The notes under the pieces: generated by a model
What the model saw: only the letters and a program-made list of their open reading frames with translations
Databases searched by the model: none
What the model was told of the DNA's origin: nothing
Assembly (NCBI RefSeq): GCF_003265365.1
Contig: NZ_AUPM01000058.1
Coordinates: 1 to 55,719 of the forward strand
From: Petrotoga sp. 9PW.55.5.1
GTDB lineage: Bacteria; Thermotogota; Thermotogae; Petrotogales; Petrotogaceae
Length of the DNA stretch: 55,719 nt
Reading direction: 5' to 3'
Program-made: the position numbers and the translations under genes
Shown here: piece after piece, positions 1-55,719 of the stretch
Numbering within the stretch: the stretch's first letter is position 1
Layout: each line of letters opens with the position of its first letter

Positions 1-35
1 ATTCCAAAAACCCTATGCACTATTGAGTGAGTAAT

Positions 36-150
36 AGGGGGTGAAGAGAACGATACGGGAAACACCCAGACCCATACCGAACCTGACGGTTAAGCCGTAT
101 CGTGCCGATGGTAGTACGATTCATTCGTGCAAGAGTAGGTATCGCCCCCT
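36..150 (+). rRNA. rrf: 5S ribosomal RNA
   Basis: This is the structural RNA of the large ribosomal subunit. The ends pair over nine positions (36-44 with 142-150, including one G-U), which is the closing helix I. The interior carries the typical 5S run around the CCCATACCGAAC block. The length of about 115 nt fits. The 35 bases before it read as the 23S-5S spacer, so the window starts just after a 23S gene. A terminator follows directly, so this is the end of the rRNA operon. The ends are set by helix I and could be off by one or two bases. Confidence 0.93.
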
Positions 151-161
151 TTCTTTTATTT

Positions 162-196
162 AATTGCCGCTTCTTTTTAGAGCGGCAATTTTTTTG
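162..196 (+). terminator. rRNA operon terminator
   Basis: A 10-bp perfect stem (162-171 with 181-190) is followed by a run of T. It sits 11 bases after the 5S gene and is a standard Rho-independent terminator for the rRNA operon. Confidence 0.9.
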
Positions 197-298
197 TTAT
201 AATTTGTACTATTAGTAGATAAATTTTAATGATCCAAGAGTTATAATAATATATAAGGCTTTAAAAAAATAATTTAATTATAAGAGAGGGGGGTTTCT

Positions 299-511
299 AT
301 GTTGATGAATATTTTGTCGCTTTTAGGAGCTATATTTTTAATCATTTTAGCTGTACTTTTTTTTCCTTTGATCTTTAGAATTTTAATTATTATCGCCGGT
401 ATAATTTTAGTAGTTGTTGCATTTTTTGGTTTGGCTACTATTGCGTTTCCAATTATATTGATTCTTCTTGGAATAACTATAATTTATCAATTGATTACAT
501 ATTTCTTTTAA
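299..511 (+). CDS. small hydrophobic membrane protein
   Basis: A 70-residue protein that is almost entirely aliphatic and aromatic, forming two or three membrane segments with a short glycine-containing turn in the middle. A strong Shine-Dalgarno sequence (284-293, GAGAGGGGGG) precedes the ATG, which supports real translation. No family is recognised and no catalytic motif is possible at this composition. It lies alone between the rRNA terminator and the promoter of the asparagine synthetase unit, so it is probably transcribed by itself. AT-rich DNA can produce hydrophobic ORFs by chance; the ribosome-binding site is the main argument for calling it a gene. Confidence 0.7.
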   Translation: MLMNILSLLGAIFLIILAVLFFPLIFRILIIIAGIILVVVAFFGLATIAFPIILILLGITIIYQLITYFF

Positions 512-517
512 ATTTAG

Positions 518-546
518 TTGACTAGCGAGTATTTTTGTGATAAAAT
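518..546 (+). promoter_or_regulatory. sigma-A promoter of the asparagine synthetase unit
   Basis: TTGACT at 518-523 and TAAAAT at 541-546 are separated by 17 bases, close to the consensus housekeeping promoter. Transcription would begin near 553 and would include the leader ORF at 577. Confidence 0.75.
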
Positions 547-576
547 ATAAAAAATTCAGAAGAGTCAGGTGTTCAT

Positions 577-663
577 ATGTTTTACAGGGGCGAAATAATT
601 AGTTTTATTATAAGCTTTAGTAGTTTTCAAAATAATAATAATAACAATACACAGCGTCGGTAA
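577..663 (+). CDS. Asn-rich leader peptide of the asparagine synthetase attenuator
   Basis: A 28-codon ORF with an AGGTG ribosome-binding site five bases before the ATG. Codons 19-24 (631-648) are six consecutive asparagine codons: four AAT, one AAC and one AAT. The last codons (Arg-Arg-stop) form one arm of the antiterminator helix described next. The arrangement is that of trp or his leader peptides: low Asn-tRNA stalls the ribosome on the Asn run, and plentiful Asn-tRNA lets it reach the stop codon. The next gene makes asparagine, which fits the codon bias. The peptide is probably a regulatory by-product only. The role is inferred; the codon run and the helices are seen directly. Confidence 0.85.
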   Translation: MFYRGEIISFIISFSSFQNNNNNNTQRR

Positions 664-696
664 TTTACGCTGAGTGTTGTCATATATTACCGACGC
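652..696 (+). promoter_or_regulatory. antiterminator of the Asn attenuator
   Basis: Arm 1 (654-664) and arm 3 (686-696) are perfect complements over 11 bases. Arm 1 can alternatively pair with arm 2 (652-657 with 667-672, 6 bp). Arm 3 contains the 5' half of the terminator, so the two structures exclude each other. A ribosome stalled on the early Asn codons leaves arm 1 free to take arm 3, giving read-through. A ribosome at the stop codon (661-663) sits on arm 1 and releases arm 3 to the terminator. Confidence 0.82.
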
Positions 697-720
697 CAAA
701 TATTTAGCGTCGGTTTTTTT
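690..720 (+). terminator. attenuator terminator before the asparagine synthetase
   Basis: A 7-bp GC-rich stem (690-696 with 707-713) with a 10-base loop is followed by seven T. It lies 33 bases before the ATG of the asparagine synthetase gene. Its 3' arm is a copy of the leader codons at 654-660, which is why arm 3 can choose between them. Confidence 0.85.
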
Positions 721-752
721 ATTTTCTACAAACATACAGGAGGGGAAATTTT

Positions 753-1712
753 ATGAAAAAGATTTTAGAAATGTCAAAAAAGGTAGATTCTGTTGAAGTT
801 GTAAAGAGTTATTTATCTGATAAAACTTATTATGACGCTTTGATAATTCAATCTGAGATTTTGGGGTCATCAAGAGAATTTCTCGTAGAGAGAGGTTTTG
901 TTGAAATGTTACCAGTAATTATTTCAACAATTACAGATCCTTTGAACCATGATGTTCTAGATGCACAAATTGATTATTATGGGTATAAGTATTATGTGAC
1001 AAAATCGATGATTTTACAAAAGCAAGTTAGTGTTTTAGTTCACGATAAAATATTCTCTTTTTCTCCAAATTTAAGGTTAGAAAAAGAAGAAAAGTATGAT
1101 TCAGGAAGACATCTAATAGATTTTGTTCAGCTTGATATTGAAATAAAAAATAAAAAAAGGGAAGAGATTATGGATTTAATGGAAGATTTGATTATTTACG
1201 TTATAAGAAATGTTTTGGAAAAATATTCTGATATAATAGAAAAGTATCATCCATCATTAAAAATTCCTTCGAAGCCATTTAAAAAGATTTCTGTAAAAAA
1301 AGCAAAAGAACTTTATGGTGATGAATATGAAAAATTGTTGTCCGAACAGAGTGATCAACCTCTTTGGTTGATAGATTTTCCTATTTTGGAAAGAGAGTTT
1401 TATGATAAGCAAGATCCAAAAAATTCTGATATTCTTTTAGATTTTGATTTAATATACCCCGAAGGTTTCGGAGAAGGTATTTCTGGGGGAGAACGTGAAC
1501 ATGAATATGAACAAATTGTGAAAAGAATAAAGTTAAAAGGAAATGGGCTGGAAAGTTATGAAGATTATTTAAAAATTGCAAAAGAAGGATATTTAGAACA
1601 ATCAGCTGGCTGCGGTATTGGTATTGAAAGATTCACCCGATTTATTTTAGGTTTGGATCATGTAGAAAAAACAAGATTGTTTGGAAAAGCGCCTGGGAAA
1701 TTTACAATTTAA
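753..1712 (+). CDS. asnA: asparagine synthetase A-related enzyme (AsnRS-like, archaeal type)
   Basis: A 319-residue class II aminoacyl-tRNA-synthetase catalytic core without the N-terminal anticodon-binding OB domain of AspRS/AsnRS. Visible signatures are the GFVE motif-1 region near residue 50, a motif-2-like stretch (LRLEKEE then GRHLIDFVQLDIE, about residues 110-130) and motif 3 (GCGIGIERFTRF, about 287-298). It resembles the archaeal AS-AR family, which makes asparagine from aspartate, ATP and ammonia, and not the classical E. coli AsnA. The upstream Asn-codon attenuator independently supports a role in asparagine supply. AGGAGGGG is well placed before the ATG. purH follows 23 bases later, probably in the same transcript. 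A remaining possibility is another AspRS/AsnRS paralogue. Confidence 0.82.
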   Translation: MKKILEMSKKVDSVEVVKSYLSDKTYYDALIIQSEILGSSREFLVERGFVEMLPVIISTITDPLNHDVLDAQIDYYGYKYYVTKSMILQKQVSVLVHDKIFSFSPNLRLEKEEKYDSGRHLIDFVQLDIEIKNKKREEIMDLMEDLIIYVIRNVLEKYSDIIEKYHPSLKIPSKPFKKISVKKAKELYGDEYEKLLSEQSDQPLWLIDFPILEREFYDKQDPKNSDILLDFDLIYPEGFGEGISGGEREHEYEQIVKRIKLKGNGLESYEDYLKIAKEGYLEQSAGCGIGIERFTRFILGLDHVEKTRLFGKAPGKFTI

Positions 1713-1735
1713 TAATTTATTTTTGGAGGTTATTT

Positions 1736-3205
1736 ATGAATATTAAAAGGGCGATAATTTCTGTTTATGATAAGACTAATTTGGAATCATTTGCCAAATT
1801 TTTGTTTGAAAATGGGGTAGAAATAATAAGCACTGAAGGAACAGCAAGATATTTAGAAAAAAAAGGCATATCTACTATAAGAATGTCGGATTTTATAGGA
1901 TTTCCTGAAATTTTAGATGGTCGTGTAAAGAGCGTTGATCCTAAACTTATGGGAGGAATTTTAGCTAAATCTAATAAGAAAACTCATGAAAAGGATATGG
2001 TAGATTACAATTTAAAAAGAATTGATATGGTTATTGGAAATTTCCCCTCTTTTGAGGAGATTGTAAAAACTACCGTTAATGAGGAATCTCTTTTGGATTA
2101 TATTGATATTGGAGGATTTTCTCTTTTAAGAGCTGCAGCAAAGAATTATAAAGATGTTGTTTCTTTGGTAGATCCAAAAGATTATCAACTTGTAATGGAT
2201 AATTTAGAAGATTGTGGAGATGTTCCATTACAATTGAGAAGAAAATTGGCTTTAAAAGTTTTCTTTTCAACATCTAAATATGATGCAAATATTCATAAAA
2301 CTTTTTCTGAGTTGTTTGCGGCTGAAAAATTTGATCATGAGTTTTTTGAGATTTTAGGAAATCTTAGATATGGTTCAAATCCTATGCAAGAAGCTACTTT
2401 GATGAAATTTTTGGGTGAAGACAGCTTTATAGATTTTTTGGAGAATATGACTTTTCATAAAAAACCAACTTTAAGAATTTTAAAAGATATTAAGATTCTT
2501 TTTAAATTAGCCAGTTTATCTGAAGATGAATTTTTAGGATTTGCCAAAAAAGGTGTATTTGTTTTTGGATATTTAACTCCTACTTCAGAAGAAAAAGAAA
2601 AGTTTGTAAAAACAATAAGGGAGTTAAAAGGTGGGGTTATTTATACTGATGATATAAATGTTATTAAGGAGTTAAAAGATTCGAAGCATGATGCATTATT
2701 ATTTTCTAATGATTTTAATAATAGAGAAGAATTGATATCTTACAAACCAATGGTTTTTAAGATCAATAAGCAAATTCTAAATTTAAACGAAGAATACATA
2801 ATTGATGGAGATTTACTTATTAAACAAAATTATCTTGATGTTTATATGGATTTATCTTCAACAGAAAAATTGGCTTTTGAAGTTGCAAAAATTCATAAAT
2901 CAGATACAGTTGTATATGTTAAAGATAATTTAATATGTTCAGGTAATCAATCTTGTTTAAATAGAGAGATAGCATTAAATGCTTTGGAATTGACTTTGCA
3001 GAGATTTGAGATAATTCCTCAGAAGGGAATTATTATTTTTGATTCTCCTGTAAATTCAGACCAAATTGTGCAAACATTATTAGATTGGAATATCGGAAAA
3101 ATTATTGTGCCTTCTAGTTTACCGGGGTATGAAAAATATTTGAAACTATTAGAGGATAATGGTATTAATATTATCACTAGTCAGAGAAGATATCATAGAT
3201 ACTAG
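1736..3205 (+). CDS. purH: PurH-like bifunctional purine enzyme, divergent
   Basis: A homologue of AICAR formyltransferase/IMP cyclohydrolase, the last two steps of IMP synthesis. The N-terminal cyclohydrolase domain (about 1-190) keeps ISVYDKTNL, ISTEGTARYL, FPEILDGRVK and IDIGG...RAAAKN; Lys65, Asp124 and Lys136 match the human active-site Lys66, Asp125 and Lys137. The usual NLYPF tyrosine reads as Phe103 (GNFPSF). The transferase half keeps RYGSNPMQ and a HKSD segment but lacks the KHxNPCG motif that holds the catalytic Lys-His pair. Either the transferase works by a divergent site or the activity is lost. Length (489) is a little under typical PurH. The ribosome-binding site is GGAGG before ATG. 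The gene follows asnA closely. Confidence 0.78.
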   Translation: MNIKRAIISVYDKTNLESFAKFLFENGVEIISTEGTARYLEKKGISTIRMSDFIGFPEILDGRVKSVDPKLMGGILAKSNKKTHEKDMVDYNLKRIDMVIGNFPSFEEIVKTTVNEESLLDYIDIGGFSLLRAAAKNYKDVVSLVDPKDYQLVMDNLEDCGDVPLQLRRKLALKVFFSTSKYDANIHKTFSELFAAEKFDHEFFEILGNLRYGSNPMQEATLMKFLGEDSFIDFLENMTFHKKPTLRILKDIKILFKLASLSEDEFLGFAKKGVFVFGYLTPTSEEKEKFVKTIRELKGGVIYTDDINVIKELKDSKHDALLFSNDFNNREELISYKPMVFKINKQILNLNEEYIIDGDLLIKQNYLDVYMDLSSTEKLAFEVAKIHKSDTVVYVKDNLICSGNQSCLNREIALNALELTLQRFEIIPQKGIIIFDSPVNSDQIVQTLLDWNIGKIIVPSSLPGYEKYLKLLEDNGINIITSQRRYHRY

Positions 3206-3294
3206 TAGTTAAAGATATTAATTTTCTATGCTAAGAAAAATAAAATCTTACTAGAAAGAGAATAATTGCAATTTATAAAGGTGTAAAAAAGGAG

Positions 3295-4320
3295 TTGAAA
3301 GTTAAAATTAACCAGCCTTTAGTTTCAGTAATTCTAGTTTGTAGAAACGAAGAAATGACAATAAGAAAATCTTTGCTCTCATTGATAAAGCAGTCATATG
3401 AGCCTTATGAGATTGTTGTTGTTGATGGAAAGTCAACAGATAAAACTGTTGAAATTGTTAGAGAAATAAAAAGGGATTTTTCAAATATTAAAATTATTAA
3501 TAATGAAAAGATTTACACCCCTCACGGTTTAAATTTAGGGATTAAAGAAAGTAAAGGGGATTTTATTTTGATTGCTGGGGCCCATACAGAATTTAGTAAA
3601 GATTACATCAAAGAATCTGTGAAATTTTTACTCAGTCATCCAGAAGCTGATGCTGTTGGTGGTGTATCGATGGCAAAGGGATTAGACAAAAATAATTGTA
3701 TTCAAAATGCAATATCATACGCATATTCTTCAGTTTTTGGCACTGCTGCAAAACATAGGTATTATACAAAAGAACCTAGAGAAATAGATACAGTTGCATA
3801 TGCTTGTTATAAAAGAGATGTTTTTGAAAAAGTAGGTTATTTTGATGAGAAGTTAATTAGAAATCAAGATATCGAGTTTAATTATAGAATGAGGAAACAT
3901 AATCTAAAGATATTCTTGATACCTCAGATAAATTATTACTATGTTCCTTCAAAAATTAAGTTGTTTTTGAAAAAAAACTTTTCCAATGGTTATTGGAATT
4001 ATATTACATTAATAAATTCACCTTACGGCATTTCTATCAGACATTTCATTCCTTTTCTTTTTTCTATATATATCATTTTTCTGATATTATTTTTAATCTT
4101 TTCTAAGAATTTTATTTTTAATTTTGTATTTTTAATTCCTTTAATTTTTTATTTTATTCTTGATGTATATTTTTCCTCTAGATTTTCAATAAAATTGAGG
4201 AATTTAAAATTATTTTTTTGTAGTCTTCTTGTATTTCCATCTTTACATATTTCATATGGATTGGGAACTCTTTTTAGTATAATAAGAGGTGGAAAAAAAG
4301 AAAAACAGAGTATATTATAA
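3295..4320 (+). CDS. family 2 glycosyltransferase, membrane-anchored
   Basis: A GT-A-fold transferase: PLVSVILVCRNEE at residues 8-20, a VVDGKSTD nucleotide-binding motif near 42, and NQDIEF near 195 as the acceptor-side acidic motif. The aspartates usually seen in the middle of the fold are replaced around IAGAHTEF. After about residue 235 there are two or three membrane helices, so it works at the inner face of the cytoplasmic membrane. This layout resembles ExoA-like enzymes that extend lipid-linked oligosaccharides. The start is TTG; the motif begins only seven residues later, so a later start is unlikely. Next to a lipid-carrier sugar-phosphate transferase it probably serves surface polysaccharide assembly. 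Sugar specificity cannot be told. Confidence 0.85.
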   Translation: MKVKINQPLVSVILVCRNEEMTIRKSLLSLIKQSYEPYEIVVVDGKSTDKTVEIVREIKRDFSNIKIINNEKIYTPHGLNLGIKESKGDFILIAGAHTEFSKDYIKESVKFLLSHPEADAVGGVSMAKGLDKNNCIQNAISYAYSSVFGTAAKHRYYTKEPREIDTVAYACYKRDVFEKVGYFDEKLIRNQDIEFNYRMRKHNLKIFLIPQINYYYVPSKIKLFLKKNFSNGYWNYITLINSPYGISIRHFIPFLFSIYIIFLILFLIFSKNFIFNFVFLIPLIFYFILDVYFSSRFSIKLRNLKLFFCSLLVFPSLHISYGLGTLFSIIRGGKKEKQSIL

Positions 4321-4358
4321 TATTCTAATATTCTAAAAGATCGAAGGTGTAATAGAAG

Positions 4359-5276
4359 TTGCTGATATATAAAGTAATGCTTTCTTTCATTTTATCGCTT
4401 TGTTTAGTTCCTGTTATGATAAAAGTTGCTTTTAAATTTGATATAGTTGATAAACCTGATAATAAATTAAAACTTCATCAGAAACCTATACCTTATTTAG
4501 GTGGCATTGTAGTTTTTCTTTCAGTTTTGCCTTTCTTTTATAAAGATATAGGATTTATAGTTCCTGCCTCTATCTTGACTTTTATTGGTTTATACGATGA
4601 CATAAAAAGCGTGTCTCCTTATATAAGGTTAGTAAGTGAATTTGTAGTAGTCTCTATGGCGGTTTATTTTGTAGCAGGAATAATTCAACCTGTTCAATTT
4701 TTATTATTAGTAATAACCGGAATGGCTCTTATTAATGGAGTTAATATGGTTGATGGAATGGATGGAGTGTGTGCTGGTACAGCTATAGTTAGCTTGTTGT
4801 TTTTTTCGATAATTTCAAAAAATTACGAATTATTGATTTTTGTATTTGCCATTTCTGGATTTTTAGTTTATAATTTTCCACCTGCCAAGATTTTTTTAGG
4901 AGATGCAGGTTCATATCTTCTAGGATTTATTTTGTTCTATTCTTTTTCTTTCCTCTCAGGAAGATCGGGAAGAGGGGGGTATTTTATTTCATTAATGATT
5001 ACGGCTTTTTATTTTACCGATTTGGTATGGGCAATTATAAGAAGAGTTATTAATAATAAATCTCCATTCTTTGGAGATAAGGAACATATATATGATAAAA
5101 TTAGAAAAAAATTTAATTTAAAACCTTTATTTGTTGCTTTGATCACATATTTTATATCTTTTATTTTTGGCATAATAGGATTAATTGCATGGGATTTTCA
5201 AGTAATTGGTGTTATAATTACAATAATAACCTTTATTTTTGTAGGATATTTTTTCAAGTTATACAAATATGATTAA
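4359..5276 (+). CDS. UDP-sugar:undecaprenyl-phosphate sugar-1-phosphate transferase (WecA/TagO/MraY family)
   Basis: A polytopic enzyme that begins lipid-linked glycan synthesis by moving a HexNAc-1-phosphate onto undecaprenyl phosphate. The family motifs are present: DKPDNKLKLHQKPIPYLGG (residues 31-49), GLYDDIKSVSPYIR (about 80-93), INGVNMVDGMDG (about 126-137) and FLGDAGSYLLG (about 179-189). About ten hydrophobic segments are visible. The family is usually 320-360 residues, so 305 is slightly short. The start is TTG with GAAGGTG upstream. MraY itself is not excluded, but the WecA-type IN(G)VNMVDGMDG form and the neighbouring family 2 glycosyltransferase favour a surface-polysaccharide role. 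Confidence 0.88.
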   Translation: MLIYKVMLSFILSLCLVPVMIKVAFKFDIVDKPDNKLKLHQKPIPYLGGIVVFLSVLPFFYKDIGFIVPASILTFIGLYDDIKSVSPYIRLVSEFVVVSMAVYFVAGIIQPVQFLLLVITGMALINGVNMVDGMDGVCAGTAIVSLLFFSIISKNYELLIFVFAISGFLVYNFPPAKIFLGDAGSYLLGFILFYSFSFLSGRSGRGGYFISLMITAFYFTDLVWAIIRRVINNKSPFFGDKEHIYDKIRKKFNLKPLFVALITYFISFIFGIIGLIAWDFQVIGVIITIITFIFVGYFFKLYKYD

Positions 5277-5299
5277 TTTACTAGAAGAGGTGCGTTTTT

Positions 5300-6604
5300 A
5301 TGATTATTTTAAAAGGAAATTACGGTGATTATATGAAACTTCGTCCAATATCTGTAAAAAAGATTTTTTTAGACGAAGCTATGTTAAGAAACAACAAAAA
5401 TCCTGATATTTATGAAAAATATATATATGAAGTAGAAGGCAGATTTGGAAATTATAAGTGGTTAAACAATGAGTTTAACATTGGTGATGAATATAAAGGG
5501 AAATTATCAAAATTGAATGTGGATATTGAATATATTCCTCTTGTATTAACAATTCTTAGAATGAATACGTTTTTTAAATCAAAAAAGAAAAGTATGATTT
5601 CTATACTTTCTTCCGATCATGAAAATAGAACTCATGAAATAATTACGGAGGAATCTTTTTTTTATGCAATAAATCAAGAAAATAATTTGGTCTTTTTATT
5701 TTTAAAAAAAATGGGCAAGGGATTAATTGAACACCATATAATATTTACAAATAGTAGTTATGGAGATTATTTTGATATTTATATTCAAACTGATAGAAAG
5801 AGTCTTCAAGGTTTTTATAATAGCCTGTTAAAAGAAACAAATAATTTTAGGGTAGCTGTTCTTCCAAATATAGCCCAAAGAATAACGCCTTTTTACGATA
5901 GGATAATTGAAAAAATTTCTATCGTTAATTATGAAGACATCAGTGAAATTACGGACGAATATTTTTCAGCTTATAATTTATTACCAAATGATTTTATTAG
6001 AGAGAATGAAGCCAAAAAGGAATTAGAGCGTTATACAAACTTTTTATATAGTAACAAATTTGATGAAGATGATTATATATTTGATGATGATATAGATGAT
6101 GTAGATTTAGATTTTACAATAAAAAACATGGAAGATATTGAAAGTGAGTTACTAGATGCAACAACTTCTAGTCCAAAAGAGGAAAGTTACAAAGGTGATT
6201 ATTATGATGACTCTTATGACTTATTTATAGAAATGGAAGAAGAATTTATGGATTTTATGGATCATATTATATACGATGAAAATATTGGTAAATTAGATAA
6301 AGAGCATTATTTTTTTAGAATAAAAAATATGATAAATGAAGTTTCCTCAATATTCCAAGATTTAAAAAGCAAAAGAGAGTTTGAACGAGAACTTCTACTA
6401 GATTTAGTAAATGCCTATGGTATAGAACAGATAACTAACAAGAAAAATTTATTAGCAAAAATATTTGAAGAAATTGATATGGAGAAAGATTTAAAAGAAA
6501 TATACGAAATTTCAGAGGATAAAATTTTGAATGATTATAAAAACTGGTATAAAGATATTTTTTCCAAGAATGGAAAAAGTATGAAGGAGTTTATAAAAAA
6601 TTAA
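5300..6604 (+). CDS. unknown acidic protein
   Basis: No family is recognised. The protein has 434 residues and no signal peptide or membrane segment, so it is probably cytoplasmic. The N-terminal 230 residues look like a mixed alpha/beta domain. A very acidic linker follows (about 250-320, with clusters such as DEDDYIFDDDIDD and MEEEFMDFMD), then a helical C-terminal region rich in Lys and Glu. GAGGTG precedes the ATG; a second ATG eleven codons on lacks its own ribosome-binding site. It follows the sugar-phosphate transferase by 23 bases and is probably the last gene of that transcript. Its job is not evident from the sequence. Confidence 0.8.
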   Translation: MIILKGNYGDYMKLRPISVKKIFLDEAMLRNNKNPDIYEKYIYEVEGRFGNYKWLNNEFNIGDEYKGKLSKLNVDIEYIPLVLTILRMNTFFKSKKKSMISILSSDHENRTHEIITEESFFYAINQENNLVFLFLKKMGKGLIEHHIIFTNSSYGDYFDIYIQTDRKSLQGFYNSLLKETNNFRVAVLPNIAQRITPFYDRIIEKISIVNYEDISEITDEYFSAYNLLPNDFIRENEAKKELERYTNFLYSNKFDEDDYIFDDDIDDVDLDFTIKNMEDIESELLDATTSSPKEESYKGDYYDDSYDLFIEMEEEFMDFMDHIIYDENIGKLDKEHYFFRIKNMINEVSSIFQDLKSKREFERELLLDLVNAYGIEQITNKKNLLAKIFEEIDMEKDLKEIYEISEDKILNDYKNWYKDIFSKNGKSMKEFIKN

Positions 6605-6620
6605 ATTTTTTAAATATCAG

Positions 6621-6650
6621 AGGAGTCCTATAAGGACTCCTCACTTTATT
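6621..6650. terminator. hairpin between convergent genes
   Basis: An 8-bp perfect stem (6621-6628 with 6634-6641) with a 5-base loop lies between a plus-strand gene ending at 6604 and a minus-strand gene ending at 6660. T-rich sequence follows on both strands, though the runs are interrupted. It probably acts as a weak two-way terminator. Confidence 0.65.
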
Positions 6651-6659
6651 GTTTGGATA

Positions 6660-7772
6660 TTAAAACAATTCACCACTACCGAGTTTGAAATCTACCAACT
6701 TTAATTTCTTTATTATAGGAATATCATAAGGGCATCTTTCTTCACAGACCATGCATTTTGTACAATTATTATAATTTTTATTTAAATCACTATAAGCTTT
6801 TTTAGCTACATTTTGATTGCCAAACCAGAACGCTAACCGTTCTCTTAGAGCATAATCAGGAGCTTCATGGGGCTGATAATCTCTCATTTGTCTATCAAAC
6901 CAACCTTCAAATTCAAAAATTTTCATTATGTCTATACTTTCAGGGCAGGGCAAACATTTTCCACACTGTCTACAAACATAGTTGCCAAGCTCTTGCGCTT
7001 TATAATAAAGATTATCAATAGATTTTTGAGATAAAGGTTTAAAATTATTAGCTATTTCAATATCCTTTTTCAACATATCCTCCGAATTGGCTCCTACTAC
7101 CATAACATCAATATCCTGAGTTAAAGCATAATTCAGGGCATCTTCTGTAGATCTATAAAGGTAACCATCGGCAAAAGCTTTCATACCAACTATTCCCATA
7201 TTTTTTGATCTTGCTACAGGAATAAACTCATTGTAAGTACTTGGAAAATTAAAAACATCAAAATAATTAAATTGGGTCATAGCTACATCTAAATCTACAG
7301 TTTTAATTAGCTTAAGTGCAAAATCACAAAGTCCATGAAAAGAAACCCCTAAATTTTTAATAAATCCTTTATCTTTCATTTTATAAAAATAGTCGAGAGA
7401 TGAGTCACTATTTAATAAAGCCTCTAAATCTTCTTGAGTTGTAACATGATGTAGAAATAAAACGTCTAAATAATCTGTTTTTAAGTTCTTTAATGTTCTT
7501 TCCAAGAAATATTGAGCATTTTTCATATCTCTTGCATGACATTTGCTGGCAAGAACTACCTGGTCTCGTCTACCTTTTAAGGCATATGCCATTTTATTTT
7601 CCGATTCACCGTCTCCATACTCAGCAGCCGTTTCAATATAATTTCCCCCCGACTCTAAATATATATCCATCAATTTTGCGACCAATTCTTTGGAAATTTC
7701 TAACATATGAAATCCACCAAGTCCTAAAAGAGAAACTTCTAAGCCTGTATCACCCAATTTTCGAGTTTGCAT
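6660..7772 (-). CDS. aldo/keto reductase with C-terminal ferredoxin-like domain
   Basis: An NAD(P)H-dependent oxidoreductase of the AKR fold (residues 1-270) joined to a cysteine-rich tail. Active-site counterparts are Tyr in AEYGDGE, Lys in LASKCH and His in FLHHV; the usual Asp of the tetrad is Glu in NYIETA. The tail has CRQCGKCLPCP (near 270) and CTKCMVCEERCP (near 340), each able to bind a 4Fe-4S cluster. ATG at 7772 is chosen because GGAGG lies eight bases before it; the GTG three codons earlier overlaps that site. The gene follows a paralogous reductase after 19 bases. The electron partner is probably ferredoxin; the substrate is unknown. Confidence 0.88.
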   Translation of the reverse strand: MQTRKLGDTGLEVSLLGLGGFHMLEISKELVAKLMDIYLESGGNYIETAAEYGDGESENKMAYALKGRRDQVVLASKCHARDMKNAQYFLERTLKNLKTDYLDVLFLHHVTTQEDLEALLNSDSSLDYFYKMKDKGFIKNLGVSFHGLCDFALKLIKTVDLDVAMTQFNYFDVFNFPSTYNEFIPVARSKNMGIVGMKAFADGYLYRSTEDALNYALTQDIDVMVVGANSEDMLKKDIEIANNFKPLSQKSIDNLYYKAQELGNYVCRQCGKCLPCPESIDIMKIFEFEGWFDRQMRDYQPHEAPDYALRERLAFWFGNQNVAKKAYSDLNKNYNNCTKCMVCEERCPYDIPIIKKLKLVDFKLGSGELF

Positions 7773-7791
7773 CTGTCTCACCTCCGTAATT

Positions 7792-8934
7792 TCAATGAGA
7801 TAATTCTAGTTCTTTTCTCACCATTTTTAGAAGAGAAATTATAGGTAGATGTTGTGGACATTCCTTTTCACAATCACCACATTCCTCACATCTTGAAGGA
7901 TCTACATTATCTGTTATTAAGGATTGATATCTTTTTTTAGCTTCTTCTATATTATCATAAATATATCCTTCGTTGTATATACTAAAAACGCTTGGAATGG
8001 CGATGTTATTTTTGCAAGGTACACAATAGTTACAACCAGTACAATTTATTTTTGATTTATTATTGTAAATGTTTTTAACTTTGTTAATTATTTCTAGTTC
8101 TTTTTCTGACAAGGATTTCGGGCCTGAATCTTCTGCACTTTTTATGTTATCTATAACCTGTTCCATATTTGACATTCCACTTAAGACAGTAGTTACTTCT
8201 GGATGGTTCCATACCCATCTTAATGCCCAATACGCTGGAGTTTTCGAAGGATCTAAAGCATTAAGAATATCAAGTGCTTCTTGAGGTAATTTATTGACTA
8301 ACTTTCCACCTCTAAGAGGTTCCATCACAATAACTGCTAAACCTTTTTGATGAGCATATTTTAACCCTGCAAGTCCTGCTTGGTAATGAGTATCTAAATA
8401 ATTAAACTGGATTTGACAAAAATCCCAATTGTAAGAGTCTATAATACTTTTAAATGTTTTAAAGTCATCGTGAAAAGAAAATCCAGCGTATCTAATTTTC
8501 CCAGTTTTTTTTGCATTATCTAGAAACTTTAATCCATTCAATTTATATACATTTTTCCACCGATTTTTATCAAGAGAATGCAATAAATACATATCTATGT
8601 AGTCAGTATCAAGTTTCTTTAACTGTTCATCAAGATATTTTTCAAAATCTTCAAACGTATTTACCAACCAAACAGGATTTTTAGTAGCTAAATAGACTTT
8701 TTCTCTGTATCCGTCTTTCAAGGCCCTTCCAACAAAGTATTCACTGTTACCTAGATGATAAGGATAAGCGGTATCTACATAATTCAACCCATTGTCTATT
8801 GCATATCTAAGCATTTTTGTTGCAGTTTGTTCATCGATTTTTCCTTCATCATTATCAAGAATTGGTAGTCTCATGCAACCAAAACCTAATGTAGAAATTT
8901 TATCATCAAATTTACTAAACTTTCTATATTTCAA
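7792..8934 (-). CDS. aldo/keto reductase with C-terminal ferredoxin-like domain (paralogue)
   Basis: A second AKR of the same architecture as its downstream neighbour. STLGFGCMRLP opens the barrel, VDTAYPYH carries Asp and Tyr, LATKN the Lys and LLHSL the His of the catalytic tetrad. The tail has CTGCNYCVPC (near 315) and CEECGDCEKECP (near 360). The longest reading frame begins at 8988, but those 18 extra residues are a hydrophobic run. A TTG at 8934 has GGAGGTG seven bases upstream and begins KYRKFSKFDDKIS, the normal AKR start, so it is taken. The two reductases form an operon and probably arose by duplication. Substrate unknown. Confidence 0.88.
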   Translation of the reverse strand: MKYRKFSKFDDKISTLGFGCMRLPILDNDEGKIDEQTATKMLRYAIDNGLNYVDTAYPYHLGNSEYFVGRALKDGYREKVYLATKNPVWLVNTFEDFEKYLDEQLKKLDTDYIDMYLLHSLDKNRWKNVYKLNGLKFLDNAKKTGKIRYAGFSFHDDFKTFKSIIDSYNWDFCQIQFNYLDTHYQAGLAGLKYAHQKGLAVIVMEPLRGGKLVNKLPQEALDILNALDPSKTPAYWALRWVWNHPEVTTVLSGMSNMEQVIDNIKSAEDSGPKSLSEKELEIINKVKNIYNNKSKINCTGCNYCVPCKNNIAIPSVFSIYNEGYIYDNIEEAKKRYQSLITDNVDPSRCEECGDCEKECPQHLPIISLLKMVRKELELSH

Positions 8935-9140
8935 AAACAAACACCTCCATAAAAATAATAAAAAAAATACAAAATATTTAGTTGGCATAATAAACTTTTC
9001 TGTTTATATTATATCTTAAATACAATAAAAAGAGAAATTATTATTTTAAAAATATAGGAAAAAAGTTGATTATGATATAATAAAAATAATTCTATATATT
9101 GAAAAATTTTTCAATTATTCTCTTCTCAGGAGGTAGTCGA

Positions 9141-10277
9141 ATGGTATTAGAAGATATGCTTTATTTTTTCAGCAGTAGTGGATTTATGAATATTTCCCTA
9201 TCTCAAGTTTTCATGATAATACTCGGTCTTATAATTATTTACATAGCTATTTCAAAGCATGCTGAGCCTCTTTTGTTAATTCCTCTCGGCTTTGGAATGA
9301 TTATAGCTAATATTCCTCCAGAGGTAACAGGAGTTTTGATGCAACCAGAAAATGGTCAACCCGGAGGATTGTTATGGTATATTAAGTTAGGGTTAGATAA
9401 AGGGATATACCCACCTTTAATTTTCTTAGGAATTGGAGCATTAACGGATTTTTCATACCTTATTGCTAATCCAAAATTAATTTTGTTAGGGGGAGCTGCT
9501 CAAATAGGAATATTTATTAGTTTTATTCTTGCAAATCTGATAGGGTTTAATATTAATTCAGCTGCTGCTATTGGTATGATTGGGGGTGCAGACGGGCCTA
9601 CTTCAATTTATTTAGCTTCAAAGTTTTCTCCAGACTTGTTACCCGTTATTGCTGTGGCAGCTTATTCTTATATATCTGTTATACCTATTTTACAACCGTT
9701 CATATCTAAAATGTTGACTACAAAAAGAGAAAGAAAAATTCGGATGAGAAGATTAAGAGTAGTTTCAAAAAGAGAAAGAATTATTTTTCCTATAGTAACC
9801 ACTATTTTAGTTTCTCTAATTGTTCCTCAATCTTTACCTTTGATAGGGATGTTAATGTTAGGAAATTTATTGAAAGAATCTGGAGTTACCGGAAGACTTG
9901 CTGAAGCTGCTTCGCGTTTTATACTTGACACTGTTACCATATTGTTGATGCTTTCTGTTGGGGTTAAAGCTACGGCTGAAGTTTTTTTATCAATGGTTAC
10001 ATTAAAAATAATTTTATTAGGAGCAATTGCTTTTATTGTTGCCATGGCAAGTGGAATTGGGTTTGCAAAATTGATGAATCTATTTTCCAAGGAAAAAATT
10101 AATCCCTTAATTGGAGCAGCTGGTGTGTCCGCGGTTCCAAATTCAGCCCGAGTAGCTCAGCATATAGCTCAAGAAACGGATCCAGGAAATTTCATTTTAA
10201 TGCATGCTATGGGACCAAACGTAGCAGGAGTTATTGGTTCGGCAATAGCTGCTGGAATGTTTTTAAGCGTACTTTGA
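9141..10277 (+). CDS. oadB: sodium-pumping decarboxylase beta subunit
   Basis: The membrane subunit of biotin-dependent oxaloacetate, methylmalonyl-CoA or glutaconyl-CoA decarboxylases, which couples carboxybiotin decarboxylation to Na+ export. The family signature GGADGPTS is at residues 148-155 with the essential Asp at 151, and GVSAVPNSARVAQ lies near 330. Nine or ten hydrophobic segments are visible, and 378 residues is normal. ATG at 9141 has CAGGAGG upstream; the earlier ATG at 9099 has none. A TATAAT at 9076-9081 may be its -10 box, and a small palindrome (9100-9113) lies in the leader. No alpha, gamma or biotin-carrier gene is nearby; a ferredoxin and KorA follow. The substrate cannot be fixed from beta alone. 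Confidence 0.9.
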   Translation: MVLEDMLYFFSSSGFMNISLSQVFMIILGLIIIYIAISKHAEPLLLIPLGFGMIIANIPPEVTGVLMQPENGQPGGLLWYIKLGLDKGIYPPLIFLGIGALTDFSYLIANPKLILLGGAAQIGIFISFILANLIGFNINSAAAIGMIGGADGPTSIYLASKFSPDLLPVIAVAAYSYISVIPILQPFISKMLTTKRERKIRMRRLRVVSKRERIIFPIVTTILVSLIVPQSLPLIGMLMLGNLLKESGVTGRLAEAASRFILDTVTILLMLSVGVKATAEVFLSMVTLKIILLGAIAFIVAMASGIGFAKLMNLFSKEKINPLIGAAGVSAVPNSARVAQHIAQETDPGNFILMHAMGPNVAGVIGSAIAAGMFLSVL

Positions 10278-10306
10278 TTAAAATTCTTTTTAGGAGGAAT
10301 ATATTA

Positions 10307-10519
10307 ATGCCATCTAGTACAAAAAGTTTCAAGGTGTTTATCAATTACAATTATTGTAAAAATTGTGGTATTTGTTCATGGATTTGCCCTGTAAATGCTA
10401 TAATAGAGGAAAGTTTTGGAAAACCGGTTGTACCAGATCATGAAAAATGTACAGGATGTTTACAATGTGAAAGAATGTGTCCGGATTTTGCTATAAACGT
10501 TATAGAGATTAATTCATAG
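10307..10519 (+). CDS. korD: 2x[4Fe-4S] ferredoxin, KorD-like
   Basis: A 70-residue ferredoxin with two clusters: CKNCGICSWICP and CTGCLQCERMCP. It matches the delta subunit of 2-oxoacid:ferredoxin oxidoreductases, which passes electrons from the TPP site. TAGGAGGA lies before the ATG at 10307; the upstream 11 codons in frame are read-in from the oadB end. korA follows 32 bases later, as in kor or vor operons. In those operons the next genes are the TPP-binding beta and the gamma subunit, which are missing here. Confidence 0.85.
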   Translation: MPSSTKSFKVFINYNYCKNCGICSWICPVNAIIEESFGKPVVPDHEKCTGCLQCERMCPDFAINVIEINS

Positions 10520-10551
10520 CATTTTTTAAGCTTCAAAAAGAGGTGAATTAG

Positions 10552-11709
10552 ATGGGTAAAATGCTTTTTTTACAAGGTAATGAAGCGGTTGGGATGGCAG
10601 CAATAAAAGCAGGATGTCGATTTTTTGCTGGATATCCCATAACTCCTTCTACGGAAATTGCAGAATATATGTCCAGAGAATTACCTAAAGTAGGTGGGAC
10701 ATTTATTCAAATGGAAGACGAACTTGGGAGTGCAGCTGCAATGATTGGTGCTTCACTTGCCGGCGTTAAATCAATGACAGCTACTAGTGGTCCTGGTTTT
10801 TCTCTTATGCAGGAAGCTTTAGGTTACGCAATTATGACAGAGGTTCCATGTGTTTTTGTTGATGTTATGAGAGGAGGACCCAGCACGGGACTTCCAACTA
10901 AACCTTCTCAAGGAGATATAATGCAAATACGTTGGGGAACACATGGAGATCATCATATTATTGCAATTTATCCCTCAACAGTTGAAGAGGTTTATAATTA
11001 TACAATTACTGCTTTTAATTATGCAGAAACTTATAGAACACCTGTAGTTTTAGTTCTGGACGAGACATTAGCTCATATGAGAGAAAATGTTTATTTTGAT
11101 TATGAGAAAGAAAATCCTCAGGTTGTGGAAAGATTAAAAGAGGTGGATATAGGTGAAGAAGAATTGTTTTTGCCTTTTGATTTAGAAGAAAGATTTTCAG
11201 TAAATCCACTTGTTGAAATGGGGAAAAGTAGGTTTCATGTTTCCGGACTGGTACACGATGAAAGCGGTTTCCCAATTAGAGATCCTAACACAATATCAAA
11301 AGTTATAGAACATCTTGATTCTAAAATTAGATTATCGGCTGAAGAAATTTCCATTTATAACGAATATATGTTACAAGATGCTGATATAGTTGTTGTCGCA
11401 TACGGTAGTGTTGCAAGAAGTGCATTAAAAGCCGTAAAACAAGCTAGAAGTGATAAAATACCAGTTGGTTTTTTTAAACCTATAACTATATGGCCTATGC
11501 CTACTTCAAGGTTGAAAATGATATTTAAAAACGCACAAACAATTATTGTACCAGAGATGAATATGGGGCAGTATGTTAAAGAGATGTCACGTCTTAATAA
11601 AATGAACAAACATGTAGAATCTTTGACTAAAACTTCAGGAGAATTAATAACTCCCGAAGAAATATTGAATGTGATCATGAAAATGTGGGTGCAGATAACG
11701 GAGATGTGA
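10552..11709 (+). CDS. korA: 2-oxoacid:ferredoxin oxidoreductase alpha subunit (KorA type)
   Basis: The alpha subunit of 2-oxoglutarate or related 2-oxoacid ferredoxin oxidoreductases, which turn a 2-oxoacid and CoA into acyl-CoA, CO2 and reduced ferredoxin. Family motifs are GNEAVGMAAIKAGCRFFAGY with PITPSTEI near the start, QMEDELGSAAAMIGAS, TSGPGFSLMQE and GGPSTGLPTKPSQGD. The C-terminal domain (about 255-385) includes VVAYGSVARSALKA and VPEMNMGQ. At 385 residues it is full length. It needs a beta subunit (TPP, Fe-S) to act, and none is encoded between here and the next operon. The operon runs oadB, korD, korA, then a diguanylate cyclase after a 4-base gap. Confidence 0.88.
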   Translation: MGKMLFLQGNEAVGMAAIKAGCRFFAGYPITPSTEIAEYMSRELPKVGGTFIQMEDELGSAAAMIGASLAGVKSMTATSGPGFSLMQEALGYAIMTEVPCVFVDVMRGGPSTGLPTKPSQGDIMQIRWGTHGDHHIIAIYPSTVEEVYNYTITAFNYAETYRTPVVLVLDETLAHMRENVYFDYEKENPQVVERLKEVDIGEEELFLPFDLEERFSVNPLVEMGKSRFHVSGLVHDESGFPIRDPNTISKVIEHLDSKIRLSAEEISIYNEYMLQDADIVVVAYGSVARSALKAVKQARSDKIPVGFFKPITIWPMPTSRLKMIFKNAQTIIVPEMNMGQYVKEMSRLNKMNKHVESLTKTSGELITPEEILNVIMKMWVQITEM

Positions 11710-11713
11710 TTAC

Positions 11714-13186
11714 ATGGATAATATAATTCCAGAAAAGTATATAAAAAATATAAAAATTTCTTATCTTAATCCCGGCATTACGTTTTTAGTAAAAAATCTA
11801 ACAAAAGAAATTCTTCTTGAATTTTGGGTAGATATACGAATCCATGAAGATCCAAATGAAGTTCCAGAAACTTTTTACAAATTTCTTAAAGTATGTAATT
11901 CCTTTTCTGTTTTTGTTATTAAGAGTGTCGAAGAAGTTGATAAAAGTGTGGAACAACGTATAAAGATAAAATTATCTGATTATAATGATGAATTTGTAAT
12001 AATAGATTATGAAATTCTCAAAAAAAATGAGACAGATTTTATATTTGAAATTATTAAAAAAGCTAATCCTTTGATAGGTTTAATTTTAGTTGATATTTTG
12101 ATTAATTCTTCAAAACTTGCTAGTGTATTCAACACATCTAAAGAGCTAATAAAAAGAGGTTATAATCCTGATTCTACTATAGATGAAATGGTTTTTGCAT
12201 CTATGGTTGGGATTACAGGTGGATTCAGTGGAGCTTTTAACAGATCGATATTGTATGTTGAAAGCAACGACCATTTCGAAGTTCTAAGAGCTTTAGGACC
12301 TGGAAATGCAAAAGAGGCCCATCAAATATATGAAGCTTTTGAAACATTAGAGGATAATATAGAACCGTACTTAGAAAGATATGATAATGGAGTTAAATAC
12401 TTCTCGAATTTAGAGAAGTATTTAAAAATGTATACTTTAGATAAAAAAGTTATTTTAAATAACGGTCTTTTTCTTCAAGCGATTCAAGAAAATAAAACAA
12501 TAAAAGTGCCAGTGAGTAGAATAGATAATGAAATTGTTAATCTTTTAGATTTAAGAGGAGAAATAGCGTTTTCTCCTTTTTATACAGAAAAAGATCATTT
12601 GGCTTTTTTTATTTGTGACAATCGTTATACTATGAGATCTATAACGGACGAACAACTTGATATACTTGATTATTATGCAAAAGAATGCGTCATGATGTGG
12701 CAGAATAAACTTTTTCAGAATACTTTAAAAAGAGATGCAGAAATAGATTCTCTTACTAAAATTGGCAATAGAAGAGCTTATGAAAAATACGTCTCTTCTT
12801 TGAAATATACGAAAAACAAAGAAATATCAATAGCAATATTTGATCTTGATGACTTTAAAAATATTAATGATAAATATGGCCATTCTCAGGGGGATATAGT
12901 GTTAAAAGAGTTTTCTGAAACTTTGAAGCTTAGCATGAGGGATTCTGATAAAATTTTTAGATATGGAGGAGATGAATTCGTAGCCTTCATTAATGAAATA
13001 GATAAAGAAAAGGTTTACTCAATATTAAAAAGAGTAAACCTAAATTGGAAGAAAAAAAACAAACACACTTTTTCAGTAGGTGTAGCAAGGGGTAATAGTA
13101 ATCAAATAGATACACTGTTTGAAAAAGCTGATGAAAATTTATACAAAGCAAAAAAACTTGGTAAAAATAGAATTGTGATAGATTAA
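11714..13186 (+). CDS. GAF-GGDEF diguanylate cyclase
   Basis: A 490-residue signalling enzyme making cyclic di-GMP from two GTP. The N-terminal 150 residues are an unassigned sensor-like region, about 150-335 has the look of a GAF domain, and 345-490 is a complete GGDEF domain: SLTKIGNRRAYE, FDLDDFKNIND(K)YGHSQGD and an intact RYGGDEF. The product-inhibition I-site RxxD is present as RDSD, five residues before GGDEF. There is no membrane segment, so it senses something in the cytoplasm. The ATG lies four bases after korA, so it is co-transcribed with metabolic genes, which suggests redox or carbon status as the input. The last four bases overlap the convergent gene. Confidence 0.9.
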   Translation: MDNIIPEKYIKNIKISYLNPGITFLVKNLTKEILLEFWVDIRIHEDPNEVPETFYKFLKVCNSFSVFVIKSVEEVDKSVEQRIKIKLSDYNDEFVIIDYEILKKNETDFIFEIIKKANPLIGLILVDILINSSKLASVFNTSKELIKRGYNPDSTIDEMVFASMVGITGGFSGAFNRSILYVESNDHFEVLRALGPGNAKEAHQIYEAFETLEDNIEPYLERYDNGVKYFSNLEKYLKMYTLDKKVILNNGLFLQAIQENKTIKVPVSRIDNEIVNLLDLRGEIAFSPFYTEKDHLAFFICDNRYTMRSITDEQLDILDYYAKECVMMWQNKLFQNTLKRDAEIDSLTKIGNRRAYEKYVSSLKYTKNKEISIAIFDLDDFKNINDKYGHSQGDIVLKEFSETLKLSMRDSDKIFRYGGDEFVAFINEIDKEKVYSILKRVNLNWKKKNKHTFSVGVARGNSNQIDTLFEKADENLYKAKKLGKNRIVID

Positions 13187-13971
13187 GAGATAAAACCGTC
13201 TATAACAGTTAACATTCCCAGAAAAATAAAAGCAAACCCTGCTATTTTACCAAGTTTTTCTTCAGAGGCCATATTTGCAAATAAAGCAGCCATTTTTGAA
13301 CCTATAGCAGCTCCAACTACACAGAAAATAAGTAGATCCCAAGGGATAGGAGCATATAAAGCATGAGTAATAGCTCCAGATAAAGCTGTAAAAGCCATTA
13401 TAAGAACAGAGGTTCCTATTGCAACATGAATTCTATAGCGTAACACAAATGCGAGTATTAAGAGAATCATAACTCCGCCACCTGCACCAACAAATCCTGC
13501 TATAATCCCTATTAGTAATCCCCAAAAGATAGAAATTATATATGTTTTTACTGAGTTGTTAGAAGAAGATGAATTATATTTTTCTTGAAAATTTTTGATT
13601 CTTTCATTTAGAGGTTTCTTTATAAAACTGAATCCTATTAATAGAATAGCTATTCCTGTGAAACCTCCTAAACCAGCTGAAGGGACAAAAGAAGAAAGCC
13701 AACTTCCTATTATTGCTCCGAAAATTGCGCTTATAGCCATTTGGATTCCAGACTTTAGGTCTATATTCCCATTTTTTCTATATGTGTTGGCAGCAACTAA
13801 AGATGCAACTACGTCAGTGGCTAAGCTGATACCTATAGCTTCAAAAGCAGGCATATTCAAAAATGCTATAAAAACTGGTACGATCACAACCGCGGCACTA
13901 GCGCCTATAATCCCTGTAACAACACCTGCTCCCCAACCTGCAATTATTGATATTATATAAAAACTTATCAA
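13183..13971 (-). CDS. TSUP family permease (TauE/SafE)
   Basis: A 262-residue membrane protein with the two-repeat layout of the TauE/SafE family: GWGAGVVTGIIGASAAVVIVP near the N-terminus and its counterpart IGIIAGFVGAGGGVMILL near 155. About eight membrane segments are present. Family members export sulfite, sulfonates or other small organic anions. The start is TTG at 13971 with AAAGGAGGA about ten bases upstream. It is read after the ZIP transporter gene with a 24-base gap, so the two form an operon. Substrate not determinable; an APS kinase lies across the divergent promoter. Confidence 0.87.
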   Translation of the reverse strand: MISFYIISIIAGWGAGVVTGIIGASAAVVIVPVFIAFLNMPAFEAIGISLATDVVASLVAANTYRKNGNIDLKSGIQMAISAIFGAIIGSWLSSFVPSAGLGGFTGIAILLIGFSFIKKPLNERIKNFQEKYNSSSSNNSVKTYIISIFWGLLIGIIAGFVGAGGGVMILLILAFVLRYRIHVAIGTSVLIMAFTALSGAITHALYAPIPWDLLIFCVVGAAIGSKMAALFANMASEEKLGKIAGFAFIFLGMLTVIDGFIS

Positions 13972-13995
13972 CTTGTTTCTTCCTCCTTTATTTTT

Positions 13996-14763
13996 TTATC
14001 CTAAGGCAACGTCTAATATTAACATAAGAATAAAACCAAATATTAAAGAAAATGTTGCGGTTCTTTCGTAACCATGTGAATGAGTTTCGGGAATAATTTC
14101 ATCACTTATAACGTATAGCATCGCTCCGCCTGCAAATGACAAAAAGAAAGGTAAGGCAGGTTGAATAAAAACTACCAAGGATGCACCAATTAATCCACCT
14201 ATTGGCTCTACTAAGCCAGTCAAAGAAGTCCAAAAGAAGCTTTGTTTTTTGCTATAATTAGCTTTCAACAATGAAAAAGCTGTTGCTGTACCTTCTGGAA
14301 TATTTTGTAAACCGATAGCCACAGCTACAGTTATACCATTGGCTATCATTCCTCCACCAAAACTCACACCTACGGCCATACCCTCAGGAAAATTATGTAA
14401 TGCAATGGCTATAACAAAAAGCCATATTCTTTTTAACCTGGCTAGTTCGGGACCTTCGTGCCCTTTTAAAAAATGTTCGTGAGGTGAAAATTTATCCATT
14501 AAATCTATTGCTAAAGCTCCACTAATTATTCCTAAAACGGTTATCGGAATACCACCTATTTCAATAGAAGGTATGATAAGTGAAAACATGGTAGCAGCAA
14601 GCATGACCCCTGCAGCAAAACCAAGAAACATATCCAACTGTTTTTCTTCCAACTCTTTCTTTAAGAAAAAAATAGGGATAGCACCTATAATTGTTGCTAA
14701 TCCAGCAATAAGGCTAGCAAGAGTTCCAAATAGCCATATCTGGGTTCCGGATAAATTCCCCAT
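13996..14763 (-). CDS. ZIP family metal transporter
   Basis: A divalent metal importer (zinc, iron or manganese). The two signature helices are intact: ALHNFPEGMAVGVSFGGG (about 122-139) and AIGLQNIPEGTATAFSLL (about 149-166), providing the His, Asn and Glu metal ligands of the pore. Length 255 and about eight membrane segments are typical of the bacterial ZupT/GufA branch. The His-rich loop is modest (KFSPHEHFLKGHEG). GGAGGTG precedes the ATG. The TauE/SafE gene follows in the same direction. Confidence 0.9.
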   Translation of the reverse strand: MGNLSGTQIWLFGTLASLIAGLATIIGAIPIFFLKKELEEKQLDMFLGFAAGVMLAATMFSLIIPSIEIGGIPITVLGIISGALAIDLMDKFSPHEHFLKGHEGPELARLKRIWLFVIAIALHNFPEGMAVGVSFGGGMIANGITVAVAIGLQNIPEGTATAFSLLKANYSKKQSFFWTSLTGLVEPIGGLIGASLVVFIQPALPFFLSFAGGAMLYVISDEIIPETHSHGYERTATFSLIFGFILMLILDVALG

Positions 14764-14887
14764 GATTACACCTCCAGCATCATTATTTTATTAAATTATT
14801 TAAGATTAAGAAATTTTCTCTAATAATTATAGATTGATTATTTTTTTACGGTGTTACGAAATTTGAAAAAATTAGTAAGGATTAAAA

Positions 14888-14916
14888 TTGAAAGTTTGTA
14901 ATTTATTTGGTATAAT
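14888..14916 (+). promoter_or_regulatory. sigma-A promoter for cysC
   Basis: TTGAAA (14888-14893) and TATAAT (14911-14916) with a 17-base spacer. Transcription would start near 14923, leaving a leader of roughly 37 bases before the GTG start of cysC. Confidence 0.75.
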
Positions 14917-14959
14917 GATTATGTAAAATATGTTCAAAATATTATTTGGAGGTAGAAAA

Positions 14960-15565
14960 GTGGAAAGAAAAAAGAGTGAGAACGTAGTATGGCATGAAGG
15001 AAAAGTAAAAAAAGAGGATAGAGAAAGGTTATTAGGTCAAAAGGGTGTAATAATTTGGTTCACAGGGCTTTCAGGTTCAGGGAAGTCTACTATAGCGCAT
15101 GAAGTTGAAGAAAGGCTATATCAAATGGGGAAATTAGGATATGTATTAGACGGAGATAATATTAGGCATGGATTGAATGGAGATTTAGGTTTTTCTCCTG
15201 AAGACAGGGAAGAAAATATTAGAAGGATAGGAGAAGTAGCGAAGTTGTTTTCTCAGCTTGGTATAATAACGATGACTGCTTTTATATCCCCTTACAGAAA
15301 AGATAGAAAAAGAGTAAGAAATTTAGTTAAAGAAGGAGAGTTTATAGAAGTCTATGTAAAATGTCCTTTAGATGAATTAAAACAAAGAGATCCAAAAGGG
15401 ATGTATGAAAAGGCGCTGAAAGGAGAAATAAAAGAGTTTACTGGAATATCTGCTCCTTATGAAGAACCACAAAATCCTGAAATAATCTTAGAAACAGAAA
15501 AAGAAACTATAGAAGAATCATCAAAAAAAGTGATTAATTACTTGAAAAGCAAAAAAATAATTTAA
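14960..15565 (+). CDS. cysC: adenylylsulfate (APS) kinase
   Basis: Phosphorylates adenosine 5'-phosphosulfate to PAPS with ATP. The P-loop GLSGSGKST is at residues 33-41, followed by DGDNIRHGLNGDLGFS and EENIRRIGEVAKL, the APS-binding segments, and TAFISPYRKDR. At 201 residues it equals typical CysC. The longest frame starts at an ATG at 14930, but GGAGG lies seven bases before the GTG at 14960, so the GTG is chosen. No ATP sulfurylase or PAPS reductase is nearby, so PAPS may serve sulfation or the partner genes are elsewhere. The two following genes on this strand have unrelated, unknown roles. Confidence 0.92.
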   Translation: MERKKSENVVWHEGKVKKEDRERLLGQKGVIIWFTGLSGSGKSTIAHEVEERLYQMGKLGYVLDGDNIRHGLNGDLGFSPEDREENIRRIGEVAKLFSQLGIITMTAFISPYRKDRKRVRNLVKEGEFIEVYVKCPLDELKQRDPKGMYEKALKGEIKEFTGISAPYEEPQNPEIILETEKETIEESSKKVINYLKSKKII

Positions 15566-15628
15566 AAATGAGTTGATTATAAACTTGCTCAGAAAAATAA
15601 ATTGTCTAATATTTGGAGGAATAAGACT

Positions 15629-16237
15629 ATGTCAAACGATCAAAAAAAAAGAAACAACAATTTTAATTTTATTATCATAACTTTAATATTTTTTGCAGGG
15701 TTAGGAATTTTTCAATTTTTTATGTTTAGAAATTTGCAGCTCAACTTTCAGGTATTAAAAGGAGATATAAAATTTGAAATATACGAAGACTACACAGTTG
15801 ATTTTATAACAAACGTAGATATAAGAGCAGAAAATGAAAGAGATTTTAATACCTTGTTAGAAGGATTTCAAACATCTGATGCGGAGAAACTACAACATTT
15901 TCAAGAAGAATTGAATAAATTAGAAGAACAAATTCCTAGGGATTTTGTAGTGTTATCTTATGAATCAAAAGTTAATTCTAACTTTCCTATAATCAATCTG
16001 CATGAAAGTGTTAAGGTAAAAGGTTTTGTGTTTAAAAAGGATGACGGTAATGTGGAATTTTCGCTTCCAAATCAATTCTTAAGTGGTCCAAATCAAAGAG
16101 TTACAGTTGAAATTGTTTATCCTGAAAGTTGGGAAATAATTAGTGTTGATCCTACTCCAACTTATATAGAACAAAATTTAATAGGTTATACCTATACCGG
16201 CACTTTTGGATATCCTTCTATAGAATTTAAAGAATAG
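15629..16237 (+). CDS. membrane-anchored extracytoplasmic protein, unknown
   Basis: A 202-residue protein with a short basic N-terminus (KKRNNNF), one membrane helix (about 13-33) and an extracytoplasmic domain that is predicted mostly beta in its second half. There is a charged, probably helical segment around residues 90-115. No family recognised. TTTGGAGGA lies before the ATG at 15629, nine codons inside the longest frame, which begins with an unsupported TTG. It sits between cysC and another membrane-anchored gene and is probably co-transcribed with the latter (27-base gap). Confidence 0.8.
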   Translation: MSNDQKKRNNNFNFIIITLIFFAGLGIFQFFMFRNLQLNFQVLKGDIKFEIYEDYTVDFITNVDIRAENERDFNTLLEGFQTSDAEKLQHFQEELNKLEEQIPRDFVVLSYESKVNSNFPIINLHESVKVKGFVFKKDDGNVEFSLPNQFLSGPNQRVTVEIVYPESWEIISVDPTPTYIEQNLIGYTYTGTFGYPSIEFKE

Positions 16238-16264
16238 AATATTTTTGACAGTAGGTGGGCAAAT

Positions 16265-17011
16265 ATGATATTTTTGTATGTACTTGTAATATTCTCACTT
16301 CTAGTTTCGATTATAAACGTTTTTCTTTTAATACATTTTGTTAAAACCTTAAATAATAGTGAAGTAAAAAACGTTAATGAATCTATCTCTGAAGAGGGGA
16401 ATCTTTTTTTAGCCAGATTTCAAAAAATAACTTCTTCACGATTAAGAGCATTAGATAACAAAATCGAGTTAGTTGATGAGTTATTAAAAGATTTAGATGA
16501 GGCTTACTCTAAAACGTTTTCTTTATTAACTGACTTAGAAAATAAAATAAATGAGTATAAAAAAACATCCACACAGAAAAAGGAAGAAAAACAAAAAATT
16601 CAAGAAAAGATAGATGATCTGAAAATATTAAACCAAAAAGTAGAAGAACAAAATCAAGATTCCAATGCCGGTATGAGAGTTTACGAATTATCTAAGGAGT
16701 TGGGTATTTCAAGTAGAGAGTTAATCGATTTTGTAAATGAAAATATTGGAATTAATATAGAAAATCATTTAGAAAAGTTAACATTTAAAGAAATTGATTC
16801 TATAAAAGAAAAGTTTATTGTTGAGAACTCAAAAGATGTTAATAATTCAAAGGTACAACATAATTCATTGCAGTCTAACTATGATAATAAAGAAAAAATA
16901 TTAGAACTTTACAAACAAGGTATGACCCCACAAGAAATTGGAAAAGAACTTAAAATTGGAGTAGGAGAAATTATGCTTGTGTTAAGTTTATTTGCTAATC
17001 AGGGGAAATAA
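16265..17011 (+). CDS. membrane-anchored coiled-coil protein with IF2_N-like and helix-turn-helix modules
   Basis: A 248-residue protein in four parts: an N-terminal membrane helix (1-25), a charged coiled coil (about 35-135), a module matching the N-terminal IF2_N fold of translation factor IF-2 (MRVYELSKELGISSRELIDF through the Leu-Thr-x-x-E segment, about 138-185), and a C-terminal segment (about 210-245) containing MTPQEIGKELKIGVGEI, which reads as a DNA-binding-like helix-turn-helix. The combination recalls DUF6115-type proteins of Firmicutes. The function is not known. It may tether an RNA or DNA contact to the membrane. Its last 17 bases overlap the convergent prmC gene. GTGGG before the ATG is a weak ribosome-binding site. 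Confidence 0.78.
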   Translation: MIFLYVLVIFSLLVSIINVFLLIHFVKTLNNSEVKNVNESISEEGNLFLARFQKITSSRLRALDNKIELVDELLKDLDEAYSKTFSLLTDLENKINEYKKTSTQKKEEKQKIQEKIDDLKILNQKVEEQNQDSNAGMRVYELSKELGISSRELIDFVNENIGINIENHLEKLTFKEIDSIKEKFIVENSKDVNNSKVQHNSLQSNYDNKEKILELYKQGMTPQEIGKELKIGVGEIMLVLSLFANQGK

Positions 17012-17801
17012 ATACAAACCTTCCTTTACCAAAAGAGTCAGGAATTATCTTGGGGACCCCGATGTTAGAAAGAATCATTGCCGTCTTATTTATAGAAAAT
17101 TCACTCGATTCAAAGATTAAATATTTGTTAATGAGAAGATTAGAATATTTTTTTGTAATTACTCTAAAAAAATTTTGACCATCATTACCCCCATTTAATG
17201 CAATGTATGGTTCGTATTTTAGTGAAGTATTCGAGTCAATAAAATCTGTTTCAACGTAGGGTGGATTTGACACGATAAGCTCAATTTCATTTAATTCTTC
17301 TAAAAAAGGCTCTAAATATGCTCCTGTTTTAAATTCTACATTTGCGCCTAGTTTTTTTGCATTATATTTTGCTGTCTTAATTGCTTCAGATGAAATATCA
17401 GATGCTTTAACATTTATATCGTTTATGTTTTTTTTTATAGATATTGCTATTGCTCCAGAACCAGTACCAATATCTAATACATTTTTTATCTTTTCTTCTT
17501 TTATTAAATTAATAGCAAATATGACAAGATCTTCAGTTTCTATCCTTGGAATTAACACATTTTCATTTACATAGAATTCATTTCCCATAAATTTTACTTT
17601 ATTTGTAATGTATTCTATGGGATAGCCTTCTTTAAAATGTTTTAATATATTTCTAACAGATGATTCTCTGACTTCCAAATTAGGGTTAATAAGATAAAAA
17701 GAAATATCTTTTTCTTCAATTTGTGATAAAACTTTTAAAATATGAAAAGGGGAGATTTTAAGCTCCCCCTGAAATTTATTTACTAATTCTTGCACTTTCA
17801 T
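16995..17801 (-). CDS. prmC: release factor glutamine methyltransferase
   Basis: Methylates the glutamine of the GGQ motif in release factors RF1 and RF2, using S-adenosylmethionine. The helical N-terminal domain (1-80) is followed by PRIETEDLV, the SAM-binding LDIGTGSGAIAIS (about 112-124) and the catalytic NPPYVE (about 180-185), all characteristic of PrmC/HemK. At 268 residues it is slightly shorter than E. coli PrmC. The ATG has GAGGAAAG upstream. It is the last gene of a long minus-strand run and follows the MIP18-family gene by 16 bases. Its 3' end overlaps the convergent gene by 17 bases. Confidence 0.92.
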   Translation of the reverse strand: MKVQELVNKFQGELKISPFHILKVLSQIEEKDISFYLINPNLEVRESSVRNILKHFKEGYPIEYITNKVKFMGNEFYVNENVLIPRIETEDLVIFAINLIKEEKIKNVLDIGTGSGAIAISIKKNINDINVKASDISSEAIKTAKYNAKKLGANVEFKTGAYLEPFLEELNEIELIVSNPPYVETDFIDSNTSLKYEPYIALNGGNDGQNFFRVITKKYSNLLINKYLIFESSEFSINKTAMILSNIGVPKIIPDSFGKGRFVFISPD

Positions 17802-17817
17802 TTTTTATATCTTTCCT

Positions 17818-18123
17818 CTATAGTCCTAAAAGATTTTTAACTTCTTCACTCGCCATTTGTGGATCCCAAGGCGGATCAAACGTTAGTTCTACCTCAACTT
17901 CATTTACCTCTTTTATTTCTTTTACTTTTTCTTTGGCACTATCTACGATAAAACCAGCAAGAGGACACATAGGCGTTGTTAAAGTCATCAATATGTGTAC
18001 ATTGTTATTATCATCAACATCAACTTTATATATTAAACCAAGAGAAACAATGTCAAAGCCTATTTCTAGATCGTAAACCTCTTTTAGGGCATCCATTATA
18101 TTTTCTTTTCCAACATTTGGCAT
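17818..18123 (-). CDS. MIP18-family (DUF59) Fe-S cluster assembly factor
   Basis: A 101-residue protein of the MIP18/PaaD/SufT family, which helps place iron-sulfur clusters on target proteins. It has the family's short alpha-beta layout: ALKEVYDLEIGFDIVSLGLIY, then the TTPMCPL segment with its conserved cysteine (near residue 53), and VELTFDPPWDPQMAS at the end. It resembles a structurally characterised T. maritima DUF59 protein (from memory). Strong AGGAGG ribosome-binding site. No other suf genes are present in the window, although many Fe-S proteins are. Confidence 0.9.
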   Translation of the reverse strand: MPNVGKENIMDALKEVYDLEIGFDIVSLGLIYKVDVDDNNNVHILMTLTTPMCPLAGFIVDSAKEKVKEIKEVNEVEVELTFDPPWDPQMASEEVKNLLGL

Positions 18124-18139
18124 ATAAATAACGTCCTCC

Positions 18140-19147
18140 TTAAAATAACTCAGAATTGATTATTACGACAGAGTTTTTTCTAAAAATTTCAAACTCTTCT
18201 GGTAAAACTTTATCAAAATATTCTTGAGTTTTTTTGTCTTTTAAGTTAAAAATTATCTGGTTTCTTGCTTCTTCAAAACTTAATTGTCTTTCTGGATATT
18301 TTTTTTCAATTTTCAATAGTGCAAATGTATTGTCTTCAGTATTATAAAGGATTGGTTCAGTAATATATCCTGGAGGATTGTTTTTCACTGTGTTAACCAA
18401 ATTATTTAATTCATCTTCTAGGCTAATATTAGTAGTGACATTATTGTCAGACAGTTCAAACACTTCCTCAAAAGTATAATATCCCTCAATAATCCTTGTA
18501 TATGTGTAAGAAGCTTCTTCTTCAGTATTAAAGACAACGATCTTTATATCCGCGGAAGGGCGGGATTTGTAAACAGGTTTATTATTATTATATTCGGTTA
18601 AGATTTCTTCTTCTGAAACAGTTTGTTGTTGAAAAATAAATTCATATAAGGCCATTATCGAATCGTTATACAAAACTTGATAAAAAAAATCATCAATAAA
18701 ATTGCTTTTTGATGTATAACCTAGAAGCAACAAGTATTCTTCGATATTTTCATCAGGGATACCCGCATCTTTAAAGACATTTGAGAATTGATTTTCTATT
18801 TCATTTCTAAGAGATTCCCGTTCTAAGTCAATTCCTTTTTGTTCTACAAATTGAACAAAAAGTACTTGGTTAATAATTTTCATAGCCTGGTCATTCAAAT
18901 ATGTTTGAATAAGTTCTATTCCTGTGGCTGTATTGGTAAGAACTGTATAAAAGTCTTGGTAATTAGTACTCATATCAGATAATAAATAAACAATCTGTGA
19001 TCTCGAAACTAAAAGTTCTTCACTTAAAGTTTCATTATTAACTTTTGCAAAAATATTTTGATTTATTGGTTGATAAGAAAAATCTGAAAATACCAAGGTA
19101 GAAAAAACCATAAAAAATAATAAAAAATAGAAAATTTTGTTTCTCAC
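18140..19147 (-). CDS. SurA/PrsA-like extracytoplasmic foldase
   Basis: An exported 335-residue protein: signal peptide 1-21 (basic start, hydrophobic core, cleavage near FSD), a helical chaperone-like region with the 'n.eTLSEELL' trigger-type segment (about 35-165), and a C-terminal part (about 185-320) whose arrangement resembles a parvulin PpiC domain (SRPSADIKIVVFNTEEEA, YTFEEVFELSD, PGYITEPILYNTEDNTFALLKIEKKYP). The parvulin domain is degenerate, so isomerase activity is uncertain; chaperone activity toward envelope proteins is more likely. The start is GTG with GGAGG upstream. It follows rnhB by 33 bases. Confidence 0.8.
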   Translation of the reverse strand: MRNKIFYFLLFFMVFSTLVFSDFSYQPINQNIFAKVNNETLSEELLVSRSQIVYLLSDMSTNYQDFYTVLTNTATGIELIQTYLNDQAMKIINQVLFVQFVEQKGIDLERESLRNEIENQFSNVFKDAGIPDENIEEYLLLLGYTSKSNFIDDFFYQVLYNDSIMALYEFIFQQQTVSEEEILTEYNNNKPVYKSRPSADIKIVVFNTEEEASYTYTRIIEGYYTFEEVFELSDNNVTTNISLEDELNNLVNTVKNNPPGYITEPILYNTEDNTFALLKIEKKYPERQLSFEEARNQIIFNLKDKKTQEYFDKVLPEEFEIFRKNSVVIINSELF

Positions 19148-19180
19148 TTAAAGGACCTCCTAAAATAAATTATTAAATAT

Positions 19181-19819
19181 TCATTGTATTATATTTATTA
19201 TGCCCTCTTCTATAAATTTCTTAATCGGATTAAAAGTTTTTCTATGCTCTGATATTATACCAAATTTTATAATATTTTCAATATGCTTTTTTGTCGGATA
19301 TCCTTTGTGACTTGCAAAGTCATAATTTGGGAATATGTTATGCAAATGTATCATGTATTGATCTCTTTCATATTTAGCTATAATAGAAGCTGCGCCAATC
19401 AGAGGTGAAATTTCATCTCCCTTTACAATACATTCTGAAGAATATGGAATCTTAAAATATTTTCCGTCTATAATAATATGATAGTTAGAATTATAAGGAT
19501 CTATATGTTTTTCTACAAGTTTTGTAATCGCTTTTTCAGTAGCCTTAAAGATATTGATTTTATCAATTAATGAAGGAGTAGAGAAGTTGCTATAACACTT
19601 AAAATTATTGATTAATTGAAAGTATCTTTTTTCTCTCTCTTTGGATGACAGACTTTTTGAATCTTTTCCTATTTTAGATAAAATTATAAAATCATTTTTG
19701 GATTCTATTACTACTGCGCCTATAAAAACAGGGCCAGCTAATGGCCCTCTTCCAGCTTCATCTACCCCTATAAGAGTTTTGTATTTCAATAATAAATTAT
19801 ACTCTATTAAATCTTGCAA
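19181..19819 (-). CDS. rnhB: ribonuclease HII
   Basis: Cuts RNA in RNA-DNA hybrids and removes single ribonucleotides from DNA. GVDEAGRGPLAGPV (residues 18-31) supplies the catalytic Asp-Glu and the GRG motif specific to type 2 enzymes. A further Asp is in IIDGKYF (near 113), and IAKYERD (near 148) ends the active-site set. Length 212 is normal. The start is TTG with AGAGGAG upstream. It lies 24 bases after the ABC permease gene and is part of the same long minus-strand run. Confidence 0.93.
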   Translation of the reverse strand: MQDLIEYNLLLKYKTLIGVDEAGRGPLAGPVFIGAVVIESKNDFIILSKIGKDSKSLSSKEREKRYFQLINNFKCYSNFSTPSLIDKINIFKATEKAITKLVEKHIDPYNSNYHIIIDGKYFKIPYSSECIVKGDEISPLIGAASIIAKYERDQYMIHLHNIFPNYDFASHKGYPTKKHIENIIKFGIISEHRKTFNPIKKFIEEGIINIIQ

Positions 19820-19843
19820 AAATAGACTCCTCTCATCAGTTTG

Positions 19844-20794
19844 TTATTCTTTTTCGTATGGCACACCATCAGCAGCAGGAGCTCTAGTTCTTCCAACAAA
19901 TCCTCCAACGACAATAATAGTTAAAACAAAAGGTAATAAATTTAACAACGCTTTAATTTCTGAAGGAAGAACCATCAGTGTTTGTAACTGGATATTCATT
20001 GCTTCTGCAGCTCCAAAAAGTAAGGCTGCCCACATTGTACCAATTGGATTCCAGTTTCCTAATATCATGGCAGCTAATGCAATAAAACCTTTACCTGCAG
20101 GCATTTGTTCCTGAAATTGACCAATATCTCCTATAGCCAGATACATACCGCCTAAAGCAGCCAAAACCCCACTCATTAATACCCCAAAATACCTTATTGC
20201 TTTGACGTTTACGCCTAAAGTATCTGCAGCTTTCGGATTTTCACCAACAGAGCGCATTCTTAATCCTAAAGGAGTTTTGTAAAGTAAAAACCAAGAACCA
20301 AAAATAACTACAAGAGCTATATAAAAGAAAGCACTAATTTCTCCAAAAATTTCTCCAATAAAAGGAATATTTTGAATAGCTTCTATTTTAACATTTGGGA
20401 TTTTAGTTACAAAATCAGTTTGTCCTTCTTGCCCAAAAATAGGTTTCATTAAAAAACCGGTAAAACCTTGAGCGATTAAAATAAGAGCAGTTGCAGAAAC
20501 AATCTGGTTTGCTGACCACTCAATAGATACATAAGCGTGTAAAAATGCTAAAATTAAACCGCCAAGCATACCTAACAGCACTCCTAACCAAGGATTACCT
20601 GTTAGAAAAGTAAAAGCTACAGCAGTAAAAGCACCTAATTTCATAATACCTTCAAGGGCAATATTTGTTACACCAGTGATTTCACTAAAAACTCCTCCGA
20701 TTCCCGCAAAAACAAGAGGTAATGCAGAAAGTATAGTTAGCTTATAAAAAAGAGGAGATGCAAAAGCTGTAAATATAGCTTCAACCCAGTTCAT
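19844..20794 (-). CDS. BMP-type nucleoside ABC transporter permease 2
   Basis: A 316-residue inner-membrane subunit of the branched-chain-permease superfamily (YufQ/NupQ type). About eight to ten membrane segments are seen, with TGVTNIALEGIMKLGAF near residue 40 and the coupling-helix region RMRSVGENPKAADTLGV near 180. Together with permease 1, the ATPase and the BMP binding protein it forms a nucleoside (purine-type) importer. The ATG overlaps the previous stop (ATGA), giving translational coupling to permease 1. Confidence 0.91.
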   Translation of the reverse strand: MNWVEAIFTAFASPLFYKLTILSALPLVFAGIGGVFSEITGVTNIALEGIMKLGAFTAVAFTFLTGNPWLGVLLGMLGGLILAFLHAYVSIEWSANQIVSATALILIAQGFTGFLMKPIFGQEGQTDFVTKIPNVKIEAIQNIPFIGEIFGEISAFFYIALVVIFGSWFLLYKTPLGLRMRSVGENPKAADTLGVNVKAIRYFGVLMSGVLAALGGMYLAIGDIGQFQEQMPAGKGFIALAAMILGNWNPIGTMWAALLFGAAEAMNIQLQTLMVLPSEIKALLNLLPFVLTIIVVGGFVGRTRAPAADGVPYEKE

Positions 20795-21888
20795 TCTTCT
20801 TCACCATCCTCTATTTTCTCTGGTGATTTTTTTCTACCTAAACTTGAAGCTTTTATTATCCAAGTTTTAATAATTCTGTCGGCAGCAACAAAGAAAATAA
20901 TTATACCTTGTATAACAACAATAATATCATCTGGTACACCAATAGTTTGCATAGCGTTTGATCCTGATCTAAGAGAAGATATAAGAAAAGCAGCAAATAT
21001 AATTCCTATAGGATTATTTTGTCCTATGAGGGCTATAGTAATTCCATCAAAACCTCTGTCGCTTGTAAATGCACCGAATATTCTGTGATGGACTGACATG
21101 ACCTCTAAAGCACCAGCTAATCCTGCTAAAGCACCAGAAATTGCCATCGTTAATACAATATTTTTACTAATAGAAATTCCGCCATATTCAGCAGCATATG
21201 GATTTAACCCGACAGCTTTAACCTCATAGCCAGTAGTTGTTTTATCTAATATAATATACATAACTATAGCCGCCACTATTGCTATTAAAATGCTTGAAGG
21301 CAAAGTAGATGCTTGTACGGTAAAAAGAGGAGGAAGTTGGGCACTTTTTGCTATTTCAGGAGATTTGGGAACACCAGCACCTACAGCAAAAGGTCCAGCC
21401 ACTAAATAATTTGTAATGTGATAAGCAATCCAGTTTAGCATTATAGTACTTATAACTTCGTGTGCACCAGTTTTAGCTTTTAACCAACCTGCAATAGAGG
21501 CCCAAAAAGCTCCACCAGCCATACCAGCGATAATAGTAATAGGTATAGCTATTGCAGGAGGAACATTTCCAAGACTTAATCCGACAGTTACAGCCATAAT
21601 ACCACCCATAGCCATTTGACCTTCTGCCCCGATATTGAATACACCGGCTCTAAATCCGAATCCCACAGCTAAACCTGTAAGTAATAAACTTGTCATTTTT
21701 GTAATATTATCAGCCCAGGCTAAGCTACTACCAAATGCACCTTTAATCATTTCTCCGTATGCTTTAAGTGGATTTTGACCAATAATTAATATTATTATTG
21801 CTGCTATTAAAAGTGAAACTAATACAGCTAAAGTTGGAACTAAAAAAGACATCCATTTTGAATTTGCAATTTTTGATGAAGAAGTCAC
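20791..21888 (-). CDS. BMP-type nucleoside ABC transporter permease 1
   Basis: A 365-residue permease (YufP/NupP type), longer than its partner as is usual. It has GFRAGVFNIGAEGQMAMGG near 80 and YEVKAVGLNPYAAEYGGI near 215, the ATPase-coupling region. About ten membrane segments are visible. The C-terminus is charged (KKSPEKIEDGEEE). The start is GTG with TAGGAGG eight or nine bases upstream. It follows the ATPase gene by 30 bases. Confidence 0.91.
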   Translation of the reverse strand: MTSSSKIANSKWMSFLVPTLAVLVSLLIAAIIILIIGQNPLKAYGEMIKGAFGSSLAWADNITKMTSLLLTGLAVGFGFRAGVFNIGAEGQMAMGGIMAVTVGLSLGNVPPAIAIPITIIAGMAGGAFWASIAGWLKAKTGAHEVISTIMLNWIAYHITNYLVAGPFAVGAGVPKSPEIAKSAQLPPLFTVQASTLPSSILIAIVAAIVMYIILDKTTTGYEVKAVGLNPYAAEYGGISISKNIVLTMAISGALAGLAGALEVMSVHHRIFGAFTSDRGFDGITIALIGQNNPIGIIFAAFLISSLRSGSNAMQTIGVPDDIIVVIQGIIIFFVAADRIIKTWIIKASSLGRKKSPEKIEDGEEE

Positions 21889-21918
21889 CTCTTTAGCGCC
21901 TCCTATGTTATTAGTCTT

Positions 21919-23496
21919 TTATATTTCATGTGCCTCTTCTAGTAATTTTATTTCTTCTAAGGTTTTTCCGGCCATCATCAAACCAATTTCTTCGATTGTA
22001 AATTCGCCATTCTTAAAAATACCCATAGACTTCCCCTCATACATTACCATAATTCTATCAGATAAAGAGAGAACCTCTTCTAATTCCATAGAAATAAGTA
22101 ATATAGCAACACCTTGTTCTCTTAAGCGAATCAATTCTTTATGAACGTATTCTATTGCTCCCACATCTAACCCTCTGGTGGGTTGAGAAACAATCATAAA
22201 TTTTGGAGATGATCCTATTTCTCTAGCTATAATAACTTTTTGTTGATTTCCGCCTGATAAATTTCCAGTTGAAATATCTATTTCGGGTGGTCTTACATCA
22301 AATTTCTTTATTAAATCTTTTGAATATCCCCTTATTTCTTCAATTTTTAAAAAGCCTCTATTAGAAAAGTTTGATTTATCATGTAAACTTAAAATTAGAT
22401 TATAATAGTTTGGAAACTCGCGAACCATTCCGCGTTTTTGTCTATCTTCAGGGATATGGCCTATACCTATATCTCTTAATTCTTTAACAGTAAAATTGGA
22501 AACATCTTTATTATCAAAGAAATAATTACCTTTTTCTATTTTTCTTAATCCCGCTAAGGCTTCAGCCAACTCAGTTTGCCCATTACCCGCTACCCCAGCT
22601 ATTCCAAGTATCTCTTTTTCTTTGATTTCAAATGAAATACCTTTTACTGCATCAAGTTTTCTATTATCTTTTACCCAAAAATTCTCTACCCTAATTAAAG
22701 TTTTTCCAGTTTCTAATTTCGGTCTATCAATACTCAGAACTACCTCTCTTCCAACCATCATATTTGCTAATTCTTTTTCATTTGTGGACGAAGTTTTGAC
22801 ATTTCCTGTTACTTTGCCAAGCCTCATAACGGTAATATTGTCACTAATTTCTAAAACTTCTTTTAATTTATGACTTATAAAAATAATTGTTTTACCATCT
22901 TTTTTCAAACTTCTAAGAATATCAAAAAGTTCTTCTGTTTCCTGAGGCGTCAAAACAGCAGTTGGTTCGTCCAAAATAAGAATATCTGCACCTCTATATA
23001 ACGTCTTAATGATTTCAACCCTTTGTTGCATTCCAACGGGAATATCTTCAATTTTGGCTTCTACATCGACTTTTAGTCCATATTTATCTGATAATTCTTT
23101 GACTTCATGTTTTGCTTTTTTAAAGTTGAATGTGATTCCTTTTCTTGGTTCAGCACCTAAAACGACATTCTCAGCTACGGTTAAATTTTCTACTAACATA
23201 AAATGTTGGTGAACCATTCCTATACCTACCGATATAGCATCAGATGGCCCTTTAAAATCAACTTTCTTGCCTTTTATATAAATTTCTCCGCTAGTAGGTT
23301 GATATAAACCATACAATTGATTCATTAAGGTGGTTTTACCGGCGCCGTTTTCTCCAATCAATGCGTGGATTTCTCCATTTTTTACCTTAAAATTAACTTT
23401 GTCATTTGCAACGACTTTTGGAAATATTTTAGTAATTTCTTTCATATATACAGCATATTCATTTAAATTTTCTTGTACATTTAAATTTTGAGGCAT
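21919..23496 (-). CDS. BMP-type nucleoside ABC transporter, double ATPase
   Basis: A 525-residue protein with two ABC domains, as in YufO/NupO and RbsA-like sugar ATPases. Domain 1 has Walker A GENGAGKTT (residues 52-60) and Walker B ILILDEPTAVL. Domain 2 has a changed Walker A, GVAGNGQTE, and the signature LSGGNQQK, the usual asymmetry of this family, in which the second site binds but hydrolyses poorly. AAAGGAGGAATGAA precedes the ATG. A hairpin lies between this gene and the binding-protein gene upstream. Confidence 0.93.
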   Translation of the reverse strand: MPQNLNVQENLNEYAVYMKEITKIFPKVVANDKVNFKVKNGEIHALIGENGAGKTTLMNQLYGLYQPTSGEIYIKGKKVDFKGPSDAISVGIGMVHQHFMLVENLTVAENVVLGAEPRKGITFNFKKAKHEVKELSDKYGLKVDVEAKIEDIPVGMQQRVEIIKTLYRGADILILDEPTAVLTPQETEELFDILRSLKKDGKTIIFISHKLKEVLEISDNITVMRLGKVTGNVKTSSTNEKELANMMVGREVVLSIDRPKLETGKTLIRVENFWVKDNRKLDAVKGISFEIKEKEILGIAGVAGNGQTELAEALAGLRKIEKGNYFFDNKDVSNFTVKELRDIGIGHIPEDRQKRGMVREFPNYYNLILSLHDKSNFSNRGFLKIEEIRGYSKDLIKKFDVRPPEIDISTGNLSGGNQQKVIIAREIGSSPKFMIVSQPTRGLDVGAIEYVHKELIRLREQGVAILLISMELEEVLSLSDRIMVMYEGKSMGIFKNGEFTIEEIGLMMAGKTLEEIKLLEEAHEI

Positions 23497-23561
23497 TTCA
23501 TTCCTCCTTTCAAAATTAATTCAAAAAATACTTTTGAAATATTCTAAAATATTCTACAAAA

Positions 23562-23584
23562 TAGGCGGGAATTTCTCCCGCCTA
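23562..23584 (-). terminator. intra-operon hairpin after the binding-protein gene
   Basis: A 9-bp GC-rich perfect stem (23562-23570 with 23576-23584) with a 5-base loop lies 21 bases past the binding-protein stop. The tail on the minus strand is only moderately T-rich. It probably lets some transcripts end or stabilises the upstream mRNA, giving more binding protein than ATPase and permeases, as is common in ABC operons. Confidence 0.65.
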
Positions 23585-23605
23585 ATTTATCATATTAAAT
23601 GATTG

Positions 23606-24706
23606 TTAGAATGGGAAAACAATGTTGCTAGCATCAAATCCTCCTAATTCTGTTTCACTTTGAGGAATTTTAATACTTCCTTCAACAGCTAATTTTTGTA
23701 AAAATGCTAATTCAGCTATAACTTCATTTGGAACTAATCCTTTAGTGTATTTCATAGCAGAAATACCTACACCATCATCAGCAATGCCTAGGTTATTATG
23801 TCCAGATTGGAAATATCTTGCGGAAAGGGCTGATTCGATACCTTCGAAAGTTGCAACATCGATTTTCTTTGTGATACTTAATAAGACATATCCAGGAGCC
23901 ATATAATCTTGATCAACATCAACACCGATTGCGAAATAACCTCGTCCTTCTTCATAGTATCTATCGATGATGTATCTCAATGAAGCATTAGGACCTAGAC
24001 CATAAAAAGAGGATCCTTTTTCTTTTGCAGCGTCTATAACGCCATTACCGGTTGCTCCTGCAGCAGCGAATACAATGTCAGCACCAGCATCGTACTGAGA
24101 AAGAGTTAATTGTTTACCTTTAGCAGGATCTTCAAAACTAGCAGCATAACCAACTATAACTTCAATATTAGTTCCGTGGATTTGGTTGTATGCTTCTACT
24201 CCTGCTCTATAGCCGATTTCATACCTTTTTACTGGTGGGATTTCGATACCGCCAACAAACCCAATCTTGCCAGTTTTAGTCATAGCTGCAGCAACATAAC
24301 CACCAAGGAATCCAGCTTCGTGTTCTTTGAAGGTATAAAGTGCCAAATTACTAGGAACAGTTTGTCCTGGCGACGGTTCAATGTCAATTCCTATAAAGAA
24401 TGTATCTGGATATTGAGCAGCAATATTAAACAAGGCATCAGCCATCATAAACCCTACACCTATAACAACGTCTCCTTGTTGAGCAGCTGTTGTTAAATTT
24501 GGAATATAATCTGTTTGTTCTTTAGATATTATTAGCTCGGCTTCTACTCCAGGAAGCTGTTCTACAGCCATTTGAGCTCCTGCCCAGGTTCCGTCGTTAA
24601 AGGATTTATCTCCTAAACCACCTACATCAGTGACCATAACAACTTTTAATGCGAAGCTACTTACAAACATTAAACAAATTAAACCTAAAACCAACAACTT
24701 TTTCAT
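23606..24706 (-). CDS. BMP family (PnrA-like) nucleoside-binding protein
   Basis: The extracytoplasmic substrate receptor of the nucleoside ABC importer encoded downstream. A signal peptide covers residues 1-19 with cleavage after SFA; there is no lipobox cysteine at that site, so it appears to be free or anchored otherwise, unlike PnrA/TmpC lipoproteins. The BMP fold motifs follow: VTDVGGLGDKSFNDGTWAGA, FIGIDIEP, GFVGGIEIPPVKRYEIGYRAG and VFAAAGATGNGVIDAAKEKG. Length 366 is normal. GAGGTAG precedes the ATG. The membrane-protein gene upstream ends 15 bases before it. Confidence 0.92.
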   Translation of the reverse strand: MKKLLVLGLICLMFVSSFALKVVMVTDVGGLGDKSFNDGTWAGAQMAVEQLPGVEAELIISKEQTDYIPNLTTAAQQGDVVIGVGFMMADALFNIAAQYPDTFFIGIDIEPSPGQTVPSNLALYTFKEHEAGFLGGYVAAAMTKTGKIGFVGGIEIPPVKRYEIGYRAGVEAYNQIHGTNIEVIVGYAASFEDPAKGKQLTLSQYDAGADIVFAAAGATGNGVIDAAKEKGSSFYGLGPNASLRYIIDRYYEEGRGYFAIGVDVDQDYMAPGYVLLSITKKIDVATFEGIESALSARYFQSGHNNLGIADDGVGISAMKYTKGLVPNEVIAELAFLQKLAVEGSIKIPQSETELGGFDASNIVFPF

Positions 24707-24721
24707 GTGTTTCTACCTCCT

Positions 24722-26659
24722 TTATTGATTGGATTTTTTGTTTAAAAAGAAAAACTGTCTGATAACAAGCAAACTTGTTACGAGGAAAAGAATTATACCA
24801 AATAGCATGTTTATTTTGTAATCTGATGTGAAAATTGTTGGGTAACCATATTCGCTTATTACTTCTAAAGGAGTAACTTTTACTAAACTAAGTATACCTG
24901 AGAAGTACATAAGGGCAGTTGCTAAATATTTGGCAATTTTTTGCTCGTAAATAATAAATATTGTTATACTAAGAAAAAATAAAATCAAAATCTTATTTCC
25001 ATAAAGTGTATTATAAGATCTTAATTTTATCGTATTCTCTTTATCTACATCGTAAAAAGTATTTATTTCAGAGAGTAATGGCTCTGTTAAATCTGTATTT
25101 AATAAAAGTTTATTAGATTCGCTAATAAACTTTGTTTCGAACACACTGTCTGAAAATTTAATCACATTTTCAATATTAGTTTCCATCGAATCAAGTTCAT
25201 TTTTTATATTTCTTTGATTCATTTCAGAAGTTTTGATGAAATTTTCTATATTTTTTGAAAATTGTTCGGGATAACCTCTATAATTATCAATATTATTTAT
25301 TTTCAATCCGTTTCTGTTTGTTTGAACATTAGATCCCTGAACTTGAGATAATACTTCAGTATTAATTAGATTTCTAAGAAAACCTCCAAAAGTTGATCTG
25401 TAAAAGGTATTTGCGGAAGAGTATTCCCTTCCTAAATAGGAAATTAAGGATGAAATATTTCGATTCAAAAACGAATGCGGATAGACTACTGTGTCATTAA
25501 GTAATTGGTATTGAAATTGAGAAAGATGAAAATCAGGATTTTCTTTCATTAAAAGATCATAAGAAAAGTATGAGGGAATAAACAATAATAATATAATCAA
25601 TACAAATATAGAAAAGTTAATTATTTTTTCAATATAAGAGATTTTTTTCCCAAAACTTTTGAAGAAAAGTACCGCTAAAAACAAAAAAACAAAAGTTACA
25701 ATATAACTTCCGTAAAAGAAACCGCTAATAGTATCCTTGATAGGATCAAAAAACGTGAATAAATAAAAGAGTTCGAAACCAAAAATTCCTATTGTTATGA
25801 TCCATATATATTTTTTGATAAAATAAAAAGATAATAAAATTAATAGACCATATACAATAAATCTAATATAAGACATATTATTGCCTTGTTTACCTTCATT
25901 AATGAAAATTTGAATTACTTGGTTTATTTGATCATCTGTTTCTTTTATTAATGAATCAACATATCTGTACGAAAGTTGATCAATAGCTATTTGTAGTTGT
26001 CTTCCAGTAACTCCAGAAACAGCAAGCTCTTCAATACCTCTTTCTAAATTTTTAAGGTTTTCCTCTATTATCAAATCAAATTCTTCGTTTGGTTCGCCTT
26101 CATAGATATAGAATCGTCTGTCTAAAATTTTACCTGTAGTTTCAAATCTTTTTATATTTGTAAATGGGGCCTCATCTTCAATTCCTAAGGAATATATAAT
26201 CACATTTCCAAAATAAGTCAAAGCGTTGTTTTCTAATTCTTTTTTATAATCTTGTACCGTTCGAAAGTAGGCTGGAAGAGATCTGATTTTTTCACGTGTC
26301 AAAGCGTCTCCTGATAAATCTGATTGTACATAAGCCAAAAAACCGGCAAAAGCAAGCTTCTCTTCAATTGTTTCAAACTGATTCTCAATATTGTCAAATA
26401 TTTGAGAAAAATATGTTTGCACATTAGTTGGCCTATCTACATATTCTGCGCTTCCAATCATCTGAGTTCTGTAAAATCTGTATAAACCGAGGTTATTTAA
26501 TTCTTCAAAAAAGGGGTCTAGGTTTCCTGCTTCAGAAGTATAACCTTCATTATATACATTTACAAAATTCAGATAAGTTTGTTTTACATTTTCAAGATCT
26601 ATACTATAACTAATAGAAAAAAATATAAAGATAAAAAAGAGAAGGACAGTTTTCTTCAT
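24722..26659 (-). CDS. large membrane protein of unknown function linked to the BMP transporter
   Basis: A 645-residue protein that matches no family I recognise. It has a signal peptide (about 1-19), a long mainly helical extracytoplasmic region (about 20-255), a cluster of three or four membrane helices (about 260-370), a second soluble helical region (about 375-550) with Asn- and Glu-rich stretches, and three or four more membrane helices at the C-terminus (about 555-640). It is the first gene of the minus-strand run and lies only 15 bases ahead of the binding-protein gene, so it may assist nucleoside uptake or envelope attachment. ATAGGAGG is well placed before the ATG. Confidence 0.82.
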   Translation of the reverse strand: MKKTVLLFFIFIFFSISYSIDLENVKQTYLNFVNVYNEGYTSEAGNLDPFFEELNNLGLYRFYRTQMIGSAEYVDRPTNVQTYFSQIFDNIENQFETIEEKLAFAGFLAYVQSDLSGDALTREKIRSLPAYFRTVQDYKKELENNALTYFGNVIIYSLGIEDEAPFTNIKRFETTGKILDRRFYIYEGEPNEEFDLIIEENLKNLERGIEELAVSGVTGRQLQIAIDQLSYRYVDSLIKETDDQINQVIQIFINEGKQGNNMSYIRFIVYGLLILLSFYFIKKYIWIITIGIFGFELFYLFTFFDPIKDTISGFFYGSYIVTFVFLFLAVLFFKSFGKKISYIEKIINFSIFVLIILLLFIPSYFSYDLLMKENPDFHLSQFQYQLLNDTVVYPHSFLNRNISSLISYLGREYSSANTFYRSTFGGFLRNLINTEVLSQVQGSNVQTNRNGLKINNIDNYRGYPEQFSKNIENFIKTSEMNQRNIKNELDSMETNIENVIKFSDSVFETKFISESNKLLLNTDLTEPLLSEINTFYDVDKENTIKLRSYNTLYGNKILILFFLSITIFIIYEQKIAKYLATALMYFSGILSLVKVTPLEVISEYGYPTIFTSDYKINMLFGIILFLVTSLLVIRQFFFLNKKSNQ

Positions 26660-26718
26660 TTCTTGCCTCCTATGCTTTATGAGATTTGAATGTATAATAC
26701 TTTCTTAAATCTATAAGT

Positions 26719-26747
26719 ATTATATCATCTTTATTTGAGATGATCAA
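26719..26747 (-). promoter_or_regulatory. sigma-A promoter for the nine-gene minus-strand run
   Basis: Read on the minus strand, TTGATC (26747-26742) and TATAAT (26724-26719) are 17 bases apart. The start point would be near 26712, about 50 bases before the ATG at 26659. It would drive the unknown membrane protein and the nucleoside transporter genes. Confidence 0.7.
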
Positions 26748-26844
26748 GATTCATTTTAAATGAATATAGGCAATAAGAAAAGATTAGAAGCTTTTAGAAA
26801 CAAATATTTGAATATATCTTTCATTATCAATAAAAATGATTATA

Positions 26845-26874
26845 TTGGTGTTTATCTTTAATTTATGATATAAT
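26845..26874 (+). promoter_or_regulatory. sigma-A promoter for the beta-propeller-like gene
   Basis: TTGGTG (26845-26850) and TATAAT (26869-26874) with an 18-base spacer. The start point would lie near 26881, about 24 bases before the proposed ATT start at 26905. Confidence 0.55.
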
Positions 26875-26904
26875 AAGAAAAAAATTTTAATAGGGGGATA
26901 AAAT

Positions 26905-27948
26905 ATTAATATAAATTTCAAGAAATCGATTTCGTTAACCATAATACTTTTTTCTGTATTTGTTTTTAGAGTTTTTCCTAGTCCACTTTTTTTGGAAATA
27001 AATAATATATATATTGGAGACAGGGCTTTTCATATAGACATAGACAAAAACTATGCGATAATATCAGATTATGAAGGTACAGTGCACTTTATAGATATTT
27101 TTACTTTGGAAAAGCACGAATTTAACGAGGTTACAATACCAATGGGTGGAGCCTATGATGGAGAATTTTTCTTTGTAATTGATAATTATAAAAAAGAGAT
27201 TTTGAAAATCAAAAATAATAGAATTGTCCAGAAACTTGTTCTTGATTCGAGACCTGTTAATATAAAATTAATCAATGACGAACTTTATGTGGTTGGTGAA
27301 GAACCTAATAAGTTTTTTCTAATCGACAGAAATCTGGTTATAAAAAGAACAATAGATTTACCTGTAAATAGTCCATTAATAAGGAATATTGGTGATCAGG
27401 TTTTCATACCTTTATTTAGTAATGTTAGCAACAATATCTTCATAACAGATTTACTTTTTTTAATACCTAAAAATAATACTTATATTGTTAATTACAATAA
27501 GATTGAATATCCAATAGATATAGTAGGTCATAATGGCATAACTTACATGGTGTCTTATTATAATGGGAAGCTTTATAAAAATGAATTTAGGAATCAGTCA
27601 CAAATAGCTCAGTTTGGAAGATATACTACAAATATTGAATTATATAAGGGGAACATTGTTGGTAACTCTTTGATGGGAGGAATCTATTATTACGATTTAG
27701 AAAAAGAAAGAACTGATGAGATTTTAACAGATACCCCTTTTAGTGATATCGCAGTTTCACCAGATGGAGAATACTTATACGCAATATCTCATATTGAAAA
27801 CAAATTATACGTAATAGAAAACAAAAGTGTTTATCAAATAATTAATACATATGATTATCCTATCGCAGTTGAATCCCCTGATGAAAATATTGTCTTAGTT
27901 CTATGTACCGATTCCTCATCTCTTCAAATTATAAGACGCTTTGAATAA
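26905..27948 (+). CDS. exported beta-propeller-like protein, probable ATT start
   Basis: No close family named; the repeats look like YVTN-type beta-propeller blades (for example HIDIDKNYAIISDYEGTVHF and AVSPDGEYLYAISHIENKLYVI). The longest frame from an accepted codon starts with TTG at 26992, but that codon has no ribosome-binding site. In the same frame upstream a perfect signal peptide is encoded (KKS, then SLTIILFSVFVF, then PSP), opening at ATT 26905, seven bases after AGGGGG and just past an in-frame stop. I therefore take ATT as the start, giving 347 residues. A sequencing error or TTG start with a lost signal peptide is the alternative. The 3' end overlaps the convergent gene by 20 bases. 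Confidence 0.68.
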   Translation: MNINFKKSISLTIILFSVFVFRVFPSPLFLEINNIYIGDRAFHIDIDKNYAIISDYEGTVHFIDIFTLEKHEFNEVTIPMGGAYDGEFFFVIDNYKKEILKIKNNRIVQKLVLDSRPVNIKLINDELYVVGEEPNKFFLIDRNLVIKRTIDLPVNSPLIRNIGDQVFIPLFSNVSNNIFITDLLFLIPKNNTYIVNYNKIEYPIDIVGHNGITYMVSYYNGKLYKNEFRNQSQIAQFGRYTTNIELYKGNIVGNSLMGGIYYYDLEKERTDEILTDTPFSDIAVSPDGEYLYAISHIENKLYVIENKSVYQIINTYDYPIAVESPDENIVLVLCTDSSSLQIIRRFE

Positions 27949-28954
27949 GCTTTTTAATATTCAAAATGGTTTCATTTAATTTCTCCCTATAAATAACACT
28001 CATATCTCTAAAATTATAGTTTGAAGAGATAGCATCATAGTAGGCAAAAGGTATTTCCGAAGTATTTTTGTAAAAAAAATTGTAATCTTCTCTTATGTTT
28101 TTAAGGACTCTTTTGTTTTTCACATTGTTAAATGTAATAGTATGACCTCCAAAAAAAATTCCAATTAATGCACTATGTAAGCGATCTGATATAATTATTT
28201 TGGATTGAGATATTTCCTCTGTGATTTTTTGTGATTCTTTAAAAGGGAAATCTGCTTTTAGCTTAGTTTTTTTCCTAATATTTTCAACAAGCTCGTAGTT
28301 TCTCAAGGCATCTTGACTAGAATTTATAACTAATGTTGAAATAGAAAAATCCTCGAAAGCAGAAATGAAATCAGTTAGGATGTCTAAATCATGTTCTTCT
28401 TTTAGACAAACGGAAATTTTGTTTGTTTTTTTAAATGGGAAATTTATAAATAGATATGGACCTATATCAACACCTAAAGAAATGTTGTTGTTGATTTTTT
28501 TTGCAAAATTAAAGGAAGTTTTATCCCTTAGATTAGCGTATAATTTTGGGTAGGCAAGAATTTTTTTTAATTTACGTATACTTCTGGTTTCACTAAAAGA
28601 ACCAAATCCTTGAGATAAGAGGAGTATAATTTTACTGAATTTAATTCCTAAAGAAGCAATGTAGTGATAATACATAAAACTTCGATAAGAAGTTTCAGAT
28701 TGAAACAAGTTTCCTCCACCAAAAATAATAATATCAGAATCCTTTATGCTTCTTCTGAGTTCGTAAAAATTCATTCTTGATATTTTTATTATTTGAAAAG
28801 AAAATTTTTCATCAAAATGTAAATCGTTTTCTAGAGGCAAATATAATATTCCATCAAAATTTATTTCGTTTAATATAATCATAATACTCTTTAATAACAA
28901 ATCATCTCCATAATTACCATAACCGTAAAATCCGATTAAAAAAATTTTTTTCAT
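27929..28954 (-). CDS. csaB: polysaccharide pyruvyl transferase, CsaB family
   Basis: CsaB adds a ketal-linked pyruvate to a cell-wall-associated polysaccharide, the ligand for S-layer homology domains. The family pattern is visible: LIGFYGYGNYGDDLLL (5-20), IIIFGGGNLFQSET (about 73-86), LLSQGFGSF and the C-terminal IIISDRLHSALIGIF (about 253-267). At 341 residues the length is typical. In Thermotogota it would help anchor the outer sheath to the cell wall; that is an inference. GGAGGAC precedes the ATG. It is a single gene between a convergent neighbour and the divergent flagellar operon. Confidence 0.85.
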   Translation of the reverse strand: MKKIFLIGFYGYGNYGDDLLLKSIMIILNEINFDGILYLPLENDLHFDEKFSFQIIKISRMNFYELRRSIKDSDIIIFGGGNLFQSETSYRSFMYYHYIASLGIKFSKIILLLSQGFGSFSETRSIRKLKKILAYPKLYANLRDKTSFNFAKKINNNISLGVDIGPYLFINFPFKKTNKISVCLKEEHDLDILTDFISAFEDFSISTLVINSSQDALRNYELVENIRKKTKLKADFPFKESQKITEEISQSKIIISDRLHSALIGIFFGGHTITFNNVKNKRVLKNIREDYNFFYKNTSEIPFAYYDAISSNYNFRDMSVIYREKLNETILNIKKLIQSVL

Positions 28955-29045
28955 TATTTGTCCTCCGATTTAGTAATAAATTTAGGAAAATCTAAAACCG
29001 AAAAAGAATAATATATTAGATAACAAAAAAAGGTGGGAAACTTAG

Positions 29046-29447
29046 ATGTTTGATAACATAAACTTTGGAATCATTCCTAAAACTATGGATGCTCTTTCTT
29101 TAAGACAAACAACCATCTCTCAAAATATTGCAAATTATGAAACTCCGGGATACAAAAGAAAATATGTTGAATTTGAAGATGAATTACAAAAAGCTTTGAA
29201 CAAAGGTAAAAATTTAGAACTAAAAGTAAACAAGCAACAACATATAAATAATACCTTATCTTTTGAAAAAATTCAACCAAATATTCAAATTGATAATTCA
29301 AGGGGCTTAAGAGATGATGGCAACAATGTTGACCCAGAAGTAGAGTTAATAAATATGACTCAAAATACTTTAAAATACAATACTTTATCAAGATTAACAA
29401 CTTATGCAATTCAACGATATGAAACTGCAATCAGAGGTGGAAAATGA
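29046..29447 (+). CDS. flgB: flagellar basal-body rod protein FlgB
   Basis: A proximal rod component of the flagellar basal body. The N-terminal rod/hook motif is clear (DALSLRQTTISQNIANYETPGYKRK, residues 15-39, with the ANxxTPGYKR core). The C-terminal amphipathic helix (NTLKYNTLSRLTTYAIQRYETAI) packs with other rod proteins. Length 133 is normal. AAAGGTGG precedes the ATG. flgC overlaps it by 4 bases (ATGA), the standard flgB-flgC-fliE order. Confidence 0.95.
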   Translation: MFDNINFGIIPKTMDALSLRQTTISQNIANYETPGYKRKYVEFEDELQKALNKGKNLELKVNKQQHINNTLSFEKIQPNIQIDNSRGLRDDGNNVDPEVELINMTQNTLKYNTLSRLTTYAIQRYETAIRGGK

Positions 29448-29866
29448 TGGATGGTCTTTTTAAAGTTCTTGATATAGCAGCCAGTGGGATGACTGCAGAA
29501 AGATTTAGATTAAACGTTATATCTCAAAATTTGGCAAATTCAGATACCACTAGAACAGAAGAAGGAGGCCCTTATAGAAGAAAAGCTATAGTATTTGAGG
29601 AAGCTTTAAACAAAACGACAAAAGGAAGGGAAGAATTTTCAGGAGTAAAGATTTTTTCGATAGTTGATGATCCTTCACCTTTTAGGTTGGTTTATGATCC
29701 AAACCATCCTGATGCAAATGAAGAAGGTTATGTTGAATATCCAAATGTAAATGTTTTAAGAGAAATGATTGATATGATATCTGCTCAAAGAGCTTATGAA
29801 ATGAATGCAGCTGTAGTTAATTCAGCAAAGAGCATGTACAATTCTGCGCTTGGTATCGGAAGATAA
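29444..29866 (+). CDS. flgC: flagellar basal-body rod protein FlgC
   Basis: A proximal rod protein of 140 residues. ASGMTAERFRLNVISQNLANSDTTRT opens it, PNVNVLREMIDMISAQRAYEMNAAVVNSAKSM closes it, both hallmark rod-protein regions. Its start overlaps flgB by 4 bases, and fliE follows after 22 bases, so the three are translated from one message. Confidence 0.95.
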   Translation: MMDGLFKVLDIAASGMTAERFRLNVISQNLANSDTTRTEEGGPYRRKAIVFEEALNKTTKGREEFSGVKIFSIVDDPSPFRLVYDPNHPDANEEGYVEYPNVNVLREMIDMISAQRAYEMNAAVVNSAKSMYNSALGIGR

Positions 29867-29888
29867 TGGGTTAAGGAGGTTTAAAGTG

Positions 29889-30188
29889 ATGACAGATGGT
29901 ATCAATGGAATAAATGGTTTAAATAATAATAACCTGTTTCCAGAAACAACGAAAAATAAGGACAAAAATTTGGATTTTTCACAGTTACTAAAAGATGCTA
30001 TTGAAGAGGTAAATTCTTTGCAGAAAAATGCTGATAAAGTTGCTGCAGATTACGCGGCCGGTAAAATTACTGATATTCATCAAGTTATGATAGCAGCTGA
30101 AAAAGCTTCTTTATCTTTAAAATTAACTACTGAAGTAACAAATCGAATAGTTGAAGCTTATAAAGAAATTATGAGGATGCAGATTTAA
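29889..30188 (+). CDS. fliE: flagellar hook-basal body protein FliE
   Basis: FliE joins the MS ring to the rod. The 99-residue chain has a flexible Asn-rich start (GINGINGLNNNN) and the conserved C-terminal half with DFSQLLKDAIEEVN, DIHQVMIAAEKASLSLKLTTEVTNRIVEAYKEIMRMQI, the export and assembly region. The ATG at 29889 has AAGGAGGT eight bases upstream and is preferred over the ATG at 29850 inside flgC and over the GTG directly before it. It is the last gene of the flagellar unit; no fliF follows, so the rest of the flagellar genes lie elsewhere. Confidence 0.94.
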   Translation: MTDGINGINGLNNNNLFPETTKNKDKNLDFSQLLKDAIEEVNSLQKNADKVAADYAAGKITDIHQVMIAAEKASLSLKLTTEVTNRIVEAYKEIMRMQI

Positions 30189-30226
30189 AGAGAGCTAAAA
30201 TCACAAATAGAATAGAAATATTGAAA

Positions 30227-30253
30227 AAATTCCCTCTTTAATAGAGGGAATTT
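30227..30253 (+). terminator. terminator after the flgBC-fliE unit
   Basis: An 11-bp perfect stem (30227-30237 with 30243-30253) with a 5-base loop, followed by a G and then a T-rich stretch. An extended -10 box (TGTTATAAT, ending at 30292) sits after it and may be the promoter for the next operon. Confidence 0.8.
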
Positions 30254-30325
30254 GTTTAATTTTATAAAAATGTTAGAAATCTTTGTTATAATTTATCGAA
30301 AAAATATTGAGAGGAGGTGTTATTT

Positions 30326-30535
30326 ATGGAGGAAATAATTAAAAGCGCCCAAAAGTACATTGATGAAAATTCGGAGGTAGATATAGAAAAATTAGAAAAA
30401 CATTTGAAAAGTTTATATGATGAAAAAGAAGTAGATGAATATTTTTCTAGTTTGGGTGAAATATTATCTGGCTTGCAGGATATTTATAAAAATCCTATGG
30501 ATCTTTTTTTTGATAATGAAAAAGAAGAAAAGTAA
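30326..30535 (+). CDS. small acidic protein of unknown function
   Basis: A 69-residue, strongly charged and probably all-helical soluble protein; no family recognised. The sequence has several Glu/Lys-rich helices (EEIIKSAQKYIDENSE, EKLEKHLKSLYDEKE) and ends EKEEK. AGGAGG is nine bases before the ATG at 30326; the GTG at 30317 is part of that ribosome-binding site. It is followed after 14 bases by the UMF1 transporter gene, so both are probably made from one transcript that starts near 30300. Confidence 0.75.
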   Translation: MEEIIKSAQKYIDENSEVDIEKLEKHLKSLYDEKEVDEYFSSLGEILSGLQDIYKNPMDLFFDNEKEEK

Positions 30536-30549
30536 GGGGGTAGGTTTAA

Positions 30550-31791
30550 TTGACAAAACAGGAGAGAAGTTGGATTTTGTATGATTGGGCAAATTCTGCT
30601 TATTCTGTTGCGATAACTACCGCATTATTGCCGATTTTTTTTAAGGATTTTGCTGCTGCGGGTATGCCTGATTATTTATCAACCGCTTATTGGGGATATG
30701 CATCTACTATAGCCACTTTAGCTGTTGCGATAATGGCCCCCATATTAGGAACATTAGCTGATTATAGGAATTATAAAAAGAGATTTTTGTTAACTTTTAT
30801 ACTTATCGGTGTCCTTTTCACGTCTTCTTTATCTTTAATCCAAGAAGGACAGTGGTTTTTTTGTTTAGTGCTTTACATCTTATCAAGTATAGGATTTTCC
30901 GGAGCTAATGTTTTCTATGACTCTTTTCTAACTGATGTAACGACTAAAGAACGTATGAATTGGGTTTCTTCAAGTGGTTTTGGCTGGGGTTACATTGGAA
31001 GTACGATACCTTTTTTAATCGGTCTTGTTTTTATTTTAAACCCGTCTTTAGTTAATTTAAACTCAACTATAGCCGCAACTAAATTAGCCTTCTTAATTAC
31101 AGCCGCTTGGTGGTTGATTTTCTCGATACCTATTCTAAAGAATGTTCAACAAGTTTATTATGTAGAAAAGTCGAAAACCCCTATTAAAGATTCTTTTGCG
31201 AGAATTGGGAATTTTTTAAAAGATATGAAAACAGACAAAAATGTTTTATTGTTTTTGCTTGCTTATTTTTTCTATATAGACGGAGTAGATACAATTATCA
31301 GAATGTCTACTTCATATGGTATGGATGTTGGTTTGAACTCTAACGATTTGCTGATAGTTTTTCTAGTAATTCAAATAGTTGCTTTTCCTTTTGCTTTACT
31401 TTATGGGAAATTATCAAAAAAGTTTTCTACAAAAAGTTTAATCTATTTTGCTATTTTCGTGTATATTTTTATAACCATTTTTGCTTTTTTCTTAGAAACT
31501 ATTGTGCAATTTTGGATTCTAGCTATGCTTGTAGCATCGTCACAAGGAGGTATTCAAGCATTAAGTAGATCATTATATGGAAGGATGATACCAAAGGAGA
31601 AATCCGCCGAATATTTTGGTTTCTACAACATCTTTGGTAAATTCTCAGCTATTTTGGGCCCTTTCTTAGTAGGACTTTTTACACAAATAGGTAAAAGTTC
31701 AAGATGGGGGGTAGTAAGTTTGTTATTCCTTTTCATTGTAGGAGGGATTCTCTTCTTTTTTGTCAAAGAACCTGATAAAGAGTTTGCATAA
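30550..31791 (+). CDS. MFS transporter, UMF1/Atg22-like family
   Basis: A 413-residue major facilitator with twelve membrane segments. The UMF1 family's opening WILYDWANSAYSVAITTALLPIFF (residues 8-31) is near textbook, followed by LGTLADYRNYKKRFL as the A-like loop motif. SSQGGIQALSRSLYGRMIPKEKSAEYFGFYNIFGKFSAILGP (about 335-375) is the second family hallmark. Relatives in fungi export amino acids from the vacuole; in bacteria the substrate is mostly unknown. The start is TTG with AAGGGGG upstream. Confidence 0.9.
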   Translation: MTKQERSWILYDWANSAYSVAITTALLPIFFKDFAAAGMPDYLSTAYWGYASTIATLAVAIMAPILGTLADYRNYKKRFLLTFILIGVLFTSSLSLIQEGQWFFCLVLYILSSIGFSGANVFYDSFLTDVTTKERMNWVSSSGFGWGYIGSTIPFLIGLVFILNPSLVNLNSTIAATKLAFLITAAWWLIFSIPILKNVQQVYYVEKSKTPIKDSFARIGNFLKDMKTDKNVLLFLLAYFFYIDGVDTIIRMSTSYGMDVGLNSNDLLIVFLVIQIVAFPFALLYGKLSKKFSTKSLIYFAIFVYIFITIFAFFLETIVQFWILAMLVASSQGGIQALSRSLYGRMIPKEKSAEYFGFYNIFGKFSAILGPFLVGLFTQIGKSSRWGVVSLLFLFIVGGILFFFVKEPDKEFA

Positions 31792-31819
31792 ATTTTTAGA
31801 AAAAAAAGGAGGAAAAATT

Positions 31820-31870
31820 ATGGATAGTGCCAGTAGCAGTTCAATAGAATATGCTAATCAACCGCCGTAA
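31820..31870 (+). CDS. short upstream ORF ahead of mgtE
   Basis: A 16-codon ORF, MDSASSSSIEYANQPP, with a strong Shine-Dalgarno sequence (AAAGGAGG, seven bases before the ATG). It stops three bases before the mgtE ribosome-binding site, so its translation would influence mgtE initiation. It ends Pro-Pro-stop, a context that slows ribosomes. No M-box Mg2+ riboswitch is visible in this 97-base gap. By analogy with the proline-containing MgtL leader of Salmonella, it may report Mg2+ or proline status; this is inference. It could also be a remnant or a chance ORF. Confidence 0.55.
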   Translation: MDSASSSSIEYANQPP

Positions 31871-31888
31871 TAGAAAGGAGGATACAAA

Positions 31889-33238
31889 ATGAAAATTGAG
31901 GTAAAAGTCGATATCAAAAGGTTGATAAATGAAAAAGAGTTCAAAGTATTAAAAGAACTATTAAAAGACGAAGAACCCGCTGATATTGTTGGAATGATTG
32001 AAGAGTTACCACACGATGAGAAAATAGTTGTTTTTAGATTTTTACCCAAAGATACCGCTGCAGAAGTTTTTTCACAACTTGAAAAAGATGATCAGATGGA
32101 ATTAATATCTCTTTTTAAAGAAGACAAATTGAAAGAAATTATTGAAAATATGGAACCGGATGATAGGGCTGATTTATTGGAAGAATTGCCCGCAAACGTT
32201 GTTAAAAAATTACTATCTCACTTGTCTGACGAAGAAAGAAAAAACACCCTTGTTCTACTTAATTATCCTGAAGATTCTTCTGGTAGGATAATGAATCCAA
32301 ATTTTTTGGACTTAAAAGAAAATATGACAACAAAAGAAGCTCTTTTATATATAAAAAAGGAAGGAAGCAAAAAAGAAACTATATATACCTTATTTGTGAT
32401 AGATAATACAAGGAAGTTAAAAGGTGTTGTAGAACTCAAAGACCTAATATTTGCTCAGGAAGAAGAGAAAGTAAAAAATATAATGAATGAAGACCCTACG
32501 TATGTAACAGTTTATGAAAACGAAGAAGAGGTAGCTAGAATTATGCAGGATTATGACTTGCTTGCAATTCCTGTTGTCGACAGTGAAAAAAGATTAGTGG
32601 GTATAATTACTATAGACGATATTGTAGATGTTTTAGAAGAATCTGCAACTGAAGATATACAAAAAATGGCAGCAGTAGGTGTAACAGAAACCTCGTATTT
32701 TCATACATCTATTTTTGAACTCGTTAAAAGTAGAGTTATTTGGTTGGGAGCATTATTGCTTTTTGAAAGTGTTGCTGTTTTTGTAATAGAAGGATTTTCG
32801 GATGTTTTACAAAAAATTACCATATTAGCTGCCTTTATGCCAACAATTAATGCGATCGGGGGTAATACGGGTGGTCAAATGTCTGCAATAATTATTAGAT
32901 CCATGGCTTTGGGGGATATAGATGACAACGATTTGAAAAAAGTTTTGAAAAAAGAGATTATTTCTGGAATTATTTTGGGAATTATTTTGGGAATTATAAT
33001 GTTTTTACGGGCGATTATAAACACGAGAGAACCATTGATTATGTTAAGTTTAGCCCTTTCAATAGTTGTCGTGGTAATCGTTTCAAATTTGTTAGGAGCA
33101 ATATTACCATTTATAGCTAAAAAAATGAAGCTAGATCCTGCTCTAATATCTGGACCTTTTATAGCTACGTTGATGGACATTTTGAGTATGTTTTTCTATT
33201 TCTCAATTGCTTTATTACTTCTTAAGGATCTTTTATGA
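31889..33238 (+). CDS. mgtE: MgtE magnesium transporter
   Basis: A Mg2+ channel of 449 residues. The N domain (about 20-125, helical repeats such as LFKEDKLKEIIENMEPDDRADLLEELP) is followed by a CBS pair (about 130-255, MNEDPTYVTVYENEEEVARIM), a plug helix, and five membrane segments. The pore signatures are GGNTGGQMSAIIIRSMALGDI (about 327-347) and the ion-selecting Asp in DPALISGPFIATLMDILSM. The N and CBS domains close the channel when cytoplasmic Mg2+ is high. Ribosome-binding site AAAGGAGG before ATG at 31889. A 16-codon ORF immediately upstream may control translation. Confidence 0.94.
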   Translation: MKIEVKVDIKRLINEKEFKVLKELLKDEEPADIVGMIEELPHDEKIVVFRFLPKDTAAEVFSQLEKDDQMELISLFKEDKLKEIIENMEPDDRADLLEELPANVVKKLLSHLSDEERKNTLVLLNYPEDSSGRIMNPNFLDLKENMTTKEALLYIKKEGSKKETIYTLFVIDNTRKLKGVVELKDLIFAQEEEKVKNIMNEDPTYVTVYENEEEVARIMQDYDLLAIPVVDSEKRLVGIITIDDIVDVLEESATEDIQKMAAVGVTETSYFHTSIFELVKSRVIWLGALLLFESVAVFVIEGFSDVLQKITILAAFMPTINAIGGNTGGQMSAIIIRSMALGDIDDNDLKKVLKKEIISGIILGIILGIIMFLRAIINTREPLIMLSLALSIVVVVIVSNLLGAILPFIAKKMKLDPALISGPFIATLMDILSMFFYFSIALLLLKDLL

Positions 33239-33281
33239 TCTTAGGAAATTATAGAGATCATTTTCGAAAGGACTTGATAAG

Positions 33282-34196
33282 ATGAATAACAAAGATATTA
33301 ATGAAATTACGGATAAAATCAATGAACTTCCCACACCTGATTTTATAGTTCAAAGAATCATTTCTATAGCCTCAGATCCACAAGCAGATATAAAAGATTT
33401 GCAAAATGTGATTATACAATCTCCATCATTATCTGCTAAAATTTTAAGGTTAGCTAATTCGGCTTATTATGCATTACCAAAAAGAATATCAAAACTAAGT
33501 CAAGCTATTAATCTGTTAGGTTTTAAAACAATAAGAAACCTTGCTTTAAGTATTTTTACGGTTGAAAAATACTTTAAGGATACTGTACCAAATTTTAACA
33601 GTTCTAATTTTTGGACACATTTGATTTCAACAGGAATTGCTGCAGAGTTACTTGCAAATTATTTAAATTTTTTAGATAAAGAAGAAGTATTCATGTGTGG
33701 GGTTTTGCATGATTTGGGGAAAATAGTAATGGCTCATATAATGCCAGAAATTTTTGATATGATAGTGAAAGTTGCTAAACACGAGAAGGTATCTTTTTGG
33801 GACGCAGAACAACTATTATCTAGTTATTCTCATGAACATATTGGTAGAATCTTATTTGAAAAGTGGAATATGCCTGATATTGTTATTGAATCAGCATCTT
33901 TTCATGATAACCCCTTTGATTCACAGAAAGAAGAAACAAAGAAAATACTATATATAGTAAATGTAGCTAATGTTACAGTCAATACCTATTTTTATGGCTA
34001 TTCCGGATGTTTTAATATTTCAGAAATTGATCTTAAGGTATGGAATTATTTAGGACTAAGTTATAGAAAATATTTTAGCTATTTTCAAGAATTCAAGGAT
34101 ATTATTAACCAATCGCCAGAGTTTACAAACATGAGACAACTGATTAATGAAGTGGAGGTGATTCAAGATGGCCCAATACAGAAGGGAGATGCTTGA
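33282..34196 (+). CDS. HDOD domain protein
   Basis: A 304-residue protein whose body is an HDOD domain (about 12-205): LPTPDFIVQRIISIASDPQADIKDLQNVI, SPSLSAKILRLANSAYYALPKRISKLSQAINLLGFKTIRNLALS and VFMCGVLHDLGKIVMAHIMP. Such domains are HD-like, often with regulatory and not hydrolytic roles, and occur in bacterial signalling. The HD pair is present as HDLGK. Its 3' end overlaps rbfA by 29 bases, so it is coupled to the ribosome-assembly operon. Ribosome-binding site GAAAGGA. Exact function unknown. Confidence 0.88.
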   Translation: MNNKDINEITDKINELPTPDFIVQRIISIASDPQADIKDLQNVIIQSPSLSAKILRLANSAYYALPKRISKLSQAINLLGFKTIRNLALSIFTVEKYFKDTVPNFNSSNFWTHLISTGIAAELLANYLNFLDKEEVFMCGVLHDLGKIVMAHIMPEIFDMIVKVAKHEKVSFWDAEQLLSSYSHEHIGRILFEKWNMPDIVIESASFHDNPFDSQKEETKKILYIVNVANVTVNTYFYGYSGCFNISEIDLKVWNYLGLSYRKYFSYFQEFKDIINQSPEFTNMRQLINEVEVIQDGPIQKGDA

Positions 34197-34521
34197 ATCT
34201 GAAATGAAAAAAATAATTTCTCAAGGTTTTTCACAATTAAAAGATCCCAGGATTAAAGATAAATTTTTAGATATAAACTTAGTTAAATTATCTAAGGATA
34301 AATCTTACTTAGATGTTTATGTATCAACTCTTGAGGATAATACTGAAAATGTTGTACAGATACTGAATAAGGCAAAAGGATTTTTTAGAACTTTAATAGC
34401 AAAAAATATTAAAATTTTTAAGGTTCCTGAAATTAGATTTCATGAAGATAAAGGAATACAAGCAAGTATAAAGATCAATAAATTGATAGATAAAATTGAA
34501 CAAGATGAGGCTAAGGAATGA
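34168..34521 (+). CDS. rbfA: ribosome-binding factor A
   Basis: RbfA binds the free 30S subunit and helps 16S rRNA 5' end maturation, especially in the cold. The 117-residue chain has the KH-type fold pattern: YRREMLESEMKKIISQGFSQLKDPRIKDK at the start, LSKDKSYLDVYVSTLED, and VPEIRFHEDKGIQASIKINKLIDKI at the end. GTGGAGGTG precedes the ATG, which lies inside the 3' end of the HDOD gene. truB overlaps by 4 bases (ATGA); rbfA-truB-ribF is a widespread order. Confidence 0.93.
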   Translation: MAQYRREMLESEMKKIISQGFSQLKDPRIKDKFLDINLVKLSKDKSYLDVYVSTLEDNTENVVQILNKAKGFFRTLIAKNIKIFKVPEIRFHEDKGIQASIKINKLIDKIEQDEAKE

Positions 34522-35429
34522 AAAGCGGTTTTATCATAGTTAATAAACCAAAAGGAATAACTTCTCATGATGTTGTTCAAAGGATTAGAAACATATTAGG
34601 AATTAAAAAAGTTGGACATGCTGGAACTTTAGATCCATTTGCTACAGGTGTTCTTATAATTGGGGTGAACAAGGCCACAAGATTATTGGAATTTTTTCAA
34701 AATGAAAGAAAAACTTATTATGTAAAAGGTCAGTTAGGCATAATAACTGAAACTTTTGATATAGAAGGAGAAATAAAAGAAAGAAATTCTGTTGATAAAA
34801 TAGATATAGAAAATTTAAGGAACGTTTTATTATCCTTTATAGGAGAGTATTTACAAGTTCCTCCTGCTTATTCTGCAAAAAAATACAAGGGTAGAAAACT
34901 ATATGAATATGCAAGAGAGGGGAAAATAATCAATCTTCCACCTAAAAAGGTAACGATATACAATATAATAAATTTTTCTCAAATTGGAACAGAGTTTGCA
35001 TTTCAAGTGGACGTTAGTTCTGGAACATACATAAGGTCATTAATTATGGATATTGGTTATAAGTTAGGTTGTGGGGCAGTAACTAAAGAACTTGTTAGGT
35101 TAAAAAGCGGTAAATATTCCTTAAAAGATGCAGTCGAATTAAATGAGGTTTCAAAAGATAAAATTATAGATATGGATAAGGCTTTAGATCTCCCATATGT
35201 TCAAGTAAATAATGGAGAAAAGGTACTTCAAGGTCAACAAATTTTCAAAGAAAATATAATGGAATATTCTACTTTCGATAAGGGGGATTATGTTAAAATT
35301 TATGATGAAAGTATGGATTTTCTGGGGATTGGTCTATCTGAGAGAAAATCAGATTTTTTAAACACTCTTATTGAGAAAATTCCCGAAAGAAATGAAAGAA
35401 TAGTAAAAATACATAAAATCTTAATTTGA
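34518..35429 (+). CDS. truB: tRNA pseudouridine-55 synthase
   Basis: Makes pseudouridine at U55 in the T-loop of tRNAs. GFIIVNKPKGITSHDVVQRIR (residues 4-24) and GHAGTLDPFATGVLIIGVNKATR (about 34-56) contain the catalytic Asp of the GTLDP motif. PPAYSAKKYKGRKLYEYAREG (about 115-135) and SSGTYIRSLIMDIG (about 168-181) complete the family pattern. Length 303. The start overlaps the rbfA stop, so translation is coupled. Confidence 0.94.
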   Translation: MKSGFIIVNKPKGITSHDVVQRIRNILGIKKVGHAGTLDPFATGVLIIGVNKATRLLEFFQNERKTYYVKGQLGIITETFDIEGEIKERNSVDKIDIENLRNVLLSFIGEYLQVPPAYSAKKYKGRKLYEYAREGKIINLPPKKVTIYNIINFSQIGTEFAFQVDVSSGTYIRSLIMDIGYKLGCGAVTKELVRLKSGKYSLKDAVELNEVSKDKIIDMDKALDLPYVQVNNGEKVLQGQQIFKENIMEYSTFDKGDYVKIYDESMDFLGIGLSERKSDFLNTLIEKIPERNERIVKIHKILI

Positions 35430-35442
35430 GGTGAGTTAGAAA

Positions 35443-36333
35443 TTGTATGTTGCAACTATAGGGATATTTGATGGGGTACATAAAGGGCATCAATATATAT
35501 TAAAAAACGCTTTGGAACTATCTCAAAATTTAAAATTAGCACCATTGATTATAATGTTTAAATACCCTGCAGAAAAGTATATTGGAGGCTTCGAAGGTTT
35601 AATATTACCAAGTTGGAGAAGAAAAGATATTTGTGAAAAAATGGGTTTTAAAGTTTTAATAAAGGATCTTCAAGAAGTATGGGGAGTTCCTCATCAGGAG
35701 TATTTAGATAATCTAATAAAAATGGGGGTTAAAGGTTTTGTCTGTGGAGAAGATTTTACATTTGGAAAAGATGCATATGGAAATGTAGATTATTTAAAAA
35801 CAGTAGGGAGAAATAAAGGATTGGTTGTAAAAGTATTGAATGATTTAAAAAAATATGGAAATAGAGTAAGTTCGTCAGCAATAAAAAGAGAGATAAAATT
35901 GGGGAATATTCCTAATGCAAATGAAATGCTTGGAAGACCATGGACTTTAGAAGGTAAGGTTTATGAGGACAGACATTTAGGTTTTAAATTAGGATTTCCA
36001 ACAGCAAATATCGATATATCAGAAAGAGAAGAAATTTTATTACCAAAATATGGAGTATATTTGGTCAAAGGGCAAATTAAAGGTCAGTCAGGAACCTTGT
36101 GGGGTTTGATGAACGTGGGATTGAGGCCAACTTTTATAGAAGAGAAAAAGGAACCAAAAGTGGAAGTGTATTTCTTAGATTTTTTTGGTGACCTATACGG
36201 AAATTATATTATTATAGAAGTTTTAGAGTTTATTAGGGAAGAGGTAAAATTTGAAAACGAAAAACAATTGATTAGAGCAATGGAAAAAGACGAAGATTAC
36301 GCAAGAAAAATCATACAAAAACATTATTTGTAA
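35443..36333 (+). CDS. ribF: bifunctional riboflavin kinase/FAD synthetase
   Basis: Converts riboflavin to FMN and FMN to FAD. The N-terminal adenylyltransferase domain has TIGIFDGVHKGHQYIL (residues 5-20), and VSSSAIKREIKLGNIPNANEMLGRPW links to the C-terminal kinase domain, which begins GKVYEDRHLGFKLGFPTANIDIS (about 171-193). At 296 residues it is a standard RibF. The start is TTG with GAGGTGAG upstream; the protein begins directly at the nucleotide-binding strand, slightly short of the usual N-terminus. It follows truB by 13 bases. Confidence 0.92.
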   Translation: MYVATIGIFDGVHKGHQYILKNALELSQNLKLAPLIIMFKYPAEKYIGGFEGLILPSWRRKDICEKMGFKVLIKDLQEVWGVPHQEYLDNLIKMGVKGFVCGEDFTFGKDAYGNVDYLKTVGRNKGLVVKVLNDLKKYGNRVSSSAIKREIKLGNIPNANEMLGRPWTLEGKVYEDRHLGFKLGFPTANIDISEREEILLPKYGVYLVKGQIKGQSGTLWGLMNVGLRPTFIEEKKEPKVEVYFLDFFGDLYGNYIIIEVLEFIREEVKFENEKQLIRAMEKDEDYARKIIQKHYL

Positions 36334-36361
36334 TTGTTATTAATAAAAAGGGGGAATTACT

Positions 36362-38116
36362 TTGCCTAACTGGGATTTAACTTTCTTTTATTCTTCGCCA
36401 GAAGATAAGAAAATAAAAAGAGATTTTGAAGAAAGCTTGAAACTTACAAAAGATCTCAAAAAAAATTATTACCATAAACTTTCAGATCCTTCTTTAACAC
36501 CTGAAGAAATGAAAAATTTCTTTTTGGAGCTTGAAGAAATTTTTAAAAAGAATTATTTCGCTTCTCAATATTGTAATTTATTTTATGCCTCTAACACACA
36601 AAATGAAACCGCCCAAAAACTTTTTCAGATGAGTATGGATTATAATTCAAAATTAGATGTGGAGAGTTCTTTTTGGAAACCCGTATTACTAAAACAGGGT
36701 GAGAAAAAATTAGAGGAATTTTTAGCATCAGAAATTCTAAAGGATTACACTCACGTTATAGAAAAACTTATAAAATCAAAGCAACATGTATTAAGTGAAG
36801 ACGCTGAAAAAGTATTAGCAGCAATGTATAATTCTTCTAGAGGCGGATTCGAAGATCTGTATGAGAGATTGGTTAGTTCTTATGAATTTGAGTTAGAAAT
36901 AGATGGCATTACTCAAAAATTAACTGATCCTCAAATAAGATCTTTAAGAAGAAGACCAGAAGCTAGATTAAGAAGAGAAGCCATGAAAACTTTTTTTTCA
37001 AGGTATGACCAAGATAAAATAGTTTTCGAAAAAACCTATAACTCCATTGTGAAAAATTATGACACAGAAGCGTCGCTACGTAACTTTCGCGAGCCTATAT
37101 CTATGAGAAATTTGGCAAATGAGGTCGAGGACGATATAGTAAAAACGGTAATTGATGTAACTACTGAAAGAACCTATATGGTTCATAAATATTACAAATG
37201 GAAAGGGAAAAAATTAGGCATAGAGCAAACACTTGCCGACATTTATGCTCCACTTGAAAAGATTCAAAAAAAGTATTCTTTTGATGAGGCGAAAGCTATT
37301 GTGCTTGAATCATATTATGAATTTGATGAGGAAGTAGGAGAGATAGTAGAATCATTTTTCAAAGAAAATAGGATAGATTCTGATATAAGGAAAGGCAAGA
37401 GAGGTGGAGCTTTTGCTTCTTATGCTATTCCCAACAGAAAACCTTTTATATTATTAAATTATACAGGAAATCTTTCTGATGTAGGTACTTTAGCTCATGA
37501 ATTGGGTCATGGTGTTCATGGGACTTTATCTTCTCAGCAAAACATTTGGAATTATCATACGCCTCTAACAATGGCTGAAGTTGCTTCTGTATTTGGTGAA
37601 ATGCTTGTTATTGATAAGCTACTTCCAACCCTTTCAAAAGAAGAAAAAGTTGCATTTATCGCTTCAAAAGTTGAAGAAATGTTTGCAACTATGTTCAGAC
37701 AAAATATGATTGGAAGATTTGAAATAACTTCTCACCAATTAATTGGTGAAAATGGTAGTGCAAATTGGAAAGAGTTAGCAAACGTATATCGAGAAGAACT
37801 GAAAATAATGTTTGGAGATTCTGTTAAAATTCCTGATGAATACTGTTATGAATGGGCTACTATTCCTCATATTTTTAGTACACCTTTTTATGTATACGCT
37901 TATAATTTTGCCAATCTTTTAGTACTTGCAATTTTCGAAAAATATAAACAAGAGGGAAAAGTATTTGTTCCAAAATACAAAGAGTTATTAAAAAGCGGAA
38001 GTTCTGATTCGCCTCAAAAGTTATTAGAAAAAATAGGTATAAACATAAAAGAAAGAAAATTCTGGGAAAATGGTTTTAATTATATAGAAAGAGAATTTAT
38101 AAATAAATTATCATAA
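36362..38116 (+). CDS. pepF: oligoendopeptidase F (M3B metallopeptidase)
   Basis: A cytoplasmic zinc peptidase acting on medium-sized oligopeptides. The zinc site LAHELGHGVHG is at about residues 378-388 (HExxH), with the third ligand in MAEVASVFGEM about 25 residues on. GGAFASYAIPNRKPFILLNYTG precedes it, as in PepF. The helical N-terminal region (about 1-250) encloses the active-site cleft. Length 584 is normal. The start is TTG with AAAGGGGG about eight bases upstream. It follows ribF by 28 bases. Confidence 0.93.
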   Translation: MPNWDLTFFYSSPEDKKIKRDFEESLKLTKDLKKNYYHKLSDPSLTPEEMKNFFLELEEIFKKNYFASQYCNLFYASNTQNETAQKLFQMSMDYNSKLDVESSFWKPVLLKQGEKKLEEFLASEILKDYTHVIEKLIKSKQHVLSEDAEKVLAAMYNSSRGGFEDLYERLVSSYEFELEIDGITQKLTDPQIRSLRRRPEARLRREAMKTFFSRYDQDKIVFEKTYNSIVKNYDTEASLRNFREPISMRNLANEVEDDIVKTVIDVTTERTYMVHKYYKWKGKKLGIEQTLADIYAPLEKIQKKYSFDEAKAIVLESYYEFDEEVGEIVESFFKENRIDSDIRKGKRGGAFASYAIPNRKPFILLNYTGNLSDVGTLAHELGHGVHGTLSSQQNIWNYHTPLTMAEVASVFGEMLVIDKLLPTLSKEEKVAFIASKVEEMFATMFRQNMIGRFEITSHQLIGENGSANWKELANVYREELKIMFGDSVKIPDEYCYEWATIPHIFSTPFYVYAYNFANLLVLAIFEKYKQEGKVFVPKYKELLKSGSSDSPQKLLEKIGINIKERKFWENGFNYIEREFINKLS

Positions 38117-38134
38117 GGTTATGGAGGAATTGTT

Positions 38135-38701
38135 TTGAAAGTTCAGAGAGTTGAAACTAGTGGTGAATTGATGACTAACACTTACATTATTAATGAAGAT
38201 ACTATTATAGATCCAGGTGAAGGTATAGGAGAGTATATTCCAAAAGATAAAGAAGTTGTAGTTTTACTAACTCATGCTCATTATGACCATATTCTTGGAT
38301 TATCTGAATTAAATGTAAAACAATTGTATGTGCATCCTTTAGATGTTGAGATTTTAAAAGATCCTATAAAAAATTTTTCTTATTATGTAAAAAAACCGTT
38401 TTCATGGAACAATGGTTGGGAAGATATTACAGAAACTTTTGAAGTGATTCACACACCCGGACATACGCCTGGTTCTTGCGTTATTCATTTAGAAAATTAT
38501 TTATTTACTGGAGACACATTATTTTATGATTCAATTGGGAGAGTAGACCTAGAAGGAGGATCTTTTCAAGATATGAAAAAGTCCCTAAAGATATTAAAAG
38601 ATTATCTACTAACACTACCTAAAGATACCATAATTGCACCAGGGCATATGGCTTTAGGGAAAATAAGCGATGTGATGGAATTCAATTCATATCTGAAATA
38701 A
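38135..38701 (+). CDS. metallo-beta-lactamase fold hydrolase, glyoxalase II-like
   Basis: A 188-residue hydrolase with the two-metal site of the MBL fold: THAHYDHILG (residues 48-57), HTPGHTPGSCVIH (about 107-119), LFTGDTLFYDSIGRVDLEGG (about 124-143) and APGHMALG near the C-terminus. It resembles YcbL/GloB-like thioester hydrolases, which are shorter than true glyoxalase II and often act on S-lactoylglutathione or other thiol esters. The start is TTG with ATGGAGGAA upstream. It is placed between pepF and glnA in the same direction. Substrate unknown. Confidence 0.88.
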   Translation: MKVQRVETSGELMTNTYIINEDTIIDPGEGIGEYIPKDKEVVVLLTHAHYDHILGLSELNVKQLYVHPLDVEILKDPIKNFSYYVKKPFSWNNGWEDITETFEVIHTPGHTPGSCVIHLENYLFTGDTLFYDSIGRVDLEGGSFQDMKKSLKILKDYLLTLPKDTIIAPGHMALGKISDVMEFNSYLK

Positions 38702-38742
38702 TTTTTGGAATATACGGTTTAATAATTCCGGGAGGGAGTATT

Positions 38743-40068
38743 ATGACAAAAGATGAATTATTGGAAGAGGTTAAAAAGCAAGGAATAAAGTACATTAGAT
38801 TACAAATTACAGACATTAACGGAACGTTGAAAAATGTGGAAATACCGTCAACTCAGTTAGAGTCATCTTTAAATTATGGAACAATGTTTGACGGTTCTTC
38901 TATCGAGGGCTTAGTAAGAATAAATGAATCCGATATGTTGTTAAAACCAGATATAGAAACATTTACCGTACTACCTTGGACAGTTGAAAGAGAAAAAGTA
39001 GGACGGTTTATATGTGATATTTATACTCCAGAAGGAACTCATTTCATTGGGGATCCAAGATATGTTTTAAAAAAAGTAATCAATGAAATGAAGGAATTTG
39101 GTTACTCCCCATATGCTGGACCCGAACCAGAATTTTTTATTCTTCCAAGAGACGAAAAAAGTCGTGATCCTTTGCTAATTCCACTAGATAAAGGAGGATA
39201 TTTTGATTTACTTCCTATCGATTTGGGTGAGCGAGTTAGAAAGAGCATGGTAGAAACCTTGCAAGGAATGGGGATAAAGGTAGAAGCTGCCCACCATGAA
39301 GTTGCTAATTCACAACATGAAATAGATTTTAGATATGATTATGCATTAAAAACTGCCGATAATATACAAACATTCAAATTGGTTGTTAGAACAATTGCTC
39401 TTCTCAATGGATTATGGGCAACATTCATGCCAAAACCTTTTTTTGGAATGAATGGTTCAGGTATGCATACTCATTTAAGTATTTTTAAAGAAGGTATCAA
39501 TATTTTTTATGATAAAAATAAGCCTTATGAAATTAGTGACGAAATGAAATGGTTTATTGGAGGATTATTTCAACATATTGATGCTATAACAGCTTTAGCT
39601 AATCCTACAATAAACTCGTATAAAAGATTAGTACCAGGTTATGAAGCGCCTGTAAATGTTGCTTGGTCTGTTGTAAATAGAAGTGCTTTGGTAAGAATAC
39701 CAATGACCAGAGGAGATGGGACAAGGTTGGAACTAAGGTCTCCAGATCCAACAGCAAATCCCTATTTACTATTAGCAAGTATTTTTGCTGCTGGTTTAGA
39801 AGGGATAAAAAATAAAGTTGAACCTCCTCAACCCGTTGACGGAAATATATACGAAATGGGAAAAAAAGAAAAGGATGATAAAAATATTAGATATCTCCCA
39901 AGTTCTCTTCAAGAGTCTTTATCTATTCTTAAAAAAGATGAACTAATTAGGGGAGTTTTAGGAGAGCATATATTTTCTAAGTTTATAGAAATGAAAGAAA
40001 AAGAGATTGAGGAATATAGAATCGCAGTAACAGATTGGGAAGTCAAAAGATATATCCAACAATTTTAA
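38743..40068 (+). CDS. glnA: glutamine synthetase, type I (alpha-like)
   Basis: Makes glutamine from glutamate, ammonia and ATP; a dodecamer in the cytoplasm. Family motifs: DGSSIEG (residues 51-57), GPEPEFFI, EVANSQHEIDFRYDYALKTADNIQTFK, NGSGMHTHLS and NPYLLLAS. The 441-residue length and the lack of a Tyr-containing NLYDLP adenylylation loop (here NIRYLPSSL) place it with GSI-alpha, which is controlled by feedback and transcription, not adenylylation. GGGAGGGAG precedes the ATG. Only 41 bases separate it from the MBL gene, so no full separate promoter is obvious. A terminator follows. Confidence 0.95.
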   Translation: MTKDELLEEVKKQGIKYIRLQITDINGTLKNVEIPSTQLESSLNYGTMFDGSSIEGLVRINESDMLLKPDIETFTVLPWTVEREKVGRFICDIYTPEGTHFIGDPRYVLKKVINEMKEFGYSPYAGPEPEFFILPRDEKSRDPLLIPLDKGGYFDLLPIDLGERVRKSMVETLQGMGIKVEAAHHEVANSQHEIDFRYDYALKTADNIQTFKLVVRTIALLNGLWATFMPKPFFGMNGSGMHTHLSIFKEGINIFYDKNKPYEISDEMKWFIGGLFQHIDAITALANPTINSYKRLVPGYEAPVNVAWSVVNRSALVRIPMTRGDGTRLELRSPDPTANPYLLLASIFAAGLEGIKNKVEPPQPVDGNIYEMGKKEKDDKNIRYLPSSLQESLSILKKDELIRGVLGEHIFSKFIEMKEKEIEEYRIAVTDWEVKRYIQQF

Positions 40069-40084
40069 AAAAAGTACAAAAGAA

Positions 40085-40117
40085 AGAGGCGCTTTTGTTT
40101 TAAGCGTCTCTTTTTTA
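40085..40117. terminator. bidirectional terminator between glnA and the DHH-CBS-CCA gene
   Basis: A 10-bp stem (40085-40094 with 40102-40111, one G-U) followed by six T on the plus strand and a T-rich stretch on the minus strand. It lies between convergent stops at 40068 and 40115 and can serve both. Confidence 0.85.
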
Positions 40118-42769
40118 AATATAATTTTTTTCTTCACCCGGTTTTATTTTACCGTCTAAAAGTAGTTTTTTGATCTCTTCCAATTTTTCTCTAATTTCTA
40201 TTCCTTTATAACCTTTTTCTAATAGATCTTTTCCAGATATTGAAAGCTTCAAATCTGTTAATTTTTTTAAATATGTATAATAAATATCAACTATTTGTGG
40301 AGGTAATTTAACTGCTAAAAATATGAATTGTTCATTATCTAGTGTATTAGTAATTTTGTAAAAAAAGGATAACTCATCTATTTTTCCATATTTATTTAAA
40401 TGATTGGATATTAATTCATTAGCTCTTTTTACTTGTTGTAGTTTCCTTATAAATTCTTTTGGAAGGCCATATCTTGCAGAAATATTCTTCAAAGATTCTT
40501 CACTCGTGTATTGCAAAATAACAAACAAAACTACGTGAAAAATCCTCACTTTATTTAAGTAAAAACGCATATTGTAATTGAAAAAATGCAAAATATCGAA
40601 AAGATTTTCTAAATCTTTTTCTAAAGTAGGTGTATAATATGTTTTTTCAAAAAGATGAGAAATAATTTTTAGATTTCCCATCCTTTTTATAGCTTTTAAA
40701 GGTTCTTTTTCACAAAGTATTTTTTCAAATTCTTCCCTAATTCTCATTCCAGTAACTTTTTCTAAGTATTCATTTTCTACAGCGTCCTCTAATTTTGTTA
40801 AAGTGTTTGAATCAATCTCAAATCCAAACCTTTGCTCAAATCTAATAGCTCTTAAGATTCGTGTTGGATCTTCAATAAATGAAAGTGGATGTAAAATTCT
40901 TATGATACCTTTTTCAAGATCTTTTTTACAATTAAAAAAATCAAGAAGCACACCAAAAGATTCTGAGTTCAATTTTATTGCCATTGCATTTATAGAAAAA
41001 TCTCTTCTGTAAAGGTCTTTTTTAATTGTTGAAAGTTCTACCTTTGGTAATTCTGCAGCTTCTTGATAATACTCAGTTCTTGCAGTTGCTAGATCTATCC
41101 TAATAATTTTATTTTCTCCATTTCTGTAAAATATAGAACATGTGTGAAATTTTGGATGTTCGACATATTTTGCCCTCAGTTGTTTTGCTACATATTTTCC
41201 AAATATTAAACCATCCCCTTCTACGACTACATCTATATCGTAAGGGAGTGTGTTATTAGTTAATTTATTATCGATTTTTAAAAGTAGGTCTCTTACAAAT
41301 CCCCCCACTACATAGACGCTTATGCCCTTTTCGTTTCCATAAACACCTATTAATCTTAAAATATTTAAAACAGAGGTTGGTAAAACTTTTTCCATTTCCG
41401 AATTTAAATTTTGTGACTGATATTTTTCTCTTAAAATCGGGTTTAAAGTAAAATTTAGAACCCCGTTAGTCGCTCTTAAGAGATCTGTTCGAGTAATTAT
41501 ACCTACAAGTATTCCATCCTTTAAAACTGGTATTCTTCCAACATCAGCTTCTGCCATAATTTTTCTCACTTGAGTTAAAGAAGTTTCAACATCAGTAACT
41601 TTTAGATTAGTACTCATAATGGCTTTAATAGGAGCATTTTTTAATCCATGCTTTATAGCTTTTTCAATATCTTTTTTTGTAATAATACCAACTAACTTGT
41701 TATTCTGAATTACTGGTAAACCAGAATGGCCAGTCTGGTACATTATTTCACTGGCTCTTTCAACCGTCTCCTCAGATAGTATGGTTCTAACCGGTGAAGA
41801 CATTATATGCTTTGCTCTCAAAACAGGCAAAAAGGATGATTTTAGTTCATTTTTTATTTTACTTATGACTTGGTTAATATCATACTTTTTCGTTTTTGCG
41901 GATCCTGCTTTTCTATGTCCTCCCCCTCCAAAGTGAGATAGTATCTTATTTAAATCTATTTCATCGATTCTTGATCTAGCTACTATATATATGCTCTTCC
42001 CCATTCTAGTAACCACAAAAAAAACATCTGGTGTTAAGGCTTCAAATAGCTTATGAGTTATTACATTTAATCCTCCAATGAACTTATCAATCTCTGCATA
42101 TGCTATATATACATTTATCTCTTCCAAAGTTAGTTCTTGAATATTATTATATAATTTATTAAAAAGATCTTTTTGTTCTTTAGTCATTTCAAGTGAAACG
42201 AACTCTTCTATTTCTTCGATGCGTGCACCACCTTTTATAAGTTGTGCAGCAATCTCATGGTCAAGAGAAGTTGTTGTCGGATAAACGAAATTACCTGTAT
42301 CTTCATGAATTGCTATTAAAAAAAGAGTTTCATAGGTATCAGGAAGTACTATTTTATTTTGTAATAGCTTTTCAAGTAGTATAGTAGTTGCACTTCCCGT
42401 TTCTTTAGAGAAGTTTTTACCTTTGATATTTTGTTCTTTTAATTCGGGGTGATGATCGTATATATCAACATCGATTCCTTTCTCAATTAATTGTCTAATT
42501 ATGGGAGGGATTCTATTAATATCAGCTGTATCAACTACAACTATTTTTTCAATTATTTTGTTGTTTATCACGTCTTCAAATTCTTTTTTGAAATTATTAT
42601 CTTGAATATAATGAATATCATAGATATTCAAAAATTCTTTCAAATTTTGTTGTGGTTCAGCTTCCAAAACGATTATTGAATCATCGTAAATTAAAGAAGC
42701 AGCAACACAGGCCGCAAACCCATCGAAATCAGCATTTTTATGAGTAGTTATAATGGTTTTTGGATTCAA
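40115..42769 (-). CDS. DHH phosphoesterase-CBS-CBS-CCA tRNA nucleotidyltransferase fusion
   Basis: An 884-residue multidomain protein. Residues 1-305 form a DHH/DHHA1 unit of the NrnA type (NADFDGFAA, VVDTADIN, DHHPE, GGGGHRKAGSAK). Residues about 315-435 are two CBS domains. Residues about 470-884 form a poly(A) polymerase/CCA-adding enzyme: VYVVGGFVRDLLL, DIDVVVEGDGL with the catalytic Asp pair, RRDFSINAMA and the ERxxxE-like region. The C-terminal part would add or repair the CCA end of tRNA. The DHH part could hydrolyse short RNAs or cyclic dinucleotides, and the CBS pair could sense adenine nucleotides. This fusion is known in Thermotogota and Aquificota. The start is TTG with AAGGGGAAA upstream. 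Confidence 0.9.
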   Translation of the reverse strand: MNPKTIITTHKNADFDGFAACVAASLIYDDSIIVLEAEPQQNLKEFLNIYDIHYIQDNNFKKEFEDVINNKIIEKIVVVDTADINRIPPIIRQLIEKGIDVDIYDHHPELKEQNIKGKNFSKETGSATTILLEKLLQNKIVLPDTYETLFLIAIHEDTGNFVYPTTTSLDHEIAAQLIKGGARIEEIEEFVSLEMTKEQKDLFNKLYNNIQELTLEEINVYIAYAEIDKFIGGLNVITHKLFEALTPDVFFVVTRMGKSIYIVARSRIDEIDLNKILSHFGGGGHRKAGSAKTKKYDINQVISKIKNELKSSFLPVLRAKHIMSSPVRTILSEETVERASEIMYQTGHSGLPVIQNNKLVGIITKKDIEKAIKHGLKNAPIKAIMSTNLKVTDVETSLTQVRKIMAEADVGRIPVLKDGILVGIITRTDLLRATNGVLNFTLNPILREKYQSQNLNSEMEKVLPTSVLNILRLIGVYGNEKGISVYVVGGFVRDLLLKIDNKLTNNTLPYDIDVVVEGDGLIFGKYVAKQLRAKYVEHPKFHTCSIFYRNGENKIIRIDLATARTEYYQEAAELPKVELSTIKKDLYRRDFSINAMAIKLNSESFGVLLDFFNCKKDLEKGIIRILHPLSFIEDPTRILRAIRFEQRFGFEIDSNTLTKLEDAVENEYLEKVTGMRIREEFEKILCEKEPLKAIKRMGNLKIISHLFEKTYYTPTLEKDLENLFDILHFFNYNMRFYLNKVRIFHVVLFVILQYTSEESLKNISARYGLPKEFIRKLQQVKRANELISNHLNKYGKIDELSFFYKITNTLDNEQFIFLAVKLPPQIVDIYYTYLKKLTDLKLSISGKDLLEKGYKGIEIREKLEEIKKLLLDGKIKPGEEKNYI

Positions 42770-42871
42770 AATAATTTCCCCTTTAATTAAACTTTGTAAA
42801 ATTTAAAAATACTAATTTCATTATATCATATCCATCTCTTATGAAGGATAAATCAACTATGATATAAAAAT

Positions 42872-42900
42872 TTGACAATGAAGAATTTTCATGGTATAAT
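42872..42900 (+). promoter_or_regulatory. promoter of the arginine operon with candidate ArgR site
   Basis: TTGACA (42872-42877) and TATAAT (42895-42900) with a 17-base spacer are both exact consensus. Inside the spacer lies the interrupted palindrome ATGAAGAATTTTCAT (42878-42892), similar in size and sequence to ArgR half-site boxes. A repressor bound there would block RNA polymerase. The promoter is seen directly; the ArgR reading is inference. Transcription starts near 42907. Confidence 0.78.
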
Positions 42901-42933
42901 CCAAAAAATTAAACAGAGGAAGGATTTTAAAAA

Positions 42934-43062
42934 ATGGATATTTATGAAAAATATTTCACAAATAATATATCAAATACAATATTAAATAATGATAGGAGGC
43001 GCTCAAGTAGCCGGTGGATCATAAGCACCGGTAAGTTGGGTGCTTATGAAAATGGGGATTAA
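42934..43062 (+). CDS. Arg-codon leader peptide of the arginine operon
   Basis: A 42-codon ORF with AGAGGAAGG about 11 bases before the ATG. Codons 21-23 (42994-43002) are three successive arginine codons, AGG AGG CGC, of types that look uncommon in this window, where AGA is used most. Just after them the codons Ser-Ser-Arg-Trp-Ile supply the arm of an antiterminator. Low Arg-tRNA would stall the ribosome on the Arg run. The AGGAGG is also Shine-Dalgarno-like, but no start codon lies at a usable distance. The layout parallels the Asn leader at 577. Confidence 0.72.
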   Translation: MDIYEKYFTNNISNTILNNDRRRSSSRWIISTGKLGAYENGD

Positions 43063-43096
43063 TACCCCTCTATGAAAAAACAATCCATGCGGCTAC
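43007..43096 (+). promoter_or_regulatory. antiterminator of the arginine attenuator
   Basis: 43007-43013 is the exact complement of 43090-43096, and 43016-43019 of 43083-43086, giving 7 + 4 bp around a 2x3 internal loop. The 3' side overlaps the terminator's 5' arm, so only one can form. A competing hairpin pairs 43011-43016 with 43026-43031, and a strong 9-bp hairpin pairs 43021-43029 with 43039-43047. The terminator is the longer uninterrupted helix, so the outcome should depend on the ribosome's position. Confidence 0.7.
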
Positions 43097-43125
43097 ATCT
43101 TTTTTTAGATGTAGCCGTTTTTTTT
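43090..43125 (+). terminator. attenuator terminator before argJ
   Basis: An 11-bp perfect stem (43090-43100 with 43107-43117), a 6-base loop and eight T. It lies 40 bases before argJ, so ending here would silence the whole arg operon. Its 3' arm repeats the leader segment 43007-43013. Confidence 0.88.
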
Positions 43126-43164
43126 ATGATAACTAATTTTCATATAATTTTGGGAGGTTAAAAG

Positions 43165-44394
43165 ATGAAGAGATTTGATGTAATTGAAGAAAAAATAGAT
43201 TTGCCATTAGGGTTTAAAGTTTCAGGGATTCATTGTGGAATAAAAAAGTCGAAAAAAGATTTGGGAATGATTTATTCAGAGAAAAAAGCAAATGCAGCTG
43301 CAGTATTTACTACAAATAAAGTTAAGGCTGCCCCAGTACTATTAAGTATGGAGCATATAACAGACAACGAAATTCAAGCTGTTATCGTCAATAGTGGAAA
43401 TGCGAATGCTTGTACAGGTGAAAAAGGTTATTCTGACGCAATGAATATGGCTAAAAAAACAGCATCAGTTTTAGGGTTAAATAAAGAAGACGTATTTGTA
43501 GCTTCTACAGGCGTAATCGGTGTACCTTTACCGTTGAATAACATTTTAAGAGGTATCGAAGATTTGCAAAATAAAGTTAATCATGAAGACGAAAATGATT
43601 TATTGAATTTAGCTCAGTCTATCATGACTACAGACACTTTCCCAAAGATTTATAGTAAAGATCTATATATTGATGGGAAAAAGATTACTTTAACAGGAGT
43701 CGCAAAAGGTTCAGGGATGATTCATCCAAACATGGCAACGATGCTTTCTTTTATTATGACTGATGCAAATATCTCTAAGACAGCTCTAAGTAAAGCCTTA
43801 AAAAGTTCAGTTGATAAAACTTTCAATATGATTTCAGTTGATGGGGATACAAGTACCAACGACACCGTTTTAATATTAGCGAATAAAGAAGCCAATAACA
43901 AAGAAATTATAGAAGATACTGTAGGTTTTGAATTTTTCCAATCTGCCTTGGATGAAGTAACTTTATATTTAGCTCAAATGATAGCAAAAGATGGAGAAGG
44001 AGCAACGAAGCTTGTGGAAATCAGAGTAATAAATGCTAAAACTGAAAAAGATGCAAAATTGATATCAAAAACAATTGCAAAATCTAACTTAGTTAAAACA
44101 GCTATATTCGGGGAAGATGCTAATTGGGGAAGGATTTTGGTAGCAGCAGGGTATTCTGGAGCAAACTTTGATCCTAAAAAAGTTGATGTATGGTTCCAAA
44201 GTGCATCAGGTAAGATTCAAACATGTTGCAATGGATCCTTCAAGGAATTCAGCGAAGAGAAGGCAAAATTAATTCTCAAAGAAAAGACAATAAGAATTAT
44301 TGTTGATCTAAAAGATGGAGATGAAAAAGCGGATTCATGGGGTTGTGATTTAAGTTATGAATACGTAAAAATAAATGGAGGATACAGAACATGA
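43165..44394 (+). CDS. argJ: glutamate N-acetyltransferase/ornithine acetyltransferase
   Basis: Moves the acetyl group from N-acetylornithine to glutamate, closing the acetyl cycle; some ArgJ also act as acetyl-CoA:glutamate acetyltransferase. The precursor is cut before the nucleophilic Thr in KGSGMIHPNMATMLSFI (Thr near residue 194), which is intact. NSGNANACTG (about 78-87) and the C-terminal GEDANWGRI (near 322) are further family marks. Length 409. GGGAGG precedes the ATG. It is the first gene of argJBD-GHC. No separate argA was seen in the window, so ArgJ may be the only entry. Confidence 0.95.
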   Translation: MKRFDVIEEKIDLPLGFKVSGIHCGIKKSKKDLGMIYSEKKANAAAVFTTNKVKAAPVLLSMEHITDNEIQAVIVNSGNANACTGEKGYSDAMNMAKKTASVLGLNKEDVFVASTGVIGVPLPLNNILRGIEDLQNKVNHEDENDLLNLAQSIMTTDTFPKIYSKDLYIDGKKITLTGVAKGSGMIHPNMATMLSFIMTDANISKTALSKALKSSVDKTFNMISVDGDTSTNDTVLILANKEANNKEIIEDTVGFEFFQSALDEVTLYLAQMIAKDGEGATKLVEIRVINAKTEKDAKLISKTIAKSNLVKTAIFGEDANWGRILVAAGYSGANFDPKKVDVWFQSASGKIQTCCNGSFKEFSEEKAKLILKEKTIRIIVDLKDGDEKADSWGCDLSYEYVKINGGYRT

Positions 44395-45290
44395 TTAAAG
44401 AAGAAAAATTTTTGGATGAAATTAAAAAAGCAGAGGTTTTAGTTGAAGCTCTACCGTATATCAAAAAGTTTTCAGGTAAAGTTGCCGTGATTAAATTTGG
44501 GGGTAACGCTATGAAAGATTCACTAATAAAAAAGATGGTTGCTCAAGATATAGTTCTTATGAAATATGTTGGATTAAACCCAGTTGTAGTTCATGGTGGT
44601 GGCCCTGAAATAACTAAATTTTTAAAAGATTTAAATGTTGAAACAAATTTTGTAAACGGATTGAGAGTAACTGATGGAAAAACTATGGAAATTGTTGAAA
44701 TGGTGCTTGTTGGTAAAGTGAATAAAGATATAACCTCATTGATAAACAAAATGGGAGGTAAAGCAGTAGGATTAAGTGGGAAAGATTCAAATTTGCTTGA
44801 AGCAAAAAAGGAACTTTCCAACGGGGATCTAGGCTTTGTAGGTGAGGTTGTTAATGTAAATAAAGATATTCTAAATATACTAATCAATAAAGGATATATC
44901 CCTGTAATAGCCCCTTGTGCAATTGGCATAGATGGAAACACTTACAATGTAAACGCGGATCTTGCTGCCAGTAAAATAGCGGCTGCATTAAATGCTGAAA
45001 AATTTATACTTTTAACCGATGTAGAAGGTATTTTAAAAGACAAAGGAAACAAGGATAGTGTCATTTCAAGGGTAAATTTAAGTCAAGCAAAAGAATTGTT
45101 AGATGCAAAATATGTTAGTGAAGGAATGGTTCCAAAGTTGCAATGTTGTATTGAAGCAGTAGAAAGTGGAGTAAAAAGGGTTCACATTATAGACGGTAGA
45201 ATATCCCACTCTTTACTTTTAGAAATATACACTGATAAAGGTGTGGGTACAATGATAGCAAAGGAGTGTTTTGATGATGACAATCTCTGA
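44391..45290 (+). CDS. argB: acetylglutamate kinase
   Basis: Phosphorylates N-acetylglutamate, commonly the arginine-feedback step. The amino-acid-kinase fold has VIKFGGNAMKD (residues 30-40), VVHGGGPEITKFL (near 63), NGLRVTDG and the C-terminal NVNADLAASKIAAAL and EGMVPKLQCCIEAV. The N-terminal helix (about 1-25, FLDEIKKAEVLVEALPYIKKF) is the extension found in arginine-inhibited hexameric NAGKs, so feedback inhibition is likely. It overlaps argJ by 4 bases (ATGA). Confidence 0.95.
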   Translation: MIKEEKFLDEIKKAEVLVEALPYIKKFSGKVAVIKFGGNAMKDSLIKKMVAQDIVLMKYVGLNPVVVHGGGPEITKFLKDLNVETNFVNGLRVTDGKTMEIVEMVLVGKVNKDITSLINKMGGKAVGLSGKDSNLLEAKKELSNGDLGFVGEVVNVNKDILNILINKGYIPVIAPCAIGIDGNTYNVNADLAASKIAAALNAEKFILLTDVEGILKDKGNKDSVISRVNLSQAKELLDAKYVSEGMVPKLQCCIEAVESGVKRVHIIDGRISHSLLLEIYTDKGVGTMIAKECFDDDNL

Positions 45291-46461
45291 AGATAAAAAG
45301 TATGTTATGAACACATATTCAAGATTCCCTATAACTCTTGTCAAAGGAGAAGGCGTAAAAGTCTGGGATAAAGATGGTAAAGAGTATCTTGATTTTGTTG
45401 GGGGGATAGCGGTTAACGCTTTAGGGCATTCTCATCAAGCGGTAGTGAATGCAATTAAAGAGCAAGCTGATAAGTTGATACACTGTTCTAATCTTTATTG
45501 GACAGAAAATCAAATAGAGTTAGCAAAGTTGATATGTGAAAACTCTTTTGGAAAAAGTGTGTTTTTTTGCAATAGCGGAGCGGAAGCAAATGAAGGAGCA
45601 ATAAAATTAGCAAGAAAATATGGAAATACAAAATACAAAGGGAAAAGATACAAGATTATTACCGCTAAAAATTCTTTTCACGGAAGAACATACGGAGCTT
45701 TAACGGCAACGGGACAGATTAAGTATCATAATGGATTTGAACCACTCTTAGATGGGTTTGTATATGTAGATTACAACGATTTAAATTCGTTACAATCAGC
45801 CGTAGATGAGAATACTTGTGCCATTATGTTAGAGGTTATTCAAGGTGAAGGTGGCGTGAATGAAGCTGATAGTAATTATCTTAAAGAAGTCAAAAATTTA
45901 TGTGAAAAAAATGATTTACTTTTAATTTTTGATGAAGTTCAAACAGGAATTGGAAGAACAGGAAAACTTTTCGCTTATGAACATTCAGGGGTAGTACCAG
46001 ATGTGATGACATTAGCTAAGGCTTTAGGTGGGGGTGTTCCTATTGGTGCTTTGGTTGTGAATGAAAAGGCAGATATTTTCGTTCCTGGTAACCATGCTTC
46101 AACTTTTGGAGGAAATCCATTGGCTTGTGCAGCTGGCAAAATTGTAATGAATATAATTTCTCAAAAAAGTTTTCTAGATGAGGTGAAAGAAAAGGGAGAA
46201 TACTTCAAAGGAGAGTTGGAAAAATTAAAATCAAAATTTTCTATTATAAAGAAGGTAAAAGGGAAAGGGTTAATGTTGGGGGTTGAATTAGATACAAATG
46301 ATGGAAGTAAAATAGTTAAAAAATCTATGGAAAAAGGACTTTTAATCAACGTAATAAATCATAACATCCTAAGATTCGTTCCACCATTAATTATTTCTAA
46401 AAAGGAAATAAAAGATGGAATAGAGATACTTAAAGATGTTTTTTTGGAAATGAATTCTTGA
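45274..46461 (+). CDS. argD: acetylornithine aminotransferase
   Basis: A PLP enzyme converting N-acetylglutamate semialdehyde and glutamate to N-acetylornithine and 2-oxoglutarate. CNSGAEANEGAIKLAR, the Asp-containing LIFDEVQTGIGRTGKLFA and TLAKALGGGVPIGA (PLP lysine in LAKAL) are clear. Length 395. Three start codons stand in a row (TTG ATG ATG at 45271-45279); ATG 45274 is chosen because AAGGAG ends seven bases before it. It overlaps the end of argB. A carB remnant follows before argG. Confidence 0.94.
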   Translation: MMTISEDKKYVMNTYSRFPITLVKGEGVKVWDKDGKEYLDFVGGIAVNALGHSHQAVVNAIKEQADKLIHCSNLYWTENQIELAKLICENSFGKSVFFCNSGAEANEGAIKLARKYGNTKYKGKRYKIITAKNSFHGRTYGALTATGQIKYHNGFEPLLDGFVYVDYNDLNSLQSAVDENTCAIMLEVIQGEGGVNEADSNYLKEVKNLCEKNDLLLIFDEVQTGIGRTGKLFAYEHSGVVPDVMTLAKALGGGVPIGALVVNEKADIFVPGNHASTFGGNPLACAAGKIVMNIISQKSFLDEVKEKGEYFKGELEKLKSKFSIIKKVKGKGLMLGVELDTNDGSKIVKKSMEKGLLINVINHNILRFVPPLIISKKEIKDGIEILKDVFLEMNS

Positions 46462-46560
46462 GGGAGGGTTAAAATGCCTAAAAATAATAGAAAAGGAAAC
46501 GCCTGATAGTGTACTAGGAACTTTGGGAGGGCAAACCGATTTTTATCGCAACACACAGAA
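46461..46560 (+). pseudogene. carB: remnant of carB (carbamoyl phosphate synthase large subunit)
   Basis: In the 150-base gap between argD and argG there is a strong ribosome-binding site (AGGGAGGG) and ATG-CCT-AAA (46474-46482), giving MPK, the usual start of CarB. In another frame, 46484-46537 encodes IIEKETPDSVLGTLGGQT, which closely matches the CarB N-terminal segment known in E. coli as IIEKERPDAVLPTMGGQT. The intervening 60 or so codons and everything after GGQT are gone, and the two parts are out of frame. This is what an internal deletion plus 3' loss of carB would leave. The original frame from the ATG closes after ten codons. Confidence 0.8.
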
Positions 46561-46613
46561 AAAATCTTTCAGTGAAAATAATAAAATAAATTATTAGAAG
46601 AGGTGAATTCATT

Positions 46614-47843
46614 ATGAAAAAAGGGGACAAAGTTGTATTGGCATATTCAGGAGGGCTAGACACATCTGTAATAATACCATGGTTGAAAGAAAAGTATCAA
46701 TGTGAAATTATCGCAGTATGTATCGATGTTGGACAGGGAGATGAAACTAACTCAATAGAAGAAAAAGCTATTTTAAGTGGAGCTAGTAAAGTATATGTTG
46801 AAGACGTAACAGAAGAGTTTATAACTGATTATATTTATCCCACTTTAAAAGCAGGGGCAGTTTATGAAGGTAAATATTTATTAGGTACATCTTTTGCAAG
46901 ACCATTAATGGCAAAAAAACTGGTTGAAATAGCTCATAAGGAAGATGCTAAAGCTATTGCCCATGGATGTACAGGAAAGGGCAACGACCAAGTAAGATTT
47001 GAAGTATCTATAAAGGCATTGGATCCAACAATAGAAATAATTGCCCCATGGCGAATATGGGATATTAAATCTAGAGAAGAAGAAATAGAATATGCAATGA
47101 AAAAAGGCATACAACTTTCAATAACAAAAGAAAAGATATACAGTGTTGATAAAAACATATGGCATATAAGTCACGAAGGTGGAGATTTAGAAGACCCATG
47201 GAATGAACCAAAATCTTATCTTTACGATGTTATAACTCCTCCAGAAAATGCACCAGACACTGCAGAATACATAACGATAGAATTTGAAGAAGGAATTCCA
47301 AAAAAAATCAACGGTGAAGAGCTTTCTCCTATTAAACTTTTAGAAAAGGTAAATTTTTTGGCAGCCAAACATGGAGTTGGAATCGCAGATATCGTTGAAA
47401 ATAGATTAGTAGGTATGAAATCAAGGGGAGTTTATGAAACACCTGGAGGAACGCTGTTATACTATGCACATAAAGAACTTGAGAGTTTAGTTCTTGATAA
47501 AGACACATCAAGATTCAAAGATCTAGTTTCTCAAAAATATGCGGACTTGGTTTATGACGGGCTGTGGTTTTCACAATTAAAAGAATCTCTAGACGCTTTT
47601 GTAAATGAAACTCAAAAAGTAGTTACTGGTACTGTTAGACTTAAACTGTATAAAGGGAATATTTATACAGCTGGATTGAATTCTCCCTACTCCCTATACA
47701 ACGAAGAGTTAGCAACTTTTGGTGAAGATAAAATATATGACCAAAAAGATGCGGAAGGTTTTATAAACCTATTCGGCTTGCCTTTAAAGATGAGAGCTTA
47801 TCAAAAAGAAAAGCTTCAGAATAAGTTTATGAAAACCAAGTAA
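46614..47843 (+). CDS. argG: argininosuccinate synthase
   Basis: Condenses citrulline with aspartate using [21 protein letters not shown] (residues 7-24) is the pyrophosphatase-type P-loop [22 protein letters not shown] (about 116-130) binds substrate, and [17 protein letters not shown] near 270 is also typical. Length 409 is normal. AGAGGTG precedes the ATG. The gene starts about 50 bases after the carB remnant. argF is not in the window, so citrulline comes from genes elsewhere. Confidence 0.95.
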
Positions 47844-47884
47844 TCAAAAATATATAAATAAATAAAGTTGCTGGGGGTGAAAAG

Positions 47885-49210
47885 ATGAAATTATGGGGAG
47901 GACGTTTCAAAGGCCAGTTATCAAAAGATATGGAAAGTTTTAATAATTCAATAAATATAGATATCAGATTACTCCCATACGATATTGAAGCTTCTATAGC
48001 TTATGCAGCTGGATTGATGAAAGCTGGTGTAATATCACAAGAAGAGTTTAATTTAATGAAAAAGGCCTTAGAAAAGATAAAAAATATGGAAATTAAGGAT
48101 ATTCCTGATGTTGAAGACGTTCACACACTGGTAGAAAAGCTTCTTGTAGAAGAAATAGGTGATTTAGGCAAAAAGTTACATACCGGTAGAAGTAGAAACG
48201 ATCAAGTTGCAACAGATGAAAGATTATATCTAAGAAAAGAGATAGAAGAAATAATAGAGTTATTGGAAAATTTAATTGATACCTTAAATATGCTTGCTAA
48301 AGTAAACAAAAATACTATTATGCCGGGTTATACTCACTTGCAAAGAGCACAACCAGTTACTTTTTCTCATCATTTGTTAGCTTATCAAGAGATGTTCAAA
48401 AGGGATACATCACGTTTGAAAGATTTAAAAAAGCGAGTAAATGTTTTAGTTTTAGGCTCTGGTGCTCTTGCAGGAACCACTTATAATATAGATAGAAAGT
48501 ATATTGCTTCTTTGCTGGGATTTAATGATGTATCTTTAAACAGCATGGACGCTGTTAGCGATAGAGACTTTATAATCGAATTTTTATCGGCTGCATCGTT
48601 AATTATGATGCATTTAAGTAGATTCTCTGAAGAGATCGTATTATGGACAACTCAAGAGTTCAACTTTATAGAATTATCCGATGAATATTCCACAGGAAGT
48701 AGTATTATGCCTCAAAAAAAGAATCCAGATGCAGCGGAATTAATTAGAGGAAAAACAGGCAGAATATACGGAAACCTGATGAGTCTATTAACTGTTATGA
48801 AATCTTTGCCCCTTACTTACAACAAAGATATGCAGGAAGATAAAGAACCTCTTTTTGACTCTATAGACACTTTAAAGATATGTTTAAAGGTATTTACCGG
48901 AATGATAAAAAGTATGCATATAAAAAAAGAAAAAATGGAAAGCGCTGTAAAATACGGATATTTAAACGCCACAGATTTAGCAGATTATTTAGTCAAAAAA
49001 GAGATACCTTTTAGAAGTGCGCACGAAATTGTTGGTAATATAGTTTCTTATGCTATAGAAAAAAACACTACTCTAGAAGATTTGGAAATCGATGAATTCC
49101 GAATATTTTGCAATAAAATAGATGAAGATGTATATGAATATTTGAATATCAAAAATATTTTGAAAAGTAGAAAAACGATAGGTGCAGCAAAATGGGAGGA
49201 TGAAAAATGA
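47885..49210 (+). CDS. argH: argininosuccinate lyase
   Basis: Splits argininosuccinate into arginine and fumarate. KLWGGRFKG opens it, [13 protein letters not shown] and [17 protein letters not shown] contain substrate-binding residues, and [23 protein letters not shown] (about 277-299) is the fumarase/aspartase superfamily signature with the catalytic Ser. Length 441 is near the family norm. GGGGGTGA precedes the ATG. It overlaps argC by 4 bases (ATGA). Confidence 0.95.
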
Positions 49211-50244
49211 ATGTAGGCATTTTAGGAGCAACGGGTTATACAGGAATAGAATTAATTAGAATATTATCAAAACATCCGAAAGTTAAAATTGTTTATCTAT
49301 CATCAAAAAACTTTGAATCAAAGTTAATCTCTGAGGTATACCCGGGAATTCAAGGTTATAATGATTTAATCTTAGAAGAAGTTGATTTAGAAAAAGTAGT
49401 TAAAAATTGTGATGTTATATTCAATACGTTGCCCCCTCATTTTTCTTTTGAAATTGCAGGTATGATAAAAGATAATGGAAAACGATTGATAGATTTGGGA
49501 GCTGCTTTCCGTTTTGACAATTTTGACAATTTTAAAAGATGGTATAATTTCAAAGAGGATCTGGAATACAATGAGTATCAAAGAGTATATGGATTAACTG
49601 AGTTGAGTAGAGATTTAATTAAAGAGTCCAAGATAATTGGTAACCCTGGTTGTTATCCTACAAGTGTAATATTAGGATTAGCCCCACTTTTTAAAAATGG
49701 TTTAATTGAAAAAAACAGTATAGTTGTTGATAGTAAATCAGGTGTTTCTGGGGCTGGTCATGATCCTAAATACAATAATCTATACGCAGAATGCAATGAA
49801 AACTTAAAACCTTATAACGTTACAAAGCACAGACACATTCCAGAAATGGAACAAGAATTATCAAAAATAGCAAATAGTCAAGTTAATTTAATTTTTACTC
49901 CTCACTTGGTCCCAATGACAAGAGGAATTTTAAGTACTATTTATTGTCAGTTAAAATCAATTGATAATGTGCAAAGGATTTATAATCTTTATAAAGAATT
50001 CTATCAAAACGATCATTTCATTAAAATATGTAAACCAGGTACTTATCCATCAACTAAGAATGTTTATGGATCGAATTATTGTCACATAGGTTTTGAAATA
50101 GAAGAAAGAACTAATACACTAATTGTTATGTCAGTTATTGATAATTTGGTAAAAGGGGCAAGTGGGCAGGCAATTCAAAATATGAACTTAATGTTCGGAT
50201 TACCTGAAAATAAAGGTTTAGACCTCGTTCCAATATATCCATAA
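49207..50244 (+). CDS. argC: N-acetyl-gamma-glutamyl-phosphate reductase
   Basis: Reduces the acyl phosphate made by ArgB to the semialdehyde used by ArgD, with NADPH. The nucleotide-binding [17 protein letters not shown] (residues 4-20), the catalytic Cys in [14 protein letters not shown] (about 146-159) and the [11 protein letters not shown] and [11 protein letters not shown] segments are intact. Length 345. It is the last gene of the arg operon; no clear intrinsic terminator follows before the next promoter. Confidence 0.95.
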
Positions 50245-50277
50245 GTAGCTAAAAAAGTAGCAAAAAAACTATTTTTA

Positions 50278-50324
50278 TGAATTATATTCACTAATTTGAT
50301 ATTTCTTTGATTTTAATATATAAT
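50278..50324 (+). promoter_or_regulatory. promoter of the citrate/homocitrate-synthase operon with candidate operator
   Basis: TTGATA (50296-50301) and TATAAT (50319-50324) with a 17-base spacer. Five bases before the -35 box is the palindrome TGAATTATATTCA (50278-50290), with 5-base arms that match ArgR-box half-sites, though the centre is 3 and not 4 bases. If ArgR binds here and at the arg promoter, the two operons are co-regulated; this is inference. The start point near 50331 leaves a 97-base leader. Confidence 0.65.
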
Positions 50325-50377
50325 TAAAAAAACACTTTATCAAAGTAAAACACTTATATATTCAAATTTTCAAGATG

Positions 50378-50430
50378 AAAGGAGGGAGGGTGCGCTTTTA
50401 AAAAAAATAAAAAAGCGTACCAAGAAAATG
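50378..50430 (+). promoter_or_regulatory. Shine-Dalgarno sequence bridged to the start codon by a hairpin
   Basis: The ribosome-binding site AAAGGAGGG (50378-50386) is about 42 bases before the ATG at 50428, far too distant in linear form. Between them 50389-50399 pairs with 50411-50421 over 11 bp (one G-U) around an 11-base A-rich loop. Folded, the unpaired spacing from GGAGG to ATG is three plus six bases, an ideal distance. No T run follows, so it is not a terminator. The known parallel is T4 gene 38. Confidence 0.72.
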
Positions 50431-51582
50431 AACAACGTTTATATCGTAGACACTACCTTAAGAGATGGAGAACAAACGGCCGGGGTTGTATTTGCAAATG
50501 AAGAAAAAGTTCAGATTGCCAAGATTTTGGCAGAGTTAGGAGTTTACCAGATTGAAGCAGGAATTCCCACCATGGGCGGGGATGAAAAAGAAGCTATTAA
50601 AAAGATTTGTAAGCTGGATCTTGGAGTAAGCGTTATGGGATGGAACAGAGCGGTTATAAAAGATATTGAAGAATCAATTGATTGTGGTGTTGATGCTGTT
50701 GCTATATCTATTTCTACTTCGGATATTCATATTAAGCATAAATTGAAGAAAGATAGAGAATGGGTTTTAAAAAGTATGACACAAGCTACAAAATTCGCGA
50801 AAAAACACAATTTGTATGTATCTGTTAACGCAGAAGATGCTTCAAGAAGTGATATGGATTTTCTTTTGAAATTTGCTAAAGAAGCAAAAGATGCCGGAGC
50901 TGATAGACTTAGATATTGTGATACAGTGGGAATGATGGAACCATTTACTATATATGAACACGTAAAAACTATCATTGATGAAGTAGGAATCAATGTTGAA
51001 ATGCATACTCACAACGACTTTGGATTAGCTACTGCAAATACGCTATCAGGAATTAAAGCTGGAGCAAAGTTTGCAGGAGTAACAGTCAATGGCTTGGGCG
51101 AAAGGGCAGGGAATGCCGCTTTAGAAGAAGTAGTAATGGCTTTAAAGTATATATATAAAATCGATTTAGGTATTAAAACAAATATGTTGAAAGAAGTTTG
51201 TGAATACGTAGCAAAAGCTTCTGGAAGAATTTTGCCATTATCTAAAACGATAGTAGGTCTTAATGTTTTTGCACATGAATCTGGAATACACACGGACGGG
51301 ATTTTGAAGGATTCAAATACATACGAATCATTCAGTCCAGAAGAGGTTGGGTTAGAAAGACAAATTTTAATTGGAAAACATTCTGGTAGAAATGCTATAT
51401 TAGCTAAATTTGAAGAATATGACATAGAATTAACTCCCGAAGAAGCCGAAGAAATTTTAAAAAGAGTAAGGTCTTTATCTGTTCAACTGAAAAGAAGCCT
51501 GTTTGATAAAGAGTTGATTTATTTATACAAAGAAATGAGGGAGGATAAGATAAAGGATGCCGAATTACAAGACAATATCTGA
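50428..51582 (+). CDS. homocitrate synthase/Re-citrate synthase family enzyme
   Basis: A DRE-TIM enzyme condensing acetyl-CoA with a 2-oxoacid. DTTLRDGEQTAGVVF (residues 8-22), EAGIPTMGGDEKEAI (about 42-56), EDASRSDMDFLL, RYCDTVGMMEPF, MHTHNDFGLATANTLSGI and GERAGNAALEEV match NifV-type homocitrate synthases; 384 residues fits them, and the C-terminal regulatory domain of LeuA is absent. Re-citrate synthases of anaerobes belong to this same group and are often annotated as homocitrate synthase. The downstream dehydrogenase has isocitrate-type residues, so citrate is my preferred product. Homocitrate remains possible. Translation seems to use a hairpin-bridged ribosome-binding site. It overlaps the next gene by 26 bases. 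Confidence 0.87.
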   Translation: MNNVYIVDTTLRDGEQTAGVVFANEEKVQIAKILAELGVYQIEAGIPTMGGDEKEAIKKICKLDLGVSVMGWNRAVIKDIEESIDCGVDAVAISISTSDIHIKHKLKKDREWVLKSMTQATKFAKKHNLYVSVNAEDASRSDMDFLLKFAKEAKDAGADRLRYCDTVGMMEPFTIYEHVKTIIDEVGINVEMHTHNDFGLATANTLSGIKAGAKFAGVTVNGLGERAGNAALEEVVMALKYIYKIDLGIKTNMLKEVCEYVAKASGRILPLSKTIVGLNVFAHESGIHTDGILKDSNTYESFSPEEVGLERQILIGKHSGRNAILAKFEEYDIELTPEEAEEILKRVRSLSVQLKRSLFDKELIYLYKEMREDKIKDAELQDNI

Positions 51583-52819
51583 GAAAATATTTAGTGACCA
51601 CTTAGGAAGAGAAGTGGTTGCAGGTGAGATAGTAATAGTTGGCATAGATTTTATGATGGGTCAAGATGGAACAAGTCCTTTAGCAATTAAAACCTTTCAG
51701 GAAATTGGTGCAGAAAAAGTTTTTGATCCTGAAAAGATTGCTTTGGTTATTGATCATAATGCTCCTAGTCCAAGTGAAAAGGTATCGGCTTTGCATAAGA
51801 TGATGAGAGATTTTACAAATAAAAATCAAGCTAACTTTTATGATATTGGTGAAGGGATATGTCATCAGTTGATTCCAGAAAAAGGGCATGCTTTACCTGG
51901 GCAGATTGTGATTGGTGCGGATTCTCATACATGTACGTATGGTGCTATAAACTGTTTTTCAACAGGCGTTGGTTCTACAGACTTGGCTATTGCTATGGCA
52001 AGTGGTAAATTATGGTTTAAAGTTCCTGAAAGTATAAAAATTGTTTTAGAAGGGAATTTACCTGAAGGGGTATATTCAAAAGATATAGCATTGTATATAA
52101 TTAATAATATTACCGCAAATGGAGCAACTTACAAAGCAGTTGAATTTGAAGGCCCTGTGATTGATAATCTATCAGTTGAAGCAAGATTTACAATATCAAA
52201 TATGGCTGTAGAAATGGGTGCAAAAGTAGGTCTTATGAAAGCTGATGAAAAAGTAAAAGAATGGGTAAAGCTAAGAACAGACAAAGCTTTTAAAACTTAT
52301 GAAGCCGATGAAAAAGCTAATTATGAAAAGATATATAAATTTGATATAAGTAACTTAGAACCACAAATAGCAAAACCACACACAGTAGATAACGTTAGTC
52401 CAATATCCGAAGTTGAAGGAACTCCGATACAACAAGGTTTATTGGGTACATGTACAAATGGTAGAATCGAAGATTTACGTGTTGCAGCAAAAATATTAAA
52501 AGGTAAAAAGATAAAAAGTGGTGTAAGGCTCATTGTAGCACCTGCTTCTAGAGATACATTAATAAAAGCGATGGACGAAGGTGTAATAAAAACTTTAATA
52601 CAAGCTGGAGCAACGGTTGTAGCACCAGGATGTGGTCCTTGTGTTGGAACGCACAATGGGGTACCCTCTGATGGTGAAAATGTTATTTCTACGGCAAATA
52701 GAAATTTCAAAGGAAGAATGGGGAACAACAAAGCCTTTATATATTTGGGATCTCCTGCAACAGTTGCAGCATCTTGTTTAGAAGGAAAAATTACCGATCC
52801 TAGAAAATATATAGCTTAA
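51557..52819 (+). CDS. aconitase/isopropylmalate dehydratase-type large subunit
   Basis: The large subunit of a two-part 4Fe-4S hydro-lyase (LeuC/LysT/HacA type, 420 residues). The three cluster cysteines are in HTCTYGA (near 120), and PGCGPCVG (near 355). GADSHTCTYGAINCFSTGVGSTDLA is the family's first signature and LLGTCTNGRIEDLR marks the substrate site. It hydrates and rehydrates a tricarboxylate: citrate, homocitrate or isopropylmalate. With the next gene and the isocitrate-type dehydrogenase I favour citrate to isocitrate. The start overlaps the preceding gene by 26 bases, so translation is coupled. Confidence 0.88.
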   Translation: MPNYKTISEKIFSDHLGREVVAGEIVIVGIDFMMGQDGTSPLAIKTFQEIGAEKVFDPEKIALVIDHNAPSPSEKVSALHKMMRDFTNKNQANFYDIGEGICHQLIPEKGHALPGQIVIGADSHTCTYGAINCFSTGVGSTDLAIAMASGKLWFKVPESIKIVLEGNLPEGVYSKDIALYIINNITANGATYKAVEFEGPVIDNLSVEARFTISNMAVEMGAKVGLMKADEKVKEWVKLRTDKAFKTYEADEKANYEKIYKFDISNLEPQIAKPHTVDNVSPISEVEGTPIQQGLLGTCTNGRIEDLRVAAKILKGKKIKSGVRLIVAPASRDTLIKAMDEGVIKTLIQAGATVVAPGCGPCVGTHNGVPSDGENVISTANRNFKGRMGNNKAFIYLGSPATVAASCLEGKITDPRKYIA

Positions 52820-52831
52820 AGGAGGAAATCT

Positions 52832-53338
52832 ATGGAACTTAAAGGAAATGCTCACAAATTTGGTAACGACATAAATACCGATTATATAATATCTGGGAAA
52901 TATAAATTCAATACGATAGATATGAAAGAACTATCTGTTCACTTAATGGAAGATTTAAGACCGAATTTTTATAAAGAGATAAAAAGTGGAGATTTCATAG
53001 TAGCAGGAGAAAACTTCGGTTGTGGCTCTTCTAGAGAGCAAGCTCCGTTAGTTATAAAACACGCAGGCATTAGTGCTGTTATTGCTTCTTCATTTGCGAG
53101 AATATTTTATAGAAACGCTATAAATATTGGACTACCCTTAATTGAAGTACCAACTGATAATATAGAAGAAGGCGATTTATTGAGTGTTGATCTGGAAAAG
53201 GGAATAGTTAAAAATATAAGCAAAAATGAATCTTTGAATATCATACCTCTTCCAGTTGTAATGTTAAAAATTCTTCAAGAAGGCGGATTAGTTAGTTACT
53301 ATAAAAAATACGGTTCTTTGGAATCTATAAACGAGTAG
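52832..53338 (+). CDS. aconitase/isopropylmalate dehydratase-type small subunit
   Basis: The 168-residue swivelling partner of the large subunit. [19 protein letters not shown] (residues 8-26) includes the loop that decides substrate size: LeuD usually has YLVYL and archaeal homoaconitase YLRT, whereas this one has [19 protein letters not shown] (about 58-71) and [18 protein letters not shown] (about 84-101) are standard. The unusual loop fits neither textbook isopropylmalate isomerase nor homoaconitase. AAAGGAGG precedes the ATG. The next gene starts eight bases later. Confidence 0.88.
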
Positions 53339-53346
53339 GTGGTTTG

Positions 53347-54342
53347 ATGTATAAAGTTACTTTGATTCCGGGAGATGGAATAGGGCCAGAAATAACCGAT
53401 GTAGTTGTTGATGTGTTTGAACATCTAAAAGCCCCAATCAGCTGGGAAGTAGTCGAAGCTGGTGAAAAAGAGATTGAAAAAAATGGGACACCACTTCCTG
53501 AAAAAGTTATTGAATCAATCAAAAAAAATAAAGTTGCCTTAAAAGGCCCCATAACTACACCCATTGGTAAAGGATTTAGAAGTGTAAACGTTACTTTAAG
53601 AGAAGAACTTGGATTATACGCAAATCTAAGACCAGTAAAAAGTTTGCCTGGAATAAATACTAGATTTGAAAATGTTGATTTAGTAGTTGTAAGAGAAAAT
53701 ACCGAAGGTCTTTACAAAGGAATTGAATATAAGATAGATGAAGTTGCAACTGCCATAAGAGTTATAACCAAAAAAGCAAGCGAGAAAATTGGATTCTTTG
53801 CCTTTAAATATGCTAAAGAGAACAACAGAAAAAAGGTTACTGCAGTACATAAAGCAAATATTCAAAAATTGACTGATGGGTTATTTTTAGACTGTATAAG
53901 AGAAATTTCTAAGAATTTTCCAGAGATAGAGTATGAAGAAAAGATTGTAGATAATATGTCCATGCAATTAGTAATGAATCCAGAAAAATATGATGTTTTG
54001 GTTGCACCGAACTTATACGGGGATATTCTATCAGACCTTGCTGCTGGGCTTATAGGGGGGTTAGGTTTTGCACCAGGTGCTAATATTGGAGAAAACATCG
54101 CAGTATTTGAAGCTGTTCATGGTAGCGCACCAGATATTGCTAAAAAAGGAATTGCAAATCCCATTGCCATACTTAGATCTTCAATTATGCTTTTAGATTA
54201 TTTAAAATTGAACGAACTATCAAGAAAATTAGAAAACGCTATTTCTGAAGCTGTTAAAGACAAAGAAGCATTAACCCCGGATTTAAAAGGTAAAGGAAAT
54301 ACTGAAACAATTAAACAAAAAATAATAGATCATCTATCTTAG
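53347..54342 (+). CDS. NAD-type isocitrate dehydrogenase family enzyme
   Basis: A beta-decarboxylating dehydrogenase of 331 residues. GDGIGPEI opens the fold. Substrate residues match E. coli isocitrate dehydrogenase in identity and spacing: Ser79, Asn81, Arg85, Arg95, Arg116 and Tyr123 correspond to Ser113, Asn115, Arg119, Arg129, Arg153 and Tyr160. Isopropylmalate dehydrogenase has a GLLxLR pattern there and Thermus homoisocitrate dehydrogenase a GAIRYLR pattern. HGSAPDIA (Asp263, Ile264) predicts NAD and not NADP. The reaction would be isocitrate to 2-oxoglutarate and CO2. ATG 53347 is preferred over the TTG one codon earlier; GTAGGTGG lies upstream. proB follows by 13 bases. Confidence 0.9.
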   Translation: MYKVTLIPGDGIGPEITDVVVDVFEHLKAPISWEVVEAGEKEIEKNGTPLPEKVIESIKKNKVALKGPITTPIGKGFRSVNVTLREELGLYANLRPVKSLPGINTRFENVDLVVVRENTEGLYKGIEYKIDEVATAIRVITKKASEKIGFFAFKYAKENNRKKVTAVHKANIQKLTDGLFLDCIREISKNFPEIEYEEKIVDNMSMQLVMNPEKYDVLVAPNLYGDILSDLAAGLIGGLGFAPGANIGENIAVFEAVHGSAPDIAKKGIANPIAILRSSIMLLDYLKLNELSRKLENAISEAVKDKEALTPDLKGKGNTETIKQKIIDHLS

Positions 54343-54355
54343 TTGGTGAAATAAT

Positions 54356-55471
54356 TTGAGTAAAAAAATTTCAAAAGTGGTTATAAAAGTTGGAAGTAGT
54401 TCAATAAGTGATGAATATGGAATAAACGAAGATAAAATAAAAAAGATTGTTGACCAAATTAGCGAATTAAATAAAAGAGCAAAAGAGGTTGTAATAGTCT
54501 CATCCGGAGCTGTTGCTGCAGGAATGGGGGAATTAAATTTTCCAAAAAAGCCTCATTCTTTAATTGAAAAACAAGCTTGTTCCGCTGTAGGGCAAGGAAT
54601 ATTAATATCTATATATCGAAAATTATTCAATCAAAAGGGTATTAAAATTGCTCAAATATTACTTAATTCAGAAGATTTTGCTCACAGAGATCGTTATTTG
54701 AATGCCTACAACACAATGTATAAACTTCTAGAATACGGGCTTGTACCAATAGTCAACGAAAACGACACGGTAACTACAGATGAAATCAAATTTGGTGATA
54801 ACGATATTCTTTCAGCTCAAGTTGCTAGTCTGCTCGAAGCAGATTTATTAATCATCTTATCGGATATTCCTGGATTGTTGAAAAATATCAATGATTTAAA
54901 TTCTACAATAAAACTTGTAGAAAGCATTACCCCTGAAATTGAAGCTCTAGCAAACGGGAAAAGTGCAAGTAATGTAGGAACGGGGGGAATGAGTTCAAAA
55001 TTAAAGGCTGCAAAAATATCTTTATCTGCCGGAATCCCCTTGGTAATAGTTCCAAGCTATGAAAAAGATGTAATTTTAAGAACATTAGAAAGTATGGAAA
55101 ATAAAGAATACACAATTGGAACTACATTTTTAGCTAAAACAAAAAAATTAAGCAAAAGAAAAAGATGGATCTATTTTAGTTTAAAACCAAAAGGAGAGTT
55201 AGTAGTAGATGAAGGGGCACAAGATGCACTCTTAAAAGGGAAAAGTTTGCTGGCTGTAGGTATTAAAGAGGTTTCAGGAGAATTTTCAGTTGGAGACCTG
55301 GTTAATATAGTAAGTCAAGATATAACAATAATTGGAAAAGGATTGGTGAATTATTCTTCGGAAGAGTTAAAAAAGTTTATGGGGAAAAAATCAACAGACA
55401 TTTTAGCAAAGAAAAACTCTCAAGGACCTGAAGAAGTAATTCATAGAGATAACATGGTAATAGTAAAATAA
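54356..55471 (+). CDS. proB: glutamate 5-kinase with PUA domain
   Basis: The first step of proline synthesis, phosphorylating glutamate. The amino-acid kinase domain (about 1-255) has VVIKVGSSSI, VSSGAVAAGMGEL, EKQACSAVGQGILI and NENDTVTTDEIKFGDNDILSAQVA, plus GTGGMSSKLKAAKIS. The C-terminal PUA domain (about 270-360, KRKRWIYFSLKPKGELVVDEGA to KSLLAVGIKEVSGEFSVGD) is standard in bacterial ProB. The start is TTG with GGTGA upstream. proA would normally follow but is not in the window; the next 170 bases contain a hairpin and a short ORF. Confidence 0.94.
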   Translation: MSKKISKVVIKVGSSSISDEYGINEDKIKKIVDQISELNKRAKEVVIVSSGAVAAGMGELNFPKKPHSLIEKQACSAVGQGILISIYRKLFNQKGIKIAQILLNSEDFAHRDRYLNAYNTMYKLLEYGLVPIVNENDTVTTDEIKFGDNDILSAQVASLLEADLLIILSDIPGLLKNINDLNSTIKLVESITPEIEALANGKSASNVGTGGMSSKLKAAKISLSAGIPLVIVPSYEKDVILRTLESMENKEYTIGTTFLAKTKKLSKRKRWIYFSLKPKGELVVDEGAQDALLKGKSLLAVGIKEVSGEFSVGDLVNIVSQDITIIGKGLVNYSSEELKKFMGKKSTDILAKKNSQGPEEVIHRDNMVIVK

Positions 55472-55518
55472 AAAACGGGTAATTATAATTACTAAAAAAG
55501 CCGCTGAATGATATGATA

Positions 55519-55570
55519 CCTCCAAAGTAGACGCGTGTAATTAATAAAAATTACACAACTGCTTTGGAGG
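55519..55570 (+). promoter_or_regulatory. large hairpin hiding a Shine-Dalgarno sequence
   Basis: A 12-bp stem (55519-55530 with 55559-55570, one G-U) stacks, through a small internal loop, on an 8-bp stem (55535-55542 with 55549-55556). The 3' strand includes TTTGGAGG, the ribosome-binding site of the 12-codon ORF at 55581. When folded, the site would be closed. No known riboswitch class is recognised. Confidence 0.6.
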
Positions 55571-55580
55571 CATAATTATT

Positions 55581-55619
55581 ATGTCACGGCCTCACTCTCC
55601 GTTATTGGAGAATAAATAA
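55581..55619 (+). CDS. 12-codon ORF, possible leader peptide
   Basis: The ORF encodes MSRPHSPLLENK. TTTGGAGG lies ten bases before its ATG, inside the hairpin described above. It has two Pro codons, which is interesting next to proB and where proA would be expected, but they are not consecutive. A small hairpin (55596-55600 with 55607-55611) spans its middle. It could be a leader peptide for the next gene or a chance ORF; the window ends too soon to tell. Confidence 0.35.
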   Translation: MSRPHSPLLENK

Positions 55620-55702
55620 AGAAATTTTACTTTTTCACAAAAATGTTTGACACGTTAGAAAAGATAGCTAAAAGAGACAGAAAAGCAGAATTGGCTTTAA
55701 TT

Positions 55703-55718
55703 CCCCTCTTGAGAGGGG
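55703..55718. repeat. inverted repeat at the window end
   Basis: A 6-bp GC-rich hairpin (55703-55708 with 55713-55718, loop TTGA). It may be the first part of a terminator or of a dispersed hairpin repeat; the following bases are outside the window. A frame open from an ATG at 55643 to the end runs through it without a ribosome-binding site, so I do not call it a gene. Confidence 0.4.
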
Positions 55719-55719
55719 T

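Follow-up and report, generated by a model that had tools for sequence, protein, structure and literature searches.

A predicted asparagine-codon attenuator ahead of the archaeal-type asparagine synthetase gene asnA in Petrotoga and across Thermotogota

The window analyzed here, 55,719 nt of Petrotoga sp. 9PW.55.5.1, is contig C58 of a 2.08-Mb genome (99.9% complete). Its first features are a 5S rRNA and a small hydrophobic ORF, after which come the leader region and coding sequence of asnA. The asnA product scores 437.9 bits against the NCBIfam model NF005054 "asparagine synthetase A" (cut-off 309), finds its best PDB match in the archaeal asparagine synthetase A 3p8t (E 1.2e-56), and matches PF00152 alone in Pfam, lacking the anticodon-binding domain that would mark it as an AsnRS. 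Four genes of the genome carry PF00152 (their open frames count 598, 510, 443, and 334 codons; the 334-codon one is asnA), and we take the AsnRS-type frame of 443 aa on contig C46 as the separate AsnRS; GatB is also present. No convincing glutamine-dependent asparagine synthetase was found in the genome (best PF00733 match E 8.7e-4), and asnA is the only clear candidate for an asparagine synthetase there. The first-pass annotation had read the leader described below as independent support that this AsnRS-like enzyme makes asparagine in vivo. The assignment itself agrees with the NF005054 score (438 bits) and the 3p8t match, but because these already identify asnA, the leader is supporting rather than first evidence, and the enzyme claim is less new than had been implied; the leader adds support of an in vivo type for the function of the predicted AsnRS-derived enzyme. 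The downstream gene probably lies on the same transcript as asnA, and resembles a divergent or changed PurH, with the likeness limited to its first 226 residues and below both PurH cut-offs.

The leader region contains, in order, a promoter, a short ORF with six consecutive Asn codons, an antiterminator of 11 perfect pairs, and an intrinsic terminator with seven T (Table 1), each lying where the first-pass annotation had placed it; a 13-bp protector hairpin, which that annotation had missed, completes the set. The protector contains Asn codons 23–24, and the 5′ arm of the antiterminator (arm A) sits within the 5′ arm and loop of this hairpin. The segment 631–720 folds with a z of −5.0. In computed folds, the free RNA adopts protector plus terminator (−27.8 kcal/mol), and an RNA ending before arm D prefers the pairing of arms A and C (A:C, −18.4 kcal/mol) to the protector (−14.3 kcal/mol). 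Runs of five AAY codons occur at only three places in the genome, the leader included; one of the other two lies outside any leader-type ORF and the other within a 628-codon frame.

Table 1. Features of the asnA locus (window coordinates) and of related elements elsewhere (locus coordinates).
Feature	Position	Strand	Details
Promoter	518-546	+	TTGACT-17-TAAAAT, direct sequence reading; −35 TTGACT 518-523; −10 TAAAAT 541-546 preceded by TG (extended −10); 17-nt spacer; 10/12 consensus matches
Probable Shine-Dalgarno of leader ORF	567-571	+	AGGTG, 5 nt ahead of ATG 577
Leader peptide ORF	577-663	+	28 codons, MFYRGEIISFIISFSSFQNNNNNNTQRR; stop codon 661-663
Regulatory codons, six Asn in a row	631-648	+	Codons 19-24, AAT AAT AAT AAT AAC AAT
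Protector (anti-antiterminator) hairpin	644-680	+	644-650 and 652-657 paired with 667-672 and 674-680; 13 pairs
Antiterminator 5′ arm (A)	654-664	+	GCGTCGGTAAT; overlaps final leader codons and stop codon; 11 perfect pairs with 686-696
Antiterminator 3′ arm = terminator 5′ arm (C)	686-696	+	ATTACCGACGC
Intrinsic terminator	689-720	+	689-696 with 707-714; 690-696 with 707-713 gives 7 pairs, 8 counting 689/714; T714-720 (seven T)
Shine-Dalgarno of asnA	738-745	+	AGGAGGGG; direct sequence reading
asnA, archaeal-type (AsnRS-like) asparagine synthetase A	753-1712	+	319 aa; NF005054, PF00152, PDB 3p8t
Divergent PurH-like gene	1736-3205	+	Starts 23 nt after asnA
GltD-tail attenuator, example	L244:433-1950 and 1909-2004		Before amtB and glnK
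Thr-coded element	L248:697-804 (G020); L250:1300-1408 (G019)		Leader MLKYKLSITTTTN..GKRRCKF; four Thr codons (ITTTTN); terminator; before thrS
Asp-coded element	L249:3301-3392 (G019)	minus	Leader MSVLSFKKVDDDIIAP; three Asp codons (VDDDI); terminator; before 460-codon AspRS/AsnRS-like gene
Related element	L247:986-1080 (G020)		51 bits; leader MVLSLIRPGFAEGLNFNICVMVIINSAGSRCVF; before ABC transporter ATPase
Bipolaricaulota loci with CCCCUUGGG-Shine-Dalgarno pairing	L167, L177, L181, L182, L184, L185, L186, L190		

Strong matches identify the enzyme, or a piece of it, in 49 of 103 Thermotogota genomes (20 of the 21 from Petrotogaceae), the other genomes of the phylum matching via AsnRS only or giving no match. 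Wherever the upstream DNA of a Thermotogota asnA is readable (48/48 genes, spread over five families), an Asn-rich leader ORF precedes it, with identity among the enzymes concerned falling to 43%. The conserved Asn run expected for Petrotogaceae thus extends far beyond that family, and no Thermotogota homologue was seen to lack either the run or the helices; examples include Athalassotoga saccharophila (L041, the same as L076) and Kosmotogaceae MAGs (L104, L107). The runs span 2–9 codons, the exception being L046 (DND N), and Mesotoga-type leaders have only 2–4 Asn codons. The 49 leaders analyzed further (47 from Thermotogota, 2 from Caldisericota) hold 197 AAT and 67 AAC codons. In 30 of these 49 (17 of the 18 from Petrotogaceae), the leader ORF is preceded by a TTGACA/TATAAT-like promoter (at least 10/12 matches), and AGGTG or AGGAG stands ahead of homologous leader ORFs at the equivalent position.

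Two details of this set concern individual leaders. Mixtures of Asp and Asn codons (VDNDN, NNNDN, VDNN) occur in L046, L051, and the Mesotoga-type L053, L058–L061, and L063, and such leaders could sense Asp, the substrate, besides Asn. An apparent loss of the leader in one genome (G001) was rejected: the leader was found ~0.54 kb upstream (61068-61171 of contig C20, locus L065), beyond an inserted repeat element that separates the attenuator from asnA.

Terminator and antiterminator with a common arm C are present in all 49 leaders, as against 2 of 1960 dinucleotide shuffles of the same leaders, such that the mutually exclusive helices proposed for the window recur in every homologue analyzed; in L046, the antiterminator is weak in an ungapped search. 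Covariation, which the first-pass annotation had proposed as a check, is seen for both helices in an alignment of 18 Petrotogaceae leaders: 90% of cells are paired in the antiterminator (13 pairs) and 98% in the terminator (10 pairs), and each helix has four pairs changed on both sides, terminator columns 76/100, for instance, being AU in nine sequences and GC in nine. For each helix, the covariation score was matched by 0 of 500 shuffles, a control that does not remove relatedness, and helices slid along the alignment were 18–56% paired. An upstream ORF with at least four consecutive Asn codons precedes 37 of 50 Thermotogota/Caldisericota asnA genes and is found in 1 of 1000 shuffled upstream regions; the longest Asn run is 2 ahead of archaeal asnA-AR genes (n = 29) and 1 ahead of AsnRS genes (n = 9).

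We then folded each leader in defined ribosome states, taking the leading edge to lie 13 nt beyond the A-site codon's first base. When the middle Asn codon is the one occupied, an antiterminator of at least 5 A:C pairs forms in silico in 48 of 49 leaders; when the last Asn codon is in the A site, A:C still forms in 36 of 49. A ribosome at the stop codon covers arm A in all 49 leaders, and the terminator then forms in each. The features of an attenuator that sequence can show are present (a leader ORF with initiation signals and an Asn run, a terminator, and a mutually exclusive antiterminator), and the predicted fold of the window also provides a protector hairpin that would give termination without translation. 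Judged from sequence, asnA is very probably under the control of a ribosome-mediated transcription attenuator whose signal is charged tRNA-Asn; transcription start, leader translation, stalling, and read-through are the steps that we infer.

The proposed switch would work as follows. RNA polymerase would start near position 550, and a ribosome would translate the leader. When Asn-tRNA is plentiful, the ribosome would reach the stop codon and cover arm A, leaving arm C to pair with 707–714, and transcription would stop at the T run. When Asn-tRNA is scarce, the ribosome would stall in the Asn run and hinder the protector hairpin, arm A would stay free to pair with arm C, and asnA would be transcribed for want of a terminator. 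The untranslated RNA folds into protector plus terminator, and the default state would therefore be off. Stalling at the first Asn codon would put the leading edge of the ribosome at ~643–644 and leave the protector hairpin free to form; antitermination would thus need deeper stalling or a kinetic preference for A:C.

A scan of GTDB genomes, together with searches of three further groups, places Asn leaders beyond Thermotogota. They precede asnA-AR in Caldisericota (for example MCRYLFSYEVNRNNNNSIGIGRLG and MERVRLAVANNNNNNNLPGAGRFG), and are absent from the 29 archaeal asnA-AR genes with readable upstream DNA and from those Caldisericota whose asnA groups with the archaeal ones. In three such Caldisericaceae loci (L201–L203), a leaderless, archaeal-type asnA directly follows a frame resembling an ABC transporter ATPase, and the gene may be a replacement or a separate transfer. 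In Aminicenantia, all 17 readable loci (L147–L163) have an Asn leader, ending ...NNNNVPF (followed by the stop) or NNNVPF; a GTCCCC/GGGGAC hairpin encloses the stop codon, no terminator is visible downstream, and pairing between the sequence preceding the Asn codons and the Shine-Dalgarno is not consistently better than in shuffles. Many asnA loci of Bipolaricaulota also have Asn leaders (...GPANNAPHGA and ...VNNPFFFVHNPNASF, each followed by a stop), whose short Asn groups are singly inseparable from chance by statistics, the motif recurring across loci. At least eight of these carry CCCCUUGGG directly before the Asn codons, where it could base-pair with the Shine-Dalgarno of asnA at roughly −20 to −25 kcal/mol, a value reached by no more than 2 of 200 shuffles in eight loci; this suggests a possible translational attenuator.

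In a tree of 86 enzymes built by a quick method, one branch (SH-aLRT 92) unites Thermotogota with the leader-bearing Caldisericota, another (SH-aLRT 90) unites Aminicenantia with Bipolaricaulota, and the leaderless Caldisericota genes fall among archaea. This branching matches the presence of the leader, such that leader and gene appear to travel together. That the differently built leaders of Aminicenantia and Bipolaricaulota retain Asn codons points to Asn as the signal.

Mutually exclusive helices with a terminator are common to all attenuators, and would equally suit a riboswitch or protein-binding leader, in which the helices answer free asparagine or a regulator and the ORF is incidental. 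We give this a slim chance: the element matches no Rfam family and has no conserved core of the ligand type, only the Asn codons and their frame being kept beyond the helices; AAT and AAC are exchanged freely; the differently built leaders of different clades have only Asn codons in common; and the stop codon is placed in every case so that arm A is covered. A slimmer chance still attaches to a leader that acts mainly on asnA translation, on mRNA stability, or via Rho, with the terminator secondary. The pairing of CCCCUUGGG with the asnA Shine-Dalgarno in Bipolaricaulota and the Aminicenantia leaders without a visible terminator speak for it, and indicate that Asn leaders can use other outputs, but in the window and in all Thermotogota, the terminator and T run are intact and covarying.

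Could the Asn run simply be low-complexity AAT slippage in an AT-rich genome, ahead of a constitutive terminator? AAT repeats do exist elsewhere in the genome, but AAC is used as well (67 of 264 Asn codons), in frame, at 48/48 loci; the runs are absent from archaeal asnA, AsnRS, and shuffled controls, and the antiterminator is there in all leaders tested, rendering slippage remoter again. Least probable, to the point of being negligible, is a T-box, in which uncharged tRNA-Asn would bind the leader directly, as before Firmicutes asn genes. The gene function, sensed tRNA, and terminator type would all be the same, yet the T-box covariance model has no match up to E = 5, the antiterminator lacks T-box sequence, and the ORF takes up most of the ~170-nt leader, so that a stem I would not fit. 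Ribosome-mediated attenuation through Asn codons is the reading retained in what follows.

The element also appears to have other targets. A covariance model built on it and run over 21 Petrotogaceae genomes detected the element a second time (72 bits) in five of the six genomes of the window's genus (G016, G013, G015, G014, and G017; L242–L246), the window's own genome giving none in this search. Here, the NNNNN run is a C-terminal extension of GltD (tail NNNNNKQRRLKTL), a protein of 506 aa that is homologous to solved GltD as far as residue 494. Behind the tail come a protector, an antiterminator, and a terminator (folding at −37 kcal/mol, z −8.1), then amtB (PF00909) and glnK (PF00543); the five copies are nearly identical and thus count as one case. 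Another Petrotogaceae genus has related elements, with Thr codons in two genomes and Asp codons in one (Table 1), which score 35–42 bits, near noise, such that the case rests equally on the match between codon and gene. Weak R1 matches below ~36 bits, inspected at six places, were ordinary terminators or chance. We consider it likely that Asn-tRNA charging serves as a general nitrogen signal in these bacteria. Asn-codon switches would govern asparagine synthesis across several phyla; in the genus of the window they would also govern ammonium uptake, the tail of GltD (glutamate synthase small subunit, ...SSNNNNNKQRRLKTL) acting as the leader for amtB-glnK. In the related genus, the scaffold would have been recoded, with Thr codons ahead of thrS and Asp codons ahead of an AspRS-like gene.

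E. coli asnA is controlled by AsnC, a DNA-binding regulator, and Firmicutes asn genes by T-boxes that bind tRNA directly; both regulate the same function as the Petrotoga element, but without a leader peptide. The closest likeness is to the proteobacterial and actinobacterial trp, his, leu, ilv, thr, and phe leaders, which combine a short ORF, holding consecutive codons for the amino acid that is made, with a protector hairpin, antiterminator and terminator with a common arm, and a biosynthetic gene 3′ of these. The Petrotoga-type element differs in its Asn codons, its asnA target, and its Thermotogota host, and also in architecture, the antiterminator arm overlapping the last leader codons and the stop codon as well as the first hairpin's 5′ arm and loop, whereas classical leaders use the 3′ arm of that hairpin. 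Archaeal asparagine synthetase A (AS-AR; PDB 3p8t, 1nnh) is the type of enzyme controlled in Petrotoga, but the 29 relatives with readable upstream DNA have no Asn leader. Leaders of hisS/hisZ in Bacilli (PMC2965389) are similar in lying outside Proteobacteria and Actinobacteria and in having been recognized via a codon run and terminator, and differ in using histidine and in preceding a synthetase gene instead of asnA; the main text of that survey (Naville and Gautheret, 2010) names neither asparagine nor Thermotogota. A further survey of attenuation that includes aminoacyl-tRNA operons (Lopatovskaya, Seliverstov and Lyubetsky, 2010, Mol Biol 44:128) is cited in PMC4833913. The element matches no Rfam family, and no asparagine leader peptide was found in open-licence full texts, including the main texts of two comparative attenuator surveys, in keeping with the first-pass view that attenuation by Asn codons is not a known form of asnA control.

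Leader-peptide attenuation as such is known; Asn as the signal, asnA as the target, and Thermotogota as the host appear new. An element that is simple, phylum-wide, and carried with its gene into Caldisericota would make Asn-tRNA charging easy to read out genetically, and its variants (the GltD tail, the Thr and Asp copies, and the possible Shine-Dalgarno sequestration of Bipolaricaulota) illustrate how switches of this kind are duplicated, retargeted, and remodeled.
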